Source: Branchipolynoe longqiensis (Eukaryota > Annelida > Polychaeta > Phyllodocida > Polynoidae). Taken from it: a stretch of DNA of 64,000 nucleotides. Positions 1 to 64,000 of this stretch are shown piece by piece. The notes under the pieces are model-generated. The model made no database searches and had not been told where the DNA came from. It saw only the letters and a program-made list of their open reading frames with translations. The stretch is taken from contig CM059187.1 in NCBI GenBank assembly GCA_030323885.1, positions 82,606,027 to 82,670,026 of the forward strand, written 5' to 3'. How positions within the stretch are numbered: position 1 is the first letter of the stretch; each line of letters begins with the position of its first letter. A program made the translations under genes and the position numbers.

Positions 1-70
1 GGCTTTGGCAAAAAAGTGGGTGCATTATGAATGTAATATAAAATGTGTATGGACACTTTGATTATTGTTC
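1..70 (-). mobile_element. Fragment of large pogo-like element
   Basis: The reverse complement of this stretch (AATAATCAAAGTGTCCATAC... then GCACCCAC...TTTGCCAAAGCC) matches 22.09-22.16 kb and 1.32-1.40 kb, where it is the internal part of an element ending in GGGGTTATACTGTA. It runs off the window edge, so only the inner end is visible. Confidence 0.6.
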
Positions 71-82
71 TTTATGTAGATA

Positions 83-262
83 CAGTATAACCCCATTAAA
101 CCAAGCTCGGTTAAACCAAATGATCGGTTAATCCTAACTTCGGCGGCCCGGCAAAATACTACCATTTATCATATAAAAAAAGTATTTTGCCGGGCCACCA
201 AAAAAAGGTTGGATTAACCGATCATTTGGTTTAACCGAGCTTGGTTTAACGGGGTTGTACTG
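83..262. mobile_element. MITE, pogo/Tigger-like (family P), complete
   Basis: A near-perfect palindrome begins CAGTATAACCCCATTAAACC and ends with its complement, flanked by TA on both sides. The arms contain repeated GGTTAAACCAA modules and meet at an AT-rich loop near 165-180. CAG-starting termini at TA sites are typical of pogo/Tigger DNA transposons. It has no coding capacity and would depend on a transposase elsewhere. Related copies lie at 21.68 and 49.25 kb. Confidence 0.8.
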
Positions 263-948
263 TATATACGACTGGAAACTAGATGGCACGTCAGTCGGTC
301 GTCCAGCGAATGGTGATAGTTCCATTTCGTTATCAGTAGATAGCAGTTGGCATAGCGTCCATAGCGTCCATATAAATAGTATGTTGTTGGTCTCGCACAT
401 TCACTCACCCATGTTTTGGAAACATGAACAATTACGTAATTAGAGAAGCGGCTTATATCAATCTGACTGGTAGCAATCGAGGTGCAGCTCCGCTTTGGAA
501 TAATACATATTAAAAAAATAAGCCGGATCACTAATCTGGGTAATCTGACGGCAACGCTTGCCAATGCAAAGCTCCCACCGTAGGCTGAGCTCTATTTATA
601 TATTGGAATTATAATCCTATATATATATTTATAGATATAAACAAACCAGGAGACTGTATTAGCACTGGGCTCAGTGGTAAATGAAGTACTGACATTTATA
701 TAGTTATATATATATATTCATATATATAATGCAACCTCGCAAAAATGTACTAATACGGGGAAGGATGTCCATTTTAGCCGATTCATCAAATTAACCGATG
801 GTAGGACTTAATATTGTATACATATACGAAATTGGAAATGCATAGACTGTACACTGAATGACACGCATTTGCAAAATGACAGAAAATATTGTAAGCATCA
901 TATAAGTATATAGAACATACAAATGTATTTTTTATCAAATTAAGACCA
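263..948. other. AT-rich DNA, no gene seen
   Basis: Short TA tracts at 595-640 and 700-730. No ORF with coding character and no recognised repeat. Confidence 0.5.
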
Positions 949-1284
949 GATTGGATGGCCGAATGAGTTGAGCATCTGTCTCCCGTTTTGGGAGATTGTT
1001 GGATTCGAAACTCATGGGTTCGAACCCTGGTCAAGTCAAACCTGTGACTTAAACATAGATACTTCTCCCTTCCTGGCCAGGTGCTCAGCCTTGTTATGAT
1101 AGGGCAAGGACTGGTTGGTTTAGTGTTAGGATAATGTGACTGAGTGGGATATCAAGTCATGGCACTGGCAGTCTGGTGTTCCACTGGGGCAGCACTATAA
1201 CGTTGTCCTGAGTGCACACTGTCACAAGTTGGTACTTGTCCTGATATGACCTTAGATGTTGCACCGGGACTAAAACTCCAATAA
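949..1284 (+). mobile_element. SINE-1 copy, near full length
   Basis: The head reads GGATGGCCGAATGAGTTGAG followed by a GGGTTCGAACCC B box, so it is a tRNA (Leu/Ser class) derived pol III promoter. The body carries the family blocks GACTGAGTGGGATATC and CTGATATGACCTTAGATGTT, and the tail degenerates into AAAACTCCAATAA. SINE-1 is the commonest repeat in the window, with more than 20 copies or fragments. Confidence 0.85.
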
Positions 1285-1431
1285 CTGAGCTTCGTTTAAC
1301 GGGGTTATAATGTAAATACATAAAAAAAAACAATAATCAATGTGTCTATACATTGTATGTTATATTCATAATGCACACACATTTTTGCCAAAGCCAAGTC
1401 AAAGTCGAAGGCAAAGCTTGGTTAAACCAAT

Positions 1432-1969
1432 TGTAAAATTGTCCGATATGATGACATATGAGGATAGATGAACTCTACTATAATAAATTGCAACTTGTCT
1501 ATATAATGGTAAATGGTAACATATAAAACCAAAGGCATATGAGGGATATGTGGAGTTGGTAAACTATTACTCATTAAGTATAGAAATTGTATAGTAAAAT
1601 AGTATAGAGGAGGAGTGTCACTTCTTAGATACAGTCTTTGGAGGAGTTGCCTCACATACCCCCTCCCCTCAGGTGTTATTTATGGATCACTACACACCAG
1701 AAGGCACTGTAGCCAGCATGACAAGGCCTTGGATACAAGAGATTGAACTCTGATTGGTGGATAGATAAATACCTGTTAGGAATTGGGAGATCAACCCATG
1801 TGACCACCACCATCTTGGATTCTAGAAACCTATATAAGATAATAAACCAGGGAGTCTCACTCTCCTACTTTTCACTCTTTCTCTACTTTCCTTCATTACC
1901 TGTATTGATTTCTCATTAGCCTGTCCACACCACTCACACCACCAGCCGGCGACTTTACACAATGATTGG
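1432..1969 (+). mobile_element. Solo LTR, retroviral-type LTR retrotransposon
   Basis: The element starts TGTAAAATTG and ends GACTTTACA, so it has a TGTAAA/TTTACA terminal inverted repeat, and is bounded by a CAAT duplication (1428-1431 and 1970-1973). The related MITE at 22.2 kb has a single CAAT at this position, giving the empty site. It contains a TATA motif and AATAAA. Its last 130 bp match the 3' part of the LTR at 49950-50460 (opposite strand). No internal domain remains, consistent with LTR-LTR recombination. Gypsy-type is likely from the 4-bp duplication but not proven. Confidence 0.82.
1831..1846 (+). promoter_or_regulatory. TATA box and poly(A) signal of the solo LTR
   Basis: TATATAAG at 1831-1838 is followed closely by AATAAA at 1841-1846 and then a pyrimidine-rich stretch. 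The second LTR copy keeps AATAAACCAG at the same place. The order suggests the core promoter and R region of the LTR. Confidence 0.55.
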
Positions 1970-2300
1970 TTAATCCAAACCAATGTCTTGGGTCCCTTCA
2001 AGTTTGGTTTAAGGGGGTTATACTGTAGAATGATCAGCTCTGTTGGTTTGCTTATTGTTGTTGTACGTCCTAGCAATATCTAAGGTCATATAATGACTGT
2101 AGTACGATCATCAATGGAGCAGTAGAATGAGGCAGACGAGTTGTCTGTAATTGCAATATCCCTTGTTTAATCACAAAAATGTAACTCACATAAAACAAGG
2201 TCAAACTTCATCAGTGTCATATAACGACTGAGGATTTGGTAATTTAGAACCCACAACTTCCCGCATGAGAAGCGAGCGTCCTAACAACAGACTCATCCAT

Positions 2301-2986
2301 GGCCCGTATGCAAGGGGCGGTGGTAGCGCTCTACCCCTGGGGGTAGAGGGGATATCCGGGGTAGCGGCGAAAAGTCGGTATGCATGGGGCAGTGTTATGG
2401 AAACCCTGCGAGTTAAAAGTATAAGGGCGGGGGTAGGGACCGACTCGGGCCAAAGCTATCGAATGCGATCATATTTACCAGAAGTACATACGCAACAAGT
2501 GAAATTTTATCAATTTAACCCTAAATTCGAACCGTTATTAAGACTACCGCCACATTGGCGGCGATATTAATAGTGTCGAATCGACGAATATAAAGTAAAC
2601 AAATCGCCGCCGCCGCATCGACGTTGCTTTCCATACTGGTGGCGGCGGCGGTTGCTTGCATTCGTCGATTTGAAAATATTAATATCGCCGCCATTGCGGC
2701 GGCAGCATTAATATTGCTTCGAATTTAGGGTTAATTTCATGAAATATCACTTATTGCATATGTAATTCTGTTCAATATGATAGCATTTAATAGATTTGAG
2801 CCTAATATATGGCTACAAACGCAGAGGGATTTCCCAAATCTATAAATAACTACAAGGGTAGCTACCTCCTCGCCGCTTTGGCTCCATGCATACCCTGTGA
2901 CACATTTCTTACCCCCGGCAATAGCTACCCCAAACTCGGTCCTTACCACCAGGGGCGATAAATAATTCTTCATGCATACGGGCCCT
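2301..2986. mobile_element. MITE family L copy, interrupted
   Basis: Ends are GGCCCGTATGCA on the left and TGCATACGGGCCCT on the right, the same terminal inverted repeat as 45046-45466. The arms share ACCCC/GGGGTAG-rich sequence. A separate palindromic element sits inside at 2515-2734. Confidence 0.65.
2515..2734. mobile_element. Foldback element with GCC-rich arms
   Basis: Perfect 17-bp inverted ends TTAACCCTAAATTCGAA at 2515-2531 and 2718-2734. Inside, GCCGCCACATTGGCGGCG and GCCGCCATTGCGGCGGC form further hairpins around TCGACGAAT motifs. It is one nested palindrome with no ORF. The ends happen to contain a TTAGGG/CCCTAA motif once. Confidence 0.7.
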
Positions 2987-3111
2987 GATATACTGAACAG
3001 ATGGGATCGGCGCTGAGATCAGGTCATGAATGATAGTTAATATTGAGAGCACCTCCCAGTCATGTGACATTCAGGTGCTGTGCCTGCCATAACAGCCGAT
3101 GTGGGTGGCAA

Positions 3112-6100
3112 AGGTGTGTGTGAGTGTGTGAGTGTGTGCGAGAATATGTGTGAGGGTGTATGCCTGATTGTGTGCGAGTGGGTGGTTGTGAGTGGGTGTG
3201 TGAGTGGGTGTGTGAGTGGGTGTGTGAGTGGATGTGTAAGTGTGTGTGAGTGGGTGGGTGAATGGGTGTGTGAGTGGGTGTGTGAGTGGGTGTGTGAGTG
3301 GATTTGCAAGTGGATTTGCAAGTGGGTGTGTGAGTGGGTATGTGAGTGGGTATGTGAGTGGGTGTGAGTGGGTGTCTGAGTTGTTGTGTGAGTGGGTGTG
3401 AGTGGGTGTGTAAGTAGGTGTGTGAGTGGGTGTCTGAGTTGTTGTGTGAGTGGGTGTGAGTGGGTGTGTGAGCGGGCATGTGAGTGGATGTGTAAGTGGG
3501 TGTGAGTGGGTGTCTGGGTTGTTGTGTGAGTGGGTGTGAGTGGGTGTGTGAGTTGTTATGTGAGTGGGTGTGTGAGTGGGTGTGTGAGTGGATGTGTAAG
3601 TGGGTGTGTGAGTGGGTGTCTGAGTTGTTGTGTGAGTGGGTGTGAGCGGGTCTCTTAGTTGTTGTGTGAGTGGGTGTGAATGGGTGTGTAAGTGGGTGTG
3701 TGAGTGGGTGCCTGAGTTGTTGTGTGAGTGGGTGTGAGTGGGTGAGTGAGTGGGTGTGTGAGTGGATGTGTGAGTGGGTGTGTCAGTGGGTGAGTGAGTG
3801 GGTATGTGAGTGGATGTGTAAGTGGGTGTGATTGGGTGTCTGAGTTGTTGTGTGAGTTGGTGTGAGTGGGTGTCTGAGTTGGTGTGTGAGTGGGTGTGAG
3901 TGGGTGTGTGAGTGGGTGTGTGAGTGGGTGGCTGAGTTGGTGTGTGAGTGGGTGGGTGAGTGGGTGTGTGACTTGTTGTGTGAGTGGCGGTGTGAGTGGG
4001 TGGGTGAGTGGGTATGTGAGTGGATGGATAAGTGGGTGTGTGAGTTGTTGTCTGAGTGGGTGTGAGTGGGTGTGTGAGTGGATGTGTGAGTGGGTGTGTG
4101 AGTGGGTATGTGAGTGGGTATGTGAGTGGATGTGTAAGTGGGTGTCTGAGTGGGTGTCTGAGTTGTTGTGTGAGTGGGTGTGAGTGGGGGTCTGAGTGGG
4201 TGGGTGAGTTGTTGTGTGGGTGGTTGAGTGGGTATGTGAGTGGGTGTGTAAGTGGGTGTGAGTGGGTGTCTGAGTTGTTGTGTGAGTGGGTGTGAGTGGG
4301 TGTCTGAGTGGGTGGGTGAGTTGATGGGTAAGTGGGTGTGAGTGGGTGGGTGAGTGGTTGTGTGAGTGGATGTGTAAGTGGGTGTGTGAGGTGTTGTGTG
4401 AGTAGGTGTGTGAATTGTTGTGTGAGTGGGTGTGAGTGGGTGTCTGAGTTGTTGTGTGAGTGGGTGTGAGTGGGTGTGTAAGTGGGTGTGTGAGTGGGTG
4501 TCTGAGTTATTGTGCGAGTGGGTGTGTAAGTGGGTGTGTGAGTGGCTGTCTGAGTTGTTGTGTGAGTGGGTGTGAGTGGGTGTGTGAGTGGGTATGTGAG
4601 TGGATGTGTAAGTGGGTGTATCAGTGGGTGTCTGACTTGTTGTGTGAGTGGGTGTGAGCAGGTGTCTGAGTTGTTGTGTGAGTGGGTGTGAGTGGGTGTC
4701 TAAGTGGGTGTGTGAGTGGGTGTCTGAGTTGTTGTGAGAGTGGGTGTGAGTGTGTGAGTGAGTGTGTGAGTGGATGTGTGAGTGGGTGTGTGTGTGGGTG
4801 AGTGAGTGGGTATGTGAGTGGATGTGTAAGTGGGTGTGTGAGTGGGTGTCTGAGTTGTTGTGTGAGTGGGTGTGAGTGGGTGTCTGAGTTGTTGTGTGAG
4901 TGGGTGTGAGTGGGTGTGTAAGTGGGTGTGTGAGTGGGTGTATGAGTTGTTGTGTGAGTGGGTGTGTAAGTGGGTGTGTGAGTGGGTGTCTGAGTTGTTG
5001 TGTGAGTGGGTGTGAGTGGGTGTGTGAGCTGGTGTGTGAGTGGATGTGTAAGTGGGTGTGTGAGTGGGTGTCTGAGTTGTTGTGTGAGTGGGTGTGAGCG
5101 GGTCTCTGGGTTGTTGCGTGAGTAGGTGTGAGTGGGTGTGTAAGTGGGTGTGTGAGTGGGTGTCTGAGTTGTTGTGTGAGTGGGTGTGAGTGGGTGTGTG
5201 AGTGGGTGTGTGAGTGGGTGTGAGTGGGTGTGTGAGTGGGTGTGTGAGTGGGTGTGTGAGTGGGTGGCTGAGTTGGTGTGTGAGTGGGTGGGTGAGTGGG
5301 TGTGTGAGTTGTTGTGTGAGTGGGTGTAAGTGGGTGTGTGAGTGGGTGTCTGAGTTGTTGTGTGAGTGGGTGTGTAAGTGGGTGTCTGAGTGGGTGTCTG
5401 AGTTGGTGTGTGAGTGGGTGTGAGTGGGTGTGTGAGTGGGTATGTGAGTGGATGTGTAAGTGGGTGTATGAGTGGGTGTCGGAGTTGTTGTGTGAGTGGG
5501 TGTGCGCGGGTGTCTGAGTTGTTGTGTGAGTCGGTGTGAGTGGGAGTCTAAGTGGGTGTGTGAGTGCGTGTCTGAGTTGTTGTGTGAGTGGGTGTGAGTG
5601 CGTGTCTGAGTTGTTGTGTGAGTGGGTGTGAGTGGATGTGTGAGTGGGTGTGTGAGTGGATGGCTGAGTTGGTGTGTGAGTGGGTGTGTGAGTGGGTGTG
5701 TGAGTTGTTGTGTGAGTGGGTGTGTGAGTGGGTCGGTGAGTGGGTATCTGAGTGGATGGATAAGTGGGTGTGTGAGTTGTTGTCTGAGTGGGTGTGAGTG
5801 GGTGTGTGAGTGGATGTGTGAGTGGGTATGTGAGTGGGTATGTGAGTGGATGTGTAAGTGGGTGTCTGAGTGGGTGTCTGAGTTGTTGTGTGAGTGGGTG
5901 TGAGTGGGTGTGAGTGGGTGTCTGAGTGGGTGGGTGAGTTGTTGTGAGACTGGGTATCAGTGGGTGGGTGAGTGGGTATGTGAGTGGATGTGTAAGTGGG
6001 GGTGTGAGTGGTTGTGTGAGTGGGTGTGAGTGGTTGTGTGAGTGGATGCGTGAGTGGGTATGTGAGTGGATATGTGAGTGGATCTGTAAGTGGGTGTCTG

Positions 6101-8234
6101 AGTGAGTGTGTGAGTTGTTGTGTGAGTGGGTGTGAGTGGGTGTCTGAGTGGGTGGGTGAGTTGATGGGTAAGTGGGTGTGAATGGGTGGGTGAGTGGTTG
6201 TGTGAGTGGATGTGTAAGTGGGTGTGTGAGTTGTTGTGTGAGTGGGTGTGTGAGTTGTTGTGTGAGTGGGTGTGAGTGGGTGTCTGAGTTGTTGTGTGAG
6301 TGGGTGTGAGTGGGTGTGTAAGTGGGTATGTGAGTGGGTGTCTGAGTTGTTGTGTGAGTGGGTGTGTAAGTGGGTGTCTGCGTGGGTGTCTGAGTTGTTG
6401 TGTGAGTGGGTGTGAGTGGGTCTGTGAGTGGGTATGTGAGTGGATGTCTAAGTGGGTGTATGAGTGGGTCTCTGAGTTGTTGTGTAAGTGGGTGTGAGCG
6501 GGTGTCTGAGTTGTTGTGTGAGTGGGTGTGAGTGGGTGTCTAAGTGCGTGTGTGAGTGGGTGTCTGAGTTGTTGTGTGAGTGGGTGTGAGTGGGTGAGTG
6601 AGTGTGTGAGTGGATGTGTGAGTGGGTGTGTGAGTGGGTGAGTGAGTGGGTGTGTGAGTGGGTGTGTGAGGGGGTGGCTGAGTTGTTGTGTGAGTAGGTG
6701 TGAGTGGGTGTGAGTGGGTGTGTGAGGGGATGTGTGAGTGGGTGTGTTAGTGGGTATGTGAGTGGGTATGTGAGTGGATGTGTAAGTGGGTGTCTCAGTG
6801 GGTGTCTGAGTGGTTGTGTGAGTGGGTGTGAGTGGGTGTCTGAGTGGGTGGGTGAGTTGTTGTGTGAGTGGGTGTGAGTGGGTGGGTGAGTGGGTATATG
6901 AGTGGATGTGTAAGTGGGTGTGTGAGTTGTTGTGTGAGTGAGTGTGAGTGGGTATGTGGGTGGGTATGTGAGTGGATCTGTAAGTGGGTGTGTGAGTGGG
7001 TGTCTGAGTTGTTGTGTGAGTGGGTGTGAGTGGGTGTCTGATTGGGTGGGTGAGTGGATGGGTAAGTGGGTGTAAGTGGGTGGGTGAGTGGTTGTGTGAG
7101 TGGATGTGTAAGTGGGTGTGTGAGTTGTGGTTTGAGTGGGGGGGTGAGTTGTTGTGTGAGTGGGTGTGAGTGGGTGTCTGAGTTGTTATGTGAGTGGGTG
7201 TGAATGGGTGTGTAAGTGGGTGTGTGAGTGGGTGTCTGAGTTGTTGTGTGAGTGGGTGTGAGTGGGTGTGAGTGGGTGTCTGATTGGGTATGTGAATGGA
7301 TATGTAAGTGGGTGGGTGAGTGTGTGTCTGAGTTGTTGTGTGAGTGGGTGTGAGCGGGTGTCTGAGTTGTTGTGTGAGTGGGTGTGAGTGGGTGTGTAAG
7401 TGGGTGTGTGAATTGGTGTCTGAGTTGTTGTGTGAGTGGGTGTGAGTGGGTGAGTGAGTGGGTGTGTGAGTGGATGTGTGAGTGGGTGTGTGAGTGGGTG
7501 AGTGAGTGGGTATGTGAGTGGATGTGTAAGTGGGTGTGTGAGTGGGTGTCTTAGTTGTTGTGTGAGTGGGTGTGAGTGGGTGTCTGAGTTGTTGTGTGAG
7601 TGGGTGTGAGTGGGTGTGTGAGTGGGTGTGTGAGTGGGTGGCTGAGTTGTTGTGTGAGTGGGTGTGTGAGTGGCTGTGTGCGTTGTTGTGTGAGTGGGTG
7701 TGTGAATGTGTGGGTGAGTGGTTATGTGAGTGGATGGGTAAGTGGGTGTGTGAGTGGGTATGTGAGTGGGTATGTGAGTGGATGTGTAAGTGGGTGTCTG
7801 AGTGGGTGTCTGAGTTGTGTGAGTGGGTGTGAGTGGGTGTCTGAGTGGGTGTCTGAGTTGTTGTGTGAGTGGGTGTGAGTGGGTGGGTGAGTGGGTATGT
7901 GAGTGGATGTGTAAGTGGGTGTGTGAGTTGTTGTGTGAGTGGGTGTGTGAGTGGGTATGTGAGTGGGTATGTGAGTGGATCTGTAAGTTGGTGTCTGAGT
8001 GGGTGTCTGAGTTGTTGTGTGAGTGGGTGTGAGTGGGTGTCTGAGTGGGTGGGTGAGTGGATGGGTAAGTGGGTGTGAGTGGGTGGGTGAGTGGGTATAT
8101 GAGTGGATGTGTGAGTGGATGTGTAAGTGGGTGTGTGAGTTGTTGTGTGAGTGGGTGTGTGAGTTTGTGTATGAGTGGATGTGTGAGTGGGTGTGTACGT
8201 TGTTGTGTGAGTGGGTGTGAGTGGGTGTGTGAGT
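3112..8234. repeat. 5.1-kb G/T-rich minisatellite, 12-bp unit, higher-order structure
   Basis: Tandem copies of GTGTGTGAGTGG with recurring variants (TGTCTGAGTTGT, TATGTGAGTGGA, TGTGTAAGTGGG) and occasional 10-bp units. Variant order repeats: matching strings start near 3862, 5588 and 7566, and others near 4460 and 6300, giving a higher-order period of about 1.7-2.0 kb. A 12-bp unit is four codons, so frames stay open: VCEW or CVSG on plus, H/T/P/S-rich on minus (up to 764 codons at 5957-8251). No initiation, splice or composition evidence supports a protein. Regular GGG runs could form G-quadruplexes. Confidence 0.95.
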
Positions 8235-8344
8235 AGCCACATGTATGTCAATAACCATACTAAGTTTAGTCATCAAGAGCCATCAGTGCAAAGTCAGTTT
8301 AAAGTGATGCGACTGTAGCGACGGATCGAGCCTGGGAGTGGCAC

Positions 8345-8470
8345 CAACCCCAACTTCCGGTGTGTAAGCTGAAGCTGCGACCCGGCGTATTGGGTCACAT
8401 CTTCAGTCCTGCATGAGGGAACCAGCAGAGCTATGAATGCCCATATCGACCAATTAGTTGGGGATGAGGT
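8345..8470 (+). repeat. Low-copy interspersed repeat Y
   Basis: The block GTGTAAGCTGAAGCTGCGACCC...GAGGGAACCAGCAGAGC recurs inverted at about 57440-57525 and, diverged, at 60828-60935. Class unknown. Confidence 0.5.
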
Positions 8471-8937
8471 TTGTCACAATGTCTACTAAATTACCCAGCA
8501 TTCCATGCTGCTTGAACAAGCAGAACTAGGAATACCCATATTGACCAAATAGAGGGTAAATATATGTTTTTAGTTTTCTTTTAACCTAAGAAAAACGTTA
8601 CTTGGAAAGGATTCGTCATAAATAGGAAAGGGATGCTATATATTTTCTTTAAAGTGCTCACTTTATTCTTCAACATTCCTGGAAAGGAGCCGCTTAGACA
8701 GGTAGGCTTGGATAGAGTGATTGCATCAGGGAGCTTAGGTAGGGTAAGAGTTAGCACAAGACTGGTAAGAAGGGTGGGTTACTTCTAATCTTCTTCTAGG
8801 TACAATATTTCCCATTTTCATCACCTCCCATGACATTGTGGGGGAATGATAGCTTGGCATATGGCGCATAATTTCAAATGGTGGTTAATTCGACGGAAAG
8901 CCGGTGCTGACCCCTGGATGCTATTCTGAACACTAAA
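8471..8937. other. No gene seen
   Basis: Unique-looking intergenic or intronic DNA. The only recognisable piece is a stretch near 8694-8830 that distantly resembles the tRNA-bearing LTR of the TRIM-like element (GACAGGTAGG..., GGGAGCTTAGGTAGGG, ATTTCCCATTTTCATCACC), probably a decayed solo LTR. Confidence 0.45.
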
Positions 8938-9510
8938 GCCGTGTTCACACGGGAAAAGTTTAAAGCGATTTATACAAGGCGAATCATATGAATCGATTTA
9001 GTTTGAAAGTGTTTCGCGTTCACATGGGCAGTGCTTTGAGTCAGTTTAAGGCGGAAGTGGATATCTGCGCATGAGCAAGTCCAGACTAACCAGCGCCAAT
9101 TTGGGTTCGTCGACGTCGGCACGAGAGAGTCTGGGTTCGAGCTAGATATGTATGGACTGAATCGTATTGGTTTGGAACGGTCAAAACTTCTGCTGGGCAG
9201 TGAAACCCTAAAAATAAATGATGAAAAAAATATCTGTGCACAGCTAGCGGTTTCATAGACCAAATTATATTATATAGTGTGACGTCCTTAATCCGCCTCA
9301 AGTAAGTCGGTTGCGTTCACACGGGCAAAATAAATCGATTCACAGAAATCGAATCACGTACACTACCTCGACAAGTGGTTTACAGTATCCAGATCACAGG
9401 AATCGAATCAGCCTTAAACTGCCTCAGCCGCGCGTTCACACGCGAAATGTAACCCAAACTATACAAGTCAATTTCTATGAATCGATTTACACCGCCCGTG
9501 TGAACACGGC
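8938..9510. mobile_element. MITE family H, copy 1
   Basis: Terminal inverted repeats GCCGTGTTCACACGGG / CCCGTGTGAACACGGC, flanked by TAAA and TTTA. Subterminal sequence repeats GAATCGATTTA motifs in both orientations. The second copy (13102-13411) has a clean TTAA duplication, as produced by piggyBac- or Kolobok-type transposases. No coding capacity. Confidence 0.75.
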
Positions 9511-9954
9511 TTTAGAGGGACGTCTTTGTCCCGCCACTCGGGCACTCGGCCCGGTTCCTCCAACATGTAACCTTTGTTTACAAACTGATTCCAGCAGTCT
9601 CCTGTCTATTACTGCCGATTTCTGTATGTATACCTGTCAACTAATTACTACAGAACATTACTAAGGAGTAAAAGGTACCGACATCTGCAAGGCATACAAT
9701 ATAATCTGGACCAAAAGCAGATCAATTGGATACATTCCCTATTATCACTCACATCACTGACACTGTCAACATCACAACTGTGAATTGAATAGAGTGATGT
9801 AACATCCAGCTGATTATCATGCCTCAGCCACAAGGATGGCTGGATAAATATAAACAACTAAGGCTATCAAACAGAGTGGGGTTGACAACCAAGGGAACCT
9901 ACACAAAGAAAAAGCCAAGAGTTTGTTTCTAGGTGGTGTGGTTTAAAGGAAACT

Positions 9955-10073
9955 GATCGCTTGAAATCACGTTAGAATATCCTTAAAATGGTATTGTTGG
10001 GACCCAAATATAGCGATCCATATAGGGGAATGATCGATTTGTGGAGGGGTCGATCTAAAGAGGTTTTACTGTA
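9955..10073 (+). mobile_element. MITE end, pogo-like (family Q)
   Basis: Contains CGATCCATATAGGGG and ends GATCTAAAGAGGTTTTACTG followed by TA. The terminus resembles 48500-48527. The left end is not clear. Confidence 0.5.
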
Positions 10074-10339
10074 TTCTACAAACATAAATTAACCTGTTGA
10101 CAATAGAAATTGTAGGAACAGTGTAACCATTAATGGTTGTCTTTCCCCTGCCCCTTATAACCAAATTAACATGTGAAACAAAATTGTGAGCTCTGGAGCT
10201 AATATATAAATGACCTACAGACTGCTCTTTAACTTTTAAGGCAACAAACACAGTTAGAAAAAGATACAATAAGACTACTAGGTTATTTGCCGACAGCGGT
10301 GTCTGCAGCGAGCAGGACATGCTGTTTTTGTGTGTGTTT

Positions 10340-10400
10340 TTTTACGTCGTTGCAACATCTAAGGTCATATCAGGAAGGGGAAGGACATGCGCACTTATTA
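10340..10400 (-). mobile_element. SINE-1 tail fragment
   Basis: TTTTACGTCGTTGCAACATCTAAGGTCATATCAGG is the SINE-1 3' end on the minus strand; the rest is missing. Confidence 0.6.
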
Positions 10401-10555
10401 CTTAGGAAAAAACCTAAAATATCAGACACAGGGGTCAATGGATAATTGTAGCGGCTTGATGAAGCTAAGCCTGTTTGTAATGCTTGAACCCAGCCTTATC
10501 CATGTTAATCTCAGCTAATGTAGCTATCGTATTAGATAACAATGTCTCTAGTTGG

Positions 10556-10890
10556 TTGTTGGGTGGTTGGCGGAGTTTTATGTCCTGGCAACATCTAAGG
10601 TCATATCAGGATGGATACCAACTTGTGACAGTGCACACTCATAACACCTTAATAGTGCTGCACCACTGAACAATCAAGCTGCCAGCACCATGACCCAATA
10701 TCCCACTCAGTCACATTATCCTGACACGGAGCTAAACAGTCCTTGCCCTATCCTATTTGTGCTGAATGCCAGGCCATGAAGTGACAAGTATCACTTTTTA
10801 AACCATTGGTTTGATTCGACCGGGAACAGAACTCCCGATCTTCCACATGCGAGGCTCGCGTTCTACCCATTAGACCACCACGCCCGGCCC
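10556..10890 (-). mobile_element. SINE-1 copy with a second type of tRNA head
   Basis: On the minus strand the head reads GGGCGTGGTGGTCTAATGGG then TAGAACGCGAGCC and a GGGAGTTC-type B box. The body and tail are the usual SINE-1 blocks. The head differs from that at 949-1284, so the family has more than one tRNA-like 5' module. Confidence 0.8.
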
Positions 10891-11410
10891 AAGGGAAGCA
10901 CAGGCATGCACAAGAAGAACCGCTCAATTTGAAAGCATTCTTTGTATATAGGAAATAAAGAGAGGGGGGCGGGAACAGTTCCATCATACCACACATATAT
11001 AGCACACCGCGCTAACTGAACCACATATATGTGCATTCAGGAATAGTCCTAAATAACTTGTTGTGCCAATACCGATCAAAATAGCTTTGAACCTACTCCG
11101 TTAATGACATTTCAGCGATGGCCTTATTGACTAGAGAAATAACTTTAGTTGGAAAGAATATTGCATCAGGCGCACTGGAATGGATATTCGTCTAATTTAC
11201 CGGGATTTAGATTTTACATCTCTTTTGAGGTCAATTACAGTCGGTCTATTATGTATGTCGTGTGCTACACTGCTATTAAAACCAACACCGTGCACACACT
11301 ATTTGCTAGACATACCTGAACAGCCGGTAAGCACAAACTAATGGAAGTTAGCCCTTTATAGCGGATACATAAAAGGTTGGAGCATTCAATCCTTATTGGG
11401 TTGGTATTGT
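10891..11410. other. No gene seen
   Basis: AT-rich, no repeat recognised and no coding signal. Confidence 0.4.
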
Positions 11411-11740
11411 TTGCTGGTGTTTTACGTCCTGGCAACATCTAATGTCATATTACGACGGGTACCGACTCGTGACAGTGCACGCGAATAGCAGCTATATAGT
11501 CCTGCCCCACTGGGAGACCAGGCCTCCAGTACAATTACCTGATATCCCACTCAGTCAGAGTATCCTGACACTGTACAAACCAGTCATTGTACTTTCCTAA
11601 TAATGCCGAGCACCTGGCTAAGAATCGACAAGTATCAATTCTTAAGTCATTGGTTTGAGTTGACCAGGGTTCGAACCCATGCGTTCAAATCCCACGATCT
11701 ACCAAAACGGGAGACGGACGCTCAGCTCCTTCGGGTATCC
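11411..11740 (-). mobile_element. SINE-1 copy, near full length
   Basis: The minus-strand head has GAGCGTCCGTCTCCCGTTTTGG with two B-box-like GGGTTCGAAC stretches; the tail CCAGGACGTAAAAC is present at 11415-11430. The TRIM-like element begins 11 bp beyond its head. Confidence 0.8.
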
Positions 11741-11827
11741 TGGTTGGTATTGTAGTGGTCTGCACTGACCTCTCAGGCAAGTAACCACATAGACAGGTAG
11801 GCGTGGGGAGTGTATTGATATCAGGGA

Positions 11828-11897
11828 GCCTAGGTGGTGTAATGGTTGGCACACTGGCCCGGAATGAAGAGATGTGGGTTCGAGTCCCGCTCTAGGC
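11828..11897 (+). promoter_or_regulatory. tRNA-Gln-like pol III promoter in the left LTR
   Basis: GCCTAGG and TCTAGGC pair as an acceptor stem; TGGTGTAATGG fits an A box and GGGTTCGAGTCCC is a perfect B box with a T-arm. The D-arm is close to animal tRNA-Gln. The anticodon stem does not pair, so this is not a functional tRNA gene. The same module is at 12147-12218 in the right LTR. Confidence 0.75.
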
Positions 11898-12028
11898 ACA
11901 ATAATTCCCATTTTCATCACCCCCACGACACTGGTTGCCGTGATCAGGATCCTGTACAAGCTTTGCGCTGTATGGTTGTTGAACCTACACTGTGTATGTA
12001 TGTGTTGGTGCATTGCCTGTATGTATGT

Positions 12029-12056
12029 AATTGTAAGCATTACAAGACTTACAATT
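12029..12056 (+). other. Hairpin in the TRIM-like internal domain
   Basis: AATTGTAAG and CTTACAATT pair around a 10-base loop shortly before the purine tract. Copies 2 and 3 keep AATTGTAA...TTACAATT. Confidence 0.55.
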
Positions 12057-12380
12057 CCAGGGGGACGAGTGTAGTGGTCTGCACTGACCTCTCAGGCAAG
12101 TAACCACATAGACAGGTAGGCGTGGGGAGTGTATTGATATCAGGGAGCCTAGGTGGTGTAATGGTTAGCACACTGGCCCGGAATGCAAAGAGATGTGGGT
12201 TCGAGTCCCGCTCTAGGCGCAGTATTTCCCATTTTCATCACCCCCACGACAGTATCCTCCCTGGGAAGCTACTGACACTGAGTGACAACTAGTATGGCGA
12301 TCTGCCAAATACAGGTTTCTGAATTATTTCCACAGACTATATATATGATGTCCATTTGGTTTTACCACAAACAGGGACAA

Positions 12381-12610
12381 GATCAATAAGAGCTCCCACT
12401 TCCTGTCCGGAAGCTCAGGAGTTCGATACCACGGCGAGTTAAATCAGTGACCTATATAATTGATACCTATCGCACCCTAGCCCGGTACCCAGCATTGTTA
12501 TGATATGACAATGACTCGTTTGCTCGGTATCAGGATATCAGGCAAATTGAGTGACGATGCCAGCGGCCTCGTCTTCCAGTAGAGCAGCACTATAAAGTCG
12601 CAATGAATAC
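12381..12610 (+). mobile_element. SINE-1 copy, diverged, 3' truncated
   Basis: Head remnants (AAGCTCAGGAGTTCGATACC) and body blocks GCAGCACTATAAAGTCGC are recognisable. The tail is lost where the next element begins at the shared string CACTGTCACA. Confidence 0.6.
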
Positions 12611-12953
12611 GCACTGTCACACATCACCGGATTGGAGGAAATGGAAACAAACTGAATAAAGTCCGTTGATAGTCCGGTTTGTGTCCGTACAAGTTTTGAA
12701 CATGCACAAAACTTGGAACGGATGCCACCGGATTGATGTCTACATTTCTTGTCCGGTTTGAGTCTGCTTAGTCCGCTTACCGTCTGTTGGCTATCCGTTC
12801 ATGTCCGTTTCATGCCCGTTTCATGTCCGTTCGTCCAGCGGCCTTTGACCTGACATCGCAACATTTTGACACATTTTAATACATGTTGATACTTATGACG
12901 CCCGGACTAGACAATTCTGTCTGTTGCTCAATCCGGTGATGTGTGATAGGGGC
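12611..12953. mobile_element. MITE family T, copy 1
   Basis: Ends GTCACACATCACCGGATTG and its complement CAATCCGGTGATGTGTGA, followed by TTAA at 12954. The interior has inverted CCGGTTTGTGTCCG and CATGTCCGTTTCATG repeats. Non-coding. Confidence 0.7.
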
Positions 12954-13101
12954 TTAAAGCATCCTGAGATAACCTTGCGCAACGTGACACCCCAATAAAC
13001 AACGGGGAGCTAATATAAGGATGAATTATAACCCATTATATCTAAGGGAACTTTCCATATACAATGGAATATGTGGCAGAGACAAGTTGGGTTTGAATTA
13101 A

Positions 13102-13411
13102 GCCGTGTTCACACGGGCGATTTAATCCGTCTCATATAAAGCGCCTTGCCTAGTTCGCCTCACATTTTGCCGTGTGAATGCGATGTGAGGCGGATTAGGG
13201 CTGAATCGATTCATATGATTCGCTTCATATAAACCACCTAGCGAGGTGGTTTATATGAAGCGAACTAGCTTAAGCACTGGTTCGTATGGACTTGCTCATG
13301 CGCAGATATCGATTTCTGGCCCAAGTACTGCCCGTGTGAACGCGCATCTATATCGCTTCATATGATTCGCCTTGTCGAACTCGCTTTACATTTTGCCCGT
13401 GTGAACACAGC
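13102..13411. mobile_element. MITE family H, copy 2
   Basis: TTAA, then GCCGTGTTCACACGGGC, to GCCCGTGTGAACACAGC, then TTAA. An internal hairpin CCACCTAGCGAGGTGG lies near 13228. It shares GCTCATGCGCAGATATC with copy 1. Confidence 0.8.
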
Positions 13412-13415
13412 TTAA

Positions 13416-13824
13416 GATAAAGAATTCACCCGGTACTCGCAGTTGCAGTACACGGGTGAATACCAACCCTATATAAAAATGGTCGAAAAGTGGGTTAAGT
13501 AAATGAGAGCCTAATTTCACAATCTAAGAAGCAACAGTTATTCTTTACATATGTCTTATTGATAGCCCACTACCTTTGAGTTGAAAAATATAATATAATA
13601 TCTAGTTTAATCAGATTTAAAAGTGAAATCGACAGTGTTCTGTGGCCGCCATCTTGTATTTTTGCATTCTCTCCCATTTCACCAACTCTGTGCCTATATG
13701 GGTAGCCATTTGATACTGGAGCCACAGTTTCTACTTCATGTTCCATACTAAACCTATTTTCGCCCGTATTTACACTACGTTGTCCTTCACCCGTGTACTA
13801 CAAGTACCGGGTGAATCTTTTATC
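13416..13824. mobile_element. MITE family D, copy 1
   Basis: The terminal inverted repeat GATAAAAGATTCACCCGGTA is immediately followed by a hairpin in which CACCCGGTACT pairs with AGTACACGGGTG. It abuts the TTAA of the preceding element. The conserved centre includes GGCCGCCATCTTGTATTTTT and CTCCCATTTCACCAACTC. Copies at 30985, 42030 and 43213 are similar in length and order. Confidence 0.8.
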
Positions 13825-13984
13825 TAGGTTTGAATGTGATGGGGCTTATTTTATAATCTGACACTCCGGCATTTAGATGGATTTAGATAAGATAATCCTC
13901 CATAATACAGCAGTAGACCAATATGTCTTCAGAGACTCCTATTATAAGGAAATACCTGCCGTGCCCGAACAAAGTTTTAATGTT

Positions 13985-14170
13985 CAAACCGCTTTTCTCT
14001 TCTTTGTTGTTCTTGTCTCTTTACTAAAATGTAGTTTATTCAGCAAATAATGTCTTCTGTCAGCGCCAGAGCACTGGTCTTCCAGCCGTTCAGTACAATT
14101 TGTTGGTACATAAATGAAACGATCAGTTGCAGTAATAATTTGACTCTCGCTCCAATGACAGGGCACCTGA
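13985..14170 (-). repeat. Interspersed repeat X, copy 1
   Basis: The minus strand contains GAAGACCAGTGCTCTGGCGC then a run ending AATAAACTACATTTTAGTAAA. The same block is at 28140-28380 (plus) and, shorter, at 62285-62385 (minus). It may be a LINE or SINE 3' region; class not recognised. A 60-codon frame here is not supported as a gene. Confidence 0.6.
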
Positions 14171-14351
14171 TGTTTTCAGTACAACGTTGGTATGGATGCA
14201 GAATTGGCATGTCAAGACAGCTGAGCGTATTTGCATAATAAGTTAAGCTACTGCTATTTCATGCAATGAAATAACGCTTTCTGTAGAACATGTCCTGCTA
14301 TCCTATTGGAACATAAAAGCCCCAGTATAGTTGTCCCAGGTAGGCATCCAT

Positions 14352-14686
14352 TGGACCAGACTCAGTATCCTAATCGGTAGAGTGCAGGCTTGCCGTGCAG
14401 TAGGTCGTGAGTTCAAATCCCGGCTGAGTCAAACCAATAACTCACTAAATGTATGCCTGCCGCTTCCTAGCCTGGCGCTCAGCATTATTAGGATAAGGCA
14501 ATGACTGATTAGCTCAGTAGCATGACAATGTGACTGAGTGGGATATCGTCTCATGGTGCTTGCGGACTGGTCTCCCAGTGAGGCAGCATTATAAAGTCGC
14601 CATGAGTGCATACTGTCACAAGTCGGTACCCGTCATAATATTATGACCATATATGTTGCTCGGACGTAAAACCCAAACAAGCAAAT
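14352..14686 (+). mobile_element. SINE-1 copy, full length
   Basis: Head TCCTAATCGGTAGAGTGCAG with GAGTTCAAATCCC B box, body ACTGAGTGGGATATC, tail GGACGTAAAACCCAAACAAG. Confidence 0.85.
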
Positions 14687-14695
14687 AATCGTAAA

Positions 14696-15257
14696 GGCCC
14701 AGTCAGACCTTACCGGATTGAGCAACGGATATAAATCGGAAAAGTCTGTTGGTGTCCGGCATCAAAATGGACCGAAATGTGTCGAAATATTGCGCTTTCA
14801 ACGTACAAGGAATGGTCAACCGACGGGCGAAAACCGAATGTCAAACGGACAGACCGGACACCAACCAGACACCAACCGGAAACCAACCAGACACCTACCG
14901 GACTGATCATGGACGTGCCAAAAACAGATAAAAAAAACTGAAGGACCGACTTCCCGCAGCACCATCAACGGACTCTTCAGGATACAAACCGGACACCTAA
15001 CGGATGGGTAACGGACATGAACCGGACAAAAAGGACTAAACGGACTTAAAACGGACAACAACCATACACCTCAGTCCGGTTGTGTCCGGTACAAGTTTTG
15101 TGCATGTTCAAAACTTGTACCGGACACCACCGGACACCACCGGACAGATAACGGACACGCCAGATGCCAACTGTATATAAACCGTACATTGCCGTATTTC
15201 ACTGGACAGTGTCCGGTTTCTGTCCGTTTCTCCAATCCGGTAAGGTCTGAGTGGGGC
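14696..15257. mobile_element. MITE family T, copy 2
   Basis: Ends GGCCCAGTCAGACCTTACC and its complement. The interior is built from many ACCGGACAC and GGACACCAACC motifs, effectively a minisatellite within the element. Flanks are TAAA and TTTA, a slightly degraded TTAA duplication. Overlapping short ORFs here are not coding. Confidence 0.75.
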
Positions 15258-15299
15258 TTTAAAGATGCAGTATAGTTGTCTCAGGTACCAATCCATCTG

Positions 15300-15506
15300 G
15301 ACCGGACGTGGTGGCTGCATGGGTAGAGCGCAAGCTACCTGTCTAGAAGGTCAGGAGTTTGAATCTCAGCCGAGTCAAAATTTATACTAATCCTGGCAGT
15401 TGACATTACAAGGATAGGGCAAGGCCTGCTTAGCTCAATATCAGGACAATATGATTGAGTGGGAAATCAGGATGTAAAACCCTAATAGTAATAAACAAGC
15501 CAATCC
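15300..15506 (+). mobile_element. SINE-1 copy, internally deleted
   Basis: A third head type, GGACGTGGTGGCTGCATGGG then TAGAGCGCAAGC, followed by a shortened body and the tail GGATGTAAAACCCTAATA. Confidence 0.7.
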
Positions 15507-15945
15507 AGTCCCCGCATCTGGTTTGCTTACATCAGGGCAGACCGCTTTCCAAGACACAGCATACCAGAGTTTCTAGCCAAGCAAGGGATAGGTTACATAC
15601 TGAGTGACACTGATGACTCTGGTATCCCGGAAAAGGAGACCTCGCCTGGTGTTTATAGATATATTTTACCTCGACTATATGATATGAGACTGTCTGAAAA
15701 AGTGCTAAGCAATATGGGACAAAACTTTGTCCATTGTAACGATCAACATACTATATTATCTGCTTATGCATTTGCTTAGGATAAACTGCTTCGTTGTTTT
15801 TACATGGTGTTTCATAATCCCAATAGAATACATATTGATTTGAAGCAAATGTCCTTGTGTTTTCAGTGTAACCGTTTCTGTGCTGTTTTGTGTAAATTGT
15901 TACAATGGATGGAAAAACAAAAGAGTTGTCACCTTTTTAGACAGG

Positions 15946-15982
<37 letters not shown>

Positions 15983-16673
15983 ATATATCAAAGGGAATAA
16001 ATGGAAGATAGTTACAAATATACATAAATATATAAAGAATGTATCTTTAAATATGTTCATTGAAGATTAACTCGTTAGCTACATGGGCATTTTTATGTAT
16101 GTCCATGTACCATAAATGGACACCTACCTGTGTACACACATATATACATATATATATATATGAAAATACATGGGCATCTATAGACATATACATATGCCTA
16201 TATATACTGCACAGTGGAATAAATTAACATATCTCTACATGTCTCTACTGAGCATAGCAAAATTAAAATCTAAAGAACAAGTTGCATTGGACCAACTCAG
16301 TTGAATGCGACAAAACTTTGCAAAGTACTGGCCTCAATCGGACACAACAATTATTTATTACCTGTTACATTGTAAATCAGAGTAATGAAGCTGCTACCTT
16401 CAACAAATCATAATCTCTTAGTAATGTAATACATACGATCGCTTTATTATGGGGTTTGAATCCCTCAGCCCCATTGGCTGTATGTCAATACTCACCCTAG
16501 CTACACCGCTTCTCAATGCTAAGCCTGACAATACCTGTTTCCTCTATGTGTTGTCATTAAATGCCTAAGTCATGCTCATAACTGATTTGCCTTAGTGATA
16601 TTCATTGTAATAGTCCATCCCCTACTAGCAAAGTATGTTCAAGCTGATAACCGAAGCATGGTCTTATTATAAA
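15507..16673. other. AT-rich DNA with microsatellites, no gene seen
   Basis: (TA)n tracts at 15947-15976 and 16143-16161. A short inverted pair ACCAGAGTTTC / GACTCTGGTATC lies at 15562-15627. No coding region supported. Confidence 0.45.
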
Positions 16674-17177
16674 TGTAGTGGTCTGCACTGACCTGTCAGG
16701 CAAGGAACCACATAGACAGGTAGGCGTGGGTAGTGTGGTGATATCAAGGAGCCTAGGTGGTGTAATGGTTAGCACACTGGCCTGGAGTGCAACAAGATGT
16801 GGGTTCGAGTCCCGCTCTAGGCGCAATATTTCCCATTTTCATCACCCCCATGACACTGGTTGCCATGATCAGGATCCTGTACAAGCTTTGCGCTGTATGG
16901 TTGTTGAACCTATCCTGTGTATGTATGTGTTAGTGCATTTCCTGTATGTATGTAATTGTAAGCATTAAAAGATTTACAATTCCAGGGGGACGAGTGTAGT
17001 GGTCTGCACTGACCTCTCAGGCAAGGAACCACATAGACAGGTAGGCATGGGTAGTGTGGTGATATCAGGGAGCCTAGATGGTGTAATGGTTAGCACACTG
17101 GCCCGGAGTGCAAAGAGATGTGGGTTTGACTCCCGCGTCTAGGCTCAATATTTCCCATTTTCATCACCCCCACGACA
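16674..17177 (+). mobile_element. TRIM-like element, copy 2
   Basis: LTRs 16674-16855 and 16995-17177 around a 139-bp centre, same order as copy 1: TGTAGTGG start, tRNA-like block, CATGACA/CACGACA ends, then CTGGTTGCCATGATC and AGGGGGACGAG. Flanks TAAA and TAAT may be a 4-bp duplication with one change. No ORF. Confidence 0.78.
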
Positions 17178-17271
17178 TAATGCTTCTTACTAATTGCAGA
17201 ATAGTTCCTGCTAGTGAGGAAACTGTTGTACATTTACATTACTATAAGTATTATTATCATTAGTCAACATG

Positions 17272-17592
17272 TGGTGTTCTCTGTTGCAGAGTCGTTAGCG
17301 TGTCTGACTATTTTTTTAAGTCTGACTCCTAATCTGAAGGTTGGTGGTTCGATTCCCAATGCCCCCCCCCCCACCTCTGCCAATTTGGATTTCCACTGCT
17401 GTGTATAACTTATAGCGTCATCAAAGGCTGGTTCCTCTCATACCGTGTCTATGTGGTGTGGGAGGTTAAAAATCCCTTGGGTTGGTAAAAGTGTAGGCTC
17501 GGGCTTTCTATCGACAAACTGTCTAATGGTGAAAATAAGTCTATTCAGTCTTATCCATGATAGGCAGTATACATCTTCAAGGAACATCGCAC
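17272..17592 (+). mobile_element. SINE-2 copy 1
   Basis: A tRNA-like head with B box GGTTCGATTCCC, then CCTCTGCCAATTTGGATTTC, a body containing GTGTGGGAGGTTAAAAATCC, and an end near CAGTATACATCTTCAAGG. It matches 22468-22785 on the opposite strand across its length, so it is a distinct SINE family. Open frames overlapping it are not genes. Confidence 0.75.
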
Positions 17593-17611
17593 TATTCTAT
17601 GCAGAGAGACC

Positions 17612-17850
17612 TGAGGCGATGGTCGAATTGGTAAGAGCGTTGTCTAGCTTCCGATGCGCGAAAAGGACGCATTACGACCAATGTGAAAGCTCCAGGGTTT
17701 CAAGTAGGGCCCAATCAAACTAAAAACATACTAAATTGATACGTGTTTCTACCTAGCATAGTTAGTGCTTGCCATTCATGAGATAAATCGGTACCCATCC
17801 TAATATAACAGTAGGTATTGCTAGGACGTAAAACCCCCTAAAACAAACAA
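17612..17850 (+). mobile_element. SINE-1 copy, diverged
   Basis: GATGGTCGAATTGGTAAGAG head and GCTAGGACGTAAAACCCC tail; the middle is decayed. Confidence 0.55.
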
Positions 17851-17968
17851 GTGGCCCGGTCTCTCAGTGAGGATGCCCTAATAAGTGCCCGCTGTCACAA
17901 GTTGTTAACCATCCTGATATTACCTTAGATGTTGCTAGGATGTAAACTCCAATAAACAAACAAAAACT
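17851..17968 (+). mobile_element. SINE-1 3' half
   Basis: Begins at the GTCTCTCAGTGAGG block and ends GATGTAAACTCCAATAAACA. The head is missing. Confidence 0.6.
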
Positions 17969-18009
17969 CTCTTTGTATAAACCGCCGAGACCAATGTGGA
18001 TGCCCTTAA

Positions 18010-18358
18010 AGTTGCATAGTCCGATGAAACATGAAATTTTCAAAACCAAAACAATTATCTAGATTTGATTTTTACATATCTAACTTAGATATTGATGCAC
18101 TTATTGAACATTAGAATCTGCACAGAAGGGAATAGTGAATCAATCTAATAGAACATGGTACTGTAGAGGTATATGGTGTCAGAGTTTTGGCAAGCTTGCC
18201 AAAACTAATTTCCCATGTTTGCACTTCAAATATCTCAAAAGTTTACCATTTAAAATAAAAAGTAACTTTAAACTAATGTAATGCAGATACTAGTGATCGA
18301 TCTAAGATATTTATCTCAGAAATATTACCGAAACTCAAAACCATTGGACTATGCAACT
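18010..18358. mobile_element. MITE family B, copy 1 (clean TTAA duplication)
   Basis: TTAA, then AGTTGCATAGTCCGATG, to CATTGGACTATGCAACT, then TTAA. The conserved interior includes GTTTTGGCAAGCTTGCCAAAAC, itself a palindrome. Six further copies are in the window, two of them carrying later insertions. Confidence 0.82.
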
Positions 18359-18447
18359 TTAAGAAGGGTGGAGGCACACACTGAGGAAGGGGCAGGTGTT
18401 GGCACGGGATGACAGAACTAATCCCACAATGCACCACACGCCCATTG

Positions 18448-18790
18448 CACGGACCGGGCGCGGTGGTCTAATCGGTAGAGCGGAGGCCTCGTGTCCGGGA
18501 TATCGGGTGTTCGGTCCTGGTCGAGTGAAACCAATGACTCATACAATTTATACTTGTCACTTCCTAGCCTGGCGCTCAGCATTAATAGGATAGGGCAATG
18601 ACTGGCTAGTTCAGTGTCAGGATAATATGACTGAGTGGGATATCGCGTCATGGTGCCGGCATCCTGATTTCCTACCAGGTCAGCAGTATAAAGTTGCCAT
18701 GAGTGTGCACTGTCAAAAGTCGGTACCCAACATCATATGACCTTAGATGTTGCCAGGACGTAAAACTCCACCAACCAACCAACCAACCCA
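18448..18790 (+). mobile_element. SINE-1 copy, full length
   Basis: Head GGGCGCGGTGGTCTAATCGG then TAGAGCGGAGGCCTCG; tail GGACGTAAAACTCCACCAAC followed by a (CCAA)n run. The same head type is at 10556-10890. Confidence 0.85.
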
Positions 18791-19201
18791 TTGCACGTGA
18801 CCACCCACAGCCTATCACGTCACACACATCCGGCACACCTGTTCTCTCTCTACCCGTGCGTATCAAACACCACTTTATATAGGTCTAACTAGGTCAGGAC
18901 CTCATGACCCGAAAACTGAACGCGCAAATATAAAAGGTCAAATTTGTTCGCTGTCTGCTGTGTTCGATCAACCGTGACCAGTGGGCCATATGGACATGGG
19001 GGAGACGCGCCGATTTAACACGTCAAAAAGACATGCGATCATGTGTATATTCATAACGCGGCAATGAATTAATGGATGTGCATTAATGAATACAAAGGGA
19101 GGGCAACCTATAAACGCCTCCAAATCTTGTATTATTCAGTTGGGTGGCTACGGTTTGTGCGTTTCGAGAAAGAGATAAATAAGCTAAACCAGCAAACTTG
19201 T
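18791..19201. other. No gene seen
   Basis: Unique-looking sequence followed by a (TA)n tract at 19202-19221. No splice-bounded ORF found. Confidence 0.4.
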
Positions 19202-19221
19202 TATATATATATATATATATA

Positions 19222-19378
19222 TGAAGAGCTCAGGCGCAAAACCCTGTAAAAGCCAATCCAAAAATTGACTTAATTAACAAAGGTTTCCTTGGAAGTAATT
19301 TGAATTCCCTCTAATTCCACATTGGCTGTGAAGAACTGGCTATGGAGTAATCACTGGTAATGTGCCTGAACTCTTCAT
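19222..19378. mobile_element. MITE family G, copy 1, in (TA)n
   Basis: Ends ATGAAGAGCTCAGGCGCAAA and GTGCCTGAACTCTTCAT with TA microsatellite on both sides. Shorter than G2 and G3, so internally deleted. Confidence 0.7.
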
Positions 19379-19440
19379 ATATATATATATATATCTACAT
19401 ACATGTGTGTGGTGATGTATACAAATTAAGCAAGTAATAC

Positions 19441-19701
19441 GTTTTGTGTTTGATGGGGTTTTAAGTCTTCGCAACATTTATGGTTGTATCAGGACAAGTA
19501 CCGTCTTGTGACAGTGTGCACTCATGGTGACTTTATAGTGCTGCCACACTGACCGCTCAGGTAGCGAGCACCATGACCCCGATATCCCACTCAGTCACAT
19601 TATCCTGACACTGAGCTAACCAGTCCTTTCCCTATCCTAGTGATCCAGAGTGCCTGGCCAGGAAGCCTGCGATCTACCGATTGGGCTATCACGTCCGGTT
19701 C
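19441..19701 (-). mobile_element. SINE-1 copy, head truncated
   Basis: The minus-strand tail is degraded (TTTTAAGTCTTCGCAACATT) but body blocks GATATCCCACTCAGTCACAT and the head end ACCGATTGGGCTATCACGTC remain. Confidence 0.7.
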
Positions 19702-19994
19702 AAATATAAATAATCTGATTGTTCTCTTACTGTGTGCTATTCCTCCAATCAGCTCAGACTATGTGTTAATCTCCCCCAGCTCTCTCTCCTGGGGACTGGT
19801 GGCGCCACCACTCACTGCCTTTCTTCTGTACTGGCACTCCACTGCCTTTCCAATAGCCGTGAAAAACTATTACATGTATTAGGTATGGCGAGTGAATCCC
19901 TTAGCAGAGTTTATAACTTATCTCAACCCATCTTCTTGTCTTCTTTCACCTGTAGTCAACTATATATATATATATATAAATATATATATATATA

Positions 19995-20300
19995 CAGATG
20001 AACCTCGATCCAACGGACACCGATGCAACGGATTCCGGATCCAACAGACACAATCTGCTAGAGTGAATATCTGGTCCGAACGTTTATAACTCCTGAGTGA
20101 TATCTGTAAGGCTAAGGACAAGCTTAGAAAATATGCTGTAAAGTTTAATGTTCATGTACACAGGGATATGAAAGATCCCCAGAGTAAAGTAAAGCTGAAT
20201 GTGCGTGGGGCAGAGCCCCCGGAAAATGTTGTTGCTGCAACGGACAAACAGCTTTAACAGACACCTGCTCCCGCCGATTAGTCCATTGGATCAAGGTTCA

Positions 20301-20304
<4 letters not shown>
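19995..20304. mobile_element. MITE family N, pogo/Tigger-like
   Basis: Termini CAGATGAACCTCGATCCAAC and GGATCAAGGTTCATCTG with TA at both sides, lying between (TA)n tracts at 19962-19994 and 20306-20348. CAG ends and a TA target fit pogo/Tigger. Confidence 0.75.
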
Positions 20305-20338
<34 letters not shown>

Positions 20339-20486
20339 TATATATATCATTTTTGTGTGGCGAGTGCCACTGCCTTTCCAACAGCTGGGGGAAAAAATAT
20401 TATTACTGAGGTAGGGAAATTTAATCCCTTGCCCAAGATTATACCTTATCTGAACCGATATTTTTCTTGTCTTCTTGTATCTGCGA

Positions 20487-20645
20487 CCAGACGGGATGGC
20501 CGAATGAGTTGAGCATCCATGTCCCGTTTTGGTGGATCGTAGGATTCGAATCCACTGGTTCAAACCTTGATCAAGTCAAACCAATGACATACAAATTGGT
20601 ACCTTTTGCTTCCTAGACAGGCGCTTTGTATTTGTAGGATATATC
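20487..20645 (+). mobile_element. SINE-1 head fragment
   Basis: GGGATGGCCGAATGAGTTGAG with a GGTTCAAACC B box and the start of the body; the 3' part is lost. Confidence 0.7.
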
Positions 20646-20705
20646 TGTGATGTACAACGCATTATTCCAGTATAAATGCTAGGGGAACATATACGTATAA
20701 AGGGT

Positions 20706-21210
20706 ACATTCCTTACACGCGGCATGAGGCATGCGGTATGCGAATGCGAATGTGACAAAAAATTGAAATGCCTTTAAGCCTATGGGCTACATTCCTTACA
20801 CGTGGTATGCGAATGCAAATGCGACAACTCGATCGGTCCATGTAGTGATCGGTGCGGCATGCGGTATGCGAATAGAAACATCAGTCGCACTTGTCCATTA
20901 GTTTTAGATGAGGAGAGGCGACTGAGCATTACAGAACGGTCACACACAAGGGTGCAGAGGGGAAACATATGGTAGTGGTGGTGGTGGGGTTCGGGTTGGT
21001 AAAAATGCTACCATAGCCACAAAGATATGAATACTTATCTATAATTTGGTAATTATAAAGGTAGGAACCCCCATGTGAAATACCAAGAGATACATAGATA
21101 TAAATGCCATATTAGGTCATATACAGTGCAGTATTGAGTATACTTGTTTATTTTTATTTTGTAAATATAGCCAGTCGTGTGCCGCATGCCACATGCCACG
21201 TGTAAGGAAT
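20706..21210. mobile_element. MITE family S
   Basis: ACATTCCTTACACGCGGCATG at the left and GCATGCCACATGCCACGTG...AAGGAAT at the right are inverted. A partial second copy of the left arm starts at 20788. Repeated GCATGCGGTATGCGAATGC strings lie between. Confidence 0.6.
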
Positions 21211-21339
21211 CATGCCATTTGCATACCGCATTATTGACTTTAGTTTTTTAATAGATTAGAGGGTTTTTTTCCTGTCATTGCAAGTCTATATATTATTTAC
21301 ACACAGGCTAGATATTTAATTAAATCATAGAAGATTGAT

Positions 21340-21642
21340 TGTTTGTTTGTTGGGGTTTTAGATCGCGGCACCAATTAAGGTCATGCCAAGATGGGTAGCA
21401 ACTTGTGACAGTGTGCACTCAAAGCAACTTTATAGTGTTGCCCCTCTGGGAGACCAGGCCGCTAGTACCATGACTCAGTGAAATTATTCCGATACTGAGT
21501 TAGCCAGTCCTTGGCCTATTTTCCATTACCAGATTAGGTACAAATGACAAGAATCAATTTTGTATGTCATTGGTTTAACTCGACCGAGATTCGAACTCCC
21601 GACCTTACACACGATCTACCCATGCATCCACCGCGTCCAGTG
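21340..21642 (-). mobile_element. SINE-1 copy
   Basis: Minus-strand tail GTTTGTTTGTTGGGGTTTTA on the left and head ending CATCCACCGCGTCC on the right; body partly diverged. Confidence 0.75.
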
Positions 21643-21679
21643 CATCATAGACAAACTGATAGAAGATTAAAGGATACTA

Positions 21680-22013
21680 CAGTATAACCCCGTTAAACCA
21701 AGCTCGGTTAAACCAAATGATCGGTTAATCCTAACTTTGTTGGTGGCTGGCAAAATATTACCATTTATCATATAAAAAAGTTGGTTAAGCCAAAGTTGGT
21801 TAATTCAAATTATTGGTTAATCCAACCAAAATTGTCGGACGCCAGGCCACTTCCGGTACAGTTAAACCAAACTTTGATGTGGTTATAAGGTCATCTGAGA
21901 CCCCACCAACTTTTTTATATGATTAAATGGTCGTAATTTGCCGGGCCGCCAAAATATTTTTTGATTAAACAATCATTTGGTTTAACCAAGCTTGGTTTAA
22001 CGAGGTTATACTG
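21680..22013. mobile_element. MITE family P, copy 2
   Basis: CAGTATAACCCCGTTAAACC to GTTTAACGAGGTTATACTG, flanked by TA. Longer than the 83-262 copy, with an extra set of GGTTAATC/GATTAACC modules in the middle. Confidence 0.8.
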
Positions 22014-22032
22014 TATATACATCAACACCAAT

Positions 22033-22089
22033 AATCTGTTTGTTTGTTGTTTTACATCATAGCAACATCTAAGGTCATATCAGGATGGG
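22033..22089 (-). mobile_element. SINE-1 tail fragment
   Basis: GTTTTACATCATAGCAACATCTAAGGTCATATCAGGATGG; only the 3' end is present. Confidence 0.6.
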
Positions 22090-22265
22090 AAAACCAATAA
22101 TCAAAGTGTCCACATAGATTGTATATTACATACATAGGCCTAATGCACCCACGTTTTTGCCAAAGCAAAATCAAAGTCGAAGCCAAAGCTTGGTTAAACC
22201 AATGATCGGTTAATTCAAACAAATGTCTAGGGTCCCTTCAAGTTTGGTTTGACGGGGTTATACTG
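22090..22265 (+). mobile_element. Family P long-type right end
   Basis: Internal block through TTTGCCAAAGC, then GGTTAAACCAATGATCGG, to the terminus GGGGTTATACTG plus TA. It gives the uninterrupted version of the site occupied by the solo LTR at 1432-1969. Confidence 0.65.
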
Positions 22266-22467
22266 TATATGGTAGCCGATGCAGTGTGATACCTGTAGGG
22301 GATTAGAGCTCCATCCTAATTTCACCCTCGGTTGTAGTGTCAGTACAGGGCGTTACCATGACGTAAGTAGGTAAATAATGCTTATATAATGGCCGTGTAA
22401 GGATGGCTATGATAGGGATGATTATTATATAAGAACATCGTTGACGGTTCCATTTGTATACTGGTCT

Positions 22468-22785
22468 TTTTTCTTCTTGAAGATTTATACTGCCTATCCT
22501 GGATAAGTCTGAATAGACTTGTTTTCACCATTAAACAGTTTGTCGATAGAAAGCCCAAGCCTACACTTTTACCGACCCAAGGGATTTTTAACCTCCCACA
22601 CCACATAGACATGGTATGAGAGCAACTGGCCTTTGATGGTGCTGTAAGTTCTACACAGCGGTGGAAATCCAAATTGGCAGAGGTCGGGGCATGGGGAATC
22701 GAACCACCGACCTTCAGATTAGGAGTCCGACCTCGAAAAAAGGCAGACACTCTAACCACTCCGCTACAGAGAACACATGTCTTAC
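22468..22785 (-). mobile_element. SINE-2 copy 2
   Basis: Reverse-strand match to 17272-17592. The head reads TCTGTAGCGGAGTGGTTAGA with B box GGTTCGATTCCC. A 137-codon minus-strand frame across it is a by-product. Confidence 0.78.
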
Positions 22786-23054
22786 TACATGTCATTCACA
22801 CAACATCCGGAGTATGTTTCCCGTATCTACAGACGCTATCAATCTCTACATTAGATGTTATCAGTTTATCAGCGTGGAAGGTCGTTAACACTGGCTAATG
22901 CCGGCTGATCCCAACAGTCAAGAGTTTGACCCTTCGTCTCTACGGGTTCACCAGGCTAAACTAGGCGATAAATCAACCATAGCAAATAGTTTAGATTCCA
23001 AATAACCAACTAGCTGCTGCCATAGTCGGTTCTGGTACTTGAGAATCTGTACAT

Positions 23055-23527
23055 GAGTCAGCCTCACGAAAATGGGCCAATTGGTGGTCAATTTAAGATG
23101 TCGGCATCACAATTCTTAAAAGTGTAGTGCATTTCTTTGTTTCATATTAAATTATCCTAGAAACAAATGAGGTTGTTGTCTTTTCTCGACGTTTACATTC
23201 AGGATAAATTTAAGGACTTTCCAACACCTCTGTCAATGCTAAACTATAATTATACCAATCGATGCCGACATCCAATGCTCGACGCCGACAACTTTAACAG
23301 ATGTCGGCATCGCAATTCTTAAAGAGTAGTGCATTTCTTTGTTTTATATTAAATTATCCTAGAAACAAATAAGTTTGGTGTATTTTCTCGACCTTTACAT
23401 TCAGAATAATTTTAAGGACTTTCCAACACCTCTGTCAATGTTAAATTATAATTATACCGATCGACGCCGATATCCAATGCTCGACGGCGACAACTTCCCA
23501 AATTGGCCTCTTTTCGTGATCCTGACA
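23055..23527. mobile_element. MITE family J, copy 1, with internal duplication
   Basis: Ends GAGTCAGCCTCACGAAAA and TTTTCGTGATCCTGAC. The centre (from GATGTCGGCATC at about 23088) is present twice, second copy from about 23299, each ending near CCAATGCTCGACG. The single-centre version is at 56302-56572. Confidence 0.75.
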
Positions 23528-24549
23528 CTTATATATGTCCCGGTCGTCTTTAGGGAACTTCAATGCCCTGAGTCTTAAATTCCATATGGAGTGCCAGCGT
23601 TAAGATAGCATTCCATATGTGGTCTACAAATCTTAATGCCTGTGAGGTATGCAGCAACTTGTTTATGTTTGTTTTGAAAACAGTACACTCGGTTTGCATT
23701 CGCAACAATTGCTCCATGTAGCAGTAATCCAGCGCGACTGTGAACTGAGTGTGTCATTTCCAATACACACAGTGAAAAGTCGCCACATACCTCATGCACA
23801 TTCTCATATGCATTCCGTTACTGCATAGTGCATTGATGGAATCCTAGCTTTATTTGTAGACTGCTGTAAGCTAAAGAGGATTATATGGTCCAGCAAATAA
23901 ATACAAACTTTAATTAATGAAACACATATTCCAAAGGAGAAATCAAATCACGTTTGCAACGCAATGCTATATCCAGTGGTCTGGTTGGTTTATTGATTTA
24001 TTGATTGATTGATTAGTGATGGTGTCCGCAGCAAAAGCCATGTTCACTGCAAAATATAATATTTGTTGCTTTTTCTATCACTTTTATTTCACGGAAATAA
24101 ATGTGTTATTCACATTCATATGTGTACATTGAAATGTACAGGAAACTCCGTGGACTGGTACTGGTGGTACTAGCATATATTATTAACAGCCCATTAATCA
24201 TTCATAATACTTGCAGATTAAAATCTTCGGATTAAAGTGGAACTATGATTGTTATAGGACATCATAGTAACACACTGCGGTCCATGTCCAATTACCTCCC
24301 GTTGTGAACATAATAAAGGCAGTGTTATATAACTGGACCACCATAGCCATATGTCTGTCTGATTCTACATGCATATATGCAATATAGAATGGCTTGCATT
24401 TCTGGGTTACTAGTTCATAGTGAGTGACACATGAATAGCTGAGTCGGTGACTATGTTTGCACCATTCCCTCAATACAACCAAGGTGATATGCAACTACTA
24501 ATACGAGGATGCCGAGTTCCGCTGCTCCCTCAGGGAACAGTTAAACCTG
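23528..24549. other. No gene seen
   Basis: Includes a TTGATTGATTGATT run near 23990-24013 like a LINE 3' tail, but no LINE body. A minus-strand frame at 24252-24494 lacks splice or composition support. Confidence 0.4.
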
Positions 24550-25019
24550 GGGTCGTATTCGATTAACATGACCCGGGCGACTCGGGTCACCTGAGTTGCT
24601 AGAATTTCAAATTGAACACCACAAGTGGAGTTGACAAAAACACGTGCCATGTGCAAAAAGGCCCAACCCCAGTAACCCATGTCCTGGCTGGGGGTGGCTA
24701 GAAATGATGACGTCACATTTGCACTGGTAGTGTCCTGCAGGATAACAGCTCAGTCCTAAATGAATTTTTGTTGGTATTAACCCAGATTAATTAAATGGAA
24801 ATATAACTAAACTATGCAATCATAAAATACTTTAAATCCTATTTTGCTGTAGTTATATTGGTTATTAAAAAAGAAAAAAAATAGGTTTTTGATTAAGCCA
24901 CAATCTTGTCCACCCCGAACGTGGAGAAGCGTATTCGATTATCTAACCGGAGTCTGTAGGATGTGCGCATGCGCCAAAAAGTGGCTCGGGTGACGCAAGT
25001 TGATTAATCGAATACGCCC
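24550..25019. mobile_element. MITE family K
   Basis: GGTCGTATTCGATTAACATG with GGCGACTCGGG at the left; GCTCGGGTGACGC and GATTAATCGAATACGCC at the right form an imperfect terminal inverted repeat. The centre is AT-rich. One copy only here. Confidence 0.65.
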
Positions 25020-25283
25020 TGGGTTTCGGCATGCCGGGTGACAGCTTCAGCTTAGACGATGGAAATTGGTCGAGGGGATCAGTAATCTCACATACTTTCT
25101 TTAGACCCCGCAATGTTGAATTGTCCAGGTTATATGCAAAGGCCTTGCTTGGGATTTTCAGGTGGGACGCAGATGAAATAAAGCGTGATTTGAATAAAAT
25201 GCCATGGATTATATCAAATGCTATAAAACATCATATATGCTAATCCTAAACTAGGAATAGGACCCTGAGGTGTGAAATGTCAC

Positions 25284-25352
25284 AAGTCAGCATCCGTGCC
25301 TGATATGACCATGGATATTGCTAGGACGTAAAACCCCAACAACAACAAAACA
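25284..25352 (+). mobile_element. SINE-1 tail fragment
   Basis: CCTGATATGACC through GCTAGGACGTAAAACCCC and an AACAACAAAAC run. Confidence 0.6.
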
Positions 25353-25532
25353 AACCTACCTGTGTGCCCGTATGTGTTGCTGATTGTATGAATGCACGCA
25401 TGCCTCACATGCGCATACCTCCCCTTGCCCACCTATCAGTAACTTCAGTAATTACCCACTTTCATATCGCCTCCTGTTGAGTTTCCTCCCTTCCCTCCTC
25501 CAGCGTGTGACCCTTAACTCTTAGTGACCTAC

Positions 25533-25723
25533 CTTCAGTCTCCAGACGGAAAGCCTCCTCCAGGTCCTGTGGCCTCAGACACCGTATCTCCCCTTGCAGC
25601 TTCATCGCCGCCCTCACACTGTCGAGCATTGAGGCTGACTGGCCTAACCGACTCAACACTGCCCCGCCTCCCCAGTCGAGCCTCCCGCCGGCCGGGTGGG
25701 TGGTTGGCTGGCTGGCTGGCTGC
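25533..25723 (-). CDS. Probable internal exon, unidentified host gene
   Basis: Read on the minus strand, an open frame runs from an acceptor region to a strong donor, CTGAAG|GTAGGTCAC, at 25533. The acceptor lies in CCCCGGGCGTAG followed by four CAG-ending CCAG repeats, so the precise 5' edge (25723 or up to about 16 bp inside) is uncertain. The last residues include SMLDSVRAAMKLQGEIRCL and PQDLEEAFRLETE, a composition typical of real protein: mixed, acidic and helical. The exon ends in phase 1. The sequence is much more GC-rich than its surroundings. No family recognised. The plus strand is also open, as is common in GC-rich DNA, but it lacks matching splice sites. It may belong to the same transcript as 31617-31903. 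Confidence 0.5.
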
Positions 25724-25899
25724 CTACGCCCGGGGGCCGGGTCAGAAGCGGTTATTATATTATAAGCCGATGAAAGCTTCCCATTTTCGAAACCAAACAC
25801 TTAGCTAGATGTAATCCTCCATATCCGACTTAGATACTGGTGTAATCCTCCATATCCGACTTAGATACAGTTAGGCATATGTTGCAGGCTGGTGCTGCT

Positions 25900-27162
25900 G
25901 TCCTGTGCTGTGCTGTGTTGTGCTGTGGTGTGCTGTGTTGTACTGTTGTGTGTTGTGTTGTGTTGTGATATGTTGTGCTGTATTGTACTGTGGTGTGTTG
26001 TGGTGTGTTGTATTGTGGTGTGGTGTGGTGTGCTGTCATGTGGGGTGATGTAATGTGCTGTCATGGGTTGTACTGTGATGTGATGTGTTGTGTTGTGATG
26101 TGCCGTATTGTGTTGTGATGTGATGTGTTGTGATTTGTTGTGATGTGTTGTGTTGTGATGTGTTGTGATGTGTTGTGTTGTGATGTGATGTGATGTGTTG
26201 TGGTGTGATGTGATGTGTTGTGTTGTGGTGCGATGTTTTGTGATGTGATGTGATGTGATGTGCCCTGCTGTGCTGTGGTGTGTTCTGATGTGTTGTGTTG
26301 TGCTGTGATGTGATGTGTTGTGATGTCCTGTGATGTGATGTGTTGTGGTGTTCTGTGATGTGCTGTGTTGTGATGTGATGTGCTGTGTTGTGTTGTGATG
26401 TGCTGTGTTGTGGTGTGTTGTGCTGTGATGTGATGTGTTGTGATGTGCTGTGATGTGATGTGTTGTGTTGTGCGGTGATGTGGTGTGTTGTGATGTGTTG
26501 TGCTGTGATGTGATGTGTTGCATTGTGCTGTATTGTGTTGTGATGTGATGTGATGTGCTGTGTTGTGCTGTGATGTGCGGTGTTGTGTTGTGTTGTGCCA
26601 CGGTGTGTTGTGTTGTCAGGTGATGTGGTGTGATGTACTGTGATGTGTTGTGATGTGTTGTGCTGTGCTGCGCTGTGATGTGATGTGCTGTGTTGTGTTC
26701 TGCTGTGTTGTGCTGTGCTGTGTTGTGTTGTGTTGTGATGTGATGTGTGTTGATGTGATGTGGTGTGTTATGCTGTGTTCTGATGTGATGTGATGTGTTG
26801 TGTTGTGATGTGATGTGTTGTGATGTGTTGTCTTGTGCTGTGGTGTGCTGTGTTGTGATGTGTTCTGATGTGTTCTGATGTGATGTGATGTGCTGTGTTG
26901 TACTGTGTTGTGTTGTGTTGTGCTGTGCTGTGATTTGTTGTGATGTGATGTGCTGTGTTGTGTTGTGTTGGGCTGGGTTGTGATGTGATGTGCTGTGTTG
27001 TGCTGTGCTGTGTTGTGATGTGCTGTTCTGTGCTGTGATGTGATGTGATGTGCTGGGATGTGCTGAGATGTTTTGTGATATGTTTTGCTGTGCTGTGTTG
27101 TGCTGTGTTGTGCTGTGCTGTGATGTGATGTGCTGTGATCTGATGTGCTGTGCTGTGCTGCT
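25900..27162. repeat. TGTGN pentanucleotide array, 1.26 kb
   Basis: About 250 copies of a 5-bp unit whose first four bases (TGTG) are nearly invariant while the fifth is A, T, C or G. On the minus strand the codons are always CAN, NCA, ANC, CAC and ACA, none of which can be a stop. That explains the 464-codon frame (25861-27255) encoding an H-x-T-x-Q pentapeptide pattern. It is not a gene. Confidence 0.95.
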
Positions 27163-27287
27163 ACATTCAACTCTTGTGTAAGGAAAGCCCATGTCTAGCA
27201 TTTCGGTGCGCACACCAACTATGATTGTGTATGGTGTCATTTCAAATGTCACCAAAGATAACCCTTTTAATTAAATATCACTCCAAA

Positions 27288-27372
27288 TCATTGGTTTGAC
27301 TTCGGGGTTCGAATCCCCATGATCTACTACAAAAATGGCAAGCAGACGATCAACCCATTTGGCCACCCCACT
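27288..27372 (-). mobile_element. SINE-1 head fragment
   Basis: ATTGGTTTGACTTCGGGGTTCGAATCCCC and AACCCATTTGGCCACCCC correspond to the minus-strand tRNA-like head. Confidence 0.6.
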
Positions 27373-27517
27373 TGAATGTCCCATAAATAGCTGGGTATTG
27401 ATTCATATACTAGCTCCGCGTGGTTATGAACATTAAATCCGCACAAACAGCTGTAGGAGTGGAACTGCTACTGGTAGTGTTCCTAATAAATCATGACTGG
27501 TCGCAATACTCACATAC

Positions 27518-27706
27518 TGGTTGATTTAGCGGGAACCATGCACCACCCCTCCTCCTCTGCACATTGTGTTTTAGACCCATCTTCAGGTGAATGGATAATT
27601 TCATCTTTCCATCCACTTGAGTGCCCCCGGATCCCCCTAGCAAGCTCGCCGTTGCCACCACTCGGGTTCCATTCCCGCAAGGCAAAACCTCAAGGCCCAT
27701 TACATA
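27518..27706 (-). CDS. Weak exon candidate
   Basis: The minus strand is open between a possible acceptor (GTTAGGTACTAG) and a good donor (CAACCA|GTATGTGAG). It would encode a glycine- and basic-rich segment including VVATASLLGGSGGTQVDGK. Composition is not convincing and the plus strand is open too. It is listed because it lies between two other minus-strand exon candidates. Confidence 0.2.
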
Positions 27707-28139
27707 CCTAGTACCTAACATCTTTCTTGAAATTGACTCAATACCACTCACATATAAATGTCCACTACAATCTCAGACATCCATTCCATTCATCAAATCA
27801 TACAATACAAAGAACTAACAATTATTAATTAAATGTGTCAAACCATATTGCAAAGATTAACATCATACACATTGACATCCAGTGTTCCTGTCGCCATCAT
27901 ACCATATCCTTCAGTATATAATGACTTACATTTATGGGCAAATCAGTGTAGGTATTTACTAGATACCAGTATATTAATTATGATTAGATCCACTGATATG
28001 CATATATAATGTCATGTATTTCAAAATGTGTATATATATATTGTTGATGTACAAAAAAGGAAAGAAGGAAAAAAGTGTTTAAAGACAATTCTAGAACCAT
28101 GCAATACACATTCACTGAATGCGTGCTGCTTTTATTGGA
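27707..28139. other. No gene seen
   Basis: AT-rich; no repeat or coding signal recognised. Confidence 0.4.
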
Positions 28140-28380
28140 CTGGAATTGTACACAGTTAGTACTACAGCTGATACTTCATTTATAAAATGTATAATACTGT
28201 CAGTATCAAACAGGATTTGCATGCAGTTACTATTACAACTGATAGTAGTTTCATTTATGTATTAAGGAATTGTACTGTATGGCCGGAAGACCAGTGCTCT
28301 GCCGCTGACAAGAGATATTATTCGATGAATAAAATACATTTTAGTAAAAATAAAAAGGATTCTCAGTACCTCCAGGTTGG
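28140..28380 (+). repeat. Interspersed repeat X, copy 2
   Basis: Shares GAAGACCAGTGCTCTGCCGC and GAATAAAATACATTTTAGTAA with 13985-14170. An overlapping 120-codon frame continues beyond the repeat without support. Confidence 0.6.
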
Positions 28381-28564
28381 CAACACTGTACACCGTGTGA
28401 ATACCATACGTAAATCTATGACATACACGGACCCATATCGCGGTGTTCAGAGGCAGTCCCTAGTAACGAGCAATGTACACCGCTATGGGGAACGCCATGG
28501 TGTCGCCGGCTGTCGGGTAAATACGGAACTAACGGATATTGCTATTTAAACCTCTTTAGTTTCA

Positions 28565-28672
28565 CCAGGCTTGAATTATTCACAGTCTATCAGAACAGCA
28601 CAACATCGGGACAAGTGGAGAACCATTGCATCCAACCCTCGACTAGAGGATGGAACTATTGATTGATTGAGT
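28565..28672 (+). mobile_element. LINE-type 3' end with (TTGA)n tail
   Basis: Matches 38328-38435 on the opposite strand from CAGGCTTGAATTATTCACAG to GACTAGAGGATGGAACTATT, ending in ATTGATTGATTGAG. Short tandem tails of this form are usual for CR1/L2-type LINEs, but no ORF is present in either copy. Confidence 0.5.
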
Positions 28673-28675
28673 TTC

Positions 28676-29519
28676 ACCAGAGAGCGTGTATATAAACAGA
28701 TGAGAGAGACAACTCCCCCCATACTAGAGCATGTAACAGCTGCCGACTGTGGCGCTCCAAGTGGTGGTTGTTGAACAGCTTAAGCATATGGGCAAACCTC
28801 AAGACATTTTCAATGGCAGTGAGCAATCTTCATACAGAAAACATTAAATATCTCTAAAACTACAACACCTAGAAACAAACTGATTGGAATACACATAGAA
28901 AACATGTTTACCAACGAGATTATATTAAATTGATATGGTTAGGCTTCTGGATTTCTATTAATTTTGAATAAAACTGACGTTTTTCACGACGCGTACGGCA
29001 AACTCAAGGCATTGTCAATGGCCTTGAGCAGTCTTCGTACAGAAAAAGTTAAATATCTCTAAAACTACACTACATAGAAACAAACTGTCTGGAACACATA
29101 TAGAAAACATATTTAACAATGAGACTATATTAAATTTACATGGCTAGGGTTCTGAATTTCTATTAATTTTGAATAAAATACACGTTTTGCACTACACGTA
29201 CGGCAAACTCAAGGCATTGTCAATGGCGGTGAGCAATCTTCATACAGAAAACGTTAAATATCTCTAAAACTACACCACATAGAAACAAACCGCTTGGAAG
29301 ACATATAGAAAACATATTTACCAAATGGATTATATTAAATTGATAAGGTTAGGCTTCTGGATTTCTTTTAATTTTGAATAAAAACAAATGTTTTGAATTG
29401 AGCGTACCGGCAAACTCATGGCTTGTTCAACACTAACCGCCAGGAACGCCACTGTAGCCTGTGTTACCGTTTTTCGCGGGAGTTGTCCCTCTCATCTGTT
29501 TATATACACGCTCTCTGGT
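28676..29519. mobile_element. Palindrome-flanked 206-bp satellite element, locus 1
   Basis: Inverted ends start ACCAGAGAGCGTGTATATAA and extend about 42 bp with one mismatch, then about 100 bp imperfectly. Between them are three head-to-tail units of 205-207 bp starting GGCAAACTCAAGGCATTGTC at 28791, 28997, 29202 and (partial) 29409. The unit recurs at 51.7-52.1 kb and 60.1-60.7 kb, where the inverted ends are different sequences. Related architectures (tandem core plus inverted flanks) are known from bivalve mobile elements, but I cannot assign this one. Confidence 0.75.
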
Positions 29520-29539
29520 TTAACATCACATCTTCTAAA

Positions 29540-29840
29540 CCAGCCCGCTCATCTAGATTTGAACATATACATCCAATTTTGGTGCACTTTTAAAACACTT
29601 ATTGCGCTATCGAATGGCAGATCATGTAACTTTAATATTTGCTCTTACTCCTGAAGCCTAGGGTGTTAGACTGTGCGCACAGGCCTACCACAGTTAATTT
29701 GACATGCTTTCACTTCAAATATATCTAAGGTTAATCATTTATGATAAACAGACTGATGGACAGTAGCTCAAACTAAATCAAGCCTATTATAACAATCAAC
29801 CTTATATCTCTAAAAAGAATATTTTAAAACGAGCCAGATT
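29540..29840. mobile_element. MITE family B, degenerate copy
   Basis: CTCATCTAGATTTGAACATAT and GACATGCTTTCACTTCAAATAT resemble the family interior; the termini are gone. Confidence 0.45.
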
Positions 29841-29956
29841 TACTTATCTCGCCACCAACGCTATTCCCGATATTGGGATTAATGCTGCAATGTCCCTATG
29901 AACTGATATCCGGCATCTTCGATCCTTGAACGATGGAACTCCTGGTTAATCATCAC

Positions 29957-30299
29957 GACTAGTCCGATGGAGCATCACATTTTCAAACCCAAAACAATTA
30001 TCTAGATTTGATTCCACATATCTGACTTTGATAGTGATGCACTTATTAAGCATTTGACACCACGTAGAAGGGAACACTGAGGCACTTTAATAGAATATGT
30101 TACTGCTGAAGCCTATGGTGTCAGAGTTTTAGCGTGCTTGCCAAAACTAATTTGACATGTTTGCACTTCAAATATCTCAAAAGTTAGCCATTTAAAATAA
30201 AAGTTATTTCAAACTAAGGTAAGGTATATTATAACAATCAATTTAATATATTTATCTCAGAGAAATTACAGAAACTCAAAACCATCGGACTATGCAACT
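29957..30299. mobile_element. MITE family B, copy 2
   Basis: The left end is degraded (GACTAGTCCGATGG); the right end CATCGGACTATGCAACT is followed by TTAA. Interior intact. Confidence 0.7.
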
Positions 30300-30303
30300 T
30301 TAA

Positions 30304-30984
30304 TATCCACCTAGCAAAAACAATTAGGAGACTAAATAAGCGTTATATAATTTAACCTGGATTCCTTCTCACAGCTTCAACATCTGGCTTCCTGATTGAA
30401 CAGCGAGGCTTCATCTACTGACCACATCAGAGCCATTTAAATTACTGCATGCACAAATTAACTCACGGAGTCTTTTAATTACACAATGTTCATTCTAGAT
30501 TAAAGAAGAGTCATTTGCATTAAACTTAGCAACAATCTTGTGAGCAATTTTTGAATTAACTGGGCGAAGTGTAAGTCATACTTCCTTACATTATGATGCA
30601 CTTTTTTTCTATTGCGTTGCAGTTCACAGGGTTCATACAATGTGTTACACTCGCTGATTATGAAGTATATTTCAATAGAAAACAATTGGTCTTCATTATT
30701 TCACTGAGCAGTAGTGACTCCAATTACCATGCTAGGTTGTCACAATTATAAATTGTTAGGTCATTGGGTTCACCTCAAGGGGTGGGGGGTGGAGGGTGGG
30801 GGTGGAGGTGGCGGGGGGGGGGGTATTTGAGTACAGGGTTAGAACCCCATGAGCTGCCACATTGTATTTGGCGCTCCCCTCATTCAGGACTCAAAGCATT
30901 CGGCTGTTCTATCAGGTTAGAGATGCATGCTGACCACTCATCAGCTGCTCATGCTTATCCCATATCCAATGCTGGGAGTAGGCT
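30304..30984. other. No gene seen; poly-G/purine tract
   Basis: Mostly AT-rich. At 30779-30823 a run of G tracts (GGGGTGGGGGGTGG...) is a G-quadruplex candidate on the plus strand. Confidence 0.45.
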
Positions 30985-31389
30985 AGACAAAATATTCACC
31001 CGGTACTTGTAGTACATGGGTGAATGACAATGTAATGTAAATATGTGCGAAAATAGCTTTACTATGGAACAGCAAGTAGAATGCCTGCCTCCAGTGTCAA
31101 ATGGTTACTTATATCGGCATATACTTGGTGAAATGGGAGAGAATGCAAAAAGATAAGATGGCGGCCGCAGAACGCCGTCGATTTCACTTTTAAATCTTTT
31201 TAAGCTAGATATTATATTATATTTTTCAACTCAAAGGTAACGGGCTATCAATAAGACCTATGTAAAGAATAATTGTTGCTTCTTAGATTGTGAAATTAGG
31301 CTCTCAATTCATTAACCCACTTTTTCGACCGTTTTTATATAGGGTTGGTATTCACCTGTGTACTGCGAGTACCGGGTGAACCCTTTATC
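30985..31389. mobile_element. MITE family D, copy 2
   Basis: The left end GACAAAATATTCACCCGGTA is followed by the hairpin GTACTTGTAGTACATGGG; the right end is ACCGGGTGAACCCTTTATC. The interior has AAGATGGCGGCCGCAGAACG. Confidence 0.8.
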
Positions 31390-31616
31390 TAGGAGTAGGC
31401 TAGTTGTGTGGTGCACTGTTTTCATTGACGTCTGAAGCCTCTGTATTTTGAGAAACCTCTTCAACTTAATGTTTATAATAAACAGATAACCAGATAGTAA
31501 TACACCAGTCAATTGATAGATGGCACTATAAATGGGTTATACAAACTGATAGACACTTACCGTATAACTAATAATATAAGCCCTATATGCATACAGAAAC
31601 ATTGCCATTCTATGTT

Positions 31617-31903
31617 TTATTCATCTCCCGTAAATGGCAAACACAGGCACACCCAGCAGTAATAATCGCACAGGGTACAGTTGTCGATACAGCCGTCCGT
31701 GGGCGCCACCTCGGCAGTCACGCTGGGGTTGCGCTGGGTCCGTCGGTCCTTGTCCGTCGGGACCCTGAGGCTGTCGGTGATCCCGGTGGCGACCAGACCG
31801 AGGTTCTCAGCGGTGTTCCGGGTTGGCTGGGAAGCGGCGCGGGGCACGACCGGGGTGGATGGCGGCACTGGCGGCAGTCTGTACAGGGGGAGACCGGGGG
31901 AGG
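31617..31903 (-). CDS. Probable terminal exon, unidentified host gene
   Basis: On the minus strand a pyrimidine-rich acceptor CTTCCGTCTCCAACTCTCAG opens a frame of 95 codons (a second acceptor, CCCCTGTACAG, lies 25 bp in). It includes NTAENLGLVATGITDSLRVP and TQRNPSVTAEVAPTDG, then a cysteine-rich end with CTLCDYYCWVCLC and a TAA at 31617-31619. The proline/serine-rich start and varied composition look like protein. Cautions: the stop overlaps AATAAA, leaving almost no 3' UTR, and GC-richness keeps all frames open. A GGCT|GTATCG donor inside could end the exon earlier. No family recognised. Confidence 0.4.
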
Positions 31904-31939
31904 CTGAGAGTTGGAGACGGAAGCAGCGGGCAAAATAGA

Positions 31940-32418
31940 CCACTGATAGACAGGCAAGATTAATGTTAAAATACACACTGTACGCGTCTGAAGTGATTTA
32001 GAGAAGAGTCAATTCCCTACACTTATTTAGGTTCAAATTCAAGCAGCATATGTTGCATTGACTTGCATTGCCATCTTTGTATTGTTTTCCAGAATATCAC
32101 TGAAAAGCAGGATTATCCAACACAAATTATTTACTATGAAAATAACATAAATTGTGTAAGTAATGTAACCATATTATCTATGTGAGTACGAACATTTGAT
32201 GACCATGACTGACCTTCTTCCAGTTTCAGGGGTGCCTTGGGATATCTCCATGGTAAAAGACGATTTCCACCACTAAGCCGCCCTCTGACGGAAGGGGCAA
32301 TAACTAATGCAGTGGGGCGCTGTCAAAGATATTGCATAGGATAGTACCCAATATCATAGGAGCCGACAGCAAACTACTGGAAAATAGAATATAAATGCCC
32401 AATGTAAGGGATGCTTGT
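31940..32418. other. No gene seen
   Basis: A small AG-rich patch near 32212-32330 contains TCTTCCAG but no convincing exon. Confidence 0.35.
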
Positions 32419-32460
32419 TTATGGGGGTCTTACGTTTTCGCAACATCTAAGTTCATATCT

Positions 32461-32693
32461 ACCTGGCGCAGTCGCCGAATCGATAGAGCGAACGCTACCT
32501 ATGCGAAAGGTAGTGAGTTCGAATCCTGGGCGATTGAAAGCAATGACTTACACATTTGAGGCGTGCCACTACCTATCCTGGGGCTCAGCTTTAATATGAT
32601 AGAGCAAGATTGCTTTGCTCATTATCAGGATAATGCGACTGAGTAGCAGATCGGGTCATGGTGCCAGCTTCCCTGTCTCCAAGTGGACTAGAT
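32461..32693 (+). mobile_element. SINE-1 copy, 3' truncated
   Basis: Head CGCAGTCGCCGAATCGATAG with GAGTTCGAATCCTGG; body through GGGTCATGGTGCC. A minus-strand SINE-1 tail fragment (TTACGTTTTCGCAACATC) sits just upstream at 32426-32459. Confidence 0.7.
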
Positions 32694-32841
32694 CAGTGTA
32701 GCACAGGATCACGAGGCAATAGTTACGCTAGCTCTTCCTTAACATACATTGTAGGAGCAGGGACGTGTAGCACATGAACACCAAACTGAACTGTATTGGT
32801 ACCTGCACTAAACGTTATGTTTATGTTCAAATAGTGCACAG

Positions 32842-33123
32842 TTGGTTGGTTGTTAGAGTTTTACGTCCTGGCAGCATCTAAGGTCATATCAGGACGGGTA
32901 CCGACTTGTGACAGTGCGCACTCATGGTAACTTTATAGTGGTGTCCCACTGGGTGGCCAGGCTGCCAATACTATGACCTGGTATTCCACTCAGTCACAAT
33001 ATCCTGACACTGAGCTAACCAGTCCTTGCTGCATTCTAATAATGCCAACCGTCAGGTTGGGAAGCGACAATACATTAGTATTCATTTTGTAAGTCATTGG
33101 TTTGACTCGACCTAGAATCGAAC
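32842..33123 (-). mobile_element. SINE-1 copy, head truncated
   Basis: Tail GTTTTACGTCCTGGCAGCAT at the left; body complete to GACTCGACCTAGAATCGAAC. Confidence 0.78.
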
Positions 33124-33809
33124 AATAACGCATATACCCCTATCTATCATCCCTTATATACGTATTCATATATATATGGGTTACATTGTAAGTGAGGACA
33201 GGAGATTAGCTCATTCTGTAAAGTGGTAAGTGGTACAGATATCTGCATAGAGCATACAGAGAATAGACAAGATAACCATGGATACGGAGTATCCGGGATG
33301 TACACATTATATAGTTAAGTATTGCTAGCTAGTAACATTTATACTAGTTAGTAACATTTATTGGATATGACTATGTGTCAGTAGCTAACTTACTGTTATC
33401 TTAATAGTAATCTATGAATAATAACTATGAGAAATGACAACCTACCTTCAACACACTATAGCGTTTTTGTCTGCAAGTTTCCCACAATATGATGTGTTGG
33501 TGTATCTCGTCATTATGTGTATGATTTTATTGTACCGGATACTGACTTCTTAAAGGTGCATACCTAGTTATTATCTACTTTCTGCCATATATATATTTAT
33601 AGTTACACATAGCATGCCCGTCCTCGGAATCCACTCGGCGTTACGTCAAAATAACAGTTATTTTAAAAGGTTAATTCTGGATTTATTTGAGGTGAAATCG
33701 GGCAAAGTTAATGTTAGTGTGCCCATCGAAATGCTGGACATCATACAATTCAGCAGTGACAGATTCGATTAGGTTGAGTCAGCTTGCCTTTTTATGCAAC
33801 AATGCATAG
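33124..33809. other. AT-rich DNA, no gene seen
   Basis: No repeat or coding signal recognised apart from a short TATATATAT near 33170 and 33588. Confidence 0.4.
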
Positions 33810-34326
33810 TGTAGTATGCTGCACTGACCTCTCAGGCAAGTAACCACATAGGCAGGTAGGCATGGGTAGTGTGTTGGTATCAGGGAGCCTAGGTGGTGTA
33901 ATGGATAGCACACTGGCCCGGAATGCAAAGAGATGTGGGTTTGAGTCCCGCTCTAGGCGCAATATTTCACATTTTCATCACCCCCATGACACTGGTTGCC
34001 GCGATCATGATCCTGTACAAGCTACACGCTGTATGGTTGTTGAACTTACCGTGTGTATGTATGTGTAAGTGGAATGCCTGAATGTATGTAATTGTAAACA
34101 TTAAATGACCATTTAAAAGACTTACAATTCCAGCGGACGAGTGTAGTAGGATTCACAGACCTCTAAGGCAAGTAACCACATAGACAGGTAGGCATGGGTA
34201 GTGTGTTGATATCAGGGAGCCTAGCTGGTATAATGGTTAGTTAGCACACTGGCCAGGAATGCAAAGAGATGTGGGTTTGAGTCCTGCTCTAGGCGCAATA
34301 TTTCCCATTTTCATCACCCCAATGAC
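33810..34326 (+). mobile_element. TRIM-like element, copy 3
   Basis: LTRs 33810-33991 and 34142-34326 around a 150-bp centre with CTGGTTGCCGCGATC and CAGCGGACGAG. The LTRs differ from each other more than in copy 1 (a duplicated TTAG in the right tRNA-like block, and a worn right end), so it is an older insertion. No clear target duplication. Confidence 0.72.
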
Positions 34327-34419
34327 TGGTTTATGAATGCACCAGTATCAAACTTGGACATGTAAGGCCAAATCTGTGTAAGGAATTTGGCTTCAAACAC
34401 GTGATTCGGACTATGTTAA

Positions 34420-35120
34420 AGCTGCATAATCCGATAAAATCGTCAAATTTTCAAAACAACAATAGTCATCTAGATTTCACATCTAACTTAAGCCCCTCTC
34501 ACACATCACCGGATTGAGCAACGGACAGAATTGTCTAGTCCAGCCATCATAAGTATCAACATGTATTAAAATGTGTCAAAATATTGTGCTATCGGGTAAA
34601 TGGCCGCAGGACGAACCGACATGAAATGTACAGGAAATGGACAGGAGACGGACAGGAAACGGACAGGAAACGGACATGAACGCATAGCCAACGGACGAAA
34701 TGAAATCAAACCGGACAAGAACCATAGACATCAGTCCGGTGGCATCCGTTCTTAGTTTTGTGCATGTTCAAAACTTGTACGGACACAAACCGAACATTGT
34801 TAGTTTTCTGTCCATTTCCCCCAATCCGGTGAGGTGTGACAGGACCTTTAGAGGTAGATGCTGGTGGAATTATTAATCTATAAAGGGAATACAGATTCAA
34901 TTCAATAGAACCTGTTTCTGCTGAAGCCTATGGTGTACTTGTCAGAGTTTTGGCGTGCTTGCCAAACAATATTTTGGCATGTTTGCACTAAAAATATCTC
35001 AAACGGTTGTCATTTAACATAATAGCTAGTTCAAAATAAAGCATGGTAGATCAAAACAATCACTCTACTACATTCATCTCAAAAACTGACAGAAACTCAA
35101 AACCATCGGACTGTGCAACT
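34420..35120. mobile_element. MITE family B, copy 3, carrying a nested element
   Basis: TTAA, AGCTGCATAATCCGAT, to CATCGGACTGTGCAACT, TTAA. A family T element occupies 34492-34846 at an internal TTAA. Confidence 0.78.
34492..34846. mobile_element. MITE family T, copy 3, nested in family B
   Basis: GCCCCTCTCACACATCACC to GGTGAGGTGTGACAGGACC, with TTAA on the left and TTTA on the right. It is inserted in a TTAA of the older family B element. Confidence 0.78.
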
Positions 35121-35245
35121 TTAAATTCAGAAGGGCTTCCCCATTGTATGCGTGAGTAGGATGTCCATCTTCATATAGGTCGCTATTAATAGACAGTCTC
35201 GATCCGGCCCCTCTGTTTGGCTCATAGGTGGTGCTTACTTTTTAA

Positions 35246-35971
35246 GCGCCTGTCACACCTTACCGGACTGAGGACCGGACACCACCGGACAAAGAATTTT
35301 CTAGTCCGGTGCTGTCCGGTACACAAGATGTATCGAAATGGAGCGTAATTGGGTCAATTGCCGCTGGACAACCGGACAAGTACCATACATGTACCATACA
35401 TGTACCGGACGAGTACCGGATGAGAACTGGATGGAACGACCATCAACCGGACACATACCGGACTATATTTTTAGGATTTTCTTGGTATTGTCGTGGGGGT
35501 GATGAAAATGGGAAATATTGCGCATAACACGGGACTCGAACCCACATCTTTTTGCATTCTGGGCCAGTGTGCTAACCATTACACCAACTAGGCTCCCTGA
35601 TATCAACACACTACCCATGCATACCTGTCTATGTGGTTACTTCAGTGCCGACTACTACAGTATATATATATTTTATTGACGTTCTCGCCACCGGACAATT
35701 CCGGAAGCAAACCGGACACCAACGGATAGGTACCGGACACCACCGGATGGGTACCGGACACGTACGGATGGGTACCGGACATGAACCGGACACCAACCGG
35801 ACACGTCAGGCCGGTGGTGTCCAGTAGAAGTTTTGTGCATGTTCAAAACTTGTACCGGACACCGCCGGACACTGCCGGATGGGTACCGGACATGTACTGG
35901 ACATCGCCGTACACCACCGGACAGTGTCCGGTTCTCGTCCGGTACCCCAGTCCGGTAAGGTGTGACTGGCC
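35246..35971. mobile_element. MITE family T, copy 4, with solo LTR inside
   Basis: A clean TTAA duplication brackets GCGCCTGTCACACCTTACC and its complement GGTAAGGTGTGACTGGC. The interior is packed with ACCGGACAC-type motifs. A solo TRIM-like LTR sits at 35489-35659. Confidence 0.8.
35489..35659 (-). mobile_element. Solo LTR of the TRIM-like element
   Basis: Minus-strand copy running TGTAGTAG to CCACGACA with the tRNA-like block, bounded on both sides by GTAT (35485-35488 and 35660-35663). A single LTR with a 4-bp duplication is what LTR-LTR recombination leaves; a SINE monomer would not be expected to do this. Confidence 0.8.
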
Positions 35972-35975
35972 TTAA

Positions 35976-36562
35976 CACTACCACATATTTGTCCAATTTA
36001 ACGAGAAGGGTCCACAGCGAGGAAAGGAGGAAAAACGGGTGACCACTGTCAAATATTGAGCATACCCTTGCAGGAATAGTTTCCCATTCTTTAAGTCCTG
36101 ATCTTGTGTGATTTAAACAGAAGTTGATGTAGATAAACTAAAAATATACTTCAAGCACTTTAATCTGTGCAAAAGATACATATATGTGTAACTATGTCTG
36201 AACAAGAAACTACTAAAAAAATAATGGACATATTGGATGGGACCGTTCCATAATTTGAGCCAATCAGAGCTGTTCTTTTCGATTGGAGGCCACCATTTGC
36301 AATAAAAAAGAACAGCTCTGATTGTCTGACACTGAGGTCTCACAAAACGAGAAGAGGAAAGTCCATTTCCAGCAAGTTCACACAGGGTCAGACAAGTTCA
36401 AATGTAGCTGGTTGTCCTTCTCCTTTCAGCGCTGAACATGCTTATGAATTTAACGCATCCCACTGCAGTACTTATATGACTCAATATGAGTGCTAGAAGC
36501 AGTGACCTTTGCAGGCCAGCACGATATTGTCTTACAAATGTCCGGTTGGTTGTGTCTGTAAA
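35976..36562. other. No gene seen; one strong hairpin
   Basis: AATCAGAGCTGTTCTTTT (36262-36279) and its exact complement (36306-36323) form an 18-bp stem. Otherwise no coding or repeat signal. Confidence 0.5.
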
Positions 36563-37009
36563 GCGGCTGTCACACATCACTGGATTGAGCAACGGACAGA
36601 ATTCTCTAGTCCGGTGATGTTTTGACATGATAAATATCAAAATTTATTAAAAGGTGTGAAAATGTTGTGATATCAGGACAAGGGGGCTGGACAAAGGGAC
36701 ATGAAACGGACATGAAACATACATGAAATGGACATGAAATGGACATGAAAGGTCAACCAACGGACGGTAAGCAGACTAAACAGACACAAACCGGACAAGA
36801 ACCGTAGACGTCAATCTGGCGGAATCTGTTCTTAGTTTTGTGCATGTTCAAAACTTGTACCGGATCAGGCCGAATACCAACGGATATGCAATGTATATGC
36901 AATGGATATGCAATAGATATGCAATGGACACAAACCGGTCTTTGCCAGATATCAAAGACTTTATTCGGTTTCTTTCCGTTTCCCCAATCCGGTGATGTGT
37001 GACAGCCGC
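36563..37009. mobile_element. MITE family T, copy 5
   Basis: GCGGCTGTCACACATCACT to GGTGATGTGTGACAGCCGC, followed by TTAA. The interior contains repeated ATGGACATGAAA and ATATGCAATGG motifs. Confidence 0.78.
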
Positions 37010-37269
37010 TTAAGTGTGTGCATGTGTGTCAGTGTCTGGGTGGGAGGTGCATGATGGGTATACTGTCCTCCACGATACATAGTTGTGTTCGATTGGTCTG
37101 GAGGCTACATGTAGCTGTGTATGAAGAGAGCTTGGACTAAATAAAGATAACTTCTCTACTGACATGTAGGCATCTATGTACTCACTACCTAAACTTCTGG
37201 TTGTGCGGTGAGTATCGCCAGCTAGGGATGTATGCCAAATGGGGAATTGTCATGCATCACCGTGGGCCT

Positions 37270-37760
37270 CTAATTATTACCCATGTTAAGGGTTGCTTAG
37301 CAGCCTTCATGATGCGACATCTGCGTTCAATCATGAGGCTAACCTGGAAGGACAAAGTGACAAATAAGGAAATACTCAAACCAACGGGGCTGCCCTCTAT
37401 GGAAGATCTTCTGATCAAAAAGAATCTCCGGTGGACTGGACAACTCATGAGGATGTCATCAGACAGGCTACCAAAGCAGATCCTCTATTCTCAACTGTCT
37501 TCTGGCTATAGAAATAGAGGGCGCCCTCGTCTCTGGTTCAAGGATACCATCAAGAGAAGCCTGAAGCTGAAAGACATTAAGACCGACTCATGGATGCAAC
37601 TCTCACAGCAGAGAGCTAAATGGAGAGCGGCAGTCAAGTAATGAAAGCAGTCTTTGTCGCATCCCAACCGACAGCATGATGAGCAACCGGCCCTACATAT
37701 GATGTGCAGCATTACCGACATGTATCAGTAAGCACAAGCAAGAATTCCTAGAATAATACT
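37270..37760 (+). mobile_element. LINE ORF2 C-terminal fragment
   Basis: The frame ending at 37641 (stop TAA) encodes about 125 residues of the region that follows the reverse transcriptase in a widespread non-LTR family: HMRCLRS-like MMRHLRSIMRLTW, then GLPSMEDLLIKKNLRWTGQL, RMSSDRLPKQILYSQL, RNRGRPRLWFKDTIKRSLK and a final QQRAKWRAAV. Residues before about 37270 no longer resemble the family. It is 5' truncated with an intact C-terminus and a short 3' UTR, as left by incomplete target-primed reverse transcription. It is not an expressed host gene. Confidence 0.8.
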
Positions 37761-37810
37761 TGCAAATACAAGATATTATTCCCAAACAGAAATATTGGTT
37801 TATTGATATA

Positions 37811-38047
37811 TAGTTCAGGTGCAAAGCGCCGTAAAAACACCAATCCAAAAACTAAATTGAAATAAAATATTTTTAATTGGGGGTAATTTTAATATCTCAC
37901 GAATTCCACTTTTATTGTGGTGGAATGGTTATGAAGTAATGAACAAAGATACATGAATGCAAAAAAAGTACCGTTTGAAGGTTTGAGTCCAATGCTCACC
38001 TCAATTTTTGGATTGGTGTTTACAAGGTGTTGCGCCTGAACTGCTCA
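37811..38047. mobile_element. MITE family G, copy 2
   Basis: AGTTCAGGTGCAAAGCGCCG to GTTGCGCCTGAACTGCTCAT, beside a TATATATAT tract at 38046-38062. The interior matches 47521-47756. Confidence 0.7.
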
Positions 38048-38327
38048 TATATATATATATATAGAGGACAATACATATACATTTCGTACAGACCACTGGT
38101 GCTGATTCATAATTGTCCGATCTGATATGACGCCCGGTCATTGATACATCAGCCTTTTTGAACTGTTTGCAACATTCCACAAAAACAATGAAAACCAGAA
38201 GGCAGCCAATCAAAAGGTTTATTGAAACTTCCAATAGGTGACTGATCTAGCCTGGTTCCCCGCGCGTTAAATAGCAGGAACTCTTATTGAAGTACATTTT
38301 GAATTTAGAGCATCGTGCTAGTGGAAC

Positions 38328-38435
38328 CTCAATCAATCAATAGTTCCGTCCTCTAGTCGAGGGTTGGATGCAATGGTTCTCCACTTGTCCCGATGGTGTG
38401 CTGTTCTGATAGACTGTGAATAATTCAAGCCTGTC
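38328..38435 (-). mobile_element. LINE-type 3' end with (TCAA)n tail
   Basis: Reverse-strand match to 28565-28672, including the CAATCAATCAATAG tail. Confidence 0.5.
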
Positions 38436-38559
38436 CACTGTGAAATATTTGTAAACCATGATGTTCTTGGTCTCCCTCTCCCTCTGCTGCCATTCACCTT
38501 CCCTTCCAACAATGTACGGTATATTGAACTCTGACGAATGATGTGGAACCTAGCTCTAA

Positions 38560-38884
38560 TTAATTAACTTATACTCGTCATGCAAAGACTAACTTATACA
38601 AGTCGTGTCCTGATATGACCGTAGATGTTGCCAGGACGTAAAGCTCCAACAAACAAGCGGTACATGTCGTATTGGAATAAATTAACTTAGATCTATACTA
38701 TTACTAGTCATGCAGGAATTAACTTATACTAGTCATGGAGGGCTTAACTTATACTGGTCTTGAAGAAGTTATCGCATAGTAGTCATGCAGGAATTATCTT
38801 AGACTATTCATGGAATGATCTCATGCTAGTCGTGCAGGAATTATCTTAAACTATTTGTGTACGAATGATCTCATAATTCACGAC
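38560..38884. repeat. Minisatellite, left part
   Basis: Irregular tandem copies of a unit like ACTAGTCATGCAGGAATTA followed by TCTTAAACTATT...GATCTCAT, about 30-55 bp. A SINE-1 tail fragment (GGACGTAAAGCTCCAAC) lies inside at 38608-38656. The array resumes at 39341-39393 and 40540-40860 after insertions. Confidence 0.75.
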
Positions 38885-39340
38885 CAGACAGAAGTGGTAT
38901 AATTTGCATTTATTAGTCAATAACACAGGTTAAGAACAATAGTTAAATCAATCATCATAAAGTCAAGAAACTCGTCACTCTCAACCCTACTGCTGAGTAG
39001 CCTGTTGTTAGTTGAGGGGTGGGTGGCGGCAAATTGGTGGTGAGTTGTTGTCTGGTTTGTGTCCGGCCAGCAAGTGAGCGGTTGTAATGCTCGCTGTGAT
39101 GTCAGCGCGAAGGAGCCACCTGGTGGCGGCATATGTATTAAATTAGTTCAAAATGTGAATATAGGGGGCATGATGGTGGAGCCATCCGAGCTGATAGTGT
39201 TCGATTTTGACACTACGGGGGGAGGAAGGAGTTGGTTTCTTAATAAATGGAAAAGTGGTGTGTCAGTGTCGTAAGATTTGGCTTAAGGCCCTACCACTTC
39301 CGCTCTGTCCCAAATTACCCATGTTATATTAACATGAACA
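38885..39340. other. Unclassified insertion in the minisatellite
   Basis: It separates minisatellite units, so it is a later insertion. Ends share GACAGA and AGTGGTA motifs in inverted orientation. It contains a 71-codon frame with VFDFDTTG, faintly like the first motif of DEDD exonucleases, but too little to call. Confidence 0.4.
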
Positions 39341-39393
39341 CTAGTCATGCAGGAATTATCTTAAACTATTCGTACACAAATGATCTCATACTC

Positions 39394-40539
39394 AGATAGC
39401 ACACAGCCGTCGGCCCGACGTCGGCCGCTCCGTCGGCCCAACGGTGGAATTCGCCGTCGGGCCGACGTTGTTTTGTCCAACCTCCCGCCGTCAACTCGAC
39501 GGCAGCCGCCGGCGTCGGCCCGACGGCGGAAACTGCCGTCGAGCCGACGGTGGACACCGCCGTCGGCCCGATGGCGGTGTCCGCCATCGGCTCGATGGCA
39601 GGAGGTTGGACAACACAACGTCGGCCCGTAGAATGTAGATTTGCAGATTTGCAGATTTTTGGAGTTATTTGTAGACAAGAACGCTGCTCAACGATCGCAC
39701 GTGCTCGGGTCGCAACTCGAACTGGAATATGACGACGTCATACATGATAACAAAATAATCTAAACATATGGGTCACTCTCCTGAAAACTGGCCAGAGTGT
39801 CACATGGAGAGTTAAAATCTAATATTTGAATTTTGAATTGTTGGTCAACTTTCCTTACCGGATAATTCAAATCGTATTAACAAGAATAATTCCATTAATA
39901 CGTCGTAATAAATTACAAAACTTGTACAAAATAATCTAAACATATTAATAAACAATCTTGTGAAATTATTCCATAAACTTACTGCGAATTATGGTGTATT
40001 TGTAGCAAACCTGTACGTATTGACACTATAATGACAGTGTCTTCTCCCGTCCTGATATGACCTTAGATGTTGCTAGGACGTAAAACAACAACAAACAAAC
40101 AAACAACATCGGAAAAAACCAAGATGGCGGTCGTTGGAGTTATTTGTAAAAGAACGCTGCTCAATGATAACACGTGCTTGGTTGGCGACTGGAACAAGGG
40201 AGTGATTTGTAAAAGAACTGCGCATGCACGCACCAATACCGTAGGCCCGACGTTGGCTCGATGGTGGCCCAAATGCGGAAAATCAATGGAAACCAGCGGC
40301 GAACCACCACCGTCGGCCCGACGTTGGCTCGACGGTGGCCCAAATGTGCAAAAGTTTGAAACCCAGCGGCGAACCACCACCGTCGGCCAGACGATGGCTC
40401 GACAGTGGCTCAGATGTGGAAAGGGATTGAAAATCAACATCGGAACACCACCATTGGCCCGACGGTGGCCCGACGATGGAAAGTCGGTGGCGATGGGCCG
40501 ACCAATAGCCGACGTCGGGCCGACGGCTGTGTGCTATCT
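39394..40539. mobile_element. CpG-rich palindromic DNA element (family M)
   Basis: Terminal inverted repeat AGATAGCACACAGCCGTCGG and its complement CCGACGGCTGTGTGCTATCT, inside the minisatellite (possible TAC duplication). Both arms are dense in CGTCGGCCCGACG palindromes. A roughly 65-bp unit (CCGTCGGCCCGACGTTGGC... to CCCAAATG) repeats three times at about 40255-40440. A GGAGTTATTTGTA...GAACGCTGCTCAA block occurs in both halves, and a SINE-1 tail sits at 40047-40106. Overlapping R/P-rich frames in all phases come from the repeat. No transposase ORF. Confidence 0.75.
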
Positions 40540-40860
40540 GGGTACTAGTCGTGCAGGAATTATCTTAAACTATTCATGGAATGATCTCATGCTAGTCGTG
40601 GAAGAATTATCTTAAACTATTTGTGGAATGATCTCATGCTAGTCGTGCAGGAATTATCTTAAACTATTCATGCACGAATGATCTCATACTACTCATGCAG
40701 GAATTATGCTTAACTATTCATGCACAAATGATCTCATACTAGTCTTGCAGAAATTAATGTATATAGATCTACATACTAGTCGTGTAGGAAGTAATTTAAA
40801 CTAGTCGTGCACAAATGTTCCTATTCTAGTCGTGTATGAAATAATGTAACATTTAAACAA
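40540..40860. repeat. Minisatellite, right part
   Basis: Continuation of the array: ACTAGTCGTGCAGGAATTAT, TTAAACTATTCATGGAATG and GATCTCATGCTAGTCG units repeat to about 40840, then decay. Confidence 0.75.
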
Positions 40861-42029
40861 TTCAGAGCCACGGCAGGTCATGAGCTATATCAATATGTTT
40901 ATATTATTTTTAAGATTTTAATTTTTGGGTGGGCAATTAATACATTCCCACCAGAAAGAAAATGCACTTCTTTCTCTTTCTCTGCCTCGAGCTCTCTCTC
41001 TGTATATATATATATATATATAATATACATACAGGGAGATAGGCCACCAACAATAACAGATGAGTGAGTAATCCCAGCCGCGTGGTGCATTGTGGGATGC
41101 GTAAAAGCAAAACAACCCCGCGTGATAGTTGCTCATTTTAACGAGTCCGTCTTAAGAGGAGAGGGCAGCTAGGAAGGCTATTAGTTTGTTGCAAGACGTT
41201 TCAGCTACAATTTGAAATATAGAATAAGCCTACCATATTTTAGAAGGACTATGGATTAAGATGCGAATCCGTTATCTACCATTGGATGTGCATACAAGTC
41301 ATTAAAGATATCTTACACCATCTGCAAGTCAACATTTAGACCTATAGTCAGAGTCAGTTTTACTTATTTTATTCATACATTTCTTTATATCTGATACTAA
41401 GTGATAGTTAATAACATCCCTAAGAAATGATTAGGGCCCATTACACACTGGCTACATATTTGTTTGAAATAAGTTTCTGTTGACATATTTGACATTTTCT
41501 TAATTTAGATCAAGAATTAAATATATATATTTAGAGCAAGAAGTTCTTCTTTTATGCACATTTTGTTATTATCTATGTTGGTTGAAAATAGCAATTGAGA
41601 ATTGGTAGGGCCCAATTGTCATTGAACGCAAGTTATTTCATGCAGATCTTATTCCCATATTTTTATTTTCAGATCCAAATATCCTAAACTAAGATTTAAA
41701 ACTATCGATCCATACATTTCTAAAATCGCTACTCTTGATGAAGAAGCCAATATGCCACCATCGCCATTGGTTGATGCTTATCGATCATTTTCATTGTTTT
41801 CAATTTTAGTTGTAGAAAGAGAGTTATAGATAGATAATTGAGTTAATTCAGTCCCAGGTTTCCGACAGGCATTGATAGTCATGGAATTGAAAATAATATT
41901 TCCATTATTTATGACTTGAAATCATGGAAGTTGGACTATTACTGCAATTTTCTTTTCTAACATATAGATTAGTACCTTACTGTTGTATCCTGAATAAAGA
42001 CATTCTCACCTCCAGCTGGGTGTCTCCTA
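40861..42029. other. AT-rich DNA, no gene seen
   Basis: Pyrimidine-rich CTTTCTCTTTCTCTGCC and (TA)n at 40965-41022. The rest is AT-rich without recognised repeats or exons. Confidence 0.45.
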
Positions 42030-42442
42030 GATAAAAGATTCACCCGTACTTCCAGTACAGGGGTGAATGACAACGTAGTCTAAATACGGGTGAAAATAGT
42101 GTTAGTATGGAACAAGAAGTAGAATGCCTGGCACCAGTGTCAAATGGTTACTTATATCAGCACAGAGTTGGTGAAATGGGAGAGAATGCAAAAAGACAAG
42201 ATGGCGGCCAGAGAACGCTGTCGATTTAACTTTTAAATTGCATTAAAGTATATGTTGTATTATATTTTCCAACTCAAAAGTAGCGGGTAAACATGAAGAC
42301 ATATACAAAGAATAAATGTTGCTTCTTAGATTGTGAAATTAGGCTCTCATAACGACTCATTTCATTAGCCCGATTTTTCGACCGTTTTTATATCAGGCTT
42401 GTCTTCACCCGTGTACTACAAGTACCGGGTGAATCTTTTATC
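42030..42442. mobile_element. MITE family D, copy 3
   Basis: GATAAAAGATTCACCCGTAC to GTACCGGGTGAATCTTTTATC-type end. Conserved interior AAGATGGCGGCCAGAGAACG and CGACCGTTTTTATAT. Confidence 0.82.
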
Positions 42443-42477
42443 TGGGTGTCTCCATCCCCAGCCCCCCCCCCCCGTTT

Positions 42478-42600
42478 GTGCGAATCATCCTAACACCGAA
42501 CTAACTAGTGTTTTCCCTATTAGTGCCAGGCTAGTCAGCAACAAGTATTAATTTTGTAACTCATTGCTTTGACTCGGCTTGGATTTGAACGCCCGATAAT
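42478..42600 (-). mobile_element. SINE-1 middle/head fragment
   Basis: ATCATCCTAACACCGAACTAAC and TTTGACTCGGCTTGGATTTGAAC correspond to the minus-strand body and B-box region. Confidence 0.6.
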
Positions 42601-42958
42601 AATTCAGAGGGGGGCGATTTTTCAGGCACCGGCGGGGACGATCATCAATTCTTTTGTTGTTGTTTCCTAATTAGATATTTACAGCTCAAAATGGTTAGAT
42701 ATGGTCAGCTGTGTATTAAATATATTCACTACATTATTATGTTCCTTATTATGTTATTATGGCGATGCCAAATTGTTCGATTCTTTTGAAAAGAACACAA
42801 ATATGCCTATTGGACTTTTAAAACAAAAGCAACATACGCATTTGTTTTGCGTTTGCCCCGTTTTTCAGCGCATGCGCAGTCCGGACTGCGAACTCGTCTA
42901 TTGCAGATGGCGCAGTAGGTTAATTGGGTCACCAGGTCAGGTCGGTGACTTGTTGGTT

Positions 42959-43132
42959 CTACACAGCAGGCTTGCTGGACCACTTCTCCATGATGTAAAC
43001 CTGGTCGTCTGTCCTCGTGCACGAGTACCCGATCATCTCCCACCCACGATTCAGCAGGAACTCCCCAATCTCCGGCCGAGTCATGTCATCAAAGAGCGTC
43101 AGGGCCAGGTAGTCGTTTCCATAGTTAGTCAC
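42959..43132 (-). CDS. Uncharacterised host gene, terminal exon
   Basis: On the minus strand the acceptor AGCTAATATCTTCCAG|GTGAC opens an exon of exactly 57 codons plus TAG (42959-42961), in phase 0. It encodes a compact, globular-looking segment with YGNDYLALTLFDD, RPEIGEFLLNRGWEMIGYS and DQVYIMEKW, ending SSKPAV. The previous exon (45526-45730) also ends in phase 0, so the join is clean across a 2.39-kb GT/AG intron. The intron holds two family D MITEs and a LINE fragment, fitting a non-coding interval. I do not recognise the family. Aromatic- and acid-rich composition suggests a soluble intracellular protein; no signal peptide or membrane segment is seen in this part. Confidence 0.82.
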   Translation of the reverse strand: MTNYGNDYLALTLFDDMTRPEIGEFLLNRGWEMIGYSCTRTDDQVYIMEKWSSKPAV

Positions 43133-43212
43133 CTGGAAGATATTAGCTGGTTATATTTCAAGTGTCACATATCAGAGAGCCAAACATTTACCGAGATTTA
43201 ATCTTACATTAG

Positions 43213-43873
43213 GTAAAAGATTCACACATACCCAGAGTAGGGGTGAATGACAACCATGTCTAAAAAGTAGCAAAAACTGTTTGGTAACAATCAACGAATC
43301 AGAGAAGATTAACTCATGGTTTCCTCATCTAGTGTCTACCTATATTGGTGTAGAGTTGGTGAAACGGCAGAGGATGTAACGAAGCAAGATGGTGACTGAA
43401 GAATGCGATATAGCGATATAGCGAATGGTAGACAGGAAGTGTGAACACTTATTTGTCTCTCATTTTTGCTTGAGTGCAAGTAAATAAGCAACACAAGGAG
43501 TAATTAGTAGCATGTGGTGAATAAGGGGTCAAATTTCCCTGGATCATGAGCCCATGCTTTTTCTAATCTATTCTTGAATGAATTAATTGACTCAGCATCA
43601 ATAACATTTTGTGGGAGACTGTTCCATATATTTATGATCCTCTTTGAGAAACATCTATCCATTAGACTTTTAGAGTCTATTGAACTACATAATATCATTT
43701 ATTTAGCAATTGAAAAGTAGTGGGTAAATATAAATATGTATGTGAAGAATATATATTTTGCTTCTTAAATTAAGAATTGACATGCTCATTTCATTTACCC
43801 AGCCTTTCGCCACTTTTTCTAATGGGTTGTTCTTCACCTCTACTGTTCAGAACAATAGGAGCGATTCTTTTAC
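43213..43873. mobile_element. MITE family D, copy 4, with LINE fragment inside
   Basis: Left GTAAAAGATTCACACATACC and right GCGATTCTTTTACAT are worn versions of the family ends. The interior is split by the CR1-like fragment at 43504-43700. It lies in the intron of the host gene. Confidence 0.65.
43504..43700 (-). mobile_element. CR1-like LINE ORF2 C-terminal fragment
   Basis: The minus-strand frame encodes SLMDRCFSKRIINIWNSLPQ then NVIDAESINSFKNRLEKAW, the terminal motif of CR1/Jockey-type reverse transcriptase proteins (FF..RV.NLWN.LP...V.A.S.N.FK..LD..W). Only about 64 codons remain. It is inserted in a family D MITE. Confidence 0.75.
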
Positions 43874-44276
43874 ATAATATGTCACTTAGGTACTAGTGCA
43901 CACATTACACATTTGCTAGAAGGAATACTAAGTTAACTTAATAGAATGTGTCCTCACTGAATCCTCTGATGTTCAGAATGTCGATATGTATACCGAAATA
44001 AAAACTGCTTGTTTTCAATTCAAATATATTGGATGTATTCTATATATTCTATACATTATGTATATATAGTCAGTCACCCGGGATTCCGCGTGCTATGGGG
44101 GGGGGGGGGCTCGAAATCAGTGTTAAATTTTCCAAAATTTTACTTGTAAGGGCGCCAATGTTCAGCTTGCCCAAGGCACCAGCAACTCTAGGGTCAGTAA
44201 TGCTGAGAGGGTGAAAGCGGCTTTGAAAAACCCTAAAAGAACAGCATGGTGGAGTCTCTATTTGGGCTTCTTTTAA
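43874..44276. other. No gene seen
   Basis: AT-rich intronic DNA of the minus-strand gene, with a poly-G run at 44096-44109. Confidence 0.4.
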
Positions 44277-44630
44277 GTTGCATAGTCCGATGAAAACATC
44301 AAATTTTCAAAACCAAAATACTCACCTATATTTGATTCTACATATCTAACTTACATACTGATGGACTTATTAAGCATGTGTTGGTACATAGAACTTAGAA
44401 GGGTATACTGAGTCAATGTAATATAACATGTTTCTGCATAAGCCTATGGTGTCAGAGTTTTGGCATGCTTGCCAAAATTAATCTTGCGTGCTTGCACTTC
44501 AAATATCCCCAAGGTTAGCCATTTAAAATAAAAGTTACTGCAAACTAAAGTAATATAGATTATAATACTCAATTTAATATATTTATCTCATAAAAATGGC
44601 CGAAGCTCAAAAGCATCGGAATATGTGACT
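44277..44630. mobile_element. MITE family B, copy 4
   Basis: TTAA then GTTGCATAGTCCGATG at the left; the right end CATCGGAATATGTGACT is slightly degraded. Intronic. Confidence 0.72.
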
Positions 44631-45045
44631 TCAAAGCAAATATTGTCTTTCAGCCAATAGATCCATGATGAGGGAACCTTCCTGAATTCATATTTTATTC
44701 CTCTGACCAGTGGCATATTGAGCGGGGTTTTGTGGTTGCCTGAACCCCCCCCCCCCTCCACCACCAGCCCCACCCGTCCCTCTTAAACTAAAATAAAATT
44801 ACTGAAATGTCTATCCAAATATCACTAAAATGCACCATTAGCAAAAAAGAGTACCCCCCCCTCCCCACACACACACACTATTTCTGTAAGCGTCACTGGA
44901 ACTAACAAAATCGCGCCAGCATGAATTTTCCCACAGCTTCATCTGAAAACCCAACTAACTCAATCCTGGCTACTGCACTGCAGATATCCATAACTCATAT
45001 TGGTATGAGTGCAGATATATCCTTTGCCGACAGCTACTACTCTAC
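44631..45045. other. No gene seen
   Basis: Intronic. Contains poly-C at 44737-44756 and a (CA)n run at 44862-44878. Confidence 0.4.
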
Positions 45046-45466
45046 AGGGCCTGTATGCACCAATCGGTGATAGGCTTAGCCGGGGCTAAGGCGCTAGCCG
45101 CGGATAGCTACCACGGGGTAGAGGCGGGTTGGAGAGCTGTGTCAATCGGTATTCACCAATCTGCTAGCCGTTGCGGATAGCTAACCGTGACCTAATTTTG
45201 TGAGTTGGGGAATCCCCTTGAGCCGGTATCGGCGAGCACCCTTATCGCATAACGTTCTCGCTCAGAACCAGCGGAAAGCAGGACGCACGACTCAATCTGG
45301 ATTCGCCGTGGTGTTATTTCTTTCCATTATTCCGTTTTGTGACCAACTACCTCTGTCTTCATACCGTTTGTGAGTTTCTATTTACATTAGTGCCATCTTC
45401 ATTCATCCATACATCCTTATCGACAAGCGGTTAAGGCCCTACCCCCGATTGGTGCATACGGGCCCT
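45046..45466. mobile_element. MITE family L, copy 1
   Basis: AGGGCCTGTATGCACCAATC to GATTGGTGCATACGGGCCCT. Inner arms share GGCTTAGCC/GCTAGCC blocks with GGATAGCTACC. It ends about 60 bp from the next exon's donor. The second copy is 2301-2986. Confidence 0.78.
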
Positions 45467-45525
45467 GGTGTGCGTTAAAGTCACACCTACTGGTTCTATC
45501 TCAGGTGTGTATAAGCCGCCCCTAC

Positions 45526-45730
45526 CTTGGCAGTTGCCATGGCGAAGGGGGCGGGGCGCCCCGAGTAGTTGGCGGGTTCGTTGTAGAACTGCTCGAGCAG
45601 GTGCAGGTTATGACGATGCACGAAGGGCAGGAACTTGATCACATTCACGTGACCAATCACCATCAATTCACGGTGAGACCCAATCACGTCCAACATCTGC
45701 TCCTCACTAGCCTTACCACCGTCCAGTCGT
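45526..45730 (-). CDS. Uncharacterised host gene, internal exon
   Basis: The minus strand has an excellent acceptor CCCTTTGCTTTTCAG|ACGAC and donor ACTGCCAAG|GTAGGG. The 205-bp exon is one leftover base plus 68 codons. It includes LDGGKASEEQMLDVIGSHRE, LMVIGHVNVIKFLPFVHRH, LHLLEQFYNEPANYS and PAPFAMATAK. Its leading base completes an AG left by the exon at 47162-47218 (AGA, Arg), and its end is phase 0 for the exon at 42959-43132. Codon phase agreement across three exons is the main proof of a gene. The FLPFVHRHNLHLLEQFY segment looks like packed helices. Family unknown. Confidence 0.85.
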
Positions 45731-45814
45731 CTGAAAAGCAAAGGGCCATAGATCCAATGTGTTATTATCTCACAGACTATTGCAATGGGCCGTATCAGAT
45801 ATATGATATATAAC

Positions 45815-46150
45815 ATATGTAATATATATCAAATATAATATATAATATATATCAAATATAATATATAATATATATCAAATATATCGAACTTAATGTATGT
45901 TTATAAGAGATATAAAATATATAATATATATAATAATATATATAATACGTATAATATACAATACATGTAATATATATATAATATATATATATAATATATG
46001 ATATATTATATATATTATATTTGATCTATTATATAACACATATATAATATATAATATCCATATTATAAATATTATTTAATATATAATATCCATTATATAC
46101 CATATGTAATATATAATACATACATTATATTTATTATCTATTATATATAT
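45815..46150. repeat. AT-rich satellite-like tract
   Basis: ATATATCAAATATAATATAT units of about 27 bp repeat at 45815-45890, then irregular TA/AAT sequence. Low complexity. Confidence 0.7.
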
Positions 46151-46389
46151 GGCATTTTCCTCTAATTCGATTTCAGTCAAATATTCCCTACAGTGGGTGT
46201 GAATGTATCGGAACCATATACTACTTTTTCAGGGTTTTTAGATAGGTTTAAACTGTAGTGAACATCTTTCCGTTCTTTTATATTACAATTATTCCTTGAC
46301 GACCCATGGTTAATAAAAAAAGGTTACTAGGTGTTGAACACATTTAGATTCCCAAGGCGAAGTAAAATTTGGAAGCGACCCGACAGCAC

Positions 46390-47108
46390 TGCCGATGTAG
46401 GACGTTCAAAACACTATCCCGTCGACAACAATACGGTAGTATTTTCAACCTAAGTTCAAAACATTACTGTTAAGTTCAAAACACTACCCCTACCTACATC
46501 CAAAACACTACCCAAGTTCAAAACACTATCGTAGCACGGCAGTGGAGGGTGTAAGTGTACTGTCGCAAAATGTAACCTACTGGTACATATTGGTATGCAC
46601 ATAATATTTGGTTTGGTTATTGGGAGTTTTATGCCCTGGGAACATCTAAGCTCATATCAGGACACACATACTAGTAGTATAAAAATACGCTGATACTTGT
46701 GATAACACTGCGGCGTATGCACCACATATTAGTATACGCTGATGGTGCTGCCTCAACTGTACCATGGATAAAGACTATGCTGATGATGCTGCAGTGTTTG
46801 ATTGTTTGTTTTTTGTTGTTTTACATCCTAGCATCACCTATGGTCATCTCAGAACGGGTACTGACTTGTGACAGTGCTCACTCATGGCAACTTTATAGTG
46901 CTGCCCCACTGGAAGACCAGGCTACCAGCACCATGAGAGTATTGTTTTGAACTTAAAGGGAGTGTTTTGAACTTAACGATAGTGTTTTGAGCTTGACCAC
47001 GGTAGTGTTTTGAACCTACCTTTAACTAAGGTGAAAAGACTACCATAGTTTTTTAACCTAGGTTGAAAACACTACCATAGTGTTGTTGTTGGGGTAGTGT
47101 TTTGAACT
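46390..47108. repeat. Inverted arrays of a 15-bp motif
   Basis: At 46408-46535 the motif GTTCAAAACACTACC occurs about five times in one orientation. At 46930-47108 its complement TAGTGTTTTGAAC occurs at least five times. The two arrays face each other and could fold into a long imperfect hairpin. SINE-1 fragments at 46614-46672 and 46800-46936 (minus) sit in the loop. Element class unknown. It lies in an intron of the minus-strand gene. Confidence 0.7.
46800..46936 (-). mobile_element. SINE-1 3' half
   Basis: Minus-strand tail GTTGTTTTACATCCTAGCATC through GACCAGGCTACCAGCACCAT; truncated at the facing motif array. A smaller tail piece is at 46614-46672. Confidence 0.65.
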
Positions 47109-47161
47109 TACTACACCAGGAGAACTCAGAACCTACTGTACTACTAAGTGAAGCGAAATAC

Positions 47162-47218
47162 CTTGGTTGCTGGCGCTCGTCGCAGCATGACTCATTTTGC
47201 CGATTCAACTCACATGAC
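47162..47218 (-). CDS. Uncharacterised host gene, 57-bp internal exon
   Basis: On the minus strand, TGTGCATCCTCCCGTGCAG|GTCATG is a strong acceptor and CAACCAAG|GTATTTCGC a good donor. The exon reads one leftover base, SCELNRQNESCCDERQQP (18 codons) and a leftover AG. That AG joins the A at the start of the next exon to make Arg. It is too short for ordinary ORF calling and was found from splice sites and phase. The CC and acidic/glutamine mix gives no domain hint. A plus-strand frame over the same bases has no matching splice sites. Confidence 0.7.
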
Positions 47219-47520
47219 CTGCACGGGAGGATGCACACGGCAGTGAATATGCAATCTAAATATATGGTGAATGGCCATGTCGAAGAAAACTCCTCACTAT
47301 TTCAATTCAGCAGCCATCCATTACAAGAGTGGTGAGCGTGCAAATTGCTGGTATACAGAAGTTTTATTTAAACTGAAAGGGCATCATGAGATGATACAAG
47401 TAGACAATACAGGTAGGTAATAGGTAGTTAGGCCTATATAAATTGGAGAGTGAACTGAAATGTGGCAGTGTCCTTGTTTATATTCCCATAATAAATTATA
47501 GTATATATATATATATATAT

Positions 47521-47756
47521 GAAGAGTTCAGGCGCAAAACCACGTAAAGGTCAATCCAAAAATGTAGTTTAAATAAAAGATTTGTACCTGACAATAATTT
47601 TAATTCTAATTATTCCACTTTTCATATGATCACATGGTTATGAAGCAATGAACAAAAGAGTAGCAATATAACAAAAAAAACTTGTTGAGGATTTGATTCC
47701 AATTTTTATCTCCATTTTTGGATTGGCGTTTACGTGGTTTTGCGTCTGAACTCTTC
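47521..47756. mobile_element. MITE family G, copy 3, in (TA)n
   Basis: GAAGAGTTCAGGCGCAAAAC to GTTTTGCGTCTGAACTCTTC, with (TA)n on both sides (47503-47520 and 47757-47770). Full-length type. Confidence 0.8.
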
Positions 47757-47893
47757 ATATATATATATGTGTGTATGTGTGTGCTGTATAAGAACTGTGC
47801 TAGTATAAAGGCATGTAAGGGAAGATTCCGTATATCGATCACCCATATGTGGTGTACTAATTCATGAGTGACCCATTTTCACTATAATTATAT

Positions 47894-48092
47894 TTGAAGA
47901 GCAATCGTCAATCCAACATTTTAATTAAATGAAAGATTTGTACATGAAGGTAATTTTAATTCTCCCTGATTCCACTTTTCTTGTCATGAAATTGTTATGG
48001 AACAATCAACAAATATATAGGAATATAAAAGAAAACTGTTGAAGGTTAAAAACTCCAATGTTTATACATGGTTTGGCATCTGACTTCTTCAT
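47894..48092. mobile_element. MITE family G, degenerate copy 4
   Basis: TTGAAGAGCAATCGTCAATCC and ACATGGTTTGGCATCTGAC show worn ends; the interior follows copy 3. Confidence 0.55.
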
Positions 48093-48324
48093 TTAGAAAG
48101 TTCATGCGCAAATAAATTACAATCGGGCTGAAATACAACCAGGACTACCAGATTTGAGCTGAAACTGCCATCATTCAAATAATCAAATATGTGTTTTCAC
48201 AGAAACCAGGACACCACCTATATAGTAATGCATTACGATGTGTGAACTTGATAGATTTGACCTATTAAACACAATAAAATCCAATTTACAGAGAACAAAT
48301 TAAATGAATTTGTCTGTTTTTGTT

Positions 48325-48527
48325 ATATACACAGTAACACATGTCTAACCGACCACCTCCATAGATCGACCACTCCTCTATATCGATCGCTTCATTTGGG
48401 TCCCACACGATCGCCCATACAATACAAATGTAATGATAATAAAAGCTCCCTAGACCTACCACCTCTCTAAATGGACCATTTAAAGACGGTCCCATGGATG
48501 GCCGATTTAGAAAGGTTTTACTATATA
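48325..48527. mobile_element. MITE family Q, pogo-like
   Basis: Imperfect ends ACAGTAACACATGTCTAACC and GATTTAGAAAGGTTTTACT with TA flanks. Interior GATCGACCACTCC and CGATCGC motifs recall 9955-10073. Confidence 0.6.
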
Positions 48528-48622
48528 TATATTTATATGTGAAGTGGGGGAGACTACACTCGAGCTATGCCCATTGCGGGCTTGGGCCAAGCAACCCGCA
48601 TTTTGAGATGCGGGCTGCTCAC

Positions 48623-48681
48623 CAGGACAGGCCCGCATTAGCCGTCAAATGCGGGGCTGGGTTCACGGCCGTAACGCGTTG
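48623..48681 (-). CDS. Possible upstream exon of the host gene
   Basis: On the minus strand GGCTTCTCCTAG|CAACGC is an acceptor and CTGTCCTG|GTGAGC a strong donor. The 59-bp exon is open in one frame only, 19 codons (QRVTAVNPAPHLTANAGLS) plus TG. That leftover TG joins the G that begins the exon at 47162 to make Trp, so the phase fits. The region is GC-rich against its surroundings. Evidence is splice sites and phase only; the peptide is too short to judge. Confidence 0.42.
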
Positions 48682-48699
48682 CTAGGAGAAGCCGATTGT

Positions 48700-49246
48700 G
48701 ACTTTCCTAGCAATGGTGGAAGGTCGAGCCCTTGGGCTCAGACCCATCAGATTGTATCAGTAGGGTAAGAATAAAGCTGTCAGCTCTTAAAAGTGATTGG
48801 AACGTTCCTTGCATTCTTTGCTATTCTCCAGTCTTTAAGTATATTAACCGCTATGGTCAACTTGATATTGATATTCGATTATTCTATATGTACTTAAGGG
48901 CCTTCTGCCTGGTAGGGCTTAAGCAGCCGATCAACCCTTCTGTGGGGATATAATAGACACATTAGCAATAAAAACCTGAATTAAAATAATGATATTTAAC
49001 TGAGTAAGACATTAACATAGGCTGTTTATAAGTGACAGCGGCGACACAACACAGGGTGTCAGCCTAGATCTGCATTAACTAAAACATATTAACCCACACC
49101 GAACAGCGGGGAGGAGAGCCAGTTAGTTGAAACAGCCTCAATAAAAATTAAAAAAAGATTTAAAAAAAGACTAGTAGAAAGAGTGTTAGCCCAAATAAAA
49201 TATTTATCGGCCAGTCACCCTCTCGTTTGTTACGTGCGACCCTACA
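48700..49246. other. No gene seen
   Basis: A plus-strand frame of about 70 codons at 48732-48953 lacks splice or family support. The remainder is AT-rich. Confidence 0.4.
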
Positions 49247-49573
49247 CAGTATAACCCCGTTAAACCAAACTCGGTTAAACCAAACGATCGGTTACTAACA
49301 AACAAAAATTGGCGGCCCGGCAAAATACTACCATTTATCATTAAAAAAAAGTCTCAGATGATCTTATAACTACCTGAAAGTTTGGTATAACCATACCGAA
49401 AGTGGCCAGGGGCCCGAAATTTTGTTTGGATTAACCGATACTTTGGATTAACCAACTTTGGTTTAACCAACTTTTTTATATGAGAAATGGTAGTATTTTG
49501 CCGGGCCACCGAACAAAGTTTGGATTAACCGATCGTTTGGTTTAACCGAGCTTGGTTTAACGGGGTTGTATTG
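49247..49573. mobile_element. MITE family P, copy 3
   Basis: CAGTATAACCCCGTTAAACC to GTTTAACGGGGTTGTATTG then TA. Several inverted GGTTTAACC/GGATTAACC modules make a nested palindrome. Confidence 0.78.
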
Positions 49574-49760
49574 TATAGTCATACTGGAGACATACAGGTG
49601 CAGTTACTGCCATCGTGTATCGACTTAACAGAGCGTGAAGGGACGACTACCTTCACAGGGCGTGACTACAGGGTTAGCAGGTACACCATTTACCGACTCC
49701 TTCCTCATCGTGATAGACCGAATCGCTTTCCTTCACATTTACTCCCAGTATAACTACACT
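49574..49760 (+). CDS. Weak exon candidate
   Basis: Two plus-strand frames are open here; one reads GDIQVQLLPSCIDLTEREGT then YRVSRYTIYRLLPHRDR to a stop at 49751-49753. Composition is protein-like and the minus strand is closed, but I find no convincing acceptor (the left edge is the MITE end). It may be a remnant of an unknown element. Confidence 0.2.
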
Positions 49761-49848
49761 GAACAGAGTATGTGCCTTGGACTATTCAAGTGGATATATT
49801 CAATTCTTCCCGAATATTACATTCGTATGTAAAAGAAACTAGAAGTTC

Positions 49849-50719
49849 GAGCTGCATAGCATAGTCCGATGACAAAATACAATTCTTAAAACCAAGACAA
49901 TTTTATTCTAGATATCTAACTTAGAGACTGGTGCACTTATTAAACATATTGTAAAGGCTAGGGCTCGAATCTGTGGCTGTGTAGGCAGGCTATGGTGAAA
50001 TCAATACAGACAAAGAGAAAGGAAGAGTATAAAGTGTAAAGAAGAGAGAGAATCAAGCCCACTGGTTTATTATTGATATGGTTACATGGGTTCATTGTAG
50101 AGTATCACCTCACCCTTTTCCCCCAATGGGAACCAAGCATTCTTGGCCCTACCAATAGGGATCCAGCATTCCTGGTCCCCATGGCTACCAGTGGTCTGCC
50201 CACCACCACCAAGCTGTATGGCCCCATGGCCACCACCAACCTTGACCCTGAGTGTGGTGATCACTACCCCAGCAGAGGGGGAGGGGGTAGGCCCTCAGTG
50301 CCCTCACACCCAGACCTGCCAGCACCACTATGTCTATTTCCATCCCACTCATGCACCACCAGCCCTTACATAGATATACAGACATGTGCTTGGTCACGTA
50401 CGCCAATCAGTAATAGAACATTTGCATTCCCCCCTATGCCGTAAATCGGAATATTTTACAATGTGTTACAACATCAGAAGGAACAATGATGCAATTGAAT
50501 ATAACATATTTTTGAAGAAGGCTATGTGTCAGAATGTTGGCCTGCTTGCCAAAATTTATTTGTCATGGTTTTACTTTTAATATTTCAAAGGTTATCCATG
50601 TAATATAAAAGTTACTTCAACTTGAAGTTCAAGCTAAGGTATGGTAGATTATAACGATCAACCTAATATATTTATCTCAGGAAATGACAGAAACTCAAAA
50701 CCGTCGGACTATGCAACTG
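49849..50719. mobile_element. MITE family B, copy 5, with LTR inside
   Basis: GCTGCATAGCATAGTCCGATG at left, CGTCGGACTATGCAACT at right. It is interrupted by the solo LTR at 49950-50460. Confidence 0.72.
49950..50460 (-). mobile_element. Solo LTR, same family as 1432-1969
   Basis: Read on the minus strand it starts TGTAAAATATTCCGAT and ends AGCCTTTACA. The last third (AATAAACCAG, then CTTTCTCTTTGTCTG, TATTGATTTCACCATAGCC) aligns with the first LTR. It interrupts a family B MITE. A target duplication is not obvious; the true end may be at 50470 (TGTTACA). A 123-codon plus-strand frame across it is accidental. Confidence 0.7.
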
Positions 50720-51040
50720 TAATTGCTTGAAGCTATGTGTATCTAGCATGTGTCTTTGCTGTTTATACAACCGGTACCACAGAGGAAACTATCCAAGTAC
50801 TTATACCCAGCAGGCACACATTATCCAAGAATTTAAAATGGAAATCCCACTTTTTGAGAGATAAGTATTTGATTGCTAGACAAACTTAACCATTTTAGTT
50901 CCCCTGGAAGACTAAGATTATGATTAAGATTTATTCATTTCCACATGATCATTGTAAATACAAGCTGATAGTTATGTATCATGTATCATGTATGTAATGT
51001 TTCGCATGCTGGGAGGTAGTTGAGTGCTGGCATAATATGT
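50720..51040. other. No gene seen
   Basis: AT-rich intronic or intergenic DNA. Confidence 0.4.
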
Positions 51041-51700
51041 TCAATCAATCAATCAATAGGATACAGCTATAATAGGCCTTGGACCTGTTAGCCGCTCTTA
51101 CTTAATAGAAATGGAGACAGTTCTTCAAATGTGGTCGATCGTAGCAACTGTCACTGGCTCCAAGATATATGTAATGCTTGACCAGTATGCATCCAGTCGG
51201 GACTTGAAACAGTTCACCGACTCTGCTGCTACGACACTCTCCGGCAGATCATTCCACAGGTCAACCACCCTAAAGCCGAAGAAGTTGTGTCGCAGGTCCA
51301 GTCTGGAGTACCGTTTCCTCAGCTTCAGGGAGTGCCCTCTGGTCCTGGTGTTGGAGTCTCTGATAAGGGGGCTGCCTGTCTTGTAGATACCATGGAGATA
51401 TTTGAATACTTCAATCATATCCCCCCGGGGCCATCTGTAGTACATGCTTGGGATCTTCAAATGACACATACGTTGTTCATAGGGTATTGCATCGAATCCA
51501 TGTACAAGCTTTGTTGCCCTTCTTTGGATCCTCTCAATTGACTCAGCATCCTTCCTGTAGAGTGGTGACCACACAACATTTCCATATTCCAAAAGTGGAC
51601 GTGCAAGGGATGTGTACAGTCTGCACACAACATCCTTGTCTAGGTATGTGTACGATATTCAAATGATAGCCAGTATTCCATTAGCTCTGTTGGCGGTGAT
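51041..51700 (-). mobile_element. CR1-like LINE, 5'-truncated ORF2 and 3' end
   Basis: The minus-strand frame (51125-51628, continuing upstream past one stop) encodes the thumb and C-terminus of a CR1/Jockey-group reverse transcriptase: ANRANGILAII, YTYLDKDVVCRLYTSLARPL, LEYGNVVWSPLYRKD, RRATKLVHGFDAIPYEQRM, RGDMIEVFKYLHGIYK, TRGHSLKL and RVVDLWNDLPESVV. The 3' UTR ends in a (TTGA)n tail at 51041-51058, usual for the group. It is 5' truncated where the satellite element at 51701 begins. Related copies: 55622-55993 and 43504-43700. Confidence 0.88.
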
Positions 51701-52177
51701 GCGGATTCCGAGGGACACCAGTTTGACAGGGACACTTCCATTCAAATGCATTGTTAACTGCCGTGAGCAAATCTTCATACAGAAGCAGTCAAATATCTCC
51801 CAAATTACACCATCTAGAAACAAATCGTTTGGTACACATATAGAAAACATCTTTACCATAAAGACTATATTAAATTTATAAGGTTATGGTTCTTGAATTC
51901 TATTAATTTTGAATAAAACTAACGTTTTGCACTGCGCGTAGCGTCAAACTCAAGGCATTGTCAATGGCCGTAAGCAATCTTCATACAGAAAATACACAAG
52001 AAGTCAAATATCTCTTAAATTACATCATCTAGAAACAAATCGTTTGGTACACATATAGAAAACATCTTTACCAAAAACATTATATTAAATTTATAAGGTT
52101 AGTGATGATGCTGTTCGATTTTGACGCACGTGCAGAAGCGATGTGTCCCTCGCAAACTGGTGTCCCTCGGAATCCGC
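51701..52177. mobile_element. Palindrome-flanked 206-bp satellite element, locus 2
   Basis: Inverted ends GCGGATTCCGAGGGACACC...AGTTTG at 51701-51725 and the complement at 52153-52177, extending with a second AGGGACAC. Between are two units of the satellite seen at 28.8 and 60.1 kb (GAGCAATCTTCATACAG, AAACATCTTTACCA, TATTAAATTTATAAGG, TTTTGAATAAAAC). Its inverted ends share nothing with those of the other loci. The left end touches a truncated CR1 fragment. Confidence 0.72.
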
Positions 52178-52547
52178 AACAGCGGCTTCATATTGTTTGT
52201 TAGTGATGTGGCCAGAAGCTCCACATGGAAGTTCTAGCACATATATTTATTTATATAACATGTCCGATGGAATCAGCCATACCCCATGCATATGGGGACC
52301 ACCTCCAACTAAGTGCATTGGGTCTCGGTTGGTTGATTGTTGGAGTTTTGAGAGGTATAAAGTACTTATGCAAATATTATTATGTACGTAATTCTCTTGT
52401 CTTCTATTGTTATTATTACAACTGCTCCTCTAACCTTTCCTTTTGATATGCTCCTTTCTACTATGGGTTACTGGAGGCTGGGGTGCGGCCTGGAGACCTT
52501 TCCTCCAGGCGGCGCCTCACCCACCTACGAACGGCCCATTTCGCCAA
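52178..52547. other. No gene seen
   Basis: A short GC-rich patch at 52462-52545 (GGCTGGGGTGCGGCC...) has no splice-bounded frame. Confidence 0.35.
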
Positions 52548-52860
52548 CTGGCAATATCTAAGGTCATATCAGGACTGGTACCATCTCGTGACAGTGTGCG
52601 ATTATGGCAACCTTATAGTGCTGCTCCACTGGGAGACCAGGCCGCCAGCACCATGCCCTGATATCCCAGTCAGTCACATTATCATGACACTGAGCCAACC
52701 AGTCATTGACCTATCCTAATAATGTTGAATGCCCTGCTAGGAAGCGACAAGTATTCAATTTTACCTCATTAGTTTTCTTCGAACCCATGGGTTCGAATCC
52801 AACGATACCAAAACGGGAGACGGACGCACAACTCCTGTGGCGACCCCGTCTGGTCGCATA
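52548..52860 (-). mobile_element. SINE-1 copy
   Basis: Minus-strand head GACGGGGTCGCCACAGGAG...GTCCGTCTCCCGTTTTGG and a GGGTTCGAAC B box; body complete; tail cut at GGCAATATCTAAGG. Confidence 0.8.
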
Positions 52861-53276
52861 TGGTGTCAATGCCCGCTAAGACTCTACTCAAATGAGTAGA
52901 GTCCATGGCCTTGGGTCAACACTGTTTTAGTGTAAATAGTGTGTGTGACTTGTTACCAATGAAAACTACAAACAAATATTCGAGTTTCTAAAAACCAACT
53001 GGGCTATAGGCTATATATCACCTCCTGTAAATTCGGCTATTTTATCTGAGGTAGGTTTCACTCTCAGTTGACTCCAGTCTAACCACTTCAAAATTGCATC
53101 AGAGATCTGGTTTGTGATTATGTGACTTGGATCTGTCTGTTCATTTAAGAATGTCATCTAGATTTCAAGGTAGCCATGTGAACGTGTTTGATAAGTCTGA
53201 GAGAATAGATACCACCAGCTTTTTTCCATAAATATGACCCTTTTTGTCGATATGGCGCTAAACCGCCATCAATTAA
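52861..53276. other. No gene seen
   Basis: AT-rich, no recognised repeat or exon. Confidence 0.4.
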
Positions 53277-53620
53277 AGTTGCATAGTCCGATGGTTTTGA
53301 ATTTCTGTATTTTTTCTGAGATAAATATATTAGATCGATCACTAGTATCTACTTTACATTAGTTTAAAGTTATTTTTATTTTAAATGGTAAACTTTTGAG
53401 ATATTTTGGGTGCAAACATGGAAAATTAGTTTTGGCAAGCTTGCCAAAACTCTGACACCATAGACTTCTGCAATAACAGGTTCTGTTAAATTGACTCAGT
53501 ATTGCCTTCTACACAGAAACACATGCTTAAAAGATGCATCAGTATCTAAGTTAGATATGTAAAATCAAATCTAGATATTTGGTTTGGTTTTGAAAATTTG
53601 ATATTTCATCGGACTAAGCT
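53277..53620. mobile_element. MITE family B, copy 6
   Basis: TTAA, AGTTGCATAGTCCGATGG, to CATCGGACTAAGCT, TTAA. Inverted relative to copy 1; contains AGTTTTGGCAAGCTTGCC. Confidence 0.8.
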
Positions 53621-53715
53621 TTAATAAACCATGACTTCTGTCTACTTAATATTCTGGCTGAACTGTCGTGGCACTTGGGGAACCTGTACATGGATGGACA
53701 TGGATTCACAAAGGG

Positions 53716-54031
53716 TAACCAGGATAGCGGGACGTAGCTCATGCTGTAGCGTGTCTACCTGTGAAGGTGTCAGTCATTCTATCGATTCTGCTCAGTGGAC
53801 CCAGTTGCAGATTGGACTATTTCCTATTCTAACCAGTGGTCCACAGCTGATTCATCAAAGGCTATGGTATAGGCTGTCCTGTATGTGGGAAAGTGTATAT
53901 AATACACCGCTTGGTGCTTATCGGAAAGAGTAGCATATGTGGTGGCAGCTGGTTTCCTCCAAAGAAATACTTAACGTCCATTAGCAGATGATGAAAATCA
54001 ATGTGCTCTAGAGGTGTCGTTAAATAAAACA
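53716..54031 (+). mobile_element. Molluscan-type tRNA SINE (SINE-3)
   Basis: The head GGGACGTAGCTCATGCTGTA with TCTATCGATTC B-box region is followed by GTGGACCCAGTTG, CAAAGGCTATGGTAT, TGGGAAAGTGTATATAA, ATCGGAAAGAGTAGC, GGTTTCCTCC, AATCAATGTGCTCTAG and GGTGTCGTTAAATAAAAC. This ordered set of blocks matches a SINE I know as abundant across molluscs and is the best taxonomic marker here. A 100-codon frame over it is not a gene. Confidence 0.85.
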
Positions 54032-54110
54032 ATTATTTACATACAGGGTAACCAATGCCAGACGACAATTAGCTAACAAAGTTGGTGCGGTTGGTAAGGT
54101 GGCTACATAC

Positions 54111-54292
54111 GTGATTCTGCCGTTGCCATGGTTATTGCAGGATGATCCGCAGGACATGGTGGTGTGAGTGTTGTCTTTGTGTACAGGTGTCTCCTCAGTG
54201 TTGGATCGTGGAACTGAGGCAGTGAATCGCTCCCTCCCTCGACCTCACCAATGGATCTGGACGAGATGTGGGGCAGTCCTACTAACACATCC
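54111..54292 (-). CDS. Probable exon, possibly the same host gene
   Basis: On the minus strand, TATTTGCAAACAG|GGATG is an acceptor (weak pyrimidine tract) and GCAGAATCAC|GTATGT a strong donor. The 182-bp exon is open in one frame: one base, 60 codons, one base. It includes DVLVGLPHISSRSIGEVEGG, SLPQFHDPTLRRHLYTKTTL and PADHPAITMATAES. It lies upstream of, and on the same strand as, the gene at 43-49 kb. Its phase 1 end does not fit 48623 (phase 0 start) directly, so another exon would have to intervene, or it is a separate gene. Unidentified. Confidence 0.5.
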
Positions 54293-54415
54293 CTGTTTGC
54301 AAATATATCCATAACCAGACTCCAACAACAAGAGGAATATATATTTGTTTCCTTTGGTAAATTAAGTTTATGAATATATATATTTTGTCAGTGCCAGTAA
54401 GTGTTACAGGTATAT

Positions 54416-54861
54416 GGGTTATTCTCTAAAACTGGGCACTACATATTTGGTCTCCACGTTACGATGCTGATAATTAACTCTTTCTTTTAGTGATAGCAAG
54501 TCAAATAATTATTGTAGCCTCATTCTATTAGGTGTGTTAGCAGTTCTAAATGTATTGAATCTATCCCACACAAAAAACATCAACATTATACTTGTATGAT
54601 TTTGTGCTAGAGTGAAAATATGATAATGTACACATTGACACCATGCATTTAGCCTAGCTTGTTTTCAAGTTATTTGTTGCAAGACATAACCTTGTTTGCT
54701 TAAGTTTAATTAATACAATCTTGGTTGACTTTGTTGTGTGTGTATGCTAAAATGATGTTCTGGATGTGTCTTTGATTTTCTTGTTACACAAGTCAATTTG
54801 TAGAAGAACTAAATAAAAGAGTGAAATATATTTCTTAGTGCCCAGTTTCAGAGAATGACCC
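54416..54861. mobile_element. MITE family O
   Basis: GGGTTATTCTCTAAAACTGG...GCACT at left and AGTGCCCAGTTTCAGAGAATG...ACCC at right form a terminal inverted repeat of about 25 bp. A possible end fragment (GGGTCACTCTCCTGAAAACTGG) is at 39770. AT-rich interior. Confidence 0.75.
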
Positions 54862-55621
54862 AGATAGGTATTTACACTTTTTGTTTAGAAGATTTCTACA
54901 GTAAATTGAAGTGTGAAGTAAATTCGGAAATTAATGTGTACACAATGCAATAAGTAATGAGTATGAGGTCAATTAAATCAGTTTACATTTACATGCAAGG
55001 TTTTACTTGTTGGTTTACGATTTCCAATTCAATATATACTAATACATTGAATCGCTTAGTCTTAGTTCAATGTGATCAGATCCTCTCATATTTATTATGT
55101 TGTTTTGTATGCAGTAGGATTTAGGTGTTAGTTGGGATATTTGTGTGTTAGCAAGTGAGGATGTCTTGACTATTGATTGGTTCTGTAGATAAATAAGTCA
55201 ATTGCGAATAAAATCTAGCTCACAGGAACTGTGGTTTAATTATAAAAGGAAGCACATGACATTGAGAAATAGAGGGGGTGTAATGACATACAGAAGGCTT
55301 GCACCTGTCTACATTGTGCTTATTTACCTATTTGTTGATTTATTTCTCACTGTTTTGAGCAGTTTGGCCTCAGAAGTTGTTGTTAAAGTGCTGAAATGAA
55401 ACACATTGGATGTAAACTGCCCAGAACCACTCAGAACACAAGGAAAATGATGTTACTGCATCAGCATACATTCGCAACAGGGCTAGGCAAGGGGCTCATA
55501 ATCCAAGATGGCTGATTGCTGACCTCTGACCATTGAGTGATGACGTCACATGCACACCCTCTATATGTATATGGTGACATATACATGGATGTTTTTGTGC
55601 GTGTGTGTGGTGTTTGGATTG
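54862..55621. other. No gene seen
   Basis: AT-rich. A 65-codon plus-strand frame at 55202-55399 has no support. Around 55500-55560 there is a short GC-balanced patch without splice-bounded frames. Confidence 0.4.
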
Positions 55622-55993
55622 TTTCAATCAATAGGATACAGCTATAATAGGCCTTGGACCTGTTAGCCACTCTTAATTAATAGAAATGGAGACAGTTCTT
55701 CAGATGTGGTGGATCATAGCAACTGTCACTGGCTCCAAAATATATGTAATGCTTGACCAGTATGCATCCAGTCGGGACTTGAAACATTTCACCAATTCCG
55801 CTGCTACGACACTCTCCGGCTGGTCATTCCACAGGTCAACCACCCTAAAGCCGAAAAAGTTGTGTCGCAGGTCCAGTCTGGATTACAGCTTCCTCAGCTT
55901 CAGGGAGTGTCCCTTGGTCCTGGTGTTGGAGTTTCTGATAAGGGGGCTGCCTGTCTTGTAGATACAATGGAGATATTTGAATACTTCAATCAT
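55622..55993 (-). mobile_element. CR1-like LINE 3' fragment
   Basis: Closely matches 51045-51420 from the AATCAATAGG tail through the C-terminal coding region (same RHNFFGFRVVDLWND-type frame), then stops at a poly-C run (55995-56009). Confidence 0.82.
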
Positions 55994-56054
55994 ACCCCCC
56001 CCCCACCCCCCATTGGCACCTCTTTTCTAATAGTGTCGGGTGGGAAGGGTTCTT

Positions 56055-56155
56055 GCCTTAGTAAATGTGTGTGTTAGTAAACGGTTAGTAAATGGGTGTG
56101 TTAGTAAAAGGTTAGTAAAATGGTGTATTAGTAAAAGGTTAGTAAAAGGGTGGGG
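56055..56155 (+). repeat. Short minisatellite
   Basis: Four to five copies of GGTTAGTAAAAGGGTG followed by TGTTAGTAAA, about 23-26 bp each. Confidence 0.7.
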
Positions 56156-56246
56156 AACCGGGTGTGTCGTTGGAAAGCAGCCATGTGAAACGAGGCAGAA
56201 AGTAGACACAGTTTCCTTCAATGACTATCGCGCACAGGGGCTAAAC

Positions 56247-56248
<2 letters not shown>

Positions 56249-56300
<52 letters not shown>
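56249..56300. repeat. (TA)n microsatellite
   Basis: Uninterrupted TA dinucleotides; a second tract lies at 56573-56599 on the other side of a MITE. Confidence 0.9.
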
Positions 56301-56301
<1 letters not shown>

Positions 56302-56303
<2 letters not shown>

Positions 56304-56572
56304 GTCAGGATCACGAAAAGAGGCCAATTGGTGGAATTTGTCGGCGTCGAGCTTGGATGTCTGCGTCGATCGGTATTATTATAATTTTGCATTGACATAG
56401 GTATTGGAAAGCCTTTAAATTTATCTTGAATGTAAAGGTCGAGAAAGTACAACAACCTGATTTGTTTCTAGGATAATATAATATAAAACAAAGAAATGTA
56501 CGAGACTTTAAGAATTGCGATGCCGACATCTTCACTTGACCACCGATTGGCCCGTTTTCGTGAGGCTGACTC
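56302..56572. mobile_element. MITE family J, copy 2, in (TA)n
   Basis: GGGTCAGGATCACGAAAAG to TTTTCGTGAGGCTGACTCA, with (TA)n on both sides. Single-centre form of the element at 23055-23527. Confidence 0.8.
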
Positions 56573-56599
56573 ATATATATATATATATATATATATATA

Positions 56600-57690
56600 A
56601 CCGGTATGGGATGGTGAATGCCCACTCCTAGTGGCGCCACATAAGAGCAATCTTTGCCACAACACATAGAGCTAATGGAGTTAGTTATATATAGATAGCA
56701 GTCTACTGGATATAGTTTTACTGTTTATATTCCCATAACTTCATCATACAGCACATACATAAATAATGTATGAAGTTTAACATCCGTCCCACAGTGACGG
56801 TATATAATTATGTTGGCGTTTCGCGTTTGGCCGCGCGCTGAGGGTGTCAGCGGCGAGAAGAGGAACTAGCGTCAACAAATGCAAGGTGGCTTGTCCTTTG
56901 TTTACACTCCAATAATAGAACCTATATATTGCAGGTGGATACATATACATTATGCATACCAATATATATATATCCATATGTGTTTTTTATATTAATAAAT
57001 TACTATATAGATGTGGATTAGATGCATATCACTGCATATCGCATGACGTCACAGACAGTGTATAAATTTATTGAGTGGGGTGTCATTCAAATATGAGAAA
57101 AAATAGTCCCTATGAAAAACATTAAGGATAGTAAATTTGAGTATCGTGAAAAGCAGAAGTGGGACAAATGACTATTACCCCCATCTGTGTATATGCATTG
57201 AAAAAGGCGCTAATATCAACTTCATATAACATCAACACCAAAAACTACAGCTGGCCAGCATTGAAAACAAGCCTGGGTACCCGGGCTTACATGCTATGGA
57301 CAGTATAAATACAGCCTCAATAAAAAAAATATATATAGTGGTTGTTTATTGTAAGCGACCAGGTAATATGTAACTAATATATAAGTCAGAAGAGTGACCT
57401 TAGATGTTGCCATGCTGTAAAACCCCAACAACCAATCAATCAAGTTCCACCGGTCCCTCAGGAAGCACACTACCTGGGACCCAGTATGTCGGCCCGCAGC
57501 TTCAGCTTACACACAGAAGGGGGTGGGTGGCGGGGGGCAGGGGGCTGCAGCGGGTGGGTGGTGGAGGGGAGGGATGAGGAGACAGTGAATACACATACAT
57601 CATGACACATGAAGTGAAATTTTATCTCATGTAAAATAGTTGTTAGGACAATTTCACTTTAATCTGCATTGGTCGTAATGCTCGCATTGC
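56600..57690. other. No gene seen
   Basis: AT-rich to 57390; SINE-1 tail fragment at 57393-57441 (GACCTTAGATGTTGCCATGC); inverted repeat Y copy at about 57440-57525; then a G-rich stretch at 57520-57580 (GGGGGTGGGTGGCGGGGGGC) with G-quadruplex potential. Confidence 0.5.
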
Positions 57691-57850
57691 GTTTGATGCG
57701 AGGAAAGGAAGAGACCCTCCCCCCGCCTGTCCTGCCGTCGCGCAGCTTTCTCACCTGCCCTGTCATCCGCCCCTCAGCTTTCTCCCGTGCCCCTCGCCCT
57801 GCCCCGCCGCTTTCTCACCTCCCCTGCCCTCGCCGTTCAGCTCCCTCCCT

Positions 57851-57880
57851 TATAAGGCCGCCCGCCGGCCTCCCTCAGTC
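57851..57880 (+). promoter_or_regulatory. TATA box and initiator of the DIRS-like element
   Basis: TATAAGG at 57851-57857 with CTCAGTC, an initiator-like motif, 23-29 bp downstream. It is preceded by duplicated GCTTTCTCACCT stretches. The gag ATG lies about 100 bp further on. Confidence 0.55.
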
Positions 57881-57973
57881 ACTCGCCTTCCAGCCGTCCT
57901 CCCTGCAGCACCAATTTCTGCTTTGGCTACCTTCACCTCGGACTGCTCCAACACCCTCGGGCCGACCCACATC

Positions 57974-59116
57974 ATGCCTGGAAACGGCAAAGGCAAAGGA
58001 CGCAAGGGAGCCCGGACAACCGCCGTGGGCACGCCGGGACCCTCCTCGGGCACGGCGGGAGGCGCCTCACCTGCCTCGGCCCCGGGTTCCCCTCCGGCAC
58101 CTAGGGACCGACCCTCGGGCACTGACGCCGCCATACTCCAGGCACTGCAGCAGATAACCAGCCGCCTGGACGTCCTCGAGTGCGGGGCCGCCCTCGGGAC
58201 CCAGGAGACCCCCCCGCCCGCGCCGAGGCGGTGGCCGGCCTACAGCTCGCCGCCCATCCCAGCACCTCGGGCGCACGTCCTCGGGGGGGCTCACCCTCTG
58301 CTGCCACCTCAAGCGCCGCTCCCGGGGGCGGTCCACCCGCAGTATGAGCGCTATAGCCGCCTTACTGCGCAGTCGTCGGCCGCCCCGCCCCCGGCCTACC
58401 TCCAGGAGGCCGTCGACCATACCCCGGCATCAGCGGCCGACGCCGTAAGAGAGATCCTGGCGTCGGCCGAGGCGCACCACACCGGGAGAAGAAAGGGTAT
58501 CTCCCCCGACTACCTCTTCCCCTCTGACCTCGTGGAAACGGGGCCTGAACGCAAGTCGGTAAAGAGGGGCGAGGCCACCAAAGACGAGTACAGCCTCACC
58601 CTCACCACCCTCGTCAGCCACCCAAGCTTCCCTGCACACTCCCTGCCAGGCCTGCACCACCACACCCTCACCGTGCTCAGGGACAACCTGGTCTATCCGT
58701 GGCCTACCGTCCGCTGGTACTCGGAGACGATCTTCACCTGGATCGCGGACGGCAGGCTCCCCCACGTATGGCATGATCCGGTTGCCCTGAACCTGGTGAG
58801 AATGGAGGTTCTCACCATGCCGCCCCCCAGGCCGTCCCGACAGTACCAGCCCCCCGAGGCGCGGACCTTCCCCGAGGCGCACAGCAGCCCCGGACCGAAG
58901 CCGACACCCGCATCACCTACAACCGAGAGGCTCACGGGGCTCCCTGCGCCGCCTGGAACCGCGAGCCCACCTCGTGCGATCGGGCCCCTGTCGGCATTCT
59001 CACCATGCACAGCGAGGCCCTGTGCCTCACCAAGCAAGCCCGTGAGCGCTAGACCCCGGCCGCCTCGGCGGATTTTTGACCCACAGGCCTCCCCCGGCCG
59101 GCCCGGGGGGCCATAA
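57974..59116 (+). CDS. gag-like protein of the DIRS-like element, 380 codons, 3' frameshifted
   Basis: I start at the first ATG in frame (57974), downstream of the TATA/initiator; the frame is open upstream to 57923 without an ATG. Residues 1-20 are basic (GKGKGRKG); a Pro/Ala-rich stretch holds a short helix (AAILQALQQITSRLDVLE). The conserved-looking core, about residues 155-275, includes DAVREILASAEAHH, SPDYLFPSDLV, KDEYSLTLTTLV and TVRWYSETIFTWIADGRLPH, resembling the gag domain of DIRS-group elements. Another frame at 58900-59010 encodes PCAAWNREPTSC then CRHSHH, a CCCH-like finger that should end this protein. Small indels near 58870 and 58987 have moved it out of frame, so the C-terminus given here is probably not original. 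Confidence 0.65.
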   Translation: MPGNGKGKGRKGARTTAVGTPGPSSGTAGGASPASAPGSPPAPRDRPSGTDAAILQALQQITSRLDVLECGAALGTQETPPPAPRRWPAYSSPPIPAPRAHVLGGAHPLLPPQAPLPGAVHPQYERYSRLTAQSSAAPPPAYLQEAVDHTPASAADAVREILASAEAHHTGRRKGISPDYLFPSDLVETGPERKSVKRGEATKDEYSLTLTTLVSHPSFPAHSLPGLHHHTLTVLRDNLVYPWPTVRWYSETIFTWIADGRLPHVWHDPVALNLVRMEVLTMPPPRPSRQYQPPEARTFPEAHSSPGPKPTPASPTTERLTGLPAPPGTASPPRAIGPLSAFSPCTARPCASPSKPVSARPRPPRRIFDPQASPGRPGGP

Positions 59117-59473
59117 CCGGCACCTCACCTATACCTCCGCCGACAACCCCTTGACCTCCACCGACAACCCCGTAAAGACCACCGTCCGAAACGCCACCCA
59201 GAGCACAGCCGGGGACCATCACCTCGCGCCGCAGGCCCCAGACGCCGCCTACACTGACCACAAACCCTCCCGAGACACCACAGCCGCCGACCTCCACGCC
59301 CACCATCACGACCTCCACGACACTGCCTTCCTCAACCCCCCCCGACCCGACCCCCACTCCCACCAGCCCTGAGGACTTCGCTGCCTCCCTCTCCGACCCT
59401 CGCCGCACCTCCTCACCGCAGCTCTCCAGGGAGCAGGCCTCCCCAACTTGTTGGCCGCCCGGATCCCTGTTGA

Positions 59474-59691
59474 CGTAGGCCCCGGACTCACCACACCCAG
59501 AGCTTCACCCTCCACAGCCTCCGCCGAGGCGCCGCCCACGCCGGGGTGCCCCTGGCCAACATCCTGGCGCAGGGCACCTGGACCTCAGAGGCGGTCTCCG
59601 CCTCGTGCGCCGCCTCGCCCCTTGGGCGCGCCTCGAGCCCTCTCCTCCTTTTTGGTGGAGGGCTCCTCGGCGCCCCTCCCCTGAACTCTAA
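59474..59691 (+). pseudogene. Tyrosine recombinase C-terminal remnant
   Basis: The frame reads FTLHSLRRGAAHAGVPLANI then LAQGTWTSEAVSAS. HSLR supplies the His and second Arg of the R-H-R-Y set (His at 59513-59515, Arg at 59522-59524), and GTWTSEAV is the strand before the catalytic tyrosine. A one-base shift at about 59603 removes the tyrosine codon from frame; the other phase then runs to TAA at 59689-59691. The N-terminal two thirds of the enzyme, and the whole reverse transcriptase, are absent just upstream, where only short frames separate it from the gag region. Non-functional. Confidence 0.75.
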
Positions 59692-59734
59692 GCTCCCACG
59701 AGCTCCTGCTACCCTAGTTAAGTTATACGTTATC

Positions 59735-59836
59735 GCTCCTTCTGAGCTCCTCTTTTTACTCTCCTTGTCCTATCTTGTTTATACGCTCGCTCCTTCTGAG
59801 CTTCCTCTCTGTACTCTCCTGTTGTATAGCTTGTAT
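59735..59836 (+). repeat. Tandem duplication in the DIRS-like 3' region
   Basis: GCTCCTTCTGAGCTCCTC...CTCTCCTTGTCC... occurs at 59735 and again at 59788 (GCTCCTTCTGAGCTTCC), about 53 bp apart, diverged. Confidence 0.65.
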
Positions 59837-59842
59837 GATGTT

Positions 59843-59864
59843 GAGGCGTCCCAATAAACGCCTC
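59843..59864 (+). terminator. Poly(A) signal in a hairpin loop
   Basis: GAGGCGT and ACGCCTC form a 7-bp stem whose loop holds the AATAAA (59853-59858), followed by TTTTTT. It would place the polyadenylation signal in the loop just before the 3' inverted terminus. Confidence 0.55.
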
Positions 59865-59999
59865 TTTTTTCCACCCCCGCCTTGCCTTCTTCCTTTTCGC
59901 GCATCAGACACAAATTCATTCAATAATGCTACCAAAGTTATTTATTCAACACTAGGCACGTGGGTATAGGCACAAACTGAGTTTAAAATGCAGGCTCTA

Positions 60000-60781
60000 T
60001 AGACCTATTTCATATGACGTCAGCATTGGTATCTAGGTCAGTGCACGCGCCTCTTGGCTGCAGGACGACACACTGATACACTGTCACACTGCAAACTCAA
60101 TGGCTATGAGCAATCTTCATAGAGAAAAGGTGAAATATCTCTAAAACTACACCACCTAGAAACAAACTGCATGGTACAAATATAGAAAACATATTCAACG
60201 AATAGATTATATTAAATTTATACGCTAGGGTTCTACCTTGCTATTAATTTTGAATAAAATAGGCGTTTTGCACAGCGCGTACCGGCAAACTCAATATGCA
60301 TTGTCAATGGCCGTGAGCAACCTTCCTACAGAAAAAGTGAAATATCTCTAAAACCACACGACCTAGAAACAAACCGCCTGGTACACATATAGAAAACATA
60401 TTCACCGAATAGATTATATTAAATATATATGGTTAGGATTCTGCATTTCTATTAATTTTGAATAAAATAGACGTTTTGCATGGCGCGTACCGGCAAACTC
60501 AATGCATTGTCAATGGTCATGAGCAATATTCCTACAGAAAAAGTGAAATATCTCTAAAACCATACCACCTAGAAACAAATCGATTGGAACACATATAGAA
60601 AACATATTCAACGAACAGATTATATTAAATTTATATGGTTAGGTTTCCGCATTTCTATTAATTTTGAATAAAATATACGTTTTGCACTGTGCATACCGGC
60701 AAACTCAATGGCAGTGTGCCTTCGTTCTGCAGCCAAGCTGCGCCCGCATACACAATGTTTATAAACATTGAAAGGGGTCTA
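60000..60781. mobile_element. Palindrome-flanked 206-bp satellite element, locus 3
   Basis: Outer inverted ends TAGACC...TTTCA and an inner arm CTTGGCTGCAGGACGACACAC (complement at 60707-60737) flank three satellite units beginning GCAAACTCAATGG at 60090 and repeating with GTGAGCAA, GAAATATCTCTAAAAC, AAACATATTCA and TTTTGAATAAAATA blocks. The core opens and closes at the same CAAACTCAATGG boundary as locus 1, but the inverted ends are unrelated. Confidence 0.75.
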
Positions 60782-60827
60782 CAGTGAATGCTATGGTTGA
60801 GAGGATGGCCATTCTGAGGCTCTAATG

Positions 60828-60935
60828 TGTAAGCTCCAGCAGTGACCCGGCGTGTTGGTTCTCAGTTCTAGCCCTATCTGAGGAACCAGGAGAAATCGGA
60901 ATACCCATATTATCAGGGGTCCCAGTGATCAAAAT
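60828..60935 (+). repeat. Repeat Y, diverged copy
   Basis: GTGTAAGCTCCAGCAGTGACCCGG and GAGGAACCAGGAGAAATCGG recall 8345-8470. Confidence 0.4.
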
Positions 60936-61715
60936 AAAACAATCTCTGCAAAGCTAGAGGGATGCGGGGGCCTGCCCCCAAAACAATAATGTTTAAACCT
61001 ATGATTAAAATGGTACAATCTGGCACCTACTTGGACATATTTTGGCCTTGAAATTCCAGCTGTTTTAAGATTAACAAATAAGTAAAAGTCTTAGTTTCTT
61101 TTCGTGGACAGGATTTATTCCACGCCGATTTGGAAACTCAGCTTTTGCTGAAATCAGCGATTTTGCTGAGAAATAGGATCCCTGATTATAGATAAAAGAA
61201 AGTACATCTATTGTAATGAATCTAATGTTGGCCGGCGTTGCTAGATTTTGTTTTCTTTTTTTTCTGTGATCCACAAAAACCATAATAATTTATCATCATT
61301 CACTCAAGATTCAATTCAAACATATATAATTGGGTAGTACAGATTTGGAAAGAGGGGTGTGGGAGGGCCTGAAAGGAGAGCGAGTGTTATAATATAACCC
61401 TAACAATTAAATTATCATCATTGTTCCGCGTTACGGCAGTTGGAAATATGAAACATATGGAACCCCATAACTAACACCGGAACACCGTAATAACATCAGG
61501 TAAAAGGGTCAGTGGTAAGCTTGCTGTGTGACGGTGGAGGCAATATGACACATATTGAGGGTTGATATAGGTGTCCCGGATTGACCCATCGTTACATGGA
61601 ACCACAGTTGTAATCGTCGTCTAGTAAATACCAATATGCCTGTCGTACACTAGACAACAGTGTGTCAATGACTGAACCGTCACCTCATCATTTGGCTAGG
61701 TTGCAGGTCAATGTT
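60936..61715. other. No gene seen
   Basis: AT-rich; the minus-strand frame at 61071-61283 has no support. Confidence 0.4.
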
Positions 61716-62019
61716 ACCGAATCGAGAGAGCACATGCTTCCCGTACGAAAGGTCGGGAGTTTGTTTCCCAGTTGAGTCAAACCAATGACTTACACAATTA
61801 ATACTTGGCAGTTCCTAGCTTGGCACTCGACAATAATAGGATACGGCAAGGACTGGTTAGTTTAGTGTCAGGATAATGTGACTGAGTGGAATATTAGGTC
61901 ATGATGCCGTTGGCTTGGTCTCACAGTGGGCAGCACTTTAAATTTGCCATCAGTGCGCACTGTCACAAGTCGATACCCATCCGGATATGAACGTAGATGT
62001 TGCTAGGACGAAAAACAAA
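61716..62019 (+). mobile_element. SINE-1 copy
   Basis: Head CCGAATCGAGAGAGCACATG with a degraded B box (GGGAGTTTGTTTCCC); body ATGTGACTGAGTGGAATATTAG; tail GTTGCTAGGACGAAAAAC. Confidence 0.78.
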
Positions 62020-62284
62020 GTAAAGCAAATTACATAAACCATCTTCTAATTGTCGTGTTTTATTCGGCGGCCATTACAAAACATTATGCACACGTAGATC
62101 TGTATTTACCACACAATTTGTCTACTCTTGTTCCCTTGTGTTAAGGTATATATAACAATGCAGTGTCCATTCCCCCTCCATGCTTGATAATAGTATGATT
62201 ATGCCTTGTTCCTCGCATTATTATCCTTTGGCATGGAATAGGTCCGTTATCTCCTAACGTGTAAAACAGGTTTTTTTCCGGTTT
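62020..62284. other. No gene seen
   Basis: AT-rich without recognised repeats. Confidence 0.35.
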
Positions 62285-62385
62285 TTTTGGTAAATGGATT
62301 TTATTCATATAACTCTTTTGTCAGTCCCGTAGCACTGGTCTTCTTCCGGCCGTACATTCTACAGGTATCTTGTTATTTACACAAT
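62285..62385 (-). repeat. Interspersed repeat X, copy 3
   Basis: The plus strand shows GTAGCACTGGTCTTCTTCCGG, the complement of the block shared with 13985 and 28140. Confidence 0.5.
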
Positions 62386-63947
62386 TAAAAACAAAAGTGT
62401 ACATGATTTATATAATGTCTTGAAATGTGAAGTAGATTCTGAAAGTAAAGGGCAATCTTGCAAGCTGATATAATCAGTTGGTTATATATTTTTACTAATT
62501 TGCTTAGATATCCATTAGGTTGATAAGTAAAACTTCCGCCATTTTAGTCATTAGTAACTTTAAAGATAAATAATTAACTTTAGAGATATTTATAATGAAA
62601 TTATGGAAAATAATGTGTGGTGTGCACACTCGTTGAAGCCAAGTGGAATTCACCATTGCTGTGTTAACCAGGGCATATGACTGCACGTAAAACCAAGTTC
62701 TCATGTTCCCCAAAGGAATTGTTCATGGTGGTTCGCCAACATGGGTAATTTGCACGCGAACAGGGAGCCCTATGGTGGGGCCACCTGGTTTTGAATCCTC
62801 CAACCGGCCCCCGCTAGTGGTCTCGCCCAGAACCACCCTCATGAGACTCTGATGTCACGATCCCATCTCACGAGACTCTGATGTCACGAACCCCTCCTCG
62901 CAAATCAGGGAGCCTCCAACCTTCACTTCCAACCCGGCAGCCAGATGAGCACCTCAACAACTCAACTCAACTCAACTCAGCCACCCACCCAACCCTTCAA
63001 ACGAACATTCAAAGGTGTGGGGTTGAGGGCCTGAGTCAAACATTCACACCGATCAAACCTTATACTGATATACTGTACTCACTATCAAATTAACTTGTGT
63101 TCAGTAAAATTCCATAACATGGGCTCCTTGTTCGCATTGTAAAATATCATCCAATGGTGCTTTTTTATTGGTGCTGTTCATGACCATCGATACCATTACA
63201 TAATCCCACAATTTTTCTAAATGGTTGTTGGTAAATTGCACTGTAAGTAAATAAACTCACCCTGTTCAGACTCCGAAGGCAAACATAATTTTAAATGCAA
63301 AATGCGGCTACAGAGGGGAATATGGTGCATGGTATTTTCCACTAGGTGTCACTGGTTTAATTACGCCAGTGACTCGGGTCAAACCAGATAAGTCAATACA
63401 CTTGTCTGTTGCAATTGGTCAAAACATTCACCGTCATAAATGAACAACTCCAGTGTTCGCTAACTGTTTGAGCACGGGTGCTGAAATCTTACCTTTCACA
63501 AATTTACCTTTGATAACCACTTTTTCACGAAAAGATATTTTGTTTGAATATCTTGCAGTAAAACCTACCTTTATAGCTTGGTTATTTCAATTATACACAA
63601 AACAACCGGATCTTTAGCTTATCCTTATATTAAGCATATACACTAGTACATGAGGCTACCTTGGTCACACTACCTTAAAGATAATCACTATGACAGTGTT
63701 AATTAGCTCCTTGCACTGTGCTAAGCTATATTCAATAAACTGAATACATTGTATACCAAGGATTATATAATAAACATACAATTTATATAATGGATAGGGT
63801 ACTAAAGTAGGACTTACAAGAGTTGATCAACGAAGTTTGTACATATATATTATGTACAGTAAAGACACTCTCCACCTGTTTGAAAATATCAGAGTATTTA
63901 TTGTTATATTTTGTCTACAAATATTAAGTGAATTACATTCGCTTAGG
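62386..63947. other. No gene seen; short duplications
   Basis: ATGAGACTCTGATGTCACGA is tandemly repeated at about 62840-62890, and CTCAA pentamers repeat at 62955-62977. The rest is AT-rich without exons I can support. Confidence 0.45.
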
Positions 63948-64000
63948 CCGGACGGGATGGCCAAATCAGTAAGAGCTCTGGCGGGAGGTCGTGGGTTTGA
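63948..64000 (+). mobile_element. SINE-1 head, cut by the window edge
   Basis: GGACGGGATGGCCAAATCAG then TAAGAGCTCTGG and GTCGTGGGTTTGA, the start of the tRNA-like head; the rest lies beyond the window. Confidence 0.75.

Follow-up and report, generated by a model that had tools for sequence, protein, structure and literature searches.

In a 64,000-nucleotide stretch of the Branchipolynoe longqiensis genome (GCA_030323885.1, contig CM059187.1; hereafter the window), we found three complete copies of a short element in which two long terminal repeats (LTRs) enclose a centre in an A-B-A arrangement, together with one solo LTR and one old, diverged LTR. Copy 1 lies on the plus strand at 11751-12251, with LTRs at 11751-11930 and 12070-12251 and the centre at 11931-12069. 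BLASTN of copy 1 against the window gave two full-length plus-strand matches, copy 2 at 16674-17177 (93.1% over 504 positions; LTRs 16674-16855 and 16995-17177) and copy 3 at 33810-34326 (87.1% over 518; LTRs 33810-33991 and 34142-34326), and a minus-strand match to the solo LTR at 35489-35659, all far below the chance level. These coordinates bear out those of a preliminary description made from the sequence, which had also given direct repeats of about 180 bp around a 139- to 150-bp centre. The three elements measure 501, 504, and 517 bases, their centres 139, 139, and 150 bases, and the six LTRs of the complete copies, as cut, 180 to 185 bases; the solo LTR, with an 11-base alignment gap, measures 171. 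The old LTR was absent from the preliminary list. Its aligned part, whose true start is uncertain, covers 8667-8835 on the plus strand with about 73% identity by BLASTN and keeps AATATTTCCCATTTTCATCACC; no internal region and no target duplication were seen around it. The terminal motifs reported earlier hold with two exceptions, both in copy 3. The LTRs begin with TG and end with CA, except the last LTR of copy 3, which ends in GAC with the final A lost. The centre starts with C-TGGTTGCC and ends with a tract interrupted by a C, which reads AGGGGGACGAG in two of the three copies and AGCGGACGAG in copy 3.

Direct reading of the flanks places GTAT on both sides of copy 1 (11747-11750 and 12252-12255). 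The solo LTR is likewise flanked by GTAT, the right-side copy of which runs into a TA repeat, and both duplications, noted before, are exact. Copy 2 is flanked by TAAA and TAAT, with three of the four bases duplicated, and no target duplication was found in the flanks of copy 3. Exact 4-bp duplications are thus present at two of the four insertions examined, among which the old LTR was not counted. With equal base frequencies assumed, the chance of at least two exact 4-mers among four sites is about 1e-4. On the plus strand, TTGGTAT stands directly to the left of both copy 1 (11744-11750) and the solo LTR (35482-35488), which are oppositely oriented; this is either a target preference or a coincidence.

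We also compared the joined flanks of five insertions with the rest of the window, dropping rows of at least 390 bases as self matches. A match spanning the junction turned up within the window for copy 3 only, at 53376-53572 on the plus strand (66.8% over 202 bases). The 60-base right flank of copy 3 alone scored 46 in that region, while the highest of 200 shuffles scored 35. From the match across the junction and the score of the right flank, it follows that copy 3 interrupted a pre-existing repeat, of which 53376-53572 is a diverged relative without the element. A small deletion that removed the last LTR base together with the duplicated bases would explain why copy 3 has no duplication. 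The right flank of copy 3 begins with TGGTT and was considered as a second internal region, which we rejected because the empty-site relative shows it to be flanking DNA.

The window also contains other repeats. Inverted copies of a dispersed repeat flank copy 1 at about 11407-11680 and 12400-12620; relatives of this repeat occupy more than 10 further sites in the window, some on each strand, a distribution that a foldback or MITE-like family would show, and the two literature matches to its motifs were unrelated. Satellite-like units of about 205 bases occur at 28802-29417, 51747-52101, and 60089-60707. Long imperfect simple-repeat tracts at about 3000-8300 and 25860-27270 leave several minus-strand frames open, the former with a strong strand asymmetry (GC skew of 0.91 over 4001-8000). 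A G+C-rich open frame of 489 codons at 57647-59116 had no Pfam match, and none of 7,989 scored candidates passed in a protein search; Pfam likewise returned nothing for eight ORFs of the window. Retrotransposon protein fragments with reverse transcriptase relatives were found at 51125-51658 and 37141-37638, and 51049-51348 is repeated at 55624-55923 with 94% identity. Among the best 120 of 335 protein matches to 51125-51658, four carried an organism name, none of them an annelid; those relatives, among the matches listed, we take to be a sea cucumber, an acorn worm, and two crustaceans. Among the best 120 of 575 matches to 37141-37638, all 15 with an organism name came from Ridgeia piscesae (Annelida, Siboglinidae), and 105 carried no name. 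Since the fragment comes from a mobile-element protein, these matches are a weak hint of an annelid host. By its repeats and protein relatives, the window appears animal-like.

Directly after the first LTR, the element has a putative primer binding site (11932-11952 in copy 1, plus strand). In all three copies, the 21 bases that follow the first centre base are closest to the 3' end of fly tRNA-His, the sequence of which is printed in PMC4260829, among 13 tRNAs, an incomplete set that lacks Leu, Thr, Met, Trp, and others. In copy 1, 18 of 20 tRNA-His positions match, with one inserted T that would bulge. When the sites were shuffled with the first three bases (TGG) fixed, the observed score was reached by 0/1000, 0/1000, and 1/1000 shuffles for copies 1, 2, and 3, respectively. 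The putative polypurine tract of copy 1 (12059-12069, plus strand), read directly, consists of AGGGGGA followed by CGAG, with one interrupting C; it is short and interrupted, and is weaker evidence than the primer site.

Each LTR of copy 1 contains a tRNA-like block on the plus strand. The block of the 5' LTR (11828-11898) matches Rfam RF00005 with 42.7 bits, and that of the 3' LTR (12147-12220) was found by ARAGORN and by Rfam RF00005, with 47.1 bits. Rfam scored the tRNA model above the gathering score in six of seven LTRs, including the solo LTR (33.2 bits), and the seventh reached 19.6 against a cutoff of 29. The old LTR at 8667-8835 gave no tRNA match in Rfam up to an E value of 5, and across the window Rfam at gathering scores reported tRNA only and no 5S rRNA. 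ARAGORN labels three of the LTR blocks tRNA-Ser, while among the 13 tRNAs compared the closest was human tRNA-Gln for the three blocks tested, the 3' block of copy 1 among them. That 3' block folds no better than its shuffles (z of -0.84; 33 of 200 as good).

Downstream of each block lies a run of four Ts (T4), at 11911-11914 in the 5' LTR and 12232-12235 in the 3' LTR of copy 1, both on the plus strand. The run is kept in all eight LTRs, the old one included, and TTTCCCATTTTCATCACC surrounds it in all eight, six times exactly and twice with one mismatch. Each of the three complete copies has exactly one plus-strand T4 per LTR and none elsewhere. Two or fewer T4 runs per element are common by chance (69 to 75% of 2,000 shuffles), so it is the position and conservation of the runs, not their number, that argue for them. 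The single T4 per LTR suggests a possible end of a polymerase III (pol III) transcript.

The preliminary description had proposed a terminal-repeat retrotransposon in miniature (TRIM) with a tRNA-like LTR and had known of no such element in an animal. The element is real, but its kind was already described in 2024: Kojima (PMC10886601) reported, under the name Helenus, TRIMs whose LTR contains a tRNA-like sequence, from six animal phyla, fungi, and one plant. As described there, Helenus elements have the tRNA-like sequence in both LTRs, a primer binding site after the 5' LTR, and a polypurine tract before the 3' LTR. They make 4-bp duplications in animals, solo LTRs are known in the group, and some bivalve and vertebrate families are primed by tRNA-His. 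The present element shares the main structural features among these, its polypurine tract being a putative one. Its two-LTR copies of 501, 504, and 517 bases fall within the published range of 311 to 1,263 bases, obtained in a screen for elements below 1,000 bp, and disagreement over tRNA identity, as seen here, is on record for Helenus as well (PMC10886601). The likeness is one of structure, drawn from the published description. The LTR ends, duplications, primer match, and Rfam tRNA hits in six of seven LTRs all fit the structural reading of the preliminary description, and by structure the element very probably belongs to the Helenus kind.

Three other known TRIMs resemble the element in part. 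Cassandra of plants is alike in carrying the promoter of a pol III-transcribed small RNA in its LTR, but that RNA is 5S rRNA (PMC10886601), whereas the present LTRs gave only tRNA at Rfam gathering scores. Ajax of nemerteans is an animal TRIM too and has a pol III-type sequence in its LTR, but differs in its 5S rRNA fragment, 5-bp duplications, and tRNA-Leu primer (PMC10886601). The bivalve biv-TRIM (PMC6934838), as described, has LTRs of similar size (202 to 218 bases) and solo LTRs, but a shorter centre (77 to 80 bases), a polypurine tract of GGGGAGA in most cases, and no clear primer binding site. A literature search on Helenus, TRIM, and retrotransposon returned Kojima 2024 only, and the main text of that paper nowhere uses the word annelid (PMC10886601). 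No annelid TRIM was named in the titles and abstract openings of the literature matches listed, and four short motifs from the LTRs were found in no paper. The present element is thus possibly the first Helenus record for annelids. Two element patterns had 0 loci each in a viral contig collection. A 21-base pattern searched against genome contigs returned five bacterial records with only 17 to 20 bases in common, which we took as chance.

Does the tRNA-like block work as a promoter? The same TRIM might instead rely on pol II, as ordinary LTR elements do, with the block as a passive relic of a SINE insertion. Kojima 2024 (PMC10886601) proposes that Helenus arose when a SINE inserted into the LTR of a TRIM, and states that pol III transcription of Helenus is expected and not validated. 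The state of the boxes points the same way. The preliminary description took both boxes to be intact in every LTR, which is true of part of the set: the B-box GGTTC is kept in four of seven LTRs (both of copy 1, the 5' LTR of copy 2, and the solo LTR) and reads GGTTT in the other three, and four extra bases stand in the A-box region of the 3' LTR of copy 3. In most copies the A box is TGGTGTAATGG, which departs from the literal TRGCY; among published Helenus elements, the box motifs (TRGCY and YGG; GGTTC) are conserved in most, not all (PMC10886601). The old LTR, without a tRNA match, also suits a passive relic.

Conservation divides between the two readings. The comparison is descriptive and covers seven LTRs, a number small enough to make it weak. 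Counted as changes per site per copy, the first 26 bases are the most variable segment (0.115), followed by the B box (0.065), the tRNA-like block (0.052), the rest of U3 (0.048), the tail after the block (0.037), and the A box (0.013). Taken together, the block shows no stronger conservation than U3, and its B box shows less, as expected of a passive relic. Against such a relic, 10 of 11 A-box sites are invariant in the seven LTRs, and Rfam still scores six of seven LTRs as tRNA. On these sequence comparisons, conservation of the A box and of the tail would favour function, and that of the B box would not. We regard transcription by pol II with a passive block as unlikely.

The LTRs themselves bear on whether the element is an LTR element at all. 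When an LTR element inserts, a single template gives rise to its two LTRs, and the LTRs of one element should therefore be the most alike. The two LTRs differ at 2.2% of aligned sites in copy 1, 6.0% in copy 2, and 7.2% in copy 3. Between elements, pairs of 5' LTRs differ by 7.2, 8.3, and 9.3%, and pairs of 3' LTRs by 6.0, 9.4, and 9.4%. Judged by overall distance, the LTR pair is clearly the most similar one for copy 1 alone: the copy 2 pair (6.0%) is tied with the 3' LTRs of copies 1 and 2 (6.0%), and the copy 3 pair (7.2%) with its 5' LTR and the 3' LTR of copy 1 (7.1%). Supports in the LTR tree are moderate (88, 69, and 79). We also looked at informative sites, defined as alignment columns with a base common to exactly two LTRs and at least six of the seven LTRs present, which are more telling for LTR pairing than overall distances. 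Six of the seven such sites unite the LTRs of the same element (three in copy 2, two in copy 1, and one in copy 3), none unites LTRs by position, and one unites the 5' LTR of copy 2 with the solo LTR.

These sites count against a composite SINE, an A-B-A dimer mobilized by a LINE. A SINE dimer would share the tRNA-like head with A and B boxes, its tail could be conserved as the 3' segment is even in the 73% copy, and the overall distances, by which the LTR pairs of copies 2 and 3 are no closer than some pairs taken from different elements, would not contradict it. In a dimer, however, first units should cluster with first units and second with second, opposite to the pairing by element that was found. 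The copies end in GACA (GAC in copy 3) and pass into unlike flanks with no A-rich or simple-repeat tail. They begin with TG and end with CA, have a tRNA-His primer site right after the first unit, and show exact 4-bp duplications at two insertions; at the four insertions examined, no variable, long duplications of the SINE type were found, and duplications, where present, are of 4 bp. The informative sites, ends, duplications, and missing tail together make a SINE dimer very improbable, in line with the earlier remark that such a dimer would be hard to reconcile with the relationship between complete copies and solo LTR.

Our preferred reading is that the element is a Helenus family, a TRIM with a pol III promoter in its LTR, in an animal genome and with the following cycle; we give this combined reading a probability of roughly 0.7. 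Pol III would bind the tRNA-like A and B boxes of the 5' LTR and start transcription near the first base of the block, at about base 77 of the LTR. A fraction of the transcripts would pass the single T4 of the 5' LTR and end at the T4 of the 3' LTR. The resulting RNA would carry the same repeat (R), about 90 bases long, at its two ends, and a U5 of some 16 bases with the tRNA-His primer site directly after it. This RNA would be reverse transcribed from tRNA-His with the enzymes of an autonomous LTR element, probably a Gypsy element, a helper proposed on the basis of Kojima 2024 (PMC10886601). Second-strand synthesis would begin at the AGGGGGA tract, integrase would insert the DNA and create the 4-bp duplication, and recombination between LTRs would leave solo LTRs. 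Of this scheme, the anatomy, the duplications, the match to the primer, and the rare bases common to the LTRs of one element were observed; the polymerase, its start and stop points, and the helper are proposed.

Several observations count against this explanation. A strong first T4 would halt most transcripts upstream of the primer site. Copy 2 has three of four duplicated bases and copy 3 has no duplication. Conservation is lower in the B box than over the whole block, and lowest in the first 26 bases of the LTR. No autonomous partner was seen: in 89 of the 234 ORFs listed in the window, Pfam gave no retrotransposon domain (one marginal match, LMBR1, with an E value of 0.0054); this negative is weak because Pfam also missed the two ORFs with reverse transcriptase relatives.

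The finding enlarges a recently named group, that of TRIMs with a pol III promoter, by one family that perhaps represents a new animal phylum for the group, and it gives a specific, testable idea of where transcripts of such elements start and stop. Since ARAGORN and Rfam call these LTRs tRNA genes, tRNA counts can be inflated, as was reported for Helenus in rust fungi (Kojima 2024, PMC10886601). The fullest version, in which Annelida gain their first known Helenus family and a weak, leaky T4 in each LTR, passed in the 5' LTR by a fraction of transcripts and used in the 3' LTR, sets the R/U5 border, is rather unlikely. If it is true, a leaky terminator would fix the R/U5 border, the role that polyadenylation has in ordinary LTR elements, and a pol III element would have a clean route to an LTR-type template.
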